A stretch of DNA of 41,401 bases from a virus, in the IMG/VR virus record IMGVR_UViG_3300036832_001461, positions 1-41,401 of that record; one strand, 5' to 3'. This document shows positions 1 to 41,401 of the stretch, one piece after another. The notes below the pieces were generated by a model that saw only the letters and a list, made by a program, of their open reading frames with translations, searched no databases and had not been told where the DNA came from. The position numbers and the translations under genes are program-made. Position 1 is the stretch's first letter. Each line of letters begins with the position of its first letter.

Positions 1-456
1 GGCTTCACCACCTTCACCTTCAACGGCAAGACCATCGCCTTCCTGGACGAGGTCCATGACTCGGGTCAGCAGCCCATCCGCCAGTACGAGGCCGTCACCC
101 CACTCGACGCGCCTTACCCGGTGGAGTTCGCCCTGCCCCGTGTGCGGGCCGAGGGCACCCTGCAGCTAGTGGTGCGGGAACTGTGGAACCAGCCCGTCTG
201 GTGGGCGCTGAACGGCCTCACCGGGTCCTGGAACGTGGTGGACGTGTACAACATGATGGCCAATACCAAGACCCCCATCCTGGCCACCACCACCATCAAG
301 TCGCCCACCTCTTCGACCTGGCGGGGCTGGACTTACCACAACTGCGTGGTCACCGCCATCGATGATCGGGAGGCGGTGCAGATCGGCACCCTGACCTTCC
401 CGCGCAACCTCAGCCTCATCTACGCCTACAAGACCGGTCTGCAAGGACAAGTGTGA
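1..456 (+). CDS. Probable tail tube protein, C-terminal part (5' end cut by window)
   Basis: The reading frame is open from base 1 and stops with TGA at 454-456, so 151 C-terminal residues are visible. They are beta-rich with many aromatic residues and no catalytic motif. The call rests mainly on position: it lies directly before a frameshifting tail assembly chaperone and the tape measure gene, where tailed phages normally keep the major tail (tube) protein. The segment near the end (TLTFPRNLSLIYAYKTG) has the alternating polar and hydrophobic pattern of a beta-strand. Its partners would be the tail chaperones and the tape measure. Another tail structural protein is possible. The true start lies upstream of the window. 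Confidence 0.5.
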   Translation, partial: GFTTFTFNGKTIAFLDEVHDSGQQPIRQYEAVTPLDAPYPVEFALPRVRAEGTLQLVVRELWNQPVWWALNGLTGSWNVVDVYNMMANTKTPILATTTIKSPTSSTWRGWTYHNCVVTAIDDREAVQIGTLTFPRNLSLIYAYKTGLQGQV

Positions 457-473
457 CGTAAAGGAGATCACAT

Positions 474-1085
474 ATGAATGGTGAAGGAGAGTCAATCGAC
501 CCTCCTGTGACAGCTATCCCCATGGACTTTGGCACCACATCTCCCGGATCAGGCCCGTTCTGGACCAGCGACCCAGAGCCAGAGAGCATCTCCGAGCCAA
601 CCCACGATCCACGCCCGGTGACTGAAGGAACGTTGAGTGAGGGACCTGGAGCAGAGGAAGAGGAACTCCCCGCATTCGATGATCAATACAGACAGGATTT
701 CATCGGTTTAAACTTCGTCGGCAAACTCATCCATGACTTCGAGTGGATGGGTCATCGCTTTAAGATCAGAACGTTGATGACAGACGAACTGATCCAAATA
801 GGTATGGTGCATGCGAAGTACCAGAATACCCTGTCCGATGTCAAGGCATATCAGACTCTGGTGGTAGCCGCGTGTTTAGAAACACTGGACGGCAAGCAAC
901 TACCGGTGCCCATCGCCAATGATGTGGACCTGGTGGAGGAGCGGTTCAACTACATCAAGACCCACTGGTATCCCTGGACCATCGATGCGATCTACGAGCA
1001 ATACCTCCTCCTTGAAGTCCGGGTACAGAAGGTCATCGAAGCAATGGGAAAAGTGTCGGGATCAGTGGAGTTGATCCCTGGCTAG
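474..1085 (+). CDS. Tail assembly chaperone, short (unshifted) form
   Basis: A 203-residue protein starting at ATG 474 behind a strong ribosome binding site (AAGGAG about 8 bases upstream). The first 70 residues are Pro/Glu/Ser-rich and look disordered; a helical domain follows. It corresponds to the gpG-type product of the lambda G/GT pair: such chaperones bind the tape measure protein during tail assembly and are absent from the finished virion. Placement between tail tube and tape measure and the frameshift signal at its 3' end support this. The reading frame uses more A/T-ending codons than its neighbours (for example GGT GAA GGA TCA), so its composition differs from the rest of the tail operon. 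Confidence 0.85.
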   Translation: MNGEGESIDPPVTAIPMDFGTTSPGSGPFWTSDPEPESISEPTHDPRPVTEGTLSEGPGAEEEELPAFDDQYRQDFIGLNFVGKLIHDFEWMGHRFKIRTLMTDELIQIGMVHAKYQNTLSDVKAYQTLVVAACLETLDGKQLPVPIANDVDLVEERFNYIKTHWYPWTIDAIYEQYLLLEVRVQKVIEAMGKVSGSVELIPG

Positions 1086-1444
1086 CCGCCCAGTGCCGAC
1101 TGGCTGAGCGACAGGGTCTCCTGCGCGGCCCGCACCTCTCGCTGGCGCAGAAGACCGCTCTGGAAGTCGTCTTGGCCATCGAGGCCCAGGAGCAGGCCCG
1201 CCAGGAGATCCAGGCCCTGAAACTGGCGCTGATCTCCGCTGATCCCACCCACTTCCTGCCGCAGTACTACCCCGAGATTGCCCCACCGCCCTTGCTCAGC
1301 AACGTCGATGCACTCCTGGACACCGTCAACGACGAGGAGACGCCCGTGATCGATTACCAACTCACGCCCCCCTCCTCGGCGGAGGCCGCCCAGATCATCG
1401 AGTCGCTGCTGGCCGACAAGAAAGTGACGCTGAACGGATCATGA
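474..1444 (+). CDS. Tail assembly chaperone, long form by -1 ribosomal frameshift
   Basis: A second frame (-1 relative to the short form) is open across the short gene's stop and runs to TGA 1442-1444. Shifting at 1046-1052 joins 193 residues of the upstream gene to 130 residues of the downstream frame, giving about 323 residues. The extension is coding-like and helical (LSLAQKTALEVVLAIEAQEQ near its start) and has no well-placed start codon with a ribosome binding site of its own, which fits expression only as a fusion. In the lambda G-GT system the T part contacts the tail tube protein while G binds the tape measure. The stop overlaps the tape measure start as ATGA at 1441. Confidence 0.88.
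1046..1078 (+). promoter_or_regulatory. Programmed -1 frameshift signal: slippery heptamer plus stem-loop
   Basis: The heptamer GGGAAAA (1046-1052) sits in the X XXY YYZ phase of the upstream gene (atG GGA AAA). After a 5-base spacer, GGGATCA (1058-1064) pairs perfectly with TGATCCC (1072-1078), giving a 7-base-pair stem with a 7-base loop. The short form's stop codon follows shortly (1083-1085). Slippery site, spacer and stem together match the canonical -1 signal used by many tail chaperone genes. The next codon after slipping is AGT at 1052-1054. Confidence 0.9.
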
Positions 1445-3870
1445 GCGATCCCTATGTCGGTCCCGTCTCCCCTGGACCTTTCACGGGTGGTCCTGACGCC
1501 AATATCCGCGGTGAGCAGGCCCGCACCAACACATCGCCGGGTGGGTCGGACCTGCCCAGTTCCATCGCCGCCGGGGTGGCGGCCGGGCTGCGGGGCCTGG
1601 AGGGCGTCATCGCCAGGCTGGACACCCAGCAGCAGCAGACCAACCTGTTCCTCTCCATGATGACCGGCAAGGCCACTCAGGGCGGCACCATGTTCGGCGG
1701 CACCTGGGGACCCATGGGCGTGGGCAGCACCACCCACACCACCGGCCGAGGCACCGTCCCCACCATCACGGCCCGGTTCGATGTCGGCGGTGGGGCGTTT
1801 GTGGAGCGACCGGATCCGACCAGCCTGCGGGGTCAGCCCGGTCAGTTGCCGAGTCGAGCCATGACCATGGGCAATCTGCGAACGCGGGCGGCACGGGCCA
1901 TCTCCACCTCGGGCTCGGGCATCTTCGGTCCCCGTCTGGAGACCTACGAGAACCCCGTCACCAAAGAGATCGAGACCCATGAACTGATTCGTGATTCAGA
2001 CGGCAATATCACCACCAAGAGGGTCGATCCCAAGGACGTGCCCAAGATGCAGACACGGGAACGCGTCCTGGGGACCTTCCAGGGAGCCCTGGGTCGAGCG
2101 GTGGCCGGAGAAGGCATAGGCGGCGTCGGCCAGATCGCCTCGGCCTTGCTGCCAGAGGCCGCTCTGCCGGGCGTAGGAGTTGCGCTAGCGGGCGGGGCGG
2201 TGGCCATGGAGGGCATCCGCATGGTGCAGAACCAGCGGGCGCAGAACGCCCAGTACCAGGCCATCCTGGGCGGCTCCAACATCTCCCAGTTCGGCCAGCG
2301 CGCTCAGGCCCTGGGCTTCGGGCTCACCAATATGTTCAGCTTCGGGGGCGGTCAGGCCCAGGAAGCCTTCATGGGGGCCACCCGGCTGGGCATGCGCGGC
2401 GGGGAGCGCACCGCCGCCCTGCACATGGCCGTAAGCGCCTTCAACTCCATGGGCATGAGCGTGGCCCAATCCCTGCAGGCCATGTCCATCCAGGCCCAGA
2501 GCGGCTACGAGAACTTCAGCGACCTGGAGAAGTCCCTCAAGGCCGTCACCCAGGCGGCCAAGGACACGTCCCAGAACGCCGATCAGGTCCGGCAGAGCTT
2601 CATCAGCGTGTACGGCTCCATGGTCGGTCAGATCGGCGGCGGGGCCGGGGTCCAGCAGGCGGCCCAGGGCATCGCCACCATGCAGACCGGGCTCGGTCGT
2701 CAGTTCGCCAACGTGAACTTCGCTGGCATGACCGATCAACAGCGCATGTACCAGATGGCCGCCGAGCAGGGAATGGGCTACAACCAGTTCGTGCAAAAGA
2801 CTCTGGCCAGCCCAGGGTTTTTGAATCAGGCCATCAATAAGAACATCAATCAGTTCATGACTGCTACCGGTGGTGGAGCAGCGAATGACGCCATAAACGC
2901 CGCCTTGAAAACCGGGCAATATCAAAGTGCTACCGGCAAGCTCTCCCCTGGGCAGATCACCAATCTGACCACTCAGGTCATGAACCAGCTTCCCCCCATC
3001 CCCCAGCTTCGCAGCGTCATGCAGGGAGCGCTCGGAATCGACACCTCGAACATGAGCGACCAGATGGTGGCTGAAGCCTACGTCAACTGGCAGGCCAATC
3101 AACTGCGGTTGCCAGCCGGTGGACCGGCCGGTCCTCAGAACATCAGCGCCGATCAACGTAGAGCCCTGGCCACTGCCGGTCAGCCTGTGCCGGGTCAGCC
3201 CAACCAGCCCGGTGATCCCACCGGGGTGTTCGCCCTGGGAGCGGCGGCCAAGGGCAAGGGCATCAAGGGCGGCACCACCATCGACGTGGGCACCATCGCC
3301 GGAGGTGGATCCCACGCCGCCCTGCGCCAGGCGTATCTGCGTCAGGTGGGGAGGTCCACGGCCGCCACCGGCCAGAACTCCCAGGTCATCGACAAGATGC
3401 TCAAGGACAATCAGTCCTGGAGCCGCCTCTACACGGTGCAGACGGCCCAGGGAGCCAAGACGGTCAACTTCCAGGACCTGATCACCAACTACGCCGATCA
3501 GGCCGCCTCGGGCGGGGTGACCATCGCCAGCGGCTCCGACCAGAACGGGGACCTGTCCGGGACCACGGTGGCGGCCAAGTACGGCGGGGATGTCAACACC
3601 GCCCTGCAGCAGGGCTTCAACGCCCCCTCGGCCAAGGAGGGCTTCAAGGGCAAGGACCGCAGCGAGGACATCAAGAAGCAGCGGGCCTCGGGGAAGGAGA
3701 AGCAGGTCCTGCAGATCTCGGCCACCCCGCAACTGCAGCAGCTTCTGTCCTTCGCCCTGAACGGCCAGAGCGTCACCTCCACCACCGCCACCAGCCTGGT
3801 GCCCTCCCTGGGTCCGGTCAACCCCGAGAGCCTGCCTGGTAGCGCCCCGAGCAACTACAGCGGGGTCTGA
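1441..3870 (+). CDS. Tape measure protein
   Basis: An 809-residue protein directly after the frameshifting chaperone, the fixed position of the tape measure gene. It is rich in Gly, Ala and Gln. A disordered Gly/Pro N-terminus is followed by a hydrophobic, possibly membrane-interacting stretch at about residues 225-260 (AALPGVGVALAGGAVAMEG), then a long Gln/Ala-rich helical middle and a low-complexity C-terminus. Tape measure proteins fill the tail tube, set its length and leave with the DNA at infection. At the usual rise of about 0.15 nm per residue this length would suit a tail of roughly 120 nm, which is an inference. No peptidase or transglycosylase motif was seen inside it; the wall enzymes are in the following genes. 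Starts as ATGA overlapping the chaperone stop. Confidence 0.85.
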   Translation: MSDPYVGPVSPGPFTGGPDANIRGEQARTNTSPGGSDLPSSIAAGVAAGLRGLEGVIARLDTQQQQTNLFLSMMTGKATQGGTMFGGTWGPMGVGSTTHTTGRGTVPTITARFDVGGGAFVERPDPTSLRGQPGQLPSRAMTMGNLRTRAARAISTSGSGIFGPRLETYENPVTKEIETHELIRDSDGNITTKRVDPKDVPKMQTRERVLGTFQGALGRAVAGEGIGGVGQIASALLPEAALPGVGVALAGGAVAMEGIRMVQNQRAQNAQYQAILGGSNISQFGQRAQALGFGLTNMFSFGGGQAQEAFMGATRLGMRGGERTAALHMAVSAFNSMGMSVAQSLQAMSIQAQSGYENFSDLEKSLKAVTQAAKDTSQNADQVRQSFISVYGSMVGQIGGGAGVQQAAQGIATMQTGLGRQFANVNFAGMTDQQRMYQMAAEQGMGYNQFVQKTLASPGFLNQAINKNINQFMTATGGGAANDAINAALKTGQYQSATGKLSPGQITNLTTQVMNQLPPIPQLRSVMQGALGIDTSNMSDQMVAEAYVNWQANQLRLPAGGPAGPQNISADQRRALATAGQPVPGQPNQPGDPTGVFALGAAAKGKGIKGGTTIDVGTIAGGGSHAALRQAYLRQVGRSTAATGQNSQVIDKMLKDNQSWSRLYTVQTAQGAKTVNFQDLITNYADQAASGGVTIASGSDQNGDLSGTTVAAKYGGDVNTALQQGFNAPSAKEGFKGKDRSEDIKKQRASGKEKQVLQISATPQLQQLLSFALNGQSVTSTTATSLVPSLGPVNPESLPGSAPSNYSGV

Positions 3871-5069
3871 TGTCGCTCTACGCCCGCGAGAGCTTTCTCA
3901 ACCGGAAGCTGTCCGGGGTCATGAACGCCTCTCTCAACGGCATTCCCATGCGGCTCAATCCCACCAGTGTGGAGCTTTCCTACCAGGTGAAGACCTCGGA
4001 GACGCCCACGCTGGGCGGCATGGTGGTTCAGGTGTTCGGAGTGGAGATGTCCGACCTGGTGGTCAGCGGCACCTTCGGTCGGGGTGGTTACGGCGAGCAA
4101 CTGGAGTTTCTCAATCGCATGCTGGCCATCGCCGGATACCAGGCCAATCAGAGCTTCTCCAGCGCTGGAGGGCCGGTGCGCTTCGTCTATCCCAATCGCA
4201 GCTTCGATTTCATGGTCTATCTCAAGGACTACACCTCTACCGCCGGGATGGCCATCGATTATGAGAACGTGAACATCGCTCCTGATTGGCAGCTAACACT
4301 CTTTGTTGATGTCGATAATACCGGCGGATCTTTGACCAAAGTAGCGGCCAATGCTTATATCCAGCGGTTGTCAAATGGCCTCGGATATCAACTCGGCAAG
4401 TACAACGGGAATCTCACCACCGCCGACATCGAGAACTTCCTGTCCTCTCAGGGCTACGCCAACAACCCCCAGGGCTACTTGAAGGTGGCCTTCGGGGATC
4501 CCCGCCAGCAGCCCGTCACGGCCACCTCCACCGACGGCACCAGCGCCCCCGGCACCCCGGCCACCGGAGGCACCGGCCAGGGCCAGTATTCAGGAGCCAA
4601 GTGGATGCCGGTGGTCAACCACGGTGGGGCCATGTCTGCCCATGTGGGCCTGCTCCTGCACGTTTGCCAGGGCGATGGCAGCCAGTACAGCCACTTCAAT
4701 AGCGGCGGTTCAGAAGGCCCAGCCGTGTCATCTCACTTCTGGGTGAGCAAGACCGGCACCGTCGAGCAGTACGTGGATGGAGGCACCACCGCCTGGCATG
4801 CCGCCGCCGCCAACGGCACCTACCTGGGGGTCGAGACCGAGGGCTTCAACACCGACCCCCTCACCGACGCCCAGGTCAAGGCGGTGGCCGGGATCTACAA
4901 GTGGGCGGTGGCCTCCTACGGGCTGCCGGTGCGGTTGTCCACCAAGCCGGGGGACGCCGGGTTCGGCTGGCACGGCGAGGGCGGCTCCGACTGGGGTGGG
5001 CACATCTACTGCCCAGGGGACCTGCGTCGGGCTCAGATGCCCGCCATCTTGAAGCTGGTGAGTGGCTGA
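3870..5069 (+). CDS. Tail/baseplate protein with tube-like N-terminal domain and C-terminal N-acetylmuramoyl-L-alanine amidase
   Basis: A 399-residue two-domain protein. Residues about 4-208 are nearly the same as the N-terminal domain of the next gene and have a beta-rich pattern that may be tail-tube- or baseplate-tube-like (inference). A Thr/Gly/Pro linker (about 210-240) leads to an Amidase_2-type domain (about 245-399). His264 (in LLLHVC) and the His378-x-x-Cys381 pair in GGHIYCPGD fit the zinc ligands of this family, which cuts the bond between muramic acid and the stem peptide. Located in the tail, it would open the wall locally during DNA entry rather than lyse the cell. A patch at 4270-4400 uses more A/T-ending codons than the matching part of its paralogue. 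It starts at ATG 3870, sharing a base with the tape measure stop. Confidence 0.85.
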   Translation: MSLYARESFLNRKLSGVMNASLNGIPMRLNPTSVELSYQVKTSETPTLGGMVVQVFGVEMSDLVVSGTFGRGGYGEQLEFLNRMLAIAGYQANQSFSSAGGPVRFVYPNRSFDFMVYLKDYTSTAGMAIDYENVNIAPDWQLTLFVDVDNTGGSLTKVAANAYIQRLSNGLGYQLGKYNGNLTTADIENFLSSQGYANNPQGYLKVAFGDPRQQPVTATSTDGTSAPGTPATGGTGQGQYSGAKWMPVVNHGGAMSAHVGLLLHVCQGDGSQYSHFNSGGSEGPAVSSHFWVSKTGTVEQYVDGGTTAWHAAAANGTYLGVETEGFNTDPLTDAQVKAVAGIYKWAVASYGLPVRLSTKPGDAGFGWHGEGGSDWGGHIYCPGDLRRAQMPAILKLVSG

Positions 5070-6289
5070 TGGCCGCGCCCGCCTTCCAGCCCTACGCCCG
5101 CCAGAGCTTCCTGAACCGGAAGTTGCCGGGAGTCATGAACGCCTCCCTCAACGGGGTGCCCATGCGCCTCAACCCCACCAGCGTGGCCCTCTCCTACCAG
5201 GTCAAGACCTCGGAGATCCCCACCCTGGGTGGCATGGTGGTGCAGATCTTCGGGGTGGAGATGAGCGACCTGGTGGTGACCGGGACCTTCGGGGTGGGTG
5301 GTTACGGCGAACAGCAGCAGTTCCTCAACCGCATGTTGGCCATCGCCAGCATGCAATCCGATCAGACGCTGACCACGCCTTCCCCTTCCCATCCCGTCCG
5401 CTTTACCTATCCCAATCGCGGCTTCGATTTCATGGTCTATCTCAAGGATTACACCTCGACCGCAGGCATGGCCATCGACTACGAGAACGTCAACATCGCC
5501 CCCGACTGGCAACTCACCTTGTTCGTGGACACCGACAACACGGGCGGCGGGTTCACCAAGGTGGCCGCCGACGCCTACATCCAGCGGCTGTCCAACGGCC
5601 TGGGCTACAACCTGGGCAAGTACAACGGCAATCTCAGCACTTCTGACATCGAGCAGTTCCTGGCCCAGCAGGGCTTCGCTAACGACCCCCAGGGCTATCT
5701 GAACGCCGCCTTCGGGGGCGCGGCTCAGCAGCCCGCACAGACCGCTACAACGGGCTCTGGGACGCCTCCAGCGGCCGGTGGCTCCCCGGCTAGCTCTGCC
5801 GATCCCAACATGACCATCCTGGGTCCCGCCACGGCCACGGCCAAGCAGATCCTGAACTTCTGGGGCAGCCGGGGCCAGCCCCCCAACCTGACCGACACCA
5901 TCCAGAACGTCATCGGCTGGTACCTCTCCGAGGGCAAGGCCCAGAATGTGCGCGGCGACGTGGCCTTCGCCCAGGCGTGCTGGGAGACCGGCTACTTCAC
6001 CAACAACGACACCAAGCTCAACAACTTCGCCGGGATCGGCCACCCGGTCAGCGCCCCCTCGGGTCTGGACTTCTCCAGCGCCCAGAACGGGGTGCGCGCC
6101 CAGATCCAGCTTCTCTACCGGGTGGTCCAGGGCAACTCGGCCCCGCTGGCCAACCCCACGGTGGCTCCCACCTGGGGCGGTCGCAACGTCACCACCTGGG
6201 CCGGGCTGGGTGGCAACTGGGCCGCTGACACCACCTATCCCAAGGACATCATGAGCATCTACGGACAGATCCTCTCAGCGAGTAAATAA
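5069..6289 (+). CDS. Tail/baseplate protein with tube-like N-terminal domain and C-terminal glucosaminidase domain
   Basis: A 406-residue paralogue of the gene before it. Residues about 9-215 align with the neighbour without large gaps and are roughly 80% identical by eye. After a Pro/Ala/Gly linker, the C-terminal domain (about 255-406) looks like the glucosaminidase (PF01832) family: RGDVAFAQACWETGYF contains the probable catalytic Glu306, and NNFAGIG follows. Such enzymes cut the glycan strand after N-acetylglucosamine. The pair therefore shares one structural anchor and carries two different wall-cutting domains. ATG 5069 overlaps the previous stop (TGATG). An in-frame start further upstream (4901) lies inside the amidase gene and was not used. 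Confidence 0.85.
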   Translation: MAAPAFQPYARQSFLNRKLPGVMNASLNGVPMRLNPTSVALSYQVKTSEIPTLGGMVVQIFGVEMSDLVVTGTFGVGGYGEQQQFLNRMLAIASMQSDQTLTTPSPSHPVRFTYPNRGFDFMVYLKDYTSTAGMAIDYENVNIAPDWQLTLFVDTDNTGGGFTKVAADAYIQRLSNGLGYNLGKYNGNLSTSDIEQFLAQQGFANDPQGYLNAAFGGAAQQPAQTATTGSGTPPAAGGSPASSADPNMTILGPATATAKQILNFWGSRGQPPNLTDTIQNVIGWYLSEGKAQNVRGDVAFAQACWETGYFTNNDTKLNNFAGIGHPVSAPSGLDFSSAQNGVRAQIQLLYRVVQGNSAPLANPTVAPTWGGRNVTTWAGLGGNWAADTTYPKDIMSIYGQILSASK

Positions 6290-6501
6290 TGCCTTCAAAC
6301 CAGAGCAATGCCAGCAACTATTGGATCTCAGATACGGCTATTTCCATGCCTGCTGCGCCCACCACGCAACGTCCGGTGGTCTTCGAGTTCGAGGGCACTG
6401 GCTTCGGGCTGACCACGGGTGGACTGGTGGTGGTCATCTCCGAGGCCGATCGGGAAGAGATGATGGCCACCCACTTCGGACCTCCGGCCACGGTGCCGTA
6501 A
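6289..6501 (+). CDS. Small tail-module protein of unknown function
   Basis: A 70-residue protein, ATG 6289 overlapping the previous stop (TAATG) and ending where the next gene starts (TAATG at 6499-6503). The first half is Ser/Thr/Pro-rich; the second half (VVFEFEGTGFGLTTGGLVVVIS) looks like two beta-strands. No family recognised. Position between two tail structural genes suggests a small virion or assembly protein. Confidence 0.6.
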   Translation: MPSNQSNASNYWISDTAISMPAAPTTQRPVVFEFEGTGFGLTTGGLVVVISEADREEMMATHFGPPATVP

Positions 6502-7172
6502 TGGCGGGCGAGAACATGACGCTGGCCTGGGGCTCGGGCAGTGTGGCCACGTCCTACGCGGTCAAGTGCAGCCGCATCCTCTACGGCCCCAACATCATCT
6601 CCACCCAGGACTCCGGTCAGGGTGGTCCGCATTACGCCGGTTTCGGGGCCAAAGCCATCTATATACGCCAGTACTTCATGTCCACGGTAGGCATCACTGT
6701 CATTCAGTCCACCTGGGAGGATCGCGAGAGGTTTGTCAACTGGTGCCTCAACTATGCCAAATACATTTCGGGAGCCAATGGCGTCAACTATCCCATGCGG
6801 ATGAGAGGACCCCGAGGATTTGATTTCTATGGATTTCTCACTCAGGGATTCGATCGTACTAATACCGTGCAAGATCTGGCCTATGAGATGAACCTCACCT
6901 TCCGGGGATGTCAACCGACTTATAAAGGAGTGATGGGATTCGCCAAGGGATCGACCGCTACTGCGCCTAAGAGCATCGGTGGAGCGAACTCGCAGTTCTA
7001 TCCCTTCGAGAACCTGCAGTCAGGTCCGGCGGTACCGGCTGAGAACCGGCTCTACGACAACATCACCGACGACACCAAGGGGTTTCCCACCCAGCTTCCT
7101 CCTCCACCGCCTACTCCCTCTCCGGTCAGCACCTCCATTCCCGGTCATCCCGGAAAAGGAGAAGCCGTCTGA
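6501..7172 (+). CDS. Tail/baseplate structural protein, possibly tube-like
   Basis: A 223-residue protein starting at ATG 6501, which overlaps the stop of the 70-residue gene. An in-frame ATG at 6321 would overlap that whole gene and was rejected. It has a beta-rich domain (about 1-150) in which the run MRMRGPRGFDFYGFLTQGFD recalls the YPNRGFDFMVYLKDY segment of the two enzyme-bearing paralogues upstream. This suggests a third, more distant copy of the same fold without an enzyme (inference). The C-terminus is Pro-rich. Codons in 6660-6960 are more A/T-ending than in flanking genes. Likely part of the tube/baseplate junction. Confidence 0.6.
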   Translation: MAGENMTLAWGSGSVATSYAVKCSRILYGPNIISTQDSGQGGPHYAGFGAKAIYIRQYFMSTVGITVIQSTWEDRERFVNWCLNYAKYISGANGVNYPMRMRGPRGFDFYGFLTQGFDRTNTVQDLAYEMNLTFRGCQPTYKGVMGFAKGSTATAPKSIGGANSQFYPFENLQSGPAVPAENRLYDNITDDTKGFPTQLPPPPPTPSPVSTSIPGHPGKGEAV

Positions 7173-9589
7173 TGGGCATCTTGGCTTATTCCCCCAGCAT
7201 CCGCTGCCTCATCGACACCCAGGCGGGCACCATCGACGTGTCCCAGGACATCACCCAGGGCATCGTGCAGCTACGCGAGAACGCCCTGCACACCATGAGC
7301 CTGGGCCTGCTCAACAAGCGGCGCAAGTACGACCGGGTCTTCACCCCCAACGATCGCTTCGTGATCTACATGAAGCGCATCCGGGAGATGCTGATCATAA
7401 CCGGCTACCTCAACACCGTGCCCTTCGTGACGGCCTGGCAGCGCACCATCACCATCACCGGCTCCTGCGCGGCCAAGCGACTGGCCTACCACTACTGGGA
7501 TCCCGGCCTGCCTGAGTCAGAGGCCCTCCTGGCCCATAACGGCATCCTGGGTGATCCGGCCAACGGCCCCGACGGGGGCATCTCCGCCAAGATGGAAGCG
7601 GTCCTGACCCAGGTCTGCGGGATGACCAACACCCAGATCCACATCGGGGTCATCCCGGCTAGCTGGATGAGCAAGATTGCCACTCTCTACAACGCCGTCG
7701 AGGGCCAGTTCGGCAACTTCTACGCCTCTCTGGGCGGCTCCAACAGCCAGGGCTCGGCCACCGCCGCCAACGGGGCCACGGCCGGATCCACCAATCCCAT
7801 CCTGACCAGGGGCAAGTTCACCCTGCCCAACACCCCGCCCGGCGTGGACCTGCCCACCAACATGGGGCCGGTGACCGGCGCGGCCCCACTCACCATGGGC
7901 ATCCAGGCCCCCAAGGATCAGTTCTGGATCGCCATGCAGTGGGGCTACCGGCTCGGCCCGGATGGCACCAAGAACACCCCCGGCATTGACAAAGTCAAAA
8001 GCACGGCCTGGTTGGCCAAGCGCAAGATCATCGTGGCCAACCCCAACTCCAATGCTGCCGCCATCGTCTACGCCGTGGGTTGGGGACCCAAGCAGGTCTC
8101 CAAGGGCATCCAACCCCAGATCTGCCTGGACAAGAAGCTGATGCAGGCGCTGGGCATCCTGGAAGGGGACTTTGCCGAGGTGGCCTGGGTGGATCCCAAG
8201 GAGGAGGCTGCCGACGCCTTCGGGGTGATCTCGGGGGCGGCGGCCGGGAGCGCGTCAGGGAGCGGGCAGACGGCCGGAACCTCCAACACCTACTCCTCGG
8301 CGGCCACCGGGACGGTGCAGGTGGTGTCGGTGGCCGGGCTCAACGCGGCCAACTGGGCCACGGCCAAATGCACCGCCAACCCACCCATCCCTTATGCCAT
8401 GGGTGGTACCGGGCCTAACAGCTATGACTGCTCAGGACTGACCTCGCAAGCTTGGCTCAACGGCGGAAAGATCCAGATCCCTCGCACCTCCCAGACTCAG
8501 TACGCGGCCATGCATGTGCCCAATATGACCGTGGCCCAACTCGAACCCGGTGACCTGATCTTCTACGAGGGCATCCCACCCGGCCACGTCACCATGTGGG
8601 TGGGCGGCAACAAGATGGCCGAGGCTCCCCAGACCGGGGAGATGCTGCACATCACCGACTACCGCTCCGACTCGGTGGGGTTCGGCCGTCCTTCTGACGC
8701 CGCGGCCAAGGCCGGTACCACCAGCATTCCCACCGGCAGCACGGCCGCCACCGCCACCGATAGCAGCAGCGCCACCCAGCAGCTAATCACCGAGTGGGAC
8801 TGGTTCGGCAACGGCCCCGATCCGCTCAGCATGCAGCTTTCCGGGGTGCGCTCGCTGATGAACGACCAGCCCGTGCTGCCCTTCATCAACATGCTGGCCA
8901 ACGCCTCACAGCGGTCCTGGTGTTCGGCTCCCAATGGGGATTTCATCAGTTGGTTCCCGGACTTCTTCGGGGTGTACCAGACGGCCGGGATCATGGATGT
9001 CACCAGCGTGGAGCTTCAGGACTTCACCATGGTCTGGTCCGACGAGAGCCTGATGACCCACCAGTTCACGGCCGGGACCTACATGCCCTCGGTGTTCGGG
9101 TCCACGCCGGGCGGCCCTACCGCGGTGGGCAACATGGCCATGACCATGGGCATCGCCACCGTGCAGTCTCCCCAGATCCTCAAGGCCCTGCTCAATCTGA
9201 GCGAGGCCGACATGGCTCCCAACGGGTCCGGCTCGATCCTGATCAAGGCCCTGCTGAACCGCTTCGGGGTGCGGCCGGTGTTCACCTCCATGCCGACGAT
9301 CGTCGGTCACCTGGCCGAGTTCTGGTACGCCCTCTACCTATTTCAGATGAACTGGGCCAGCCAGTTCAACACGGTCATCCCCATCACCTTCATGCCCGAG
9401 CTTTACCCCGGCATGCTGCTGCGGCTCAAGCAGTTCGGCTTCCAGTGCTACATCACCGGGGTGACCCATACCTTCAACCTGACCCAGGGCGGTGGGTTCA
9501 AGACCGATGTCAACGTCATCGCCCCCTCGGCCACCGACAACTCCGGGCTGTTCGGATTGGCCAAGGGCGGATTGAGCGGGCTGGTATGA
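7172..9589 (+). CDS. Baseplate hub-like protein with internal NlpC/P60 endopeptidase domain
   Basis: An 805-residue protein. An NlpC/P60 papain-like domain at about 385-510 is inserted between two structural regions and flanked by Ser/Thr/Gly-rich linkers. YDCSGL gives the nucleophile Cys420 and GHVTMWVG the catalytic His472, with the usual PGDLIFYEG segment between them. This family cuts peptide bonds in peptidoglycan stem peptides. The flanking regions (1-230 and 540-805) carry no recognised motif but have the size and position of a hub, in T4 terms gp27-like, followed by a spike gene and then gp25 and J homologues. The protein would sit at the tail tip. Together with the two genes upstream, the tail carries amidase, glucosaminidase and endopeptidase activities. 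Confidence 0.8.
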   Translation: MGILAYSPSIRCLIDTQAGTIDVSQDITQGIVQLRENALHTMSLGLLNKRRKYDRVFTPNDRFVIYMKRIREMLIITGYLNTVPFVTAWQRTITITGSCAAKRLAYHYWDPGLPESEALLAHNGILGDPANGPDGGISAKMEAVLTQVCGMTNTQIHIGVIPASWMSKIATLYNAVEGQFGNFYASLGGSNSQGSATAANGATAGSTNPILTRGKFTLPNTPPGVDLPTNMGPVTGAAPLTMGIQAPKDQFWIAMQWGYRLGPDGTKNTPGIDKVKSTAWLAKRKIIVANPNSNAAAIVYAVGWGPKQVSKGIQPQICLDKKLMQALGILEGDFAEVAWVDPKEEAADAFGVISGAAAGSASGSGQTAGTSNTYSSAATGTVQVVSVAGLNAANWATAKCTANPPIPYAMGGTGPNSYDCSGLTSQAWLNGGKIQIPRTSQTQYAAMHVPNMTVAQLEPGDLIFYEGIPPGHVTMWVGGNKMAEAPQTGEMLHITDYRSDSVGFGRPSDAAAKAGTTSIPTGSTAATATDSSSATQQLITEWDWFGNGPDPLSMQLSGVRSLMNDQPVLPFINMLANASQRSWCSAPNGDFISWFPDFFGVYQTAGIMDVTSVELQDFTMVWSDESLMTHQFTAGTYMPSVFGSTPGGPTAVGNMAMTMGIATVQSPQILKALLNLSEADMAPNGSGSILIKALLNRFGVRPVFTSMPTIVGHLAEFWYALYLFQMNWASQFNTVIPITFMPELYPGMLLRLKQFGFQCYITGVTHTFNLTQGGGFKTDVNVIAPSATDNSGLFGLAKGGLSGLV

Positions 9590-10518
9590 CCTCCCTCCAC
9601 GCCCGCAACCCGTCGGCCGCCGCCGCCGCCAGCCCGCAGTTCGAGCGCTACCAGGTGACCGTCACCGCCATCGACACCTCCAAGGTCGGTCAGGCCAACA
9701 CCGACCCCCGCGGCATCGCTACCACCATCGACAACTTCGGCAAGTACCGCCAGATCGGGGTGTCCACGGTGGTGGGCTCGGGAGCCTATCCCCAGGTGGG
9801 CGAACTGTGGGTGGTGGACAAGTCCCTGGGCACCTGGACTTTTTGCTCTCGTCAGCAACCGGTGTTGCCGGTGGTCTCGGACGCCTACACCATGGGCCAG
9901 GGACTGGCCCAGCTTGGCATCCTGACCGTAGATCCGACCTGGCTACCGCCGGTCTCTCCTGCGCCCTTTCCACCCCCACCGGTCACCACCGGTAGCACTC
10001 TGCAGACAACGGTCGATCATACCGGGGATGTGTGGGTGGCCAAGAATGGCGTCAGAGGCGGTAAATGGTATCGACCCAGGGACGTGCTGCGCTGTCACTA
10101 CACCAGGGCGGCTAACTTCAACTTCAGTACGGGCACGGTCACTCTCGGATTTGATACGCAAAATACTGGTGGGGATCTTTACGGGATCTATCAACAGGCT
10201 GCTCCCAGTGGGTTCTATGCGTTGGTGCCCGGCATTTACACTTTGTTTTTCCAAGTCTGTGCTGCGGCTACTGCTGCCGGTCAATGGATTCAGCTTTCAA
10301 GCTCGTATCAGCAGGCTAGTGGAATAATGGTTGGTCCTTTCGCGCAGAACAGGGTCTATGCACAGTCAGCCGCCAACGTCACGGTCTCGGTAACGGATTC
10401 GCAGCCATTGGCGGTGGGGGAAGCCTTTGTTCCCCAGATCATCGCTTCTACAGGTTTGACTGGTATCACCAGTGGTATTCTTACTTATGCTTGGTTCCAG
10501 TATTGGGGTACAGGATAA
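9586..10518 (+). CDS. Baseplate spike-like protein with C-terminal beta domain
   Basis: A 310-residue protein; ATG 9586 overlaps the hub stop as ATGA. Residues about 18-110 look like a small OB-like beta domain, as in gpV/gp5-type spikes (inference from position and pattern). A Pro-rich hinge (about 120-135, PVSPAPFPPPPV) follows. The remaining part is a Gly/Ser/aromatic-rich beta domain resembling jelly-roll or C1q-like adhesion domains, for example FYALVPGIYTLFFQVCAAAT and the terminal ILTYAWFQYWGTG. The DNA for the C-terminal domain (about 10130-10520) is clearly lower in GC and uses T/A-ending codons, unlike the N-terminal half, which suggests the domain was acquired separately. It could also be a receptor-contacting baseplate protein rather than the true spike. 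Confidence 0.55.
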   Translation: MTSLHARNPSAAAAASPQFERYQVTVTAIDTSKVGQANTDPRGIATTIDNFGKYRQIGVSTVVGSGAYPQVGELWVVDKSLGTWTFCSRQQPVLPVVSDAYTMGQGLAQLGILTVDPTWLPPVSPAPFPPPPVTTGSTLQTTVDHTGDVWVAKNGVRGGKWYRPRDVLRCHYTRAANFNFSTGTVTLGFDTQNTGGDLYGIYQQAAPSGFYALVPGIYTLFFQVCAAATAAGQWIQLSSSYQQASGIMVGPFAQNRVYAQSAANVTVSVTDSQPLAVGEAFVPQIIASTGLTGITSGILTYAWFQYWGTG

Positions 10519-10949
10519 TGTTCACATTACAGGTACAAAATGGTGATCTGCAGATCGGTGCAAACGGCTTTGCATCGGTGAATGGTCCGGCGAAGCTCTA
10601 TCAGGATCTGGTCATTGCCACCCTGGAGCCTTATGGGTGCGATCGCTTCCATCCCAGATGGGGCTCCTTGCTGAGCAACTACCTCGGTGACGCCATCACC
10701 CTGATCGATGAGAACCTGATCATGGCCGAGATATCCCGGCTGGTGAACAACTACATGCTGGTGCAGCAGGACAACATCTCCAACGAGGCATCCAGGGGCC
10801 TGCAAAGTCAGTACGCCAGTGACGAGGTGGTGGGCTCCATCGAGTCCATCGACGTGGTCCAAAACGGTGACCGGGTGACCGTCTCGACCCTGATCATCAC
10901 CGTGGCCGGACAACAGGTCAACCTCCAGAGCCAGGTGAGTCCGGCCTGA
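10518..10949 (+). CDS. Baseplate wedge protein, GpW/gp25 family
   Basis: A 143-residue protein starting at ATG 10518 (TAATG overlap). The length, the FHPRWGSLLSNYLG motif and the helical part followed by a beta pair at the end fit the GpW/gp25 family. Its members join the baseplate wedge to the sheath in contractile tails. The baseplate J gene follows immediately, the usual order in P2- and T4-like baseplates. This gene is one of the main reasons to infer a contractile tail. It lies across the boundary where low-GC codon use ends (about 10640). Confidence 0.8.
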   Translation: MFTLQVQNGDLQIGANGFASVNGPAKLYQDLVIATLEPYGCDRFHPRWGSLLSNYLGDAITLIDENLIMAEISRLVNNYMLVQQDNISNEASRGLQSQYASDEVVGSIESIDVVQNGDRVTVSTLIITVAGQQVNLQSQVSPA

Positions 10950-13168
10950 TGCCTACCCAGAGCGATATCTCCAGCCAGATCGTGTCTGCCCTGGGCGTGA
11001 CCATCCCCGACCTGGATACCTCGATCGGCACTCCTACCCGCAAGATCATCGACGCCGTCTCGGAGGTGGTGGCCGAGGCGTATGTCGATCAGTTCTTCCT
11101 GGGCTATACCTACGACATCGCCAGCCTGACCGGGGCCTCGCTGGACGACTTCGTGAACCTGTTCGGCATGACGCGCTTCGGGGCGCGCCGAGCTACCGGG
11201 GTAGCCACCTTCGCGGCTCCTTCCGCGGCCGTACAGGCCACCTCGGTGCCCGCCGGGACGGCCATTGCCACCAACGACAGCCCACCCGTGATCTTCACCA
11301 CCCTGATCACCGCCGTCATGCCCATCGGAGCGGTGTCCATCGACGTGCCCATCATCGCCCAGGTGGGCGGCTCGAACGGCAACGTGCCCCCCAACGCCAT
11401 CGTCAACTTCGGCACCCCCATGACTGGCTTCTCCAACGTGGCCAACACCAACGCCACCTTCGGGGGCTCCGACGCCGAGTCCGACGACGCCCTGCGGAAC
11501 CGCTTCACCAACACCGTCTTTCGCAACATGGCCGGGACCGAGCAGATGTACCTGGGCGTGGCCCAGGAGAACCCCAACACTGTCCTGGCCAACGTCATCG
11601 GGGCGGCCAAGACCCACCTGGAGCAGGTCCAGATCGTCAGCGGCAAAGGCCAATCCACCATCCAGGCGGCCCAGTACGTCTACCCCATGAACTACGTCTT
11701 CGGGCCGGACATCGACAACCAGAGCATCCTGAACCCCGGCATCAACTACACCTTCGATCCCACCACCTTCGCCATGGCGGCCCCTACGGCCGGGCCTACC
11801 CTCACGGCTTTGGCCACAGGTGGGACCATCGGGGCCAGCGTCCATCGCTATTACCGCATTGCCTGGGGCAACGATTGGGGCACCACCCCGGCCGGACCCG
11901 AGACCACCGTCACCGTTGGCACCGGCTCGACCAACAGCGTCTCGATGACCTTTCCCACCCCGCCGTTGATCGCCCAGTGGATCTACCTTTACGCCTCGAC
12001 CACCACTGGCACTGAGACCTTGGTGGCCATCCTGCCCGTCTCCCAGACCACCTTTGTGGACGCGGGCGGTTTGGTGGGTACCACCGCTTATCCCACCACC
12101 AACACGGCCGGATACTCGCCCACCGTCACCTCCATCGATCAGACCAACTGCCCGGATGGCATCTACGACTTTCAGTTTCAATACGTGCCGCAGGCATCCC
12201 GCAACAATCCGGCCAATGGCATCACCAACAAGATCGACATCTATGTCCAGGGCGATGATGAGCAGCAGGCCAATGACACCGTCATCTGGACCTCACCCAA
12301 CCCCATCACCTTCAACTCGGTGGCCAACGATCCCATGAACTTCACCAAGTTCATCCACCCGGATCTGACCCGGCCCACGCCCGGCAACTACTTCCTGCCC
12401 CTGACCTTCGCTCCGGTCACCGTGCTACCGGCCACCATCTCGGTCTCGTCCATGGGCGGTATCTCGGTATCGGCTCCGGGCTATAGCACCGCCGGTTCGA
12501 CCATTTTCGCCTCCGACTCGGGCCATGCCAACGACGTGGGGTCTCTGACCTACTACTACGGGGTGGACTACTTCCTGGTCAACAACTCCACCAACGCAGG
12601 CGGCAGCCCCCACTCCCAGTCGGGCATCGAGTGGCGCTCGGTGGCCAACGGCGGCAGCGCGCCGCCACCGGTCAACTCCCTGCTGGCGGTGACCTACAAC
12701 TACAACGCCGTGCCCCGCGAGGTGGAGACGGCCATGAACCTGTGGCGGCTGGTGACCACCGACGTGTGGGTCCACCAGGCCAAGCAGATGGCGCTCAACA
12801 CCACCTTCGTGGTGGTCCTGGCCTCCGGCTACACCGCCGCCACTGTGCTGGGCTCCATCCAGACGGCGGTGCAGGGGGTCATGAGCGTGGTGGGCTTCGA
12901 CGGCATCCTGTCGGCCTCGGAGATCCTCACCGCCGTGGGCCAGGTGGCCGGGGTCCTGGCGGTGCGCTTCGCCACCCAGGCCGACGCCACCGCGGCAGGC
13001 TCCTCGAACTGGGCCATCCAGCAGATCAACTCGGCGGCCGGGATCGTGCAGACCTTCGCCTACGCCAACCGGGTCACCGACGTGTACTTCCCCGACGACA
13101 CGGTCCCGGTGTTCAACCAGGCCAACCTGTACGTGCGGGCCTTCAACACCTACATGGTCAACGCCTAG
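10949..13168 (+). CDS. Baseplate J-like protein
   Basis: A 739-residue protein with the Baseplate_J pattern: an N-terminal helical region (LTGASLDDFVNLFGM), a segment VPAGTAIATNDSPPVIFTT of the kind typical of this family, and GSDAESDDALRNRF, which resembles the conserved GGxDxEsdeelR motif. J/gp6 proteins form the wedge ring of the baseplate. An insertion of Thr/Ser/Pro-rich beta-sandwich type (about 270-410, with an Fn3-like look) makes it longer than P2 gpJ. The C-terminal part ends in more helical and beta segments. It starts at ATG 10949 (TGATG) and ends in TAG just before a clean ribosome binding site for the fibre gene. Confidence 0.85.
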   Translation: MPTQSDISSQIVSALGVTIPDLDTSIGTPTRKIIDAVSEVVAEAYVDQFFLGYTYDIASLTGASLDDFVNLFGMTRFGARRATGVATFAAPSAAVQATSVPAGTAIATNDSPPVIFTTLITAVMPIGAVSIDVPIIAQVGGSNGNVPPNAIVNFGTPMTGFSNVANTNATFGGSDAESDDALRNRFTNTVFRNMAGTEQMYLGVAQENPNTVLANVIGAAKTHLEQVQIVSGKGQSTIQAAQYVYPMNYVFGPDIDNQSILNPGINYTFDPTTFAMAAPTAGPTLTALATGGTIGASVHRYYRIAWGNDWGTTPAGPETTVTVGTGSTNSVSMTFPTPPLIAQWIYLYASTTTGTETLVAILPVSQTTFVDAGGLVGTTAYPTTNTAGYSPTVTSIDQTNCPDGIYDFQFQYVPQASRNNPANGITNKIDIYVQGDDEQQANDTVIWTSPNPITFNSVANDPMNFTKFIHPDLTRPTPGNYFLPLTFAPVTVLPATISVSSMGGISVSAPGYSTAGSTIFASDSGHANDVGSLTYYYGVDYFLVNNSTNAGGSPHSQSGIEWRSVANGGSAPPPVNSLLAVTYNYNAVPREVETAMNLWRLVTTDVWVHQAKQMALNTTFVVVLASGYTAATVLGSIQTAVQGVMSVVGFDGILSASEILTAVGQVAGVLAVRFATQADATAAGSSNWAIQQINSAAGIVQTFAYANRVTDVYFPDDTVPVFNQANLYVRAFNTYMVNA

Positions 13169-13177
13169 GAGCCCCTC

Positions 13178-16100
13178 ATGAGCGATCTGACGCCCCCTGG
13201 CGCTCTCCAGCTAACTCCGGGCACGCCGGGCTCTTCGAGCCTGCAGACGATCACCCAGCCCCTCCTGGTGCCCGTCCAGACCGACCAACGCTTCCGGCAC
13301 TTCCCGGCCGAGATCTACGACCTGTCGCCCCACTCCAACCTGGTCCGGTTCCTGCGGACCCTGCTGGGTGACGCCGGGGCCGGGCAGCTACGCAAGCGGC
13401 TGGTGCTGTCCCGGCTGGGCCAGGTCCTGTCCTCGTCGTACTTCTACGACCTGGACGCTTTCTACGGGGCGCTGTTCGGGATGCAGCGCGACCCCGACGA
13501 GCAGTTGTCCATGAACCCCTACACCGACACTGCCTCGGCCAGCGACTGGCGCGACGCCGCCCAACTTGACGCCAGCTACCGTCAGCGGTTGTTCCAGTTC
13601 GGCCGGGCCATCGCCTATGGCCCCACCCCGGTGGGCATGCGACTGATCGCAGAGGCCATCCTGTCGGTGACCTGCGACATTTACGAGAGTTTCGTCTACG
13701 CCGCCAACACGGCCATGACCTATTTGCAGATGCAGTCGTACACCTATTCCGGGTTGCAAGCCTTCACCTATGCTCAGCTTGAAGGTTACACCGGTAATAC
13801 CCCTAATGCTTTGCTGATGAAGCAGTTCATCATCTCGCCGCATCGACCGGTTACTCAGGCCGAGATGTACAACGTGTTACAGGTGATCGAACAACTGAAG
13901 CCAGCCGATGCCATCGCTCAGGTGGTGGCCCAGGGGCCGCAGGTGTACACCCCGGTGTCGGTGGCCGGGGTGTGGGCCGACTCGAACTACTGGGAGATCC
14001 AGCCTGCGGTCACTGTCACTGCCACCGGGGCGGCCACGCCATATGGGACGGCCACGCCGGGGACGGTGCTGGAGCCCACGGTGCCACCGTTCAACAGCTA
14101 CCAGGGCGAGCAGTGGTTCTATCAGAAGGACATCGCCGGGGCCTTGTCGTACCTCCAGGACTTCTCCCAGAACGTGCTGGCCACCACCGATACCCAGCGC
14201 ATCGTCTGGGCCGATGGGACCTACACCGACTACCTGCCCACCAACGCGCCGCTGCCCTGGTGGATGGCCCTGTTGGGCCGCTACACCCAGGACGGGGTCA
14301 TGGCCATCAACCCGCTCTCCGGCCGGGGCACCGTCAATACGTCGGTCAGCCTGTCCGAACTCACCTTCGACGGCCTGGACGTGAACGCCCTCTTGGCCGC
14401 GCTGGGCCAACAGAACATCAACAACCTGCAGCTTTCCACCGACTCCCTGAGCTTCTGGGCCACCGATGCCCGTCCTCAAGACAACGACTTCCGCGAGATC
14501 CTGGAGATCCGGTTCGGCTCATTTCACAACATCAATGCGGTCTCTCTTGATGTAGCTCATTTCCCCCAGCATGTCTCGGTCGAATACTTTGATGCTCCAA
14601 GCGGGAACTGGGTACCGATGCTGGAGCATGACATCATCGATTCTGTTCCCACCGTATTGGTCAATAACGAGGACTATCTCCTAGCCAAGAATCATCCCCA
14701 GCATTACGGGCAGGATCACTGGTTCAATCTGGCCACCAAGATCCTGCCGGTGAACACCCAGCGCATCCGGGTGGTATTGCAGCGCAGATCCGGTCATGGC
14801 CCGGTCTACAGCTACACCACCACCCAGCCGGACCTGAACGGAGGCTGGGCCACCAACCAGGTGCCGGTGCCGTACTCCCTGGCCGTGCGGCGGTTCAAGG
14901 CGGGCTTCTCGATCGAGGGATCAGCCGATCTGCCTACCCCCCATGTGCCTGCCACCCAGGTCATCGGGGTGGGTTCGGACATCATCGGCAGCCCCATCAG
15001 CTACTCGCTGTACATGGAGGAACCGGCTAACGCCATCAAGACCAACCCGGTGCAGTGGCGCTGTGCCCCCCAGCCGTTGGCCTCGGCCGTGGCCAACTTC
15101 TACCTGGACGTGCGGACCAATACTGGAGCGCCTCAAGTCATAGACCGGTTCTACATCGACCCCACCCATCTCGGGGTCCACGCCACCCTGTACTGGTCCA
15201 ACGATACTCCTCGAACGAACCAGCGTCACACCGCCCAGGACACCCCCTTGCTCTACCCGGCCAGCAACATCGTCGGCAACGTGATCCACGTTCCCACCGG
15301 CCTGCAGTTCCCGACCGGCACCGGGACCAACGGCTACATCGACGTGCCCAACTGGGCCTTGCAATGGGATCCCACCCAGGACTGGTGGGTCGGGTTTGGG
15401 TTCCTGGCCAACCTGGCCCCCACCACCGGGGTGCTGCCGCTCATCGACCTGCTGGGTATCCAGATCTCTTATGGCAATGGGGCCTTTCTGGTCAATCCCA
15501 AGGATGGAACTCCCACGTTTGGTTCGGCCGCGGCGTTGCCGCTGGGGGCGATGGTCCATCTAGTGGTCGGTTACACCGTCGCTCAGGGCTGGACCATCGG
15601 CTATAGCTTCGAGGGTGGTAATCCGGTCATCCTGACGAGCCAGAAACTTCCTGGTCAGTTTCTGGGCCAAATCGACACCGGCAACACCTCGGCCCAGTGG
15701 CATGTCCAGGCGGGCACCGGGTTCGCATCGAGCAGCGTCCAGGGCAATCCCACCCCCAGCTACGTGGTCCCGGCCCACACGGTGGTGTCGCGCAGCATCG
15801 GCCCCCAGACCACCTACGCCTTCGACGTGTGGGTACCGACCGGCGGGCTGGCCAACTTCTACTTCGGCTGCGATGTGACCGGCAAGGGTTACATGGCTCG
15901 CGTCGATACCCGAGGCTCGGCCTCGGGCATCGCCACCACCACCTCCTGGACCGCCTGGGGCGCGCCGACGGGCACCAACACTCCGGGCAGCGCCAACATC
16001 TGGCACCATGTGGTCATCACCGTCAATGGGACCACCTCGGTCACCATGACTATGGACGGGGTGGTGATCTACAGCGGGAATCTCAGTGGGACGCTCGGTC

Positions 16101-18907
16101 CCATGGGTTCTTACATCGGGCTGAACAGCGACATCATCAGCACTAACTATTTCGACAATATCCAGCTTTCCGGCACCAAGTATCCCAACATTCGCATTGG
16201 TGGCTTCAACGACAACTCGGTGGTGGCTACCTCGGGGATGATGCTGCACAACCTGGTGGTCAAGAACGAGACGCTCACCACTACCACCGTCAATGACTTC
16301 CTGTTCCATCCGCTGCCGTACTGCTCCAAGGGACAGTTCGCCTCCCAGGACCAGGGCAAGACCGTCAATGCCTATCTGCGCTTCAACCCCGGCTTCATCT
16401 CGACCGCCAACCCCTCCGGCATGGTCGGAGGCCAGCCCGCCTTCTACCCCAGCCTGTTCTGGAATCCGGTGGCCGGGGACTACCTGCTCACCACCGGCTA
16501 CCTGAAGGTGCCGCCCATCCTGGCCAAGTTCTGGAAGATCGAGATGACCAACCTGGCCCCCGAGCCCTACGAGGGCTTCCTGCCCACCCAGATCACGGTC
16601 CAGACCTTCTCGGCCACCACGGTGGGAGCCTCCACCTCGACGGCGTCCATCCCTGGCTACCAGGGCACCATGGACCCCGGCACGGCCACCCTCATCGCCT
16701 TGGGCCAGGGCCAGAACAACTGGATCAACACCGGCACGGGCGGAGCCCCGGTGAACGCGGCCGCCTCCAGCCTGCAGATGAGCCCCACCCAGGTCATGAT
16801 CTCCAAGGACCCCGGCGCGGCCCTGCAGATCGGCTCCGCCTCCTGGCTGTACAACTTCGCCAACATCCGCCAGGGCATGGACGCCCCCCGCTTCGCCAGC
16901 CCGAGCTTCCACACCTACCAGAACTCCGATGTGGCCTACACCGCCAAGGTGGCCTTCTTCTGTGGATTCAAGGAGATCCAGGCGGTGAGAACCTCGGTGT
17001 TAGCTCAGAATGACACCGATGTTTACTATGAGTATTTCCTCGATGAGATGTTTATTCAGTCCAATACCTTCCAGCAGAACCCCGGCGATCTGTTCACGCC
17101 CACCGACCCGGCCTTGACCTCCACGCTGCCCAACGTGGCCCAGTCGGTCAGCTTCATCTCCACCCATGACGTGACCGGCCTGCAGTTCGCCACCATCCAG
17201 TCCGACGCTGTCCAGGTGGTCCTGGATGACGACATGCGGAACCAGGCCCTGTCCAGCACCCCCTGGACCGATGTGGGCACCTGGCATGCGGTGGGGGACG
17301 TGTCTCCCGTGCAGATCACCTACTTCACCCGCACCAACTCCATCGTCTTCTCCCGTTCGAGTCAGTCCACCCAGCCCGCCCAGAGCGCCGGGGGCGCGGT
17401 GAGCGGGATCATCAACCCGCCCATCGTGCCGCCCCTGGAGACCTTCGGGACCTACGTGCTGCAGAACGTGCTGTCGGCCGAGGACTCGTCCTTCGAGGGC
17501 GGCACCATCGGTGATTACGTCGGGGTCAGTTGCAGTCTGGCCAACTCGACGGCCCAGGCCGTGGATGGCACCCATTCATTGATGCTGACCAATACGACCG
17601 CTGGTGATATGTATGCGCGCTTTCCGCATACCACCGTTCGCATACCTATTACACCGAGTCAAACCTACACTTTTCGTGCTGCCTTTCGTCCCAATACCAC
17701 GGTTCGACAGGTGGGTGCTTATATCCAGTGGTACAACGCCGCGGGCACCATGATAAGTCAGGCTCCTACCGTCACCGTGGCGGAGGTAGCCGGAGCCTGG
17801 ACGGACAGCATCGTCACGGCTACCTCTCCGGCCGGGGCCGTCACCGTCGATTTGCTCCTCTATGTGTTCGGGGCTGCCCTCAACGAGATCCACTACGTCG
17901 ATCGGGTCTCTTTCGTGGCCCCGGTGAAGCTCTCCAACGTGGGTCAGGCCGCCCAGACCTATGGCGGCATCTGCTCGGCCCCGTTGCTGCTGTCCCCGGC
18001 CGGACGGGCCTGGGTGGCGGTGCGCTACACGGTGGTCAGCGGGCTGACTCAGCCGTTGTTCGTGCAACTGGTGGACGCCATCACCGGCCGGTTGGTCTGG
18101 CAGGCCCAGACCTCGGGGGCGCAAGGGGCGGTGACCGAGTTCAGCGCCGTCTATGACATCGGCTCGGTGCCCAACCAGGACGTGACCCACTCGCTGTTCG
18201 TGCAACTGGTCCAGCAGGGTAAGACCAACGACGTGATCTCGGTCGATACCCTGTCGGTCTTCGATGAGTCCATCGTCTGGGAGTTCTCGGTGGACGGCGG
18301 GGTCACCTTCTGGCAGGGCCTGGACAACCGCAACAATCCCAACGGGGTGGTGAACTTCCCCATCCCCTCTCAGCAACTGGTCTGGCGCTGCAGTTGCTAC
18401 CGGGAGTCCATGCACGTCTCGGCCCTGCAGATCCGGCCCATCTACGAGGGTCAACTCAACGTGGACGCCAAGCCCTTCATGCAGGGGCCGAACCTGTCGG
18501 TGTTCGACACCACCCCCGACATCTACACCGACCCCATGTTCACCCAGTGGAGCAACCCGGTGCCGCGTTGGTGGTTCCTGGCCTTCAAGCAATATCCCAA
18601 TCTCTTCCCTGACGGCGTTCCCATTGTCAACGTCTTCTCTAACTTCTACAACCGAACCACTGCTGATAACATCAGTGGTATTACTGATTCTGCCATAGGT
18701 CAAGTCACGGCTAATCCCAGTGCATACGAGTTCCTTGGCACCAACTATCCCATGAGTGATTCTGCTACATGGACCAATGGTCATTTCACCAGGCCAACTA
18801 CCGACGATCTCTCCGGTACCTTCGGTGACTCTGTTAGCTTCTTTGTTGTCACTCCGGCGCAATATGACAACCTCATCTCTCCGACCATTCACAAAGGGAT
18901 CATTTAG
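13178..18907 (+). CDS. Giant gpI-like baseplate/tail fibre protein with lectin-like domains
   Basis: A 1909-residue protein with ribosome binding site AGGAG (13167-13171), 6 bases before ATG 13178. The first 180 residues resemble tail protein I of P2 (FRHFPAEIYDLSPHSNLVRF and the following helices), which links baseplate and fibre. At least two concanavalin A-like or LamG-like beta sandwiches follow (about 710-850 and 860-1010; WHHVVITVNGTTSVTMTMDG is typical). A carbohydrate-binding-module-like segment lies near 1440-1590 (EDSSFEGGTIGDYVGVSC start). It is probably the host-recognition organ. The last 100 codons and the segment 17570-17760 use A/T-ending codons, unlike the rest, as expected for exchanged binding domains. 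Confidence 0.75.
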   Translation: MSDLTPPGALQLTPGTPGSSSLQTITQPLLVPVQTDQRFRHFPAEIYDLSPHSNLVRFLRTLLGDAGAGQLRKRLVLSRLGQVLSSSYFYDLDAFYGALFGMQRDPDEQLSMNPYTDTASASDWRDAAQLDASYRQRLFQFGRAIAYGPTPVGMRLIAEAILSVTCDIYESFVYAANTAMTYLQMQSYTYSGLQAFTYAQLEGYTGNTPNALLMKQFIISPHRPVTQAEMYNVLQVIEQLKPADAIAQVVAQGPQVYTPVSVAGVWADSNYWEIQPAVTVTATGAATPYGTATPGTVLEPTVPPFNSYQGEQWFYQKDIAGALSYLQDFSQNVLATTDTQRIVWADGTYTDYLPTNAPLPWWMALLGRYTQDGVMAINPLSGRGTVNTSVSLSELTFDGLDVNALLAALGQQNINNLQLSTDSLSFWATDARPQDNDFREILEIRFGSFHNINAVSLDVAHFPQHVSVEYFDAPSGNWVPMLEHDIIDSVPTVLVNNEDYLLAKNHPQHYGQDHWFNLATKILPVNTQRIRVVLQRRSGHGPVYSYTTTQPDLNGGWATNQVPVPYSLAVRRFKAGFSIEGSADLPTPHVPATQVIGVGSDIIGSPISYSLYMEEPANAIKTNPVQWRCAPQPLASAVANFYLDVRTNTGAPQVIDRFYIDPTHLGVHATLYWSNDTPRTNQRHTAQDTPLLYPASNIVGNVIHVPTGLQFPTGTGTNGYIDVPNWALQWDPTQDWWVGFGFLANLAPTTGVLPLIDLLGIQISYGNGAFLVNPKDGTPTFGSAAALPLGAMVHLVVGYTVAQGWTIGYSFEGGNPVILTSQKLPGQFLGQIDTGNTSAQWHVQAGTGFASSSVQGNPTPSYVVPAHTVVSRSIGPQTTYAFDVWVPTGGLANFYFGCDVTGKGYMARVDTRGSASGIATTTSWTAWGAPTGTNTPGSANIWHHVVITVNGTTSVTMTMDGVVIYSGNLSGTLGPMGSYIGLNSDIISTNYFDNIQLSGTKYPNIRIGGFNDNSVVATSGMMLHNLVVKNETLTTTTVNDFLFHPLPYCSKGQFASQDQGKTVNAYLRFNPGFISTANPSGMVGGQPAFYPSLFWNPVAGDYLLTTGYLKVPPILAKFWKIEMTNLAPEPYEGFLPTQITVQTFSATTVGASTSTASIPGYQGTMDPGTATLIALGQGQNNWINTGTGGAPVNAAASSLQMSPTQVMISKDPGAALQIGSASWLYNFANIRQGMDAPRFASPSFHTYQNSDVAYTAKVAFFCGFKEIQAVRTSVLAQNDTDVYYEYFLDEMFIQSNTFQQNPGDLFTPTDPALTSTLPNVAQSVSFISTHDVTGLQFATIQSDAVQVVLDDDMRNQALSSTPWTDVGTWHAVGDVSPVQITYFTRTNSIVFSRSSQSTQPAQSAGGAVSGIINPPIVPPLETFGTYVLQNVLSAEDSSFEGGTIGDYVGVSCSLANSTAQAVDGTHSLMLTNTTAGDMYARFPHTTVRIPITPSQTYTFRAAFRPNTTVRQVGAYIQWYNAAGTMISQAPTVTVAEVAGAWTDSIVTATSPAGAVTVDLLLYVFGAALNEIHYVDRVSFVAPVKLSNVGQAAQTYGGICSAPLLLSPAGRAWVAVRYTVVSGLTQPLFVQLVDAITGRLVWQAQTSGAQGAVTEFSAVYDIGSVPNQDVTHSLFVQLVQQGKTNDVISVDTLSVFDESIVWEFSVDGGVTFWQGLDNRNNPNGVVNFPIPSQQLVWRCSCYRESMHVSALQIRPIYEGQLNVDAKPFMQGPNLSVFDTTPDIYTDPMFTQWSNPVPRWWFLAFKQYPNLFPDGVPIVNVFSNFYNRTTADNISGITDSAIGQVTANPSAYEFLGTNYPMSDSATWTNGHFTRPTTDDLSGTFGDSVSFFVVTPAQYDNLISPTIHKGII

Positions 18908-18965
18908 AACTGAGTGGAGGACTGGGGTTAGTGGTGATAGGATTGCCGTCGCGGAGGTGAGCCGG

Positions 18966-19280
18966 ATGTCGTCGCTGGAAGTGAGTCTGAACGTGGCCAT
19001 GGCACGGCTGCGCGTTATCGAGGAGGCTTTGCACGGCCAGCATGAGTGGTCCATGCGCTTCGTCAGCGCCAATCCCACCTGGCAGATCGAGGCTCAGGTC
19101 CACTTCTCCGACCAGGGGGTGCAGTTCCTCACCCCGGTCCCGGCTGGTATCAGCTATGCCACGGTCGAACTGCTCATGGATGACGAGGTCGTTCTGATTT
19201 GCACCGACCCTCATAGCTCGAATCATCCCTATCTGTACGTCTGGGGTTTAGACCTGGAGAGCTTCTCCTCAATAACGTGA
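18966..19280 (+). CDS. Unknown protein of 104 residues
   Basis: ATG 18966 was chosen because an almost perfect Shine-Dalgarno sequence, GGAGGTGA (18953-18960), lies 5 bases before it. The longer in-frame ORF beginning at 18756 would overlap the fibre gene and was rejected; GTG 18957 lies inside the ribosome binding site. An N-terminal helix (about 1-28) precedes a beta-rich part. The C-terminal LYVWGLDLESFSSIT ends in a GTGA overlap with the helicase gene, so the two are probably translated together. No family recognised. Confidence 0.65.
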   Translation: MSSLEVSLNVAMARLRVIEEALHGQHEWSMRFVSANPTWQIEAQVHFSDQGVQFLTPVPAGISYATVELLMDDEVVLICTDPHSSNHPYLYVWGLDLESFSSIT

Positions 19281-20869
19281 CCTACATCGCCCCTTTTGAC
19301 CTGAAACCCTTTCAGGTCGATCTGGTGGTTCAAGGGCTAACACAACCATCGCTGTGTATCGGGGCCGACTGTGGGGCGGGCAAGACCGCCATCGGCCTGT
19401 GCATCGCCTGCATGCTCCTGGACGAAGGCCAGATCGACCACGTCCTGCTGGAGTGCGAGAAGTCCAAGCTGGACGAGTGGGAGCAAGACCTGCGGACCTT
19501 CACCCGAGCATCGGTCGGTGTGCTGAGTGGGGGTCCGCAGAAACGCCAGGGGGTGATCACCGACCCGCCCCAGATCATCCTGGGAGTCTACGAGACCGTC
19601 CGGGCTGAGATCGCCCACCAGGAGAAGGTGCGGGTAGGTGGACGCGAGCGCAACAAGCTCATGCCGGGACCGCTGGCTCAGGTCCTGGCGGGCAAACGGA
19701 TCCTGATCATCTGGGACGAGGCCACGGCCAAGCTGGGGGCTGATCGGGGCTCGGCCATGTACCGCCACCATGAGCTACTGCTCAAGCACCTGCGAAAGAC
19801 GGGCTCGGTGCGGGTCATGCCCACCACCGCCACCGTGGTCGATCGAGATCCCGAAAGCTGGTTCAACCTGGCCCGGCTCATGGACCCCCCGGCGGCCGGG
19901 CGGGTGGAGGACTTCGAGACCCATCACGTCGGTCGGGACCGCTATGGCAAAGCCATCGTGTTCAAATGCCTGACTCCCGATGACTGCCCGCCGGGGGTGC
20001 CATCCCTGCAGGAGAAGATCGGTCATCTGGCCGTCTTTAAGTCCAAGTTCGATCCCGACATTTCCCAGTTTTTCCCCAAGATTGCTCCGCCTATTTCCAC
20101 TTACGTAGACCTGGGCCAGCGCCATCAGGAGTTCTACGAGATCATCGCCCAGACCGACGAGGACCATCGCGGTGACTGGCAGTGGAACCGCCAGCTATTC
20201 GGGGTGCTGCGCCAGATCGCCGGGCACCCGCTGGCCCTGGTCCGCAGTGTGGAGATGGCCCGCGCCGAGAAGCGGGACTTCCCCCAGGTGGCCTCCATGA
20301 TCGTGCGAGAGGTGGGTGTAGCGGGCCTGGAGGCCCTGGGGGCGGCCAAGCTGGACGTACTGGTGGACCGGCTCCACAAGGACGTGCGGGGCACCCAGGT
20401 CCTGGTCTTCACCTTCTACGGCCAGTCCATCCTGCCCCTGATCGAGGAGCGCCTGGTCAAGGAGGGCTTCGAGGTGGTGGTCAACCATGGTGGGCTGTCC
20501 TATGCCCAGCGCCGTCGGGCCATGGCCGACTTTCGAGACGGTGCCCAGATCTTCCTGTCCTCCGACGCCGGGTGCCGGGGCATCAACCTGCCCGAGGCCC
20601 AGTGGGTCATCAACTACGAGATGCCGTTGACGCACTCGAAGTGGTGGCAGCGCATCAACCGGGCGAATAGGCTGGACTCCCATCACCTCATCACCTACGT
20701 GAACGATCTGATCGTGCGGAACACCATCGAAGACGGGATCGTAGGGCTGGGGCTTAAGCGTCATGCTTGGTCGGACAAACTCACTGATGACAATGAGGAT
20801 GGGTCCAACTATCTTTCAGCAGACATTCGACGGCGGTTGATGAGGATCAGTCGCAAGCAAGGAGCGTAA
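19277..20869 (+). CDS. Superfamily 2 DNA helicase, SNF2/DEAD-like
   Basis: A 530-residue helicase, GTG start in a GTGA overlap. The N-terminal RecA-like domain holds a Q-like motif (LKPFQVDLV), Walker A GADCGAGKT (Lys36) and Walker B IIWDEAT (Asp147-Glu148). The C-terminal domain has the motif V-like region IFLSSDAGCRGINLPEAQWV and motif VI QRINRANR from residue 458, the arginine-finger motif. The motif arrangement is closest to SNF2/Rad54-type translocases as found in many large phages. It would remodel or unwind DNA in replication, recombination or transcription; which one cannot be told. It sits between the tail module and the noncoding block. Confidence 0.85.
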   Translation: MTYIAPFDLKPFQVDLVVQGLTQPSLCIGADCGAGKTAIGLCIACMLLDEGQIDHVLLECEKSKLDEWEQDLRTFTRASVGVLSGGPQKRQGVITDPPQIILGVYETVRAEIAHQEKVRVGGRERNKLMPGPLAQVLAGKRILIIWDEATAKLGADRGSAMYRHHELLLKHLRKTGSVRVMPTTATVVDRDPESWFNLARLMDPPAAGRVEDFETHHVGRDRYGKAIVFKCLTPDDCPPGVPSLQEKIGHLAVFKSKFDPDISQFFPKIAPPISTYVDLGQRHQEFYEIIAQTDEDHRGDWQWNRQLFGVLRQIAGHPLALVRSVEMARAEKRDFPQVASMIVREVGVAGLEALGAAKLDVLVDRLHKDVRGTQVLVFTFYGQSILPLIEERLVKEGFEVVVNHGGLSYAQRRRAMADFRDGAQIFLSSDAGCRGINLPEAQWVINYEMPLTHSKWWQRINRANRLDSHHLITYVNDLIVRNTIEDGIVGLGLKRHAWSDKLTDDNEDGSNYLSADIRRRLMRISRKQGA

Positions 20870-21222
20870 TGACCGCTAGCGCCATAATGGATCCGATTCG
20901 TGAGCGTATCCCCCGCTTGCTCGATGAACTGTCCTTCGGGGAGGACCTGCAGTGGGAAGCCAACGTGCAGTTGCAGCCCATCCCCGGCAATGGCATGGCT
21001 CCCATGGTGGGCATCATCCTGGTCATGAACTCGCCGGTTCTGGGCCAGGAGATCCTGGGGGCGGCGGCCGTCCCGTTGGGTTTAGCCCAGGCTGATGAAA
21101 CCCTTCTCGGCCAGCTACGTCAGATGTGGGAGGGCCTGTGCGCCCAGCGCTCTCAGATGCTGGGTCAGGCCAATCCCGGTGGCCCGTTTATCCTGCCGCC
21201 GCAGAACGGTAATCATCCTTGA
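20869..21222 (+). CDS. Unknown protein of 117 residues
   Basis: ATG 20869 overlaps the helicase stop (TAATG). The protein has an N-terminal amphipathic helix (MDPIRERIPRLLDELSFGED), a hydrophobic beta-like middle (MAPMVGIILVMNSPVLG) and a helical C-terminal third ending in a Pro/Gly/Asn tail. There is no zinc motif, signal peptide or recognised family. It is followed by a TTGA overlap with the next gene, which suggests translational coupling with the helicase operon. Confidence 0.6.
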   Translation: MTASAIMDPIRERIPRLLDELSFGEDLQWEANVQLQPIPGNGMAPMVGIILVMNSPVLGQEILGAAAVPLGLAQADETLLGQLRQMWEGLCAQRSQMLGQANPGGPFILPPQNGNHP

Positions 21223-21563
21223 TCATCAACCTTCGCAAGCGGTTTGAGTTGGCCGTGGGCAAGGTGATCACCGAGAGCTTCTCCGATGGTCCAGAGGACG
21301 TGTCCTGGTGGGTCAGCCTGGGTCAGGTCAACCTGGGTGAATGCGAGACTTGCGGCCACGATGTGATCAAGCCCTGCGCCAGCATTCATATCAACATCTT
21401 CAACAATGAAGACGAGCGTTTATGCGAGATCAACGCCGACATGCCCACCTTGTTGACGCCCGGTGATATTCGGGCCGCGACCAGGGAGTTGGTGGACGGG
21501 TATCGCATCGACGCCTTGGAGAACCGGCTGGCCGATCACGATCATGACCATGAGCAGGGTTAG
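21219..21563 (+). CDS. Unknown protein of 114 residues, last gene before the noncoding block
   Basis: Start TTG 21219 lies in a TTGA overlap with the previous stop; no ATG offers a better start near the N-terminus. The N-terminus is basic (LRKRFELAVGK), a CETCGHD motif near residue 41 could bind metal with other Cys/His residues, and the C-terminus is a His/Asp run (ADHDHDHEQG), also a possible metal site. No family recognised. The gene ends at TAG 21561-21563, where coding density stops for about 650 bases. Confidence 0.6.
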   Translation: MIINLRKRFELAVGKVITESFSDGPEDVSWWVSLGQVNLGECETCGHDVIKPCASIHINIFNNEDERLCEINADMPTLLTPGDIRAATRELVDGYRIDALENRLADHDHDHEQG

Positions 21564-21572
21564 AGCCTCTGC

Positions 21573-21600
21573 TTGACGGGACCACTTGAGGTGGTTTAGT
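21573..21600 (+). promoter_or_regulatory. Candidate promoter with a dyad in the spacer
   Basis: TTGACG (21573-21578) and TTTAGT (21595-21600) are separated by 16 bases and match the -35 and -10 consensus at 5/6 and 4/6 positions. The spacer contains ACCAC-TTGAG-GTGGT (21581-21595), an inverted repeat that could be an operator or a hairpin. Transcription from here would begin just before the long-range helix. It is a prediction from consensus only. Confidence 0.4.
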
Positions 21601-21617
21601 CTAAGCGCCCTGCATAG

Positions 21618-21737
21618 CTGTACCGGTCGGGCAGCCTTGGACGCTACTAAGGAGTGCTGCTTCCAAGGATCTGCTGTTTGAGTTCCCCAAGTCCAGCCAG
21701 GCGAAGTCCTGACGGGCTGTCTGACCACTCGGTACAG
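21618..21737 (+). ncRNA. Candidate structured RNA domain closed by a long-range helix
   Basis: CTGTACC (21618-21624) pairs with GGTACAG (21731-21737). Directly inside, GGTCGGGCAGC (21625-21635) pairs with GCTGTCTGACC (21716-21726) through 11 pairs, two of them G-U. The right strand has a 4-base bulge (ACTC). Inside this 18-pair helix, CCTTGG (starting 21635, sharing one base) pairs with CCAAGG (21663-21668) and contains a smaller ACT-AAGG-AGT hairpin. The G-U pairs favour RNA over a DNA dyad. It does not match tmRNA, RNase P, SRP RNA, tRNA or a group I intron core as far as can be judged by eye. The strand is assumed from the transcription direction of the neighbours. Confidence 0.5.
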
Positions 21738-21776
21738 GGCGATCACCTTTATCTCGCGAGGAGGGTGACCGTCAGG

Positions 21777-21916
21777 GTCTCCCCTACAGGAGACTCGGCT
21801 CCGACCAGGAGCCAGGCTTTCGCGCCCATTCGCGGATGCCCGGCTCCGGGAGTCGTCGGGCTTGGCCGGAGGCCAGACCCCACATGCCTTTCGAGGCCGC
21901 CGCAGGCGGCGTCCTC
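21777..21916 (+). ncRNA. Run of short perfect hairpins, possible second RNA domain
   Basis: Five hairpins follow one another. GTCTCC-CCTACA-GGAGAC spans 21777-21794 and GGCTCC-GACCA-GGAGCC spans 21797-21813. CGCG-CCCATT-CGCG spans 21821-21834, with CCCG-GCTC-CGGG (21839-21850) behind it. TGGCC-GGA-GGCCA spans 21863-21875. GCCGCC-GCA-GGCGGC spans 21896-21910, with GAGG/CCTC flanks to 21916. Such spacing of compact stems is unusual for phage intergenic DNA. None is followed by a T-run, so they are not intrinsic terminators. Confidence 0.45.
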
Positions 21917-21951
21917 TCAGGCTAGAAAGGTTTTGTGTCTATAAAGAGTTC

Positions 21952-22001
21952 AAAGGCTAACTTATATATGTTCGCGTATAAGGTTGGCCTTTAAGGGCCA
22001 A
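21952..22001 (+). promoter_or_regulatory. Two mutually exclusive hairpins, attenuator-like
   Basis: Hairpin A pairs 21952-21966 with 21977-21992: 15 pairs including one T-G wobble and one bulged G, with a 10-base loop TATGTTCGCG. Hairpin B is TTGGCC (21984-21989), loop TTTAAG, GGCCAA (21996-22001). The strand TTGGCC is shared, so only one of the two can form in a transcript. This switch-like geometry is seen in attenuators and riboswitches, but no T-tract follows and no known aptamer was recognised. It lies in the A/T-rich part of the block. Confidence 0.45.
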
Positions 22002-22014
22002 TAGACGCGCGCGT

Positions 22015-22032
22015 TCGGACAAATCGGACAAA
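22015..22032 (+). repeat. Tandem 9-base repeat TCGGACAAA x2
   Basis: TCGGACAAA occurs at 22015-22023 and again immediately at 22024-22032; TCGGACC at 22060-22066 is a partial third copy. Short direct repeats next to an A/T-rich stretch can be initiator or repressor binding sites (iteron-like). Confidence 0.5.
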
Positions 22033-22052
22033 GCCGTCCTCTCTAACATGAC

Positions 22053-22081
22053 TTGATAATCGGACCAGGGTGTGCTAAGCT
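22053..22081 (+). promoter_or_regulatory. Candidate promoter for the 22220 operon
   Basis: TTGATA (22053-22058), a 17-base spacer and TAAGCT (22076-22081) preceded by TGC, an extended -10 arrangement also seen at 23291-23299 (TGCTAACGT). The predicted start would be near 22088, inside a dyad, which gives a leader of about 130 bases before the TTG at 22220. Confidence 0.4.
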
Positions 22082-22102
22082 CTCCGGCGGAGAGTCCTGG
22101 TC
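22063..22102 (+). other. Nested dyad overlapping the candidate promoter
   Basis: GACCAGG (22063-22069) pairs with CCTGGTC (22096-22102) and encloses CTCTCC-GGC-GGAGAG (22080-22094), a 6-pair stem with a 3-base loop. It covers the spacer and -10 region of the candidate promoter, so it may be an operator or cruciform rather than a transcript structure. Confidence 0.45.
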
Positions 22103-22115
22103 TGTCTCCCCTGGT

Positions 22116-22127
22116 AAACGGCCGTTT
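22116..22127. repeat. Perfect 12-base palindrome AAACGGCCGTTT
   Basis: The 12 bases read the same on both strands without a spacer. This suits a dimeric DNA-binding protein. It lies about 30 bases downstream of the predicted transcription start and 93 bases before the next gene. Confidence 0.5.
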
Positions 22128-22219
22128 CCTCCCTCCGGGGAGGCAGGTGAGCCACCCAGGGAGGTTCAGCAGGTCAGGGCTCTCTGCCCGAAGAAATCCA
22201 CCACAACCCGGAGCATCCA

Positions 22220-22612
22220 TTGCCAATCAATATCGAGATAACCGACGACCAGATTCTGGTCACCGCCGAGAACGGCACCAGGGTTGCATTGTCCCGCCGC
22301 ACCGGCACCATCATCCCCCCACCGGCCTCCACCGGCACCCCGCTCAAGCTGCACAAGCCCCGTGCGCCCCGTGCCACCGCCCCCGACCAGATCAAGGTCA
22401 GCCCCCGCTGGATCCTGCGGGTGGGCGACTTCGTCCTGGGCCAGCACAAGCCCCGCGGCCGCAAGTTCCGGGCTCGGGTCAAGGCCATCAAGGTGGAGAA
22501 CGGCACCACCTACGTCCAGGTCCACGATCCTCGCAGTGGCGGTTGCTACCTCCTGGGCCTGGACCGCATCACCCGGCTGTCGGCCAAGGTGCAGAGGACC
22601 CTGGCGTCATGA
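22220..22612 (+). CDS. Unknown protein of 130 residues with SH3-like small barrel
   Basis: Start TTG 22220 has GGAG (22210-22213) 6 bases upstream; no nearby ATG in this frame. The N-terminal part (IEITDDQILVTAENGTRVAL) is beta-rich, a Pro/Lys/Arg-rich basic linker follows (about 35-60), and the C-terminal half (WILRVGDFVLGQHKPRGRKF and the strands after it) has the spacing of an SH3/KOW-like barrel. The basic linker suggests nucleic acid binding (inference). It is the first gene after the noncoding block and overlaps the next gene as ATGA. No named family recognised. Confidence 0.6.
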   Translation: MPINIEITDDQILVTAENGTRVALSRRTGTIIPPPASTGTPLKLHKPRAPRATAPDQIKVSPRWILRVGDFVLGQHKPRGRKFRARVKAIKVENGTTYVQVHDPRSGGCYLLGLDRITRLSAKVQRTLAS

Positions 22613-22974
22613 GCCACGCCGACGGCAAGACCAACTGGCCCCCTCGACCCGGCATCGACGGCACCTACCGGGACACCTGCATGGTCTGCATGCGGGCCAC
22701 CGACACCGCCCTGGCCTTCCGGGGCGAGGGGGAGTTCGTGGTGGCCGGGCTCATCTGCCTGGGCGTGCCCCACGACGACGCCATGCGGACGGTCGAGAAG
22801 GCTCCCAACCTGGACGACGTGACCATGACGGTGCGGGTCTGCGCCCGCTGCGTGGCCAAAGCCTCGGCCCCTTTCCCGCCCCCCAAGCTGATCCTGGAGG
22901 GTCACTCCATCCCCCTGGTGGCCCAGAGCCCCCAGCATCTGGGGGAAGGCGGCATCGCCCCCTACACGCCCTGA
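22609..22974 (+). CDS. Unknown protein of 121 residues with two CxxC motifs
   Basis: ATG 22609 in an ATGA overlap. CMVC near residue 25 and CARC near residue 80 could form one zinc site (zinc-ribbon-like), separated by a mixed helix and strand region. The C-terminus is Pro-rich. The longer in-frame ORF starting at 22072 overlaps the preceding gene and noncoding block and was rejected. No family recognised. Confidence 0.6.
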   Translation: MSHADGKTNWPPRPGIDGTYRDTCMVCMRATDTALAFRGEGEFVVAGLICLGVPHDDAMRTVEKAPNLDDVTMTVRVCARCVAKASAPFPPPKLILEGHSIPLVAQSPQHLGEGGIAPYTP

Positions 22975-22989
22975 CCCCAGCCGTCTAAA

Positions 22990-23274
22990 GTGGTACCGGA
23001 CGAACCGGTGGCGAGGCCCGCCCTTACCACCGGGGGAGAGGGAGGGCCGGACCTGGATCCGCCGCCGGGTCCCCCTCCCTCAGCCAACAGTTCATATGAA
23101 CTATCAGATTCTCCCGTGACCGTCACACCCGCCGACGAAGATCTCTGTGTCTGCGGCCATCCGGCTTCTGACCATCACCGGAGTTGGTTTCGAGGGGGTG
23201 CCATGCTGATCGAGGAGTGTGAGACCTGGGAGGACGAGTGTGACTGTCAGAGGTTCGTACCGGCCGCGACTTGA
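22990..23274 (+). CDS. Small Cys/His-rich protein, start uncertain
   Basis: The certain part is the C-terminal 50 residues: LCVCGHPASDHH followed by CETWEDECDCQRF, a Cys/His cluster of the kind common in small actinophage proteins and likely to bind zinc. From GTG 22990 it has 94 residues, but the first 35 are Pro/Gly-rich, the DNA there forms dyads (CCGGTGG/CCACCGG at about 23006-23034), and there is no ribosome binding site. GTG 23116 would give 52 residues and is equally possible. The stop overlaps the -35 box proposed for the DinG-like gene. Confidence 0.5.
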   Translation: MVPDEPVARPALTTGGEGGPDLDPPPGPPPSANSSYELSDSPVTVTPADEDLCVCGHPASDHHRSWFRGGAMLIEECETWEDECDCQRFVPAAT

Positions 23275-23299
23275 CCGCTCTAAGGAAACCTGCTAACGT
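23271..23299 (+). promoter_or_regulatory. Probable promoter giving a leaderless DinG-like mRNA
   Basis: TTGACC (23271-23276), 17 bases, then TGC-TAACGT with the -10 hexamer at 23294-23299. The ATG lies 7 bases after the -10, so the transcript would begin at or one base before the start codon. No ribosome binding site precedes that ATG, which agrees with leaderless translation, common in actinobacteria. The TTGA overlap at 23271 could alternatively be a coupled start. Confidence 0.5.
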
Positions 23300-23306
23300 A
23301 CTTCCC

Positions 23307-25328
23307 ATGACCACCACCCCCCACAGCGTGACCTACGCTGACGTTGAGGCCCGCCTGCCGGAACTGATCCCCGGCTACGAGCGCCGCCTGCCCCAGGTCC
23401 AGCTTTCCGAACTCATCACCCAGTCCCTGGGCGAGGGCTTCCACACCCTGGCCGAGGCGGGCTGCGGCACCGGCAAGTCCTTCGGCTACCTGATCCCCTC
23501 CATCCTGTGGACCACCGCGGGCCGCAACGCCAACGGTGAGCCCCGCCGGGTGGTCGTCGCCACCGCCACCAAGGCGCTGCAGGACCAGGTCACCGACAAG
23601 GACCTCCCCAACCTGCAAGGCTTCTTCGCGGAGGCGTTCGGCATCGACTTCAAGTACGCCCTGCTCAAGGGCCGCTCCAACTACCTCTGCGTCGGCCGGG
23701 CCATGGCCACCGACCCCTCCGAGGTGGACGGCCTGGGCGAGATCGTCCGCATCGCCAACGAGCGCCTGGAGGACAAGTCCTTCGGCGGCGAGAAGGGCGA
23801 CTTCGAGGCCCTCATCGGCCGGGAGATCCCCTTCGCCCAGTGGGCCAAGGTCCGGGCCGACTCCGACAACTGCTCGGTGCATGGCTGCTCCCAGACCAAG
23901 CAGTGCTACGCCACCCAGGCCCGTGTCCGGGCCGCCGACGCCAACATCGTGGTCGTCAACCACGCCGTGCTGTTCGCGGACCTGCTGTTCTTCAACGCCC
24001 TGATCGGTGACTACCAGGTAGTCGTCTTCGATGAGGCCCATGAGGCCCGCGAGTACGCCCGCTCGGCCCTGGGCAACGAGTTCACCGAGGGCTCTCTGCG
24101 GGGACTGCTGGCCGAGGCCCGCAACCTGGTCAACCGGGAGTACGACAACCACGCCGCCGCCCTGGGCGAGGCCCAGCGCGACGCCCAGGCCGCCCAGACG
24201 GCCCTCTTCGAGAGCTTCGACAAGCTGCCCGAGATCGAGAAGGGCTCGGGTGTGGCCCGCCTGGGCCAGGCCGACATCGTCCTCAATCAGGACGGCTGGG
24301 CCGACTACATCATGGCCATCCAGGTCTACGCCGGGGTCCTGGCCCGCATCGCTCCCCACCTGGACTCGGTCAAGCCCAAGGACCTCCTCCCCTACGAGCG
24401 CCGCCTGCAGATCCTGAAGAAGCGCTCCGCCAACCTGGCCCACAAGGTCACCGACCTGGTCCTGGCCGACTTCGATGACCTGGTCCGCTGGGTCGAGGTC
24501 GAGGGCTCGGGCCGCGATCGCAAGCGCACCGTCAAGTCCTGCCCCATCGATGTCAGCCCCTGGCTGCGCGAGAACCTCTTCGCCAACGTCACCGCCATCC
24601 TGACCTCGGCCACCCTCCAGGTGGCGGGCAAGTTCGACTTCGTGGCCAAGCAACTGGGCATCGATGAGTACCGCGAACTCAACGTGGGCACGCCCTTCGA
24701 CTTCACCACCCAGGCTATCACCTACGTACCCAGCCTGCCGGATCCCTCCCGCGAGCGGGCCGCCTTCGACAATGCTGCCGTCAACGAGATCCGCAGCCTG
24801 GTCAGCGCCAGTGACGGCCGGGCGCTGGTGCTGTTTACCTCGACGCGGGCCATGCGGAACGCCTACGAGGCCCTCAAGGACATCCTGCCCTACACCTGCC
24901 TGATCCAGGGCGAGGCCCCCAACAAGGTGCTGGCCGCCCGCTTCTCCGCCGACACCCACTCGGTCCTCTTCGCCACCCGTTCTTTCATGACCGGCGTGGA
25001 CTTCCAGGGCGAGACACTCAGCCTGGTCATCGTGGACAAGCTGCCCTTCCCGGTGCCCACCGAGCCCCTCTTCGAGGCCGAGGCCGAGTGGCTGGAGCGC
25101 CGGGGCGGCAACGCCTTCAACGGCCTGAGCGTGCCCATGATGAGCCTGGTCCTGTCCCAGGCCGCCGGGCGGCTCATCCGTCACCGCTCAGACCGGGGCG
25201 TCATCGCCATGCTGGACCCCCGCCTCTGCTCCAAGGGCTACGGCAAGCGCATCCTGAAGACCCTGCCCCCGGCCCCGCTGGTGCGGGACCTGGGCGCGGT
25301 CAAGAGCTTCTTCGAGGAGGTGAAGTGA
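23307..25328 (+). CDS. DinG/XPD-like superfamily 2 helicase with iron-sulfur cysteines
   Basis: A 673-residue helicase from ATG 23307 (a TTG at 23271 would add 12 residues). Walker A is AGCGTGKS (Lys57) and the DEAH box is residues 242-245. Cys128, Cys189, Cys194 and Cys200 have the spacing of the 4Fe-4S cluster of XPD/DinG helicases, placed between motifs I and II as expected. SQAAGRLIRHRSDRGVIAMLD near the end is motif VI. Known relatives move 5' to 3' on single-stranded DNA and resolve R-loops, D-loops or other structures. Likely helps replication or recombination. It probably has its own promoter, and its stop overlaps the next start (TGATG). Confidence 0.88.
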   Translation: MTTTPHSVTYADVEARLPELIPGYERRLPQVQLSELITQSLGEGFHTLAEAGCGTGKSFGYLIPSILWTTAGRNANGEPRRVVVATATKALQDQVTDKDLPNLQGFFAEAFGIDFKYALLKGRSNYLCVGRAMATDPSEVDGLGEIVRIANERLEDKSFGGEKGDFEALIGREIPFAQWAKVRADSDNCSVHGCSQTKQCYATQARVRAADANIVVVNHAVLFADLLFFNALIGDYQVVVFDEAHEAREYARSALGNEFTEGSLRGLLAEARNLVNREYDNHAAALGEAQRDAQAAQTALFESFDKLPEIEKGSGVARLGQADIVLNQDGWADYIMAIQVYAGVLARIAPHLDSVKPKDLLPYERRLQILKKRSANLAHKVTDLVLADFDDLVRWVEVEGSGRDRKRTVKSCPIDVSPWLRENLFANVTAILTSATLQVAGKFDFVAKQLGIDEYRELNVGTPFDFTTQAITYVPSLPDPSRERAAFDNAAVNEIRSLVSASDGRALVLFTSTRAMRNAYEALKDILPYTCLIQGEAPNKVLAARFSADTHSVLFATRSFMTGVDFQGETLSLVIVDKLPFPVPTEPLFEAEAEWLERRGGNAFNGLSVPMMSLVLSQAAGRLIRHRSDRGVIAMLDPRLCSKGYGKRILKTLPPAPLVRDLGAVKSFFEEVK

Positions 25329-25507
25329 TGCCCGATCGGGAGGCCAGGGCGGCGGTGGAGGCCGCCGCCCTACTCGACTGCGATGTCTCCTGGCTGCCTC
25401 GGTTCATCGCCGTTCTGCAGCGGGACTTCCCCCAGCAACTGTGGACCGCCATGGGTACCGCCATCACCGAGAACGCCGTCGAACAGGTCCACCACCGGGC
25501 GGGCTAA
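25328..25507 (+). CDS. Small unknown protein of 59 residues
   Basis: ATG 25328 overlaps the helicase stop. Mostly helical: REARAAVEAAALLDCDVSWL then FPQQLWTAMGTAITENAVEQ. The 3' part overlaps, on the opposite strand, the end of a minus-strand gene by 138 bases. Coupled start and plausible composition support it, but the short length and antisense overlap lower confidence. No function can be assigned. Confidence 0.5.
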   Translation: MPDREARAAVEAAALLDCDVSWLPRFIAVLQRDFPQQLWTAMGTAITENAVEQVHHRAG

Positions 25508-25705
25508 GGCCCGGTCCACCAGGGCGGCGCAGCCGGGGCAGAGATCCCAGTGGAGATTCTCCTCGACGTAGCCGTTGTCCTGGGTGTACTTCATACTCAC
25601 CCGCACCCAGCCGGGCGGCATCAGTGCCCGTGGCTGGGTGCTGACGTACTCGGCCGGGCAGCGGTCACAGAAGAACCGCGTGCCCCTGAGCAGCCGCCGA
25701 GCCAT
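25370..25705 (-). CDS. Zinc-ribbon-like protein, the only minus-strand gene
   Basis: A 111-residue protein read right to left from ATG at 25705-25703. The first 75 residues look genuine: RFFCDRCPAEYV and WDLCPGCAALVD give two CxxC pairs, likely one zinc site, with PPGWVRV and an aromatic-rich segment between. The last 40 residues are Gly-rich and lie antisense to the 59-residue + gene, so the real protein may differ in its C-terminus or the overlap may be true. A weak ribosome binding site (GAAG) precedes the ATG. No regulator family is evident. Opposite orientation in an otherwise one-way region suggests a separately acquired or separately controlled gene. Confidence 0.6.
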   Translation of the reverse strand: MARRLLRGTRFFCDRCPAEYVSTQPRALMPPGWVRVSMKYTQDNGYVEENLHWDLCPGCAALVDRALARPVVDLFDGVLGDGGTHGGPQLLGEVPLQNGDEPRQPGDIAVE

Positions 25706-25749
25706 GCCAATGATCTTCTCAGAGCCCCGAAGGGTTGAAGGGAGGCCCC

Positions 25750-26067
25750 ATGTCCCTCAGCACCTGGTTCAAGTCCCTGTTCAAGGGCAAGCAGCAGACC
25801 CCGCAGACCCCGGCGGCGGAGAGTCCCGTCGTCGTCGCTGAGCCGCCACCATCCATGCCCGAGCCCCTGCCGGGAGGCCCGGCCCCGGCTCCGCCTCTAA
25901 CGCCGCCTGAGAGCCCCCTGGAGCCCGCTGAGGAGCCGGTGGTGCCACCAGTGGTGCCGGACCCTCCCGTGGCCCCTCCGAAGCTCCAGAGGCCCTCACG
26001 GCCCCCGCAACGGCCGGGTCGGGGTCCTCAGCCTCCGAGGGGCAATCCTCCGCCCGTAGCCAGTTGA
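25750..26067 (+). CDS. Proline-rich low-complexity protein with helical N-terminus
   Basis: A 105-residue protein from ATG 25750, with GGGAGG just upstream. An N-terminal amphipathic basic helix (MSLSTWFKSLFKGKQQ) could touch a membrane or a partner; after that it is almost entirely Pro, Ala, Glu and Val. Beyond about base 25932 a second frame (-1) is also open and coding-like and continues past this gene's stop to 26162, so the true product may shift frame. Function unknown. Confidence 0.5.
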   Translation: MSLSTWFKSLFKGKQQTPQTPAAESPVVVAEPPPSMPEPLPGGPAPAPPLTPPESPLEPAEEPVVPPVVPDPPVAPPKLQRPSRPPQRPGRGPQPPRGNPPPVAS

Positions 26068-26162
26068 GCGAGGTCCTGGGGGAGATCCGGGCGCACCTGG
26101 TTGAGACCGAGACCCTGGTCAACAAGGCGGTCACCCTGGTGGAGATGATCGATCCGCTCTAG
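26064..26162 (+). CDS. Short helical ORF, separate gene or C-terminus of the Pro-rich protein
   Basis: From TTG 26064, in a TTGA overlap with the Pro-rich gene's stop, a 32-residue helix is encoded (SEVLGEIRAHLVETETLVNK and beyond) ending in MIDPL. Heptad-like Leu/Val spacing suggests a coiled coil. The frame is open back to 25932 with Ser/Ala/Pro/Glu-rich codons, so this may be the tail of a frameshifted fusion. TTGA overlaps elsewhere in the window (21219) support reinitiation as the alternative. Confidence 0.4.
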   Translation: MSEVLGEIRAHLVETETLVNKAVTLVEMIDPL

Positions 26163-26168
26163 GGGTAC

Positions 26169-26197
26169 TTGCTAATCGGGGCCAAAGTCGATATCCT
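26169..26197 (+). promoter_or_regulatory. Probable promoter before the 26207 gene
   Basis: TTGCTA (26169-26174), 17-base spacer, TATCCT (26192-26197), and the ATG 10 bases after the -10. As at 23307 there is no ribosome binding site, so the message may be leaderless or nearly so. Confidence 0.45.
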
Positions 26198-26206
26198 GAG
26201 CAGCAC

Positions 26207-26932
26207 ATGACTACTGATCCTGAATCCAAAGCGCTGGAGGCCGTCCCCAAAGAGGCCCTGGACGGCATCAACACCGGCTCCATCACCTGGGCCAACCTGG
26301 CCCGGCTGCTGGTGCGCGACCGGCCCACCGAGGTGGCTCCGCGCCCGACCAAGCTCCCCATCCCGGCCCGCATCACCGAAGAGCAGATCCTGGCCATGAA
26401 GCGCCTCCTGGAGATCTTCGGCAGCGTGGTGCCCACCGTGCGCCGGGCGCTGGAGCCCAAGGAGCGGGCTGCCCTCATGGACGAGCGCCTGGTCATCGAC
26501 ACCGTGGCGGCCATGGCCGAGGGTCGCAAGGAGGGCATCCGCACCACCGTCCTGAACCACCTGGACGTGACCAAGGAGTCCAATAACGGCGGTCAGCCCC
26601 TCGACACCGCCACCGACAAGGACGGCCACTACCTGGCCGACGACAAGGACATCGTCACCGCCGGGGACTCCGACAAGGTGTTCTCCTGGGAGACCTCCAC
26701 CTTCGAGCCCGAGATCAACCTGGCCAAGCTGAAGGCCCTATCCGATGATCCCGACGAGCCCATGTTCACCCACAACGACTGGCTGGCCATGACCGAGCAG
26801 ACCAGGGTCTGGGACGAACACAAGACCATGGCCCTGCTGAAGCGACGGCCCGAACTTCTGTCCATCATCGCCCGTGCCGCCGAGCCCGCCAAGGCCCCCA
26901 GAGGAGCCCTGTACGTTAGGAAAGCCAAGTGA
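26207..26932 (+). CDS. Unknown protein of 241 residues
   Basis: ATG 26207 follows a probable promoter without a ribosome binding site. The protein is acidic and mainly helical: a helix-rich region at about 55-120 (ITEEQILAMKRLLEIFGSVV), a charged loop with many Asp/Lys residues (about 125-165), and a second helical part ending in a basic tail (ALYVRKAK). No catalytic motif, membrane segment or family was recognised. It overlaps the MerR-like gene by GTGA, so both are probably made together. Confidence 0.65.
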   Translation: MTTDPESKALEAVPKEALDGINTGSITWANLARLLVRDRPTEVAPRPTKLPIPARITEEQILAMKRLLEIFGSVVPTVRRALEPKERAALMDERLVIDTVAAMAEGRKEGIRTTVLNHLDVTKESNNGGQPLDTATDKDGHYLADDKDIVTAGDSDKVFSWETSTFEPEINLAKLKALSDDPDEPMFTHNDWLAMTEQTRVWDEHKTMALLKRRPELLSIIARAAEPAKAPRGALYVRKAK

Positions 26933-27459
26933 CCGCCACCGACACCTTCATCCCCACCCTGGAGGCCCTGGAGGGCTCTGAACGGGATCTACCGAGGGTC
27001 ACCTCGGTGGAGATCGACCTGCCCCCCGACGAGTTCACCCCGCCGGTCCTGGCCATCACCGACTACGTCCTGGATCCCTCCACGCCCATCTTCGAAGACA
27101 TTAACGTGTCGGCCGAGCCGCACTTCACCGTCTCCGAGGCGGCCATGTTCTTCTTCCGGCGGTCCTCGCACTGGATCCGGCTGCAGGAGAACCTGTGCAT
27201 CAAGTGCCGTCGCACCAACCGCCTGGAGGATCACAATCGCTGTCCGGCGGGCGGCAAGCATGACGTGGGCCTGAACCGCCTGCACGGCCAGCATGTGGCC
27301 ACCCACCGCACCGAGGGCGGGGCGCGCTACTACGATCTGGCCGACATCGAGGACCTGGCCCGTGCCTTCTACGAGAACAACGTGATCGACCAGAGTCAGC
27401 TTTCCTACGCCCTGGCTATCGCCCGGCTGCAGGGGAAGCTCTGGGATTACCTGACCTAG
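26929..27459 (+). CDS. MerR-like winged helix DNA-binding protein
   Basis: A 176-residue protein with GTG start in a GTGA overlap. FTVSEAAMFFFRRSSHWIRL (about 66-85) is a helix-turn-helix of MerR type, and RYYDLADIEDLARAFYENN (about 130-148) fits the helix after the wing. Between them lies an unusual Cys-containing insert (CIKCRRTNRLEDHNRC), possibly a zinc site in the wing. The N-terminal 60 residues are acidic and probably flexible. It likely regulates phage transcription; its binding site is unknown, though the dyads upstream in the noncoding block are candidates. Confidence 0.65.
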   Translation: MTATDTFIPTLEALEGSERDLPRVTSVEIDLPPDEFTPPVLAITDYVLDPSTPIFEDINVSAEPHFTVSEAAMFFFRRSSHWIRLQENLCIKCRRTNRLEDHNRCPAGGKHDVGLNRLHGQHVATHRTEGGARYYDLADIEDLARAFYENNVIDQSQLSYALAIARLQGKLWDYLT

Positions 27460-27699
27460 ATGGCCGAGGTCGAGCCGTGCGAGAAGCATGACATCATCAA
27501 CTGCTCGATCTGCCATCACCCCTCCAATCCACCCCGCGTCAAAGTCGGGGTGGGTGGAGGGAAGTTCACGTCCGGTCGTCGCTGGATCGAAGCGCAGTAT
27601 CCAGGCCATTGCTACGAGTGTCATTCGCCGTTTGAAGAGGGTGATCGCATCGCCCGGTCACTGGACGACGAAGGCTGGATCTGTGAAGACTGTGCCTGA
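27460..27699 (+). CDS. Small zinc-ribbon-like protein
   Basis: A 79-residue protein whose ATG follows the previous TAG without a gap. CEKHDIINCSICHHP near the N-terminus and CYECHSPFEEGDRI with CEDC at the end give several Cys/His pairs, enough for two zinc sites. The C-terminal half resembles small treble-clef or ribbon domains that bind nucleic acid or protein. The stop overlaps the ThyX start (TGATG). Function unknown. Confidence 0.65.
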   Translation: MAEVEPCEKHDIINCSICHHPSNPPRVKVGVGGGKFTSGRRWIEAQYPGHCYECHSPFEEGDRIARSLDDEGWICEDCA

Positions 27700-28496
27700 T
27701 GCGCCTCATCGACCGGCCGACAGTCTTCCTCGTTGCCTACCCCCACGTCGATTGGCCGGTCATAAGGCGGTTTCTCAAAGAGGTTGACGAGACGGCCCTG
27801 GAGTGGGCCGATCGGGTGGAGGGCTCCGGGCTGTCCGACGGGGAGGCCCTGGTGGAGTTCGGCGGCCGGGAGTGCTACCGGTCCTGGACCGAGGGGCTCA
27901 ACCCCAACATCCGCATGGTCCGCAAGGACTCGGCCGCCTACCTGGGCAACATCCTGGCCAGCGCCCACGGCTCGGTCCTGGAGCATGCCAACTACAGCTT
28001 CGTCATGCACAACGTCAGCCGGGTGTTCACCCATGAGATGGTCCGCCACCGGGCCGGGGTGGCCATCAGTCAGGAGAGCATGCGCTTCGTGCGCCTGGAC
28101 GACATCCCCTTCTGGTTCCCGGAGTGGGTACGCGACGACCCCGATGTCATGGCCCGCTCCATCGACCTGCTGGAGCAGATGGAGCGCCACCAGCGCTGGA
28201 TGGCCGATCACTTCGGCCTGGACGATCCCACCGTGCCCTTCTCGGTGAAGAAAGCCAAGACCTCCTTCATGCGAAGATTCGCCCCCGACGGGGTGGCCAC
28301 TGGGATGCTGGCCACCATGAACATCCGTAGCCTGCGCCACGTCATCCACATGCGAACCGCCCTCGGAGCCGAGGAGGAGATCCGCCTGGTCTTCGATGAG
28401 GTGGCCCGTATCTGCGTGGAGAAGTTCCCTGATCTCATGGCCGACTACGACCCCAATGAGAACCTGGAGTGGATCCCAGACTTCATTAAGGTATAG
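27699..28496 (+). CDS. thyX: Flavin-dependent thymidylate synthase ThyX
   Basis: A 265-residue enzyme, within the usual ThyX length. It makes dTMP from dUMP using methylene-tetrahydrofolate and FAD, feeding phage DNA synthesis. The signature lies at residues 116-129: RHR (116-118) followed by AGVAISQESMR. The usual motif is RHR-x7-S; here the aligned serine is Ser127, so the spacing is x8. Upstream, SAHGSVLEHANYSFVMHNVS is the conserved segment with the His/Glu region, and NIRSLRHVIHMR near the end holds the conserved Asn/Arg residues. It is next to nucleotide-metabolism and replication genes. Confidence 0.93.
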   Translation: MRLIDRPTVFLVAYPHVDWPVIRRFLKEVDETALEWADRVEGSGLSDGEALVEFGGRECYRSWTEGLNPNIRMVRKDSAAYLGNILASAHGSVLEHANYSFVMHNVSRVFTHEMVRHRAGVAISQESMRFVRLDDIPFWFPEWVRDDPDVMARSIDLLEQMERHQRWMADHFGLDDPTVPFSVKKAKTSFMRRFAPDGVATGMLATMNIRSLRHVIHMRTALGAEEEIRLVFDEVARICVEKFPDLMADYDPNENLEWIPDFIKV

Positions 28497-28504
28497 GTGA
28501 TCGA

Positions 28505-29092
28505 ATGAACCTGCCCACCATCGAAGTTACCGAGGAAGAGGCCACGATCAAGCTGGCCGAGTACGAGAAGATGCTGGCCACCGAACGCACCGCTGAGGAC
28601 GAAGCCATCGCTCAGGCGTACCGGGCGGCGCGACGTGGCCTCCAGGTCATCCGGCTCACCGAGGCCGTCCGCCTGGGCGGCTGGTTCGACCAGGACGGTC
28701 TGCCCCGCATCGCCATCGCCGGGGCCACCTGGTCCGAGTGCTATGTGCAGTGGAGTGGCGACGACCTCCTCTACAGCGACGCGGTCTGGCCCCGCAACCA
28801 GGGTGCCCTGGTGGGGCGGACCACAGTGCGGGTGCCCATGCATGATGTTGGCGTCCCCACCGTGCGCTCCTGGCGGCGAGGGCAGACCATGATCCCCCTG
28901 GTGCCGCCCCGGTTCCGACCCAAGCTGCGCCGCCTGCGCCACTGCCACATCCTGTGGGAGGTGGAGCAGTGGAACATGCGGCCACCCAGGGATCCGGCCT
29001 TGCTGCGCCACATCCGGGGTGATCTGTGGGCGGTGCTGTCGGTGTGGGATCTGACCGAACTGGAACGAGCCGTCCTGGCTCAGCGATCATGA
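28505..29092 (+). CDS. Conserved-looking unknown protein of 195 residues
   Basis: ATG 28505 with AGGTGA about 6 bases upstream. An N-terminal helix (EEEATIKLAEYEKMLATERT) leads to a compact basic domain with RLTEAVRLGGWFDQDGLPRI, then VPMHDVGVPTVRSWRRGQTM and a Pro/Arg-rich segment, and ends in a helical part (LWAVLSVWDLTELERAVL). It contains no recognised active site. The strong mix of buried hydrophobic and charged residues suggests a folded cytoplasmic protein. Neighbours are ThyX and a MazG-like protein. Confidence 0.7.
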   Translation: MNLPTIEVTEEEATIKLAEYEKMLATERTAEDEAIAQAYRAARRGLQVIRLTEAVRLGGWFDQDGLPRIAIAGATWSECYVQWSGDDLLYSDAVWPRNQGALVGRTTVRVPMHDVGVPTVRSWRRGQTMIPLVPPRFRPKLRRLRHCHILWEVEQWNMRPPRDPALLRHIRGDLWAVLSVWDLTELERAVLAQRS

Positions 29093-29131
29093 CACCGGAC
29101 ACCGGGCTGGGGTTCGACGTACTCACCAGGT

Positions 29132-29323
29132 ATGGAGTATCGAGAGGCCACAACCATCATCCCCCATGGCTGCGAGGCCAAAGACTTGAAGGACTTGCTC
29201 AAGCGGATCAAGGAGCAGGGGATGCCCACCATCAACCGGCGCACTCGACGCCAGGCGCAGCGGGTGGGCGACAGGGCGAGGAAGGCGAAGAGGATCAATG
29301 ACGGCATGCGGAAAGTGGGTTAG
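29132..29323 (+). CDS. Small basic protein of 63 residues
   Basis: ATG 29132, with no clear ribosome binding site, so translation may depend on the gene before it, which ends 40 bases upstream. The C-terminal half is strongly basic (NRRTRRQAQRVGDRARKAKR), suggesting nucleic acid binding. It overlaps the next gene by 26 bases. An alternative ORF from ATG 29089 in another frame begins sensibly but turns into His/Gly/Gln-rich shadow sequence and was not preferred. Function unknown. Confidence 0.5.
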   Translation: MEYREATTIIPHGCEAKDLKDLLKRIKEQGMPTINRRTRRQAQRVGDRARKAKRINDGMRKVG

Positions 29324-30107
29324 CGGCTACAACACCCTCGATCGCAACGACCCCACCAAGGAGCATTGGGTCGAGCTTCGCACCAGCTATCCCTGCAGCG
29401 TCGATCCAGAGGGCCATGATGGCCCCTGTGCGGCCGTAGAGCAGCCCCAGACGGTCTCGGCCCGCTCCCGGTGGCTGGAGGCCCAGAGACGCCGTGAGGC
29501 CGATCAGCGCCACGCCCAGGGGCCGCTGGCCGAACATCAGGCCCGGCCCCAGACCTTCGCGGAGGCCCACGGCTCCGAGGGCAACCCGCACCCCTCCCAG
29601 GGGGTGTCCTGCCCCTTGTGCGGCGGGGATGTCCTCTACAAGGACCTGGCCCAGCATCTGCGTCAGAGCCACGGCTCGATGGCCACCGTGGCCGCCCCCT
29701 ACCAGGCCGAGGTCCTCACCGGCATCGGCACCGACACCTCTCGGCCCACGATGGAGAAGATCCCGACCAGGGCCAACCGCAAGCACGATCAGCCCCTGCC
29801 CGAGCCCAACGCCCGGCCGGTCATGCATGAGGTCCTCATCGACCTGGTGGGCAAGCGCCTGGCCATCGGAGTGGAGCGCTATGGCACCGGCCTGCAGCCC
29901 CTGAACGGCCGGGACGCCTACCGAGACCTGGTCGAGGAACTGGTGGACGCGGCGGTCTACACCCTGCAAATCCAGCACGAACGGGCCGAGATGCTGTTCC
30001 GCGCCGTCAATCTGGCGGCCTGGCTGGAGGAGAACTCGTCCGATGTGCCACCCCAGATCATTGACCATGCCACCGCCCTGGTGGACTGGCTGAAGATCGA
30101 TGCCTGA
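29298..30107 (+). CDS. MazG-like nucleotide pyrophosphohydrolase with N-terminal Cys motif and zinc finger
   Basis: A 269-residue protein. N-terminal part: CGKWVSGYN and CSVDPEGHDGPC, a Cys/His motif also found in the next gene. Middle: CPLCGGDVLYKDLAQHLRQSH (about 104-124), a C2H2-like finger. C-terminal (about 170-269): DLVGKRLAIGVERYGTGLQP and NGRDAYRDLVEELVDAAVYT match the all-alpha NTP pyrophosphohydrolase (MazG-like) family, with acidic EE/D residues as metal ligands. Such phage enzymes hydrolyse (d)NTPs, adjusting pools or removing non-standard nucleotides. The fused finger is unusual and may tether it to nucleic acid or a partner. Substrate unknown. Confidence 0.7.
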   Translation: MTACGKWVSGYNTLDRNDPTKEHWVELRTSYPCSVDPEGHDGPCAAVEQPQTVSARSRWLEAQRRREADQRHAQGPLAEHQARPQTFAEAHGSEGNPHPSQGVSCPLCGGDVLYKDLAQHLRQSHGSMATVAAPYQAEVLTGIGTDTSRPTMEKIPTRANRKHDQPLPEPNARPVMHEVLIDLVGKRLAIGVERYGTGLQPLNGRDAYRDLVEELVDAAVYTLQIQHERAEMLFRAVNLAAWLEENSSDVPPQIIDHATALVDWLKIDA

Positions 30108-30336
30108 GGAATGCGGAAAGGACTGGGTCGGGATGGCCAGTGACTACGAGCATCCGGTGCCACCTGCCAAGTGCCATCGCAGGCCCGGTCATGAGGGCTC
30201 CTGTGGCCCCAAGAGCGGCTGGATCTGGGTGGATGACCGGGACGCCGTCGAGGACCTCCTGAAACCACAGCATCCGCCCTGGGGGCCTAAGGAGAAGCCC
30301 AAGAAGAAGAAGCCCAAGAAGTCGAATGCATTATGA
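30100..30336 (+). CDS. Small Cys/His protein with lysine-rich tail
   Basis: A 78-residue protein overlapping the previous gene by 8 bases. ECGKDWV and CHRRPGHEGSC repeat the Cys/His module seen at the N-terminus of the MazG-like protein before it, probably a zinc site. The C-terminus KEKPKKKKPKKSN is highly basic. It overlaps the exonuclease gene by ATGA. Function unknown; a small nucleic-acid-binding factor is plausible. Confidence 0.6.
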   Translation: MPEECGKDWVGMASDYEHPVPPAKCHRRPGHEGSCGPKSGWIWVDDRDAVEDLLKPQHPPWGPKEKPKKKKPKKSNAL

Positions 30337-31253
30337 CGACCATGCTGGTGGACGGGCACAATATCGCCCTGCGATCGCTGTTCGCCATGAGCAAGGCCAA
30401 GCCGTTGTCTACCGCCGACGGTGTGCCCACCGGAGCCTTGCACACCACCATCATCTCCCTGGCCAGCTACGTGCGATCTATTCGCCCGGATCGGGTCATG
30501 GTGTGCTGGGATGGCGGCGGTACGTGGCGACGGGATGTCTACCCTGAGTACAAGGCTGATCGCATAGCCGGATCAGAGCCTACCGAGTTCATCGCCCAGG
30601 TGAAGCAGTTCCTGATCCTGGCCAACGTTCCGCAAGTAGCTCGGATTCGTGAGGAGGCCGATGACCTGATCGCTGGATACTGGACTGAGGCCGGGAATGA
30701 CTTCGTCCATATCATCAGCGGTGATAAGGACTTCTACCAGCTACTCAATCCCCGCACCCACATTCATCACCCAGGAGACAAAGAGGCATGGACAGTCGAT
30801 CGTTTCACTGAGGCATTCGGCATCCATCCCCAGCATATGAGACTGGTCATGGCCTTGACCGGTGACAAGATCGATGGTGTCCCCGGCATACCTCATGTAG
30901 GCATGAAGACTGCCATTAAGATCGTCAATAGTGTCCATGGCAATGCTCACCAGTTGATGGAGCTAGAGAGCTTCGGAAAGATCAAGATTCCACCTGGTGT
31001 CGTAAGGCGCAATCTACGCCTGGTGGATCTGACCAGAGTCTCTCTGCTGGCATTGCCGGTGCTGGGCTTCTTTAACCCCACGCGTCCAGGTGGACAGGGC
31101 TGGGACGACCTTGTAGCCTTCCTGGATCGTTGGGAGCTTAGCGTCGTTAAAAGTCGCGTTTTGGCTGGTCGTTTGTGGGTTGACACGGGTTGGAGCCCCA
31201 AGCCAGCGCGTCCTTCCGACCGTGAGAAAGGAGATCGCCTTTGGGCCTACTAA
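30333..31253 (+). CDS. 5'-3' exonuclease / flap endonuclease
   Basis: A 306-residue member of the FEN/T5 exonuclease family. Metal-binding acids are in the expected order: Asp7 (LVDGHN), Asp110-Asp111 (REEADD), Asp131 and Asp133 (SGDKDF), Asp178 and Asp181 (TGDKIDGVPGIPHVG, the helix-hairpin-helix region). The YPEYKADR segment supplies the conserved Tyr/Lys/Arg. It would remove RNA primers and 5' flaps during lagging-strand synthesis, a fit with the DnaE-type polymerase downstream, which lacks its own 5' nuclease. The whole gene uses noticeably more A/T-ending codons than its neighbours. Confidence 0.9.
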   Translation: MTTMLVDGHNIALRSLFAMSKAKPLSTADGVPTGALHTTIISLASYVRSIRPDRVMVCWDGGGTWRRDVYPEYKADRIAGSEPTEFIAQVKQFLILANVPQVARIREEADDLIAGYWTEAGNDFVHIISGDKDFYQLLNPRTHIHHPGDKEAWTVDRFTEAFGIHPQHMRLVMALTGDKIDGVPGIPHVGMKTAIKIVNSVHGNAHQLMELESFGKIKIPPGVVRRNLRLVDLTRVSLLALPVLGFFNPTRPGGQGWDDLVAFLDRWELSVVKSRVLAGRLWVDTGWSPKPARPSDREKGDRLWAY

Positions 31254-31298
31254 GAGGCTGACAACGGCAGCAACGTCAGTCTTGACCCCAAAACGCAA

Positions 31299-31327
31299 GG
31301 GGATCAGCCATGATCCTCCCCATGTGA
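31299..31327 (+). promoter_or_regulatory. Leader hairpin overlapping a five-codon upstream ORF
   Basis: GGATCA (31301-31306), loop GCCA, TGATCC (31311-31316) form a perfect 6-pair stem, extendable by GG/CC around one bulged T. The hairpin covers an AAGGGG ribosome binding site and the ATG of a mini-ORF (31310-31327, peptide MILPM). Its stop is followed at once by AGGAG (31327-31331) and, 11 bases later, by the GTG of the Rpf-like gene. A translational control role is possible. Confidence 0.35.
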
Positions 31328-31342
31328 GGAGCCAAGCTCAAC

Positions 31343-32080
31343 GTGAAAATATCCCACCGGGCGACGACCACCGTCGCCCTCTCTGCCGCCTTCCTGGGCG
31401 GCCTGCTTTTTGCTGTGCCCATGGCGGCTCAGGCTGCACCCCCACCAGTGACAGGAGCAGTGGTCCCGGCCAGTGGTTCGCCCCCGGAGGTGGTCCTCAC
31501 GGCAGCGGCCCCGACGGCCCTTCCGAAGTACCGAGTCGTTGCAGGCGACTCGCTCTGGGCCATCGGAGTCCGCTACCACCGGTCATGGACAGCCCTCGCC
31601 GCCTATAACCGGGACCTGATCCCGAACCCGAATCTCATCTATGTCAACCAGGTGATCACCATCCCACCTGCCACGTATACCGGTTCGGTGTCACTACCTG
31701 CTCCGACCCCGTCGGTCTCCCGGTACTCACCTCCCGTCACGCACCACTACTACTCGGCTCCGAGGGTGACTTATACACCTCCCGCGCCCCGCCCGGTGAT
31801 CAGGCAGAGCTACAGCGGTGGCAGTGGCTCGGGTGGGTTCACCGGGGTGTGGGCCTGCATCGCCCAGCATGAGTCGGGCGGCAACGCCGCCACCAACACC
31901 GGCAACGGCTACTACGGTGGGCTCCAGTTCACCCTGGGCACCTGGCAGGCCAACGGGGGCTCCGGCAACCCGGCCAACGCCAGTGCGGCCGAGCAGCAGC
32001 GGGTGGCCAACAACGTGGTAGCCGCCTCCGGTGGCTCCTACGGGGCTTGGCCCAACACCAGTCGCATGTGCGGCGTATAA
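31343..32080 (+). CDS. Secreted LysM and Rpf-like (transglycosylase-like) wall enzyme
   Basis: A 245-residue protein from GTG 31343. A Sec signal peptide is clear: basic MKISHR, a hydrophobic core to about residue 25, then AAQA cleavage site (about 31). A LysM domain follows at about 62-108 (YRVVAGDSLWAIGVRYH, ending in VNQVITIPP), then a Pro/Tyr/Ser linker. The C-terminal 80 residues match the Rpf catalytic fold: WACIAQHESGGN carries the probable catalytic Glu, and GNGYYGGLQFTLGTWQANGG is typical. The usual CESGGN cysteine is replaced by His; Cys lies four residues earlier and could pair with the one in the final RMCGV. Rpf enzymes cut glycan strands and wake dormant actinobacteria. A strong terminator follows. 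Confidence 0.88.
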   Translation: MKISHRATTTVALSAAFLGGLLFAVPMAAQAAPPPVTGAVVPASGSPPEVVLTAAAPTALPKYRVVAGDSLWAIGVRYHRSWTALAAYNRDLIPNPNLIYVNQVITIPPATYTGSVSLPAPTPSVSRYSPPVTHHYYSAPRVTYTPPAPRPVIRQSYSGGSGSGGFTGVWACIAQHESGGNAATNTGNGYYGGLQFTLGTWQANGGSGNPANASAAEQQRVANNVVAASGGSYGAWPNTSRMCGV

Positions 32081-32113
32081 GCTGAAGCGGCTTCGTGAGA
32101 GCCGTACAACCAG

Positions 32114-32155
32114 AAGCCCCCGGTCTCTCGCTCTCCGCCTGTGACCGGGGGCTTT
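32114..32155 (+). terminator. Strong intrinsic terminator after the Rpf-like gene
   Basis: AGCCCCCGGTC (32115-32125) pairs perfectly with GACCGGGGGCT (32143-32153), with one further A-T pair (32114/32154). A 17-base loop separates the arms and a short T run (TTT) follows. It ends the metabolic operon before the replisome operon. Confidence 0.8.
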
Positions 32156-32186
32156 GCCCTTCCTGGCCTGTGGAAAACCACATGGG

Positions 32187-32216
32187 TTGATCGCCCATCA
32201 TTGCAGGTGGTAGCCT
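32187..32216 (+). promoter_or_regulatory. Candidate promoter of the replisome operon
   Basis: TTGATC (32187-32192), 18-base spacer, TAGCCT (32211-32216). The match is moderate, but a promoter is needed between the terminator and the 32343 gene. Just upstream, TGTGG-AAAA-CCACA (32169-32182) forms a small dyad. The predicted leader of about 120 bases would contain the long hairpin below. Confidence 0.35.
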
Positions 32217-32267
32217 CCCGCCCAGAGGTCATCCGGGCTGGATCCCTTTGAACTCAAGACGTGCGTA

Positions 32268-32310
32268 TTGGCCGTCCCACCTTCTGCTGGCCGGTGGATG
32301 GGACGGCCAA
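32268..32310 (+). promoter_or_regulatory. Perfect 12-base-pair hairpin in the leader of the Sm-like gene
   Basis: TTGGCCGTCCCA (32268-32279) is fully complementary to TGGGACGGCCAA (32299-32310), with a 19-base loop. There is no T-run after it, so it is not a simple terminator. It ends 32 bases before the ATG at 32343 and could control translation, stabilise the mRNA or bind a protein. Confidence 0.6.
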
Positions 32311-32342
32311 CTCTCTCCCCTCTGGGGGAATCGGGGTATCGG

Positions 32343-32690
32343 ATGGTCAAGAAGGCAAACGAGCCGAGTGGGTCATCTGTCTCAACGAAGCAAATGGCCT
32401 ACACCGTCAAGGACGGTCGCATGGTCACTTTCCTCTTTGAGAACCTGCCGTCGGTGTCGGGCTATCTGGCTGGGATGGATGGATATCATTGGCTGGTTAT
32501 CACGCCAGATCTCAACATCTATCTCGTCCACAAAGCATCAGCCTGTGTTAACCTCGGGAAACTAGATCAAGGGTCTTCTCTGAAGATGGAAGAGAATAAG
32601 GATGAGATCGAGCGACTCGTCCTTCCCTTCCGTCAGTACCTCCGGGACAGGGAGATCATTCCTCCAGGTAAAGTAAAGGGCGAATACTAA
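32343..32690 (+). CDS. Small protein with Sm/Hfq-like pattern
   Basis: A 115-residue protein from ATG 32343; the longer ORF from TTG 32268 would be translated from within the hairpin and was rejected. Residues about 20-65 have the five-strand Sm rhythm: DGRMVTFLFENLPSVSGYLA (strands 1-2), GMDGYHWLVI (strand 3), NIYLVHKASACVNL (strands 4-5). The last recalls the YKHAIS (Sm2) motif of Hfq. A charged C-terminal helix follows. If correct, it would form a ring that binds RNA. This is inference from pattern only; classical Hfq is missing in most actinobacteria. Alternative: an unrelated small beta-barrel. Confidence 0.5.
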   Translation: MVKKANEPSGSSVSTKQMAYTVKDGRMVTFLFENLPSVSGYLAGMDGYHWLVITPDLNIYLVHKASACVNLGKLDQGSSLKMEENKDEIERLVLPFRQYLRDREIIPPGKVKGEY

Positions 32691-33130
32691 TGCTAATGGC
32701 CTTTGATTCGGAGTTGGACCAACTGGGCGTACAAAGCGTCAAGGTCCAGCGCAACGAGCGCTTAGCCGTCACCTCGACCACCACCGCCATCGACGTAAGA
32801 GTCATCCACATTCTCCAGGGGGATGACCAGTGGGACTGGCGGGGCATCCGGGACTACGTACACGATCAGGTCTGCCGCATCCACGGCGACTTCCCACCCA
32901 TGACGGCGGTGCAGGAATCGGGCATCTTCAAGTCCTTCCTGGGCCGCTGGCCCAATGATGACTTCTCCAAGGTCACCGGCCCGGCCATCGCCCGTTACGC
33001 CTTCGAGGTCGAGGGCGGCTGGTGGTATGGAGCCCCCATCGGCTACGGGCGCTTCACCAGGGCCTCAGACGGGTACTTCGCCGTGCCCATCGCCACCAAG
33101 CTGACCGCCGCGGCACCCTACGCCAGCTAG
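32690..33130 (+). CDS. Unknown protein of 146 residues, before the helicase loader
   Basis: ATG 32690 overlaps the previous stop (TAATG). The N-terminal half is mixed (SVKVQRNERLAVTSTTTAID), the middle has a helix (WDWRGIRDYVHDQVCRIHG), and the C-terminal third is aromatic and beta-like (EVEGGWWYGAPIGYGRFTRA). Position directly before a DnaC-like loader and DnaB-like helicase suggests a replication accessory or initiator-type factor, but no motif proves this. The loader gene follows without any gap. Confidence 0.6.
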   Translation: MLMAFDSELDQLGVQSVKVQRNERLAVTSTTTAIDVRVIHILQGDDQWDWRGIRDYVHDQVCRIHGDFPPMTAVQESGIFKSFLGRWPNDDFSKVTGPAIARYAFEVEGGWWYGAPIGYGRFTRASDGYFAVPIATKLTAAAPYAS

Positions 33131-34006
33131 GTGTTCGAGCTTCCCCCGTTACCGGGGGCCATCAGCACCCTCAAGAACGAGGACTCCGATCGGCTCAAGC
33201 GGGAGTTCGGTGACACCCTGGTCGCCTCCCCCGAGGATTGCCAGACCTGCTACGGCACCGGCACCTTCCGCTGGTACGCCCGTGCTGCTGTCGGGGAGCA
33301 TGATCCCAATGAGATCGTAGAGTTCAAATGCCCGTGCGAAGACCAGTGGATACTCAACAGATACCTGTTGAACTGTGGGATAAAAAACAAGTATCAACGC
33401 TTCGACTGGCACGATCTGGATACACCCATACTCCCCCCTGAGATCCTCGATTACCTGAAGAATGCGAAGCACATCATCGACGCCGGACTGGGACTCGTCC
33501 TCTATGGGCCGCAGGGCACCGGCAAGACCCTGGTAGCGATCTTGCTGCTCAAGAGCCTCATCAGCCGCGGTCACAACGGTTATTTCACCACCTACTCCGA
33601 CATGATCCAGCGGTTTCACGAAGGTCGGTTCGATCGAGAAGAGCGGGAATGGTTCCTGCGTCGGGTCGAGCATGCCTCGGTCCTAGTCATCGATGACATC
33701 GGCCGGGAGCAGGTCCGGCGCACCCTGGAACGCAGCGAGGGTCGCACCGTCGATTCCCTGCAGGCCACCGCCGAGTTTCTCTTCGAGGATGTCATCCGCC
33801 ATCGCGTGGCCATGGTCTCACCCACCTTCGTCACCTCCAACTTGGCCCTCGGGGATCTGGCCGCCAAGTACGGCAGCAACGTCATGAGCCTGCTCGAAGA
33901 GCAAGCCATCCCGGTGGAGCTATCCGGTCCTGACTGGCGCATCTCCAGCCGCGATCGGGCCACCGCCGAAGTTCATATGAACTTGCGCCGTCCGGTGGTG
34001 CTGTAG
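33131..34006 (+). CDS. DnaC-like helicase loader (AAA+ ATPase) with N-terminal zinc motif
   Basis: A 291-residue protein, GTG start immediately after the previous TAG. Walker A GPQGTGKT is residues 126-133 and Walker B VLVIDDIG ends with Asp188-Asp189. FVTSNLAL near 235 is the sensor 1 region, and an arginine-rich segment follows. The N-terminal CQTCYGTG and CPCEDQ cysteines probably bind zinc and contact the helicase. This is the arrangement of DnaC/IstB-type loaders. The DnaB-like gene begins at the next base, so loader and helicase are co-expressed. Confidence 0.85.
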   Translation: MFELPPLPGAISTLKNEDSDRLKREFGDTLVASPEDCQTCYGTGTFRWYARAAVGEHDPNEIVEFKCPCEDQWILNRYLLNCGIKNKYQRFDWHDLDTPILPPEILDYLKNAKHIIDAGLGLVLYGPQGTGKTLVAILLLKSLISRGHNGYFTTYSDMIQRFHEGRFDREEREWFLRRVEHASVLVIDDIGREQVRRTLERSEGRTVDSLQATAEFLFEDVIRHRVAMVSPTFVTSNLALGDLAAKYGSNVMSLLEEQAIPVELSGPDWRISSRDRATAEVHMNLRRPVVL

Positions 34007-35326
34007 GTGTCCAAGACCGGCGAGAAGCAACTGATCTGCCACCTCACCGACGACGACTCCCTGCACCTCCTGGTCACCGAGGGCCTCAACCTGGACATCG
34101 TGCCCACCCCGGCCCTGCGCGACGTGGTGGCCTTCGCCCTGGACTACTACATGAACTCGGGTGGCAACCTGGCCCCTACCAACGAGGTATTCGAGGCCCA
34201 CGAACTCTCCGCCGGACGCACCATCGCCAACCTGCTGGACGACCTGGAGATCCCCTGGCGGGACGGCTACGAGGTGTCCATCGAGTGGATCCTGACCGAC
34301 CTGGTGGGCACCTACGTCACCTCCAAGTCCCAGACCCTCATGCGCGAGGGCGGCACCAAGCTGCTCGAAGCCGACACCGAGGATCGCCTGGAGGTCTTCA
34401 GCAACTTCGTCACCGACGCCACCGAACTGGTCCTGTCCCTGCAGGAGCGGCGCACCAAGGTGGAGATGACCGCCGATATCGGGGAGCGCCTGCTGGCCTA
34501 CGAGGACCGGGTGGCCAACAAGGACCTGCGCCGGGGCCTGACCATGGGCCTGGACGAGGTGGACGCCGTCACCTCCTTCGTCCACCCCGGCGAACTGGCC
34601 ATGCTGGCCGCCTTCGCCAAACTGGGCAAGAGCTTCGCCCTCAACCGCATCGCCCTCATGGCCTGGCACTCGGGTATGCCGGTGGCGCTGTTCACCCTGG
34701 AGAACGCCATCGACATGACCCTGGACCGCATGGCCTGCCTGGCCGCGGCGGTGGACCCGGCCCGCTGGCAGCGGGGCGAGTGTATCGACGTGGAGGTGGA
34801 CCGGGTACGGGCGCGCCTGGAGGAGATGGAGAAGTCCGACTGCCCCCTGCACATCCTGTCCCCCGACCCCGGCCAGCGCACCCCGCACGCCATGGTCCGT
34901 ATGGCCCAGATCCTGGGGGCCGAGGCCATCATCATCGATCAACTGAGCCACATCGAGCATCCCGATCCGGGCCGCAAGCGGGCCGACATCATCGAGACCG
35001 AGAAGCTGCGATCGCTGCGTCTGCTGGTCTCCACCGGCCGCCACCGCATGGCCTGCCTGGTGGCCCACCAGATCAACCGGGAGGGCAAGAAGGCCGCCGA
35101 CAAGCGGGGCTGGCATGAGATGTGGGACCTGGCCGAGACGGCCGGGGCCGAGCGGGAGACCGACCTGGTCTGCAGCATGTACCAGTCCAATGACATGGCC
35201 CAGATAAAGCAGGTGCTATTCCAGATATTGGCCTCTCGGAGAACCGCCATCAAATGGTGGGATATCAAGTGGCAGATGGAGCAGGCCAACGCCAGGGTGG
35301 TGGGGGAGAGACGGGCCTATGGCTAA
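34007..35326 (+). CDS. DnaB-like replicative helicase
   Basis: A 439-residue protein starting with GTG right after the loader stop. The N-terminal helical part (1-150) would mediate hexamer and primase contact. The RecA-like core starts near 185 (RRGLTMGLDEVDAV). Walker A is AFAKLGKS (202-209, with Ala in the first position, allowed by the [AG]x4GK[ST] pattern) and Walker B is AIIIDQLSH. CLVAHQINREGKKA is the motif 3 region. It would move 5' to 3' on the lagging strand and unwind the fork. It overlaps the primase gene by 8 bases, giving a loader-helicase-primase cassette. Confidence 0.88.
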   Translation: MSKTGEKQLICHLTDDDSLHLLVTEGLNLDIVPTPALRDVVAFALDYYMNSGGNLAPTNEVFEAHELSAGRTIANLLDDLEIPWRDGYEVSIEWILTDLVGTYVTSKSQTLMREGGTKLLEADTEDRLEVFSNFVTDATELVLSLQERRTKVEMTADIGERLLAYEDRVANKDLRRGLTMGLDEVDAVTSFVHPGELAMLAAFAKLGKSFALNRIALMAWHSGMPVALFTLENAIDMTLDRMACLAAAVDPARWQRGECIDVEVDRVRARLEEMEKSDCPLHILSPDPGQRTPHAMVRMAQILGAEAIIIDQLSHIEHPDPGRKRADIIETEKLRSLRLLVSTGRHRMACLVAHQINREGKKAADKRGWHEMWDLAETAGAERETDLVCSMYQSNDMAQIKQVLFQILASRRTAIKWWDIKWQMEQANARVVGERRAYG

Positions 35327-36413
35327 GTTCCGTACCGGCCTGGCCGAAGCCAAGACCAAGACCAGTGACTTTCTGGTTTACTCGCTGCTGTCCGATGTCG
35401 AGAAGGAGCGCCTGGCCCGCTCCCTGCTGGGGGAGTTCGGGGTCACCCACATCGCCACCGTGACCAACCGGGGCGAGATGATCCATTCCTGCTGCCTGCC
35501 CCTCGGCGGCCACCGCAACGGGGACGCCAACCCGTCGGCCTCCTTCAACTTCCAGAAGTTGACGTACAACTGCTACGGGTGTGGTCACTCCGGCGGCCTG
35601 CTGTGGTTCATCGCCACCTGCCGGGGCACCTCGGCCACCGAGGCCCGGTCCTGGCTGGGCACCCAGACCGGCATCGGGGAGGAGCAGGACCTGGCCGCCT
35701 TCCTGGCCTTCTTCGACGCCTTGTGGTCCCCTCAGCGGGTGGAGCATCCACCCCTGCCAAAGTATGATCCCAGTGTCCTCGATCCCTGGCGGCTCATTCA
35801 TCCCTGGCTCACCGACGGTCGTCACATTCCGGTGGAGACCCTCGTCGCCTTCGACGTGGGTTACGACCCCGAATACCGGGTGGCTCTTCACCAGGGCGAC
35901 ATGGCGCGCTGGATCACCTCCGAGCGCATCATCATCCCCCATTGGTGGCGAGGCAACCTGGTCGGTTGGCAGTCCCGCCGCCTCAACAACGATGGCACCG
36001 CCAAGTACCTCAACAGCGGGGACTTTCCACGGGAGTTTTCTCTCTACCATTACGATCCGAAACGATCGGCGTTAGTGGTGGAGTCTCCTATGAGCGTGCT
36101 GTCCAAGTACGCCCTGTGCCCGAGCATCGAAGCCACCTTCGGAGCCTCGGTCACCGAGTATCAGATCCGCCTGCTGGCCGAGCATCCCCGCGTCACGCTG
36201 TTCTTCGATAACGACGAGGCGGGTTGGCATGCCACCGAGGAAGTGGGCCAGGTTTTGATGGACTATACCGACGTGCTGGTCATCGACAATCCCTACAATG
36301 CTGACGCTGCTGATCTCACCGATGATCTCTTCAACGATTTAATAGCTCATCCCATCCCGTTTGCCATGTGGAAGCCACCCAGGACATTGGTGGAGTTACC
36401 CCATGAAGATTGA
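35319..36413 (+). CDS. DnaG-like primase
   Basis: A 364-residue primase with a CHC2-type zinc finger (Cys58/Cys59, His64, Cys85 and Cys88; NCYGCGHSGG) and a Toprim domain (Glu255 in VVESPMS; Asp297 and Asp299 in FFDNDEAG). It is shorter than bacterial DnaG and lacks an evident helicase-binding C-terminus. The N-terminus MAKFRTGLAEAKTK is nearly repeated at the start of the ssDNA-binding protein downstream. It would make RNA primers for the DnaE-type polymerase. The 3' third (36030-36410) uses more A/T-ending codons. Confidence 0.9.
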   Translation: MAKFRTGLAEAKTKTSDFLVYSLLSDVEKERLARSLLGEFGVTHIATVTNRGEMIHSCCLPLGGHRNGDANPSASFNFQKLTYNCYGCGHSGGLLWFIATCRGTSATEARSWLGTQTGIGEEQDLAAFLAFFDALWSPQRVEHPPLPKYDPSVLDPWRLIHPWLTDGRHIPVETLVAFDVGYDPEYRVALHQGDMARWITSERIIIPHWWRGNLVGWQSRRLNNDGTAKYLNSGDFPREFSLYHYDPKRSALVVESPMSVLSKYALCPSIEATFGASVTEYQIRLLAEHPRVTLFFDNDEAGWHATEEVGQVLMDYTDVLVIDNPYNADAADLTDDLFNDLIAHPIPFAMWKPPRTLVELPHED

Positions 36414-36639
36414 GTTTCATGTTGCTGTATTCGATGAGGACTTCGCCCGTGCTGAGAACCGTCGGGCTGAGATAGGCTTCTCTTTCAGTGGTATGACCGA
36501 GGTGCAACGGGCGCTGATGATCTACATTTTGCGTCGAACAGCCGACAAGCTGGAAGAGCATGCTCCCAATGATGAGGAGGCTATGACCGATGTCTTTGCG
36601 GAAGACAGGCTCAGGAAAGATTCTCGAAGAGAACACTGA
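36403..36639 (+). CDS. Unknown protein of 78 residues
   Basis: ATG 36403 with GGTGGAG about 7 bases upstream, overlapping the primase end by 11 bases. The first part is beta-like (MKIEFHVAVFDEDFARAENR), the second helical (MTEVQRALMIYILRRTADKLEE), and the end is charged. No family recognised. An in-frame ATG at 36361 lies deeper in the primase gene and lacks a ribosome binding site. Confidence 0.6.
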   Translation: MKIEFHVAVFDEDFARAENRRAEIGFSFSGMTEVQRALMIYILRRTADKLEEHAPNDEEAMTDVFAEDRLRKDSRREH

Positions 36640-36742
36640 CGTGGACCTGACCAAGAACAGCCAGGAGCGCCTGGCCCACTACGAGGCCCTGGCCACCGAG
36701 ATGACCGAGGAAGAGCGCCGAGCCGCGAGGAATGCCCAATAA
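36590..36742 (+). CDS. Very small protein of 50 residues
   Basis: ATG 36590 is preceded by a perfect GAGGAGG (36574-36580) 9 bases upstream. The peptide (SLRKTGSGKILEENTDVDLT, then SQERLAHYEALATEMTEEER) is charged and helical and ends in TAA at 36742. It overlaps its neighbours at both ends (50 and 11 bases), as usual in this operon. It fills what would otherwise be a gap of about 90 bases. Function unknown. Confidence 0.6.
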   Translation: MSLRKTGSGKILEENTDVDLTKNSQERLAHYEALATEMTEEERRAARNAQ

Positions 36743-37652
36743 CCCACCCACCCGGCCGCCCTGGGAACGCCAGCGCCCGGACAACCCCAAGCCACCCCGG
36801 CTGAACCGCCGGGCCGGTCCCGGTGACGGGGCCTTCGCGGACGCCATCTGGGTGGGTGATCCAGAGGAGTGGGTGGCCGAGCGCAGCCCGGCCTTCGTGG
36901 CCCAGGACCGGCCCAAGCCCCGAGCGATCGAGGCTGGGCCGATGGAGTTCAGCACTTGCGTAGCCCTGCAAGCGTGGCCCATGGTGGTATGGGATGTCAA
37001 TGCGTACTATGCCGAACTGGGCGTGAGCTTCCGCGCCACCTGGCGAGAGATCCGGGAGGCGTACCAGCGCCTGCGAGGTGATGCCTCCGAGCGGCTGACT
37101 TACATCGTCAAGCAACTCCTGGACCCTGGCATCCGGGCTACCTATGACGCTTGTCAGCCCGGCAGCGTCTTCTTCGATCGCTATATCGCAGAGTATGTCA
37201 AGGGCCAGATGCTGGCCGATCAGATGGCCGAGCATGGCCGTATCCTGACCTTTGATGACCAGATCGCTCAGGATCTGCACTCCATCGACCTGAGCCAGTA
37301 CATGGACCGACCGTTTGACATGGTCCCACCCATGAGTCACAATGAGGCGTCTCGATGGCGCTGGGGGTTCTACCTCTGGGCCAGCGATGACTACAACACC
37401 GACAAGCTGCGCCAGTGGCAGGGACTACTGGTAAGCGCTCTTGCTCGAAAGGGGGTCGTACTACAACTCAGCATCGGCCTGGTCGGCGGCTCCGCGGAGC
37501 CCATGAGGGTCGAGGCGGTTGGCTACCGAGTGGTCGCATTCCTGGGCGACACTGAATCGCCATCTCTGGAGCTAGCCCAGGCTGCTGCAGACCGAGTGGT
37601 CAAGACCGTAATCACTATGCAATCCGAAAGGATTCCCCGCCATGCCATCTAA
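36732..37652 (+). CDS. J-domain-like protein without HPD motif
   Basis: A 306-residue protein. Residues about 90-140 match a J-domain outline: NAYYAELGVSFRATWREIRE, then AYQRL and LLDPGIRATYDA, as in DYYxxLGVxxxAsxxEIRxAYR...LLDPxxRxxYD. The HPD tripeptide that stimulates Hsp70 is absent; RGD stands nearby instead. It may therefore not act on DnaK in the usual way. The N-terminal 70 residues are Pro/Arg-rich, and the C-terminal part is mixed with LQLSIGLVGGSAEP near its end. Located between primase and ssDNA-binding protein; a replisome assembly role is plausible. Confidence 0.6.
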   Translation: MPNNPPTRPPWERQRPDNPKPPRLNRRAGPGDGAFADAIWVGDPEEWVAERSPAFVAQDRPKPRAIEAGPMEFSTCVALQAWPMVVWDVNAYYAELGVSFRATWREIREAYQRLRGDASERLTYIVKQLLDPGIRATYDACQPGSVFFDRYIAEYVKGQMLADQMAEHGRILTFDDQIAQDLHSIDLSQYMDRPFDMVPPMSHNEASRWRWGFYLWASDDYNTDKLRQWQGLLVSALARKGVVLQLSIGLVGGSAEPMRVEAVGYRVVAFLGDTESPSLELAQAAADRVVKTVITMQSERIPRHAI

Positions 37653-38829
37653 GTTCCGTACCGGAGCGGAGGAAGCTGCCAAGTCGCAATCGGCCTCCTT
37701 CAACCGGGTGGATTATTTCTCCGTTGCCGACGGTAAGTCCGTTGTCGTCCGCTTTCTCATGGATTATGACGAGTGGCCTTCTGTCGAAGTCCACACCATG
37801 GTTCCGGTGCAGAAGAAGCAGCCGGAGGGCCGCAAGAGTTGGCCTAAGACTGTCCCGGCCATCTGCCGTCGCACCAAGCTGCCCGATGCCACCCCGCCCG
37901 AAGTACAGGCCACCATGCCGTACTTCCCATACCTCTATCCTGACTGCTACATCTGCGATCACATTCGCAAAGCCGACGGCAAGGCCATCGGCCGTTCCTC
38001 CCGCTCCTTCACCCTCCTGGTCATCCGCGAAGAGGTGCGCGGTGACGGCAGTGACGCCCTCGGCGGTGAGGCCAACAAGGGCAAGCTGCTGGGCTACAAG
38101 GACAAGATGAAGGAGGTTCAGGTCACCGACGCCACCGGCAAGTCCACCGGGGATGTCGAGAAGGTCCGCGACATCCAGATCGTGCAGCAGGCGTACTCGA
38201 ACTTCTTCATCCACCTGGAGGGCATGGCCGGGGTCCATGGCACCCTGCTCGACCGGGACTACTTCATCAAGCGCAAGGGCGAGTCCACCGACACCGAGTA
38301 CCAGATCGTGCATCTCGATCCCCAGTACGTCAACGGGTCCAACGGGCCGGTCATCTTCGACCTGCGTGACCCCGAGTTCGCCAAGCGCTACGGCATCGAG
38401 ATCACCCCCCAGGGCCGCATCTATCCCGAGGAGCTAGACCTCGACGCCCACATCGAGCGTCAGATGGGGGACCGCTACTACGGGCTTTACATCGACCCCC
38501 GTATTCCCCAGCCTGTGGAGGGCAAGTCGGATAACTCCGCGGACGGCCAGGCCACCGCCACCCCGGTGGCCAAGCCGGAGACCGAGGCTAGTGCCGATCA
38601 GATGGCCGCCCTGCGTGACCGGGTGGTGGGCTACTCCAAGGGCAACGCCGCGGAAGCCCCGGCTGCGGCCCCTCAGGTCCCCGCAGCGGCCCCGGCGGCC
38701 CAAACGGTCACGCTGCCCCCCGGAGCCACCCTGGAGCCTCCTGTGACCGCTCCAGCGGCTCCTCAGACCAATGGTGACGATCTGCCGGTCGCGCCCGGTC
38801 AGCCGGTGGTGGTGCCGGACTTCGGCTGA
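37642..38829 (+). CDS. Probable single-stranded DNA-binding protein (gp32-like)
   Basis: A 395-residue protein. Residues about 20-60 start a beta-barrel-like core (FSVADGKSVVVRFLMDYDEW), and Cys/His residues at 77-115 (ICRRTKLPD and YPDCYICDH) could form the zinc site seen in T4 gp32. Many aromatic and basic residues follow. The last 90 residues are Pro/Ala-rich and end in an acidic DFG tip, like the C-terminal tails by which SSBs bind partners. The start MPSKFRTGAEEAAKSQ resembles that of the primase. Position in the replisome operon supports the call, but it is not proven by a diagnostic motif. Confidence 0.55.
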   Translation: MPSKFRTGAEEAAKSQSASFNRVDYFSVADGKSVVVRFLMDYDEWPSVEVHTMVPVQKKQPEGRKSWPKTVPAICRRTKLPDATPPEVQATMPYFPYLYPDCYICDHIRKADGKAIGRSSRSFTLLVIREEVRGDGSDALGGEANKGKLLGYKDKMKEVQVTDATGKSTGDVEKVRDIQIVQQAYSNFFIHLEGMAGVHGTLLDRDYFIKRKGESTDTEYQIVHLDPQYVNGSNGPVIFDLRDPEFAKRYGIEITPQGRIYPEELDLDAHIERQMGDRYYGLYIDPRIPQPVEGKSDNSADGQATATPVAKPETEASADQMAALRDRVVGYSKGNAAEAPAAAPQVPAAAPAAQTVTLPPGATLEPPVTAPAAPQTNGDDLPVAPGQPVVVPDFG

Positions 38830-38844
38830 CAAGATGTCCTGGAT

Positions 38845-38887
38845 GGTGGGTGGCCCGCTCATGGGGAAGTGACCGGGCTCACCCACC
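38845..38887 (+). promoter_or_regulatory. Strong hairpin between the SSB-like gene and the next gene
   Basis: GGTGGGTG (38845-38852) pairs with CACCCACC (38880-38887), continued inside by CCCG (38854-38857) with CGGG (38874-38877), giving 12 pairs around a 16-base loop. A pyrimidine tract follows, then an excellent ribosome binding site (AAGGAGAT) before ATG 38917. It may reduce read-through or protect mRNA ends. Confidence 0.5.
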
Positions 38888-38916
38888 CTCTCTCCTCTCT
38901 GGCTGGAAGGAGATCC

Positions 38917-39267
38917 ATGAGTACCTGGCCTTGCCCGGCTGGCACGGTGGTACGAGCGGTACACCCGGAACTGGACATCCCCATTCGCACCGCCTGCCGG
39001 GGCCACCTGTTCCAGACCATGAACTCGGCTGTCCCGGTGGAGAGCAGCTACTCCGAATGCCGCTATGTGCAGGTCGTCACCTGCCTGGTGTGCGGCTATA
39101 TCACCGCCCAACTAGACGCTGACTGGTTCCACGAAGCCACCGACGATGACATCGGTGATTGCATCTACTACGTGGAGCAGATCATCGAGCATCTGAAGGA
39201 GCGGCGCGAGAACCTGGTCAAGCTGTCCAGCAAGACCCCGGCCTTCACCTTACCGGCGGACCTATGA
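38917..39267 (+). CDS. Unknown protein of 116 residues with possible zinc site
   Basis: ATG 38917 was chosen for its AAGGAGAT ribosome binding site 5 bases upstream; the in-frame ATG at 38869 lies in the hairpin. Contains CRGH, a cysteine in SYSECRY, and CLVCGYITAQLD, which may together bind zinc. The C-terminal half is a helix (CIYYVEQIIEHLKERRENLV). Stop and polymerase start overlap (ATGA). A small polymerase-associated or regulatory protein is possible; no family recognised. Confidence 0.65.
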   Translation: MSTWPCPAGTVVRAVHPELDIPIRTACRGHLFQTMNSAVPVESSYSECRYVQVVTCLVCGYITAQLDADWFHEATDDDIGDCIYYVEQIIEHLKERRENLVKLSSKTPAFTLPADL

Positions 39268-41401
39268 GGCTCTTCACCTTCGAGACGAACCTGCCCGGCG
39301 GTGACCGGGCCATCATCAACATCGAGGGGGAGACCCAGGCGGCTCCCTGCGTGATGCGCGATCCCGATGACTTCCTGCATCTGATCGTGGTCACTCCCTA
39401 CGTCCATTACGACACCTGGGAGCGAGCGCATCCCCTGGGGATCTCAGTGATAACTCACTATGATGGGCATAGTTGGAATCATGTTTTGGTCGATGATTTC
39501 ATGGAGCAGCGCCAGGAGGAACTGGATCGCTACTCCATTGGTATTAGCTACCGCAGCCGGGCGCATCCCACTCCTTTCCGCCAGCTTGTGGAGCAGGAGA
39601 GGCGGGATGCTATTGAAGAAGCGAAGGGCGGCTTCGTCAACGTCCATACCCACACCGAGTTCTCCGCCCTGGATGGCCTGTCGAAGGTCGAGGAGATCGT
39701 CGGCCTGGCCAGGGACATGGCCCAGCCCGCGCTGGCCGTCACCGACCACGGCATCTGCGCCGCCCATCCTCACCTCCAGATCAAGGCCAACGAGGCCGGG
39801 ATCAAGCCCATCTTCGGGCTCGAAGGCTACTTCGTCAACGACCGGCTGTGGCGGCCCACCGAGGGCGACAAGGAGGAGCAGAAGCGGGGCCGGTACGACT
39901 ACCACCACCTGATCCTGTGGGCCATGACCACCGAGGGCCTGCACAACCTGTGGGCCATGTCCACCGCCGCCCACCGGGAGGGCTTCTACTACCAGGCCAG
40001 GATGGACTGGGAGATCCTGGAGCGCCTCAACACCGGCATCATGGCCTCCACCGCCTGCCTGCGCGGCCCGCTGTCGGTGCCACTGCTCAACGACGACGAG
40101 GAGCTAGCCGTCCGCAACCTGTCCCGGCTGCAGGCCATCTTCGGGGACCGGCTCTACATCGAGCTTCACGTCAACCAGATCCCCGAGCAGGTCAAGGTCA
40201 ACCACGGGCTCATCGACCTGGCTCAGCGCTTCAGCGTGCCCCTCCTGGCGGCCGTCGATTCCCACTATCCCTGCCGGGAGGATCGCTCCACCCACCAGGT
40301 GTGGCTGGCCCTGCAGACCAAGGACGACATCCAGGACGAGAACGACCTCTTCGCCCGCAGCCAGGACTACCACCTGATGGACCGGGCCGAGGTGTGCAAC
40401 GCCCTGGAGGCCCACTACCCCAGGAACCTGGTGTCGGCTGCCCTGAGCGAGACGGTGGCCCTGGCCGGGCGCTGCGATGCCGAGGTGGTCTCCTCCTCCC
40501 GGCCGCCCATCTTCTCCAAGCCCACCCCGGCCATGCGATACCTGACCCAGGAGGAGACCACTCAGGTCCTGCTGGAGGCCGATGTCAAACGTCTTTTAGA
40601 CATCTGTTTGGCCAACTGGGATCGCAAGGTCAAAGGAAAGGCCCATCCAGAGTCGGTGTATATGGCGCGTTTCGAGCAGGAAATGCGGATGTATATCGAC
40701 AAGGACTTCTGTGGCTATTTCGATATCGTCAGCGATTACACCCGGTGGTCCAAGGAGCAGGGCTGGATCATGGGACCCTCCCGTGGCTCGGGTGGGGCCT
40801 GCCTGGTGGCCTACCTGGCCGACATCATCGAGATCGACCCGGTGGAGGCGGACCTGCCCCTGGCCCGGTTCATGACTCCCGGCAGGCCCGATCCCCCCGA
40901 CTTCGACCTGGACTGGCCCTCCTCGGTGCGGACCCCCATCCAGACCTACGTGGCCGAGCGCTGGGGCGAGGAGCATGTGGTGCGCGTTGGCACCCACACC
41001 CGGCTGAAGAACAAGGGGGTGTTCCGCAACCTGGGCCGGATCTACAAGTCCGACCCGGAGCGCCAGGTGGACTTCACCGACCTGGAGGCCATCTGCAAGA
41101 TCATCGAGGACGAGGAGGCCGACTCGGCCGGGCTGGGCAAGTCCTGGGACGTGGTCTACACCGCCAACGAGGATGTCTTCGCTCCCTACGTCAAGAAGTA
41201 CCCGTGGCTGTTTGACCTGGCCGACAAGCTGGTGGGACGGCTCAAGAGCTACGGCCGTCACGCGGCGGGGATGGTTATCTCCACCGAGAACACCCTGACC
41301 GACTGGCTGCCCATGCGGATGGGCGACGACGGCCACATGATCTCCGACTTCGACATGGAGGCGCTGGAGAAGCTCCACCTGCTCAAGTTTGACTTCCTGA
41401 C
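39264..41401 (+). CDS. dnaE: DNA polymerase III alpha subunit, DnaE type (3' end cut by window)
   Basis: At least 712 codons from ATG 39264, open to the window edge. The first 120 residues are not part of the usual enzyme. Then the PHP domain begins: NVHTHTEFSALDG with His128 and His130, and LAVTDHG. The polymerase core shows GPSRGSGGACLVAYLADI (about 503-520) and the catalytic PDFDLDW with Asp546, Asp548 and Asp550, close to the PDFDxDF motif of bacterial DnaE. RHAAGMVIS further on is also conserved. It is a C-family replicative polymerase, found in some large actinobacteriophages instead of PolA or family B enzymes. Patches at 39440-39650 and 40570-40760 use more A/T-ending codons. Confidence 0.93.
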   Translation, partial: MRLFTFETNLPGGDRAIINIEGETQAAPCVMRDPDDFLHLIVVTPYVHYDTWERAHPLGISVITHYDGHSWNHVLVDDFMEQRQEELDRYSIGISYRSRAHPTPFRQLVEQERRDAIEEAKGGFVNVHTHTEFSALDGLSKVEEIVGLARDMAQPALAVTDHGICAAHPHLQIKANEAGIKPIFGLEGYFVNDRLWRPTEGDKEEQKRGRYDYHHLILWAMTTEGLHNLWAMSTAAHREGFYYQARMDWEILERLNTGIMASTACLRGPLSVPLLNDDEELAVRNLSRLQAIFGDRLYIELHVNQIPEQVKVNHGLIDLAQRFSVPLLAAVDSHYPCREDRSTHQVWLALQTKDDIQDENDLFARSQDYHLMDRAEVCNALEAHYPRNLVSAALSETVALAGRCDAEVVSSSRPPIFSKPTPAMRYLTQEETTQVLLEADVKRLLDICLANWDRKVKGKAHPESVYMARFEQEMRMYIDKDFCGYFDIVSDYTRWSKEQGWIMGPSRGSGGACLVAYLADIIEIDPVEADLPLARFMTPGRPDPPDFDLDWPSSVRTPIQTYVAERWGEEHVVRVGTHTRLKNKGVFRNLGRIYKSDPERQVDFTDLEAICKIIEDEEADSAGLGKSWDVVYTANEDVFAPYVKKYPWLFDLADKLVGRLKSYGRHAAGMVISTENTLTDWLPMRMGDDGHMISDFDMEALEKLHLLKFDFL

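Follow-up and report, generated by a model that had tools for sequence, protein, structure and literature searches.

The window, that is, the whole stretch of DNA analysed, is a virus record of 41.4 kb, and the block under study occupies its positions 21564-22219. Tail-type genes and the gene of a DEAD-type helicase (19277-20869) lie upstream of the block; one of the tail-type genes encodes a protein of 1909 AA with about 25% identity to baseplate and minor tail proteins from phages of Gordonia and Mycobacterium. The gene directly ahead of the block encodes 114 AA, its stop codon being 21561-21563. Downstream of the block, gene 22220 with its TTG start codon at 22220 is followed by genes for a DinG-like helicase (ORF from 23271), a thymidylate synthase-like protein, an exonuclease, a lysin-like protein, a helicase loader, a DnaB-like helicase and a primase. 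For the product of gene 22220, a small β-barrel domain was predicted at the C-terminus (AlphaFold pLDDT of about 89 for the C-terminal half), and a fold search returned only weak, Tudor/chromo/SH3-like matches. The coordinates of all features are listed in Table 1.

A promoter type of the form TTGmyn - 17 nt - TAACGT/TAATGT, with TGC in front (TGA once), recurs at 23271-23310 of the window and at 43398(-), 50620(-), 79398, 80368, 83141 and 84114 of a related contig (G003). In most cases an ATG is found 6-8 nt past the second hexamer, a spacing suggestive of leaderless mRNAs. For the DinG-like helicase, the TTG listed as its start (23271) is probably the -35 hexamer of such a promoter, and the true start the ATG at 23308. 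These leaderless-looking promoters and the distant similarity to actinobacteriophages hint at an actinobacterial host for the phage.

Relatives were found by searching IMG/VR with the two helicases. One contig (L003/L004) encodes helicases 89-90% identical to those of the window. In three further contigs (L005-L007) the helicases are 82-83% identical to those of the window, and these contigs are mutually identical over the block, which is found at the same place in all contigs L003-L007. The comparative argument rests on three distinct sequences: the window, L003 and L006 (the latter equalling L005 and L007 over the block). The contig G003 (L007) has a length of 157 kb and ends overlapping by roughly 140 bases, hence its map is probably complete; the same gap is at 629-1067 and the same helicase at the contig's other end. 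More distant phages (about 31-45% helicase identity) have one or both helicases in common.

The initial annotation described the block as free of genes, and this was confirmed: from the stop codon of the 114-AA gene to the TTG at 22220, the sequence holds no convincing gene. None of the ORFs in the block has a stop position common to the three related sequences; the window ORF 21654-21944 is frame-shifted in L003 by a 1-nt indel, and no intact gene was found in the block of the related phages checked. The accompanying statement that the rest of the window is almost without gaps was too strong, as the chain of ORFs leaves 22939-23270, 32081-32267 and 38830-39158 among others, whereby this crude chain reports gaps inside likely genes as well. 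Two other stretches of the window also had low folding energies: 38830-39158 when read from the - strand (z -4.35), and 32001-32320 when read from the + strand.

Table 1. Positions of features in and around the gene-free block (window coordinates; "/" separates the two sides of a helix).
Feature	Position	Strand	Remarks
Upstream flanking gene, 114 AA	21219-21563	+	Conserved, 55-74% identity in L006 and L003
P1 promoter-like sequence	21573-21602	+	TTGACG - 18 nt - TAGTCT; conserved in three sequences
Palindrome ACCACTTGAGGTGGT, operator-like	21581-21595	.	In P1 promoter spacer; conserved as ACCACTTNARGYGGT
Putative structured RNA	21608-21930, ends approximate	+	Identity, alignment fold, models R1 and R2 finding orthologs
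Domain 1	21618-21737	+	Helices P1 and P2, inner hairpin P2a
Helix P1	21618-21624/21731-21737	+	CUGUACC/GGUACAG; L006 CUGCACC/GGUGCAG
Helix P2	21625-21636/21715-21726	+	GGUCGGGCAGCC/GGGCUGUCUGACC; L006 GGUUGGCAGCC/GGACUGUCCGACC
Hairpin P2a	21637-21644/21659-21666	+	CCUUGGACGC/GCUUCCAAGG; L006 CCCUGGACGC/GCUUCCGGGU
Domain 2	21738-21813	+	Hairpins P3, P4 and P5
Hairpin P3	21738-21750/21761-21773	+	
Hairpin P4	21775-21782/21789-21796	+	GGGUCUCC/GGAGACUC; L003 GAUCCUCC/GGAGGAUC; L006 GCCCUUC/GGAGGGC
Hairpin P5	21797-21802/21808-21813	+	GGCUCC/GGAGCC, nearly invariant
Region of hairpins P6 and P7	21863-21910	+	P6 21863-21867/21871-21875
Hairpin P7	21896-21901/21905-21910	+	GCCGCC/GGCGGC; L006 GCGGCCC/GGGCCGC
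AT-richer spacer	21926-22030	.	43% GC; non-conserved hairpin
P2 promoter (predicted)	22053-22081	+	TTGATA - 17 nt - TAAGCT; TGC ahead of second hexamer
5' leader hairpin of gene 22220	22085-22190	+	Long, near-perfect; L003 counterpart 8787-8905; absent in L006
Downstream flanking gene 22220, 130 AA	22220-22612	+	Conserved, 58-75% identity

The block looks like three parts: an RNA gene with its promoter (21573 to about 21930), the AT-richer spacer (21926-22030) and a promoter with a leader (22053-22219). Between the window and L003, identity amounts to 91% in the RNA (about 21604 to about 21925), compared with 66% in the spacer that follows and 80% in the leader. In L006, the identity of the RNA drops to 65%, with its helices largely kept. 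Folding of the whole block gave -298.5 kcal/mol on the + strand vs -256.5 ± 7.0 in 20 shuffles (z -6.0) and a z of -2.4 on the - strand, but was set aside as proof of structure, since conservation does not extend over the entire block. From the initial annotation of a block packed with hairpins, the structure beyond chance is retained, whereas the stems do not form one unit and conserved structure is confined to about 21604-21925.

The three-way alignment of the RNA was folded with RNAalifold, which yielded -97.3 kcal/mol on the + strand vs -74.6 ± 4.9 in 60 column shuffles. This corresponds to a z of -4.65 (0/60 shuffles as good), compared to -1.67 on the - strand. The domain of helices P1 and P2 and the domain of P3-P5 reached z -3.65 and z -5.07, respectively, on the + strand; no structure common to all three sequences is present in the AT-richer stretch (z -0.6) or in the leader (z +0.9). 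The RNA part of the window, folded as a single sequence, stood out only moderately and on both strands alike (z -2.9 for +, -2.8 for -). In the MAFFT alignment, 90.4% of the cells are paired vs 37-51% with the partners slid. Pair changes on both sides numbered 5 in this alignment vs 2.3 ± 1.1 in shuffles (7/500 as high), a control which leaves the relatedness of the three sequences in place.

Further compensatory changes were seen on an alignment made by hand. Such realignment is needed for P2a and P7 to fit L006, in which P7 then stays paired through different bases. The compensatory changes are located in helices P1, P3 and P4. Helix P1 shows a change from U-A to C-G, and hairpin P4 two changes between the window and L003, its closest relative. 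Hairpin P2a has a conserved C-U mismatch, and the interior of helix P2 beyond P2a is ambiguous. The RNA region is under selective constraint, with conserved + strand structure and no shared ORF. Judged from these alignments, the case for a conserved RNA structure is good, not overwhelming, with three sequences and modest covariation.

No family of Rfam 15, GOLLD and ROOL included, matched the window at the gathering cut-off or the 140 kb searched of the 157-kb relative; a permissive scan gave matches far below the cut-off only. Neither tRNA nor tmRNA was detected in the window or the 157-kb relative. A comparison with annotated phages showed no DNA similarity, and among plasmids the matches were limited to 39 nt in two from Pseudonocardia (E 9e-3). 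A covariance model of the RNA (R1) was run over 58 sources and found the known orthologs only, plus sub-significant matches. It did not find the RNA in the more distant phages sharing helicases. Unfiltered R1 searches of short stretches behind the same helicase gave best E values of 0.29 (L029), 0.036 (L026) and 0.7 (L009), whereby the match in L026 aligns little more than one hairpin. In 396 genomes from the phylum to which an Acidimicrobiales genome belongs, the RNA model gave no match (with stricter filters and no positive control), nor was anything found in six other genomes. IUPAC patterns of three conserved RNA segments retrieved, from all of IMG/VR, the known orthologs and chance matches only. 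The contigs L183 and L192 reached 24 bits with model R2, but had been picked for containing the P5 motif and gave no match to R1; they were rejected as carriers of the RNA. A comparable phage RNA was not encountered in the literature searched, mostly outside subscription journals. As far as the pattern searches of IMG/VR and the sampled genomes show, the RNA appears to be an undescribed family of one small phage lineage only.

Two of the more distant phages have gaps at corresponding helicases. In L026, a gap of 507 bases (3045-3551) lies between the same two helicases (45% identical) and contains a promoter-like TTGACC and the palindrome CGAACGGTCGTTCG, as well as a short hairpin and a GC stem resembling a terminator; its + strand fold has a z of -6.0 and its sequence does not match the RNA. 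In L029, a gene-poor gap of 654 bases (5084-5737) behind a homologous helicase is very GC-rich and hairpin-rich, and gave no match to the RNA model.

The P1 promoter-like sequence ahead of the RNA reads TTGAC[AG], 17-18 nt, TA[CG][CT]CT in all three sequences. Its assignment as a promoter rests on conservation and position, because a generic scanner made no call; the scanners used called neither promoters nor terminators on the + strand at the RNA. Transcription would start at about 21608-21610. The palindrome ACCACTTNARGYGGT in the promoter spacer, a putative operator, is present as a single copy in the window, and likewise in the L003 locus and in the 157-kb relative. At the other end, P7 is followed in the window by TCCTCTC, a pyrimidine-rich run, and may act as a terminator; an obvious U-rich terminator is absent behind the RNA in the window. 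Past P7, L006 has the stem AGGCUGU-UAA-ACAGUCU with a U-run (fold z -3.0), of which L003 carries a weaker version in its sequence. The suggestion of a structured RNA in the initial annotation thus finds support in the position of the RNA, its identity with a sharp drop at the end, the + strand consensus fold, the compensatory changes and the promoter-like sequence.

The spacer behind the RNA has a GC content of 43-45% in all three sequences and an identity of 38-66%; it is about the tenth lowest GC stretch in the 157-kb relative and not exceptional genome-wide. The predicted P2 promoter was recognized in all three sequences as TTGATA/TTGACA/TTGCTA - 17 - TAAGCT/TAAAGT with TGC before the second hexamer. 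Its first hexamer is TTGACA in L003 and TTGCTA in G003, and the promoter resembles others of the phage. The leader hairpin, folded singly, has a z of -4.15 in the window and of -3.39 in L003, and is possibly an mRNA stabiliser or a means of translation control.

We propose, with a probability of roughly 55%, that a phage gene at positions 21608-21930 (approximately) specifies a self-standing structured RNA, which is transcribed from its own promoter and acts in trans via a protein. The P1 promoter would drive rightward transcription of the RNA, and the palindrome in its spacer would probably let a dimeric regulator switch the RNA gene. The transcript is predicted to form a closed stem of two helices plus an inner hairpin (P1/P2/P2a) and, after these, the hairpins P3-P5, P6 and P7; it would end near P7 or just past it. 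Gene 22220 and the following genes would be served by the separate P2 promoter. Most likely, the RNA would work in trans by binding a protein, be it a component of the host's transcription or translation machinery, a defence protein or one encoded by the phage; that the RNA is bound by the product of gene 22220 is speculation. An independent, trans-acting transcript was given most weight because of its own promoter-like sequence, the terminator-like stem in L006, the poorly conserved spacer and the separate promoter. That the RNA represents an undescribed phage family of about 320 nt, which has a repressible promoter and acts in trans via a protein on host transcription, translation or defence, is a tentative assignment, to which we give somewhat less than even odds.

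Transcripts from the P1 promoter might instead run into gene 22220, the RNA being a cis-acting leader of the downstream early operon, i.e., an attenuator or a put-like antiterminator, which would act on the polymerase or message of its own transcript. The RNA begins at a promoter-like sequence and heads a long block of genes on the same strand (running to about 40 kb in the 157-kb relative), the put RNA of HK022 is similarly situated just downstream of early promoters (PMC9378689), and a clear U-rich terminator is lacking past the RNA in the window. However, a separate conserved promoter and a non-conserved spacer lie between the RNA and gene 22220, the terminator-like stem with its U-run stands behind the RNA in L006, and the RNA has about four times the size of the put RNA. 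We regard a cis-acting leader as unlikely.

A replication origin, at which the P1 transcript primes replication in the AT-richer stretch behind it, is quite improbable. It would agree with the arrangement kept in all three sequences, in which promoter, structured transcript and AT-richer DNA succeed one another, and with the helicase genes flanking the region. However, the origin proposed in the initial annotation obtained no support from GC skew, repeats or AT-richness: the window has no GC-skew switch at the block, the 157-kb relative lacks a clear two-arm skew and has its cumulative minimum a few kb upstream of the block, no repeat array was found in the block, and the AT-richer sequence is neither exceptional in composition nor conserved. 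A decayed gene or plain GC-rich regulatory DNA with incidental hairpins would fit the single-sequence fold (z -2.9 on +, -2.8 on -) and other stretches of the window scoring alike after GC adjustment, but is very improbable in view of an RNA region more conserved than the adjoining spacer, a strand-specific consensus fold better than all shuffles and the lack of a common ORF.

In transcript-primed phage origins, such as the primary origin of T7 and oriF of T4, a promoter is followed by an AT-richer stretch. The block shares this arrangement, whereas its main feature is a conserved RNA structure, and a skew switch and repeats are missing. The put RNA of HK022 comprises about 70 nt in two stem-loops and acts in cis (PMC9378689). 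Like put, the RNA described here follows immediately on a promoter and stands at the start of an early gene block; unlike put, it has about 320 nt, a long closed stem plus several hairpins, and a separate promoter after it. Nearest in kind, as large phage RNAs, are GOLLD and ROOL, large structured RNAs of phages and prophages to which a function is not assigned; many GOLLD RNAs exceed 800 nt, and both are often found near tRNA islands (PMC12286853). In contrast, the present RNA has about 320 nt and no Rfam match at the gathering cut-off, and tRNAs are absent from both the window and the 157-kb relative. Hundreds of bases given to an RNA which encodes no protein are rare in phages, and GOLLD and ROOL are among the few large ones known. 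The RNA presented here is a further candidate with an apparent promoter and operator, and it is compact enough for probing and for moving to a plasmid. Should it indeed bind host polymerase, ribosomes or a defence protein, this would be a new RNA-based action of a phage on its host.
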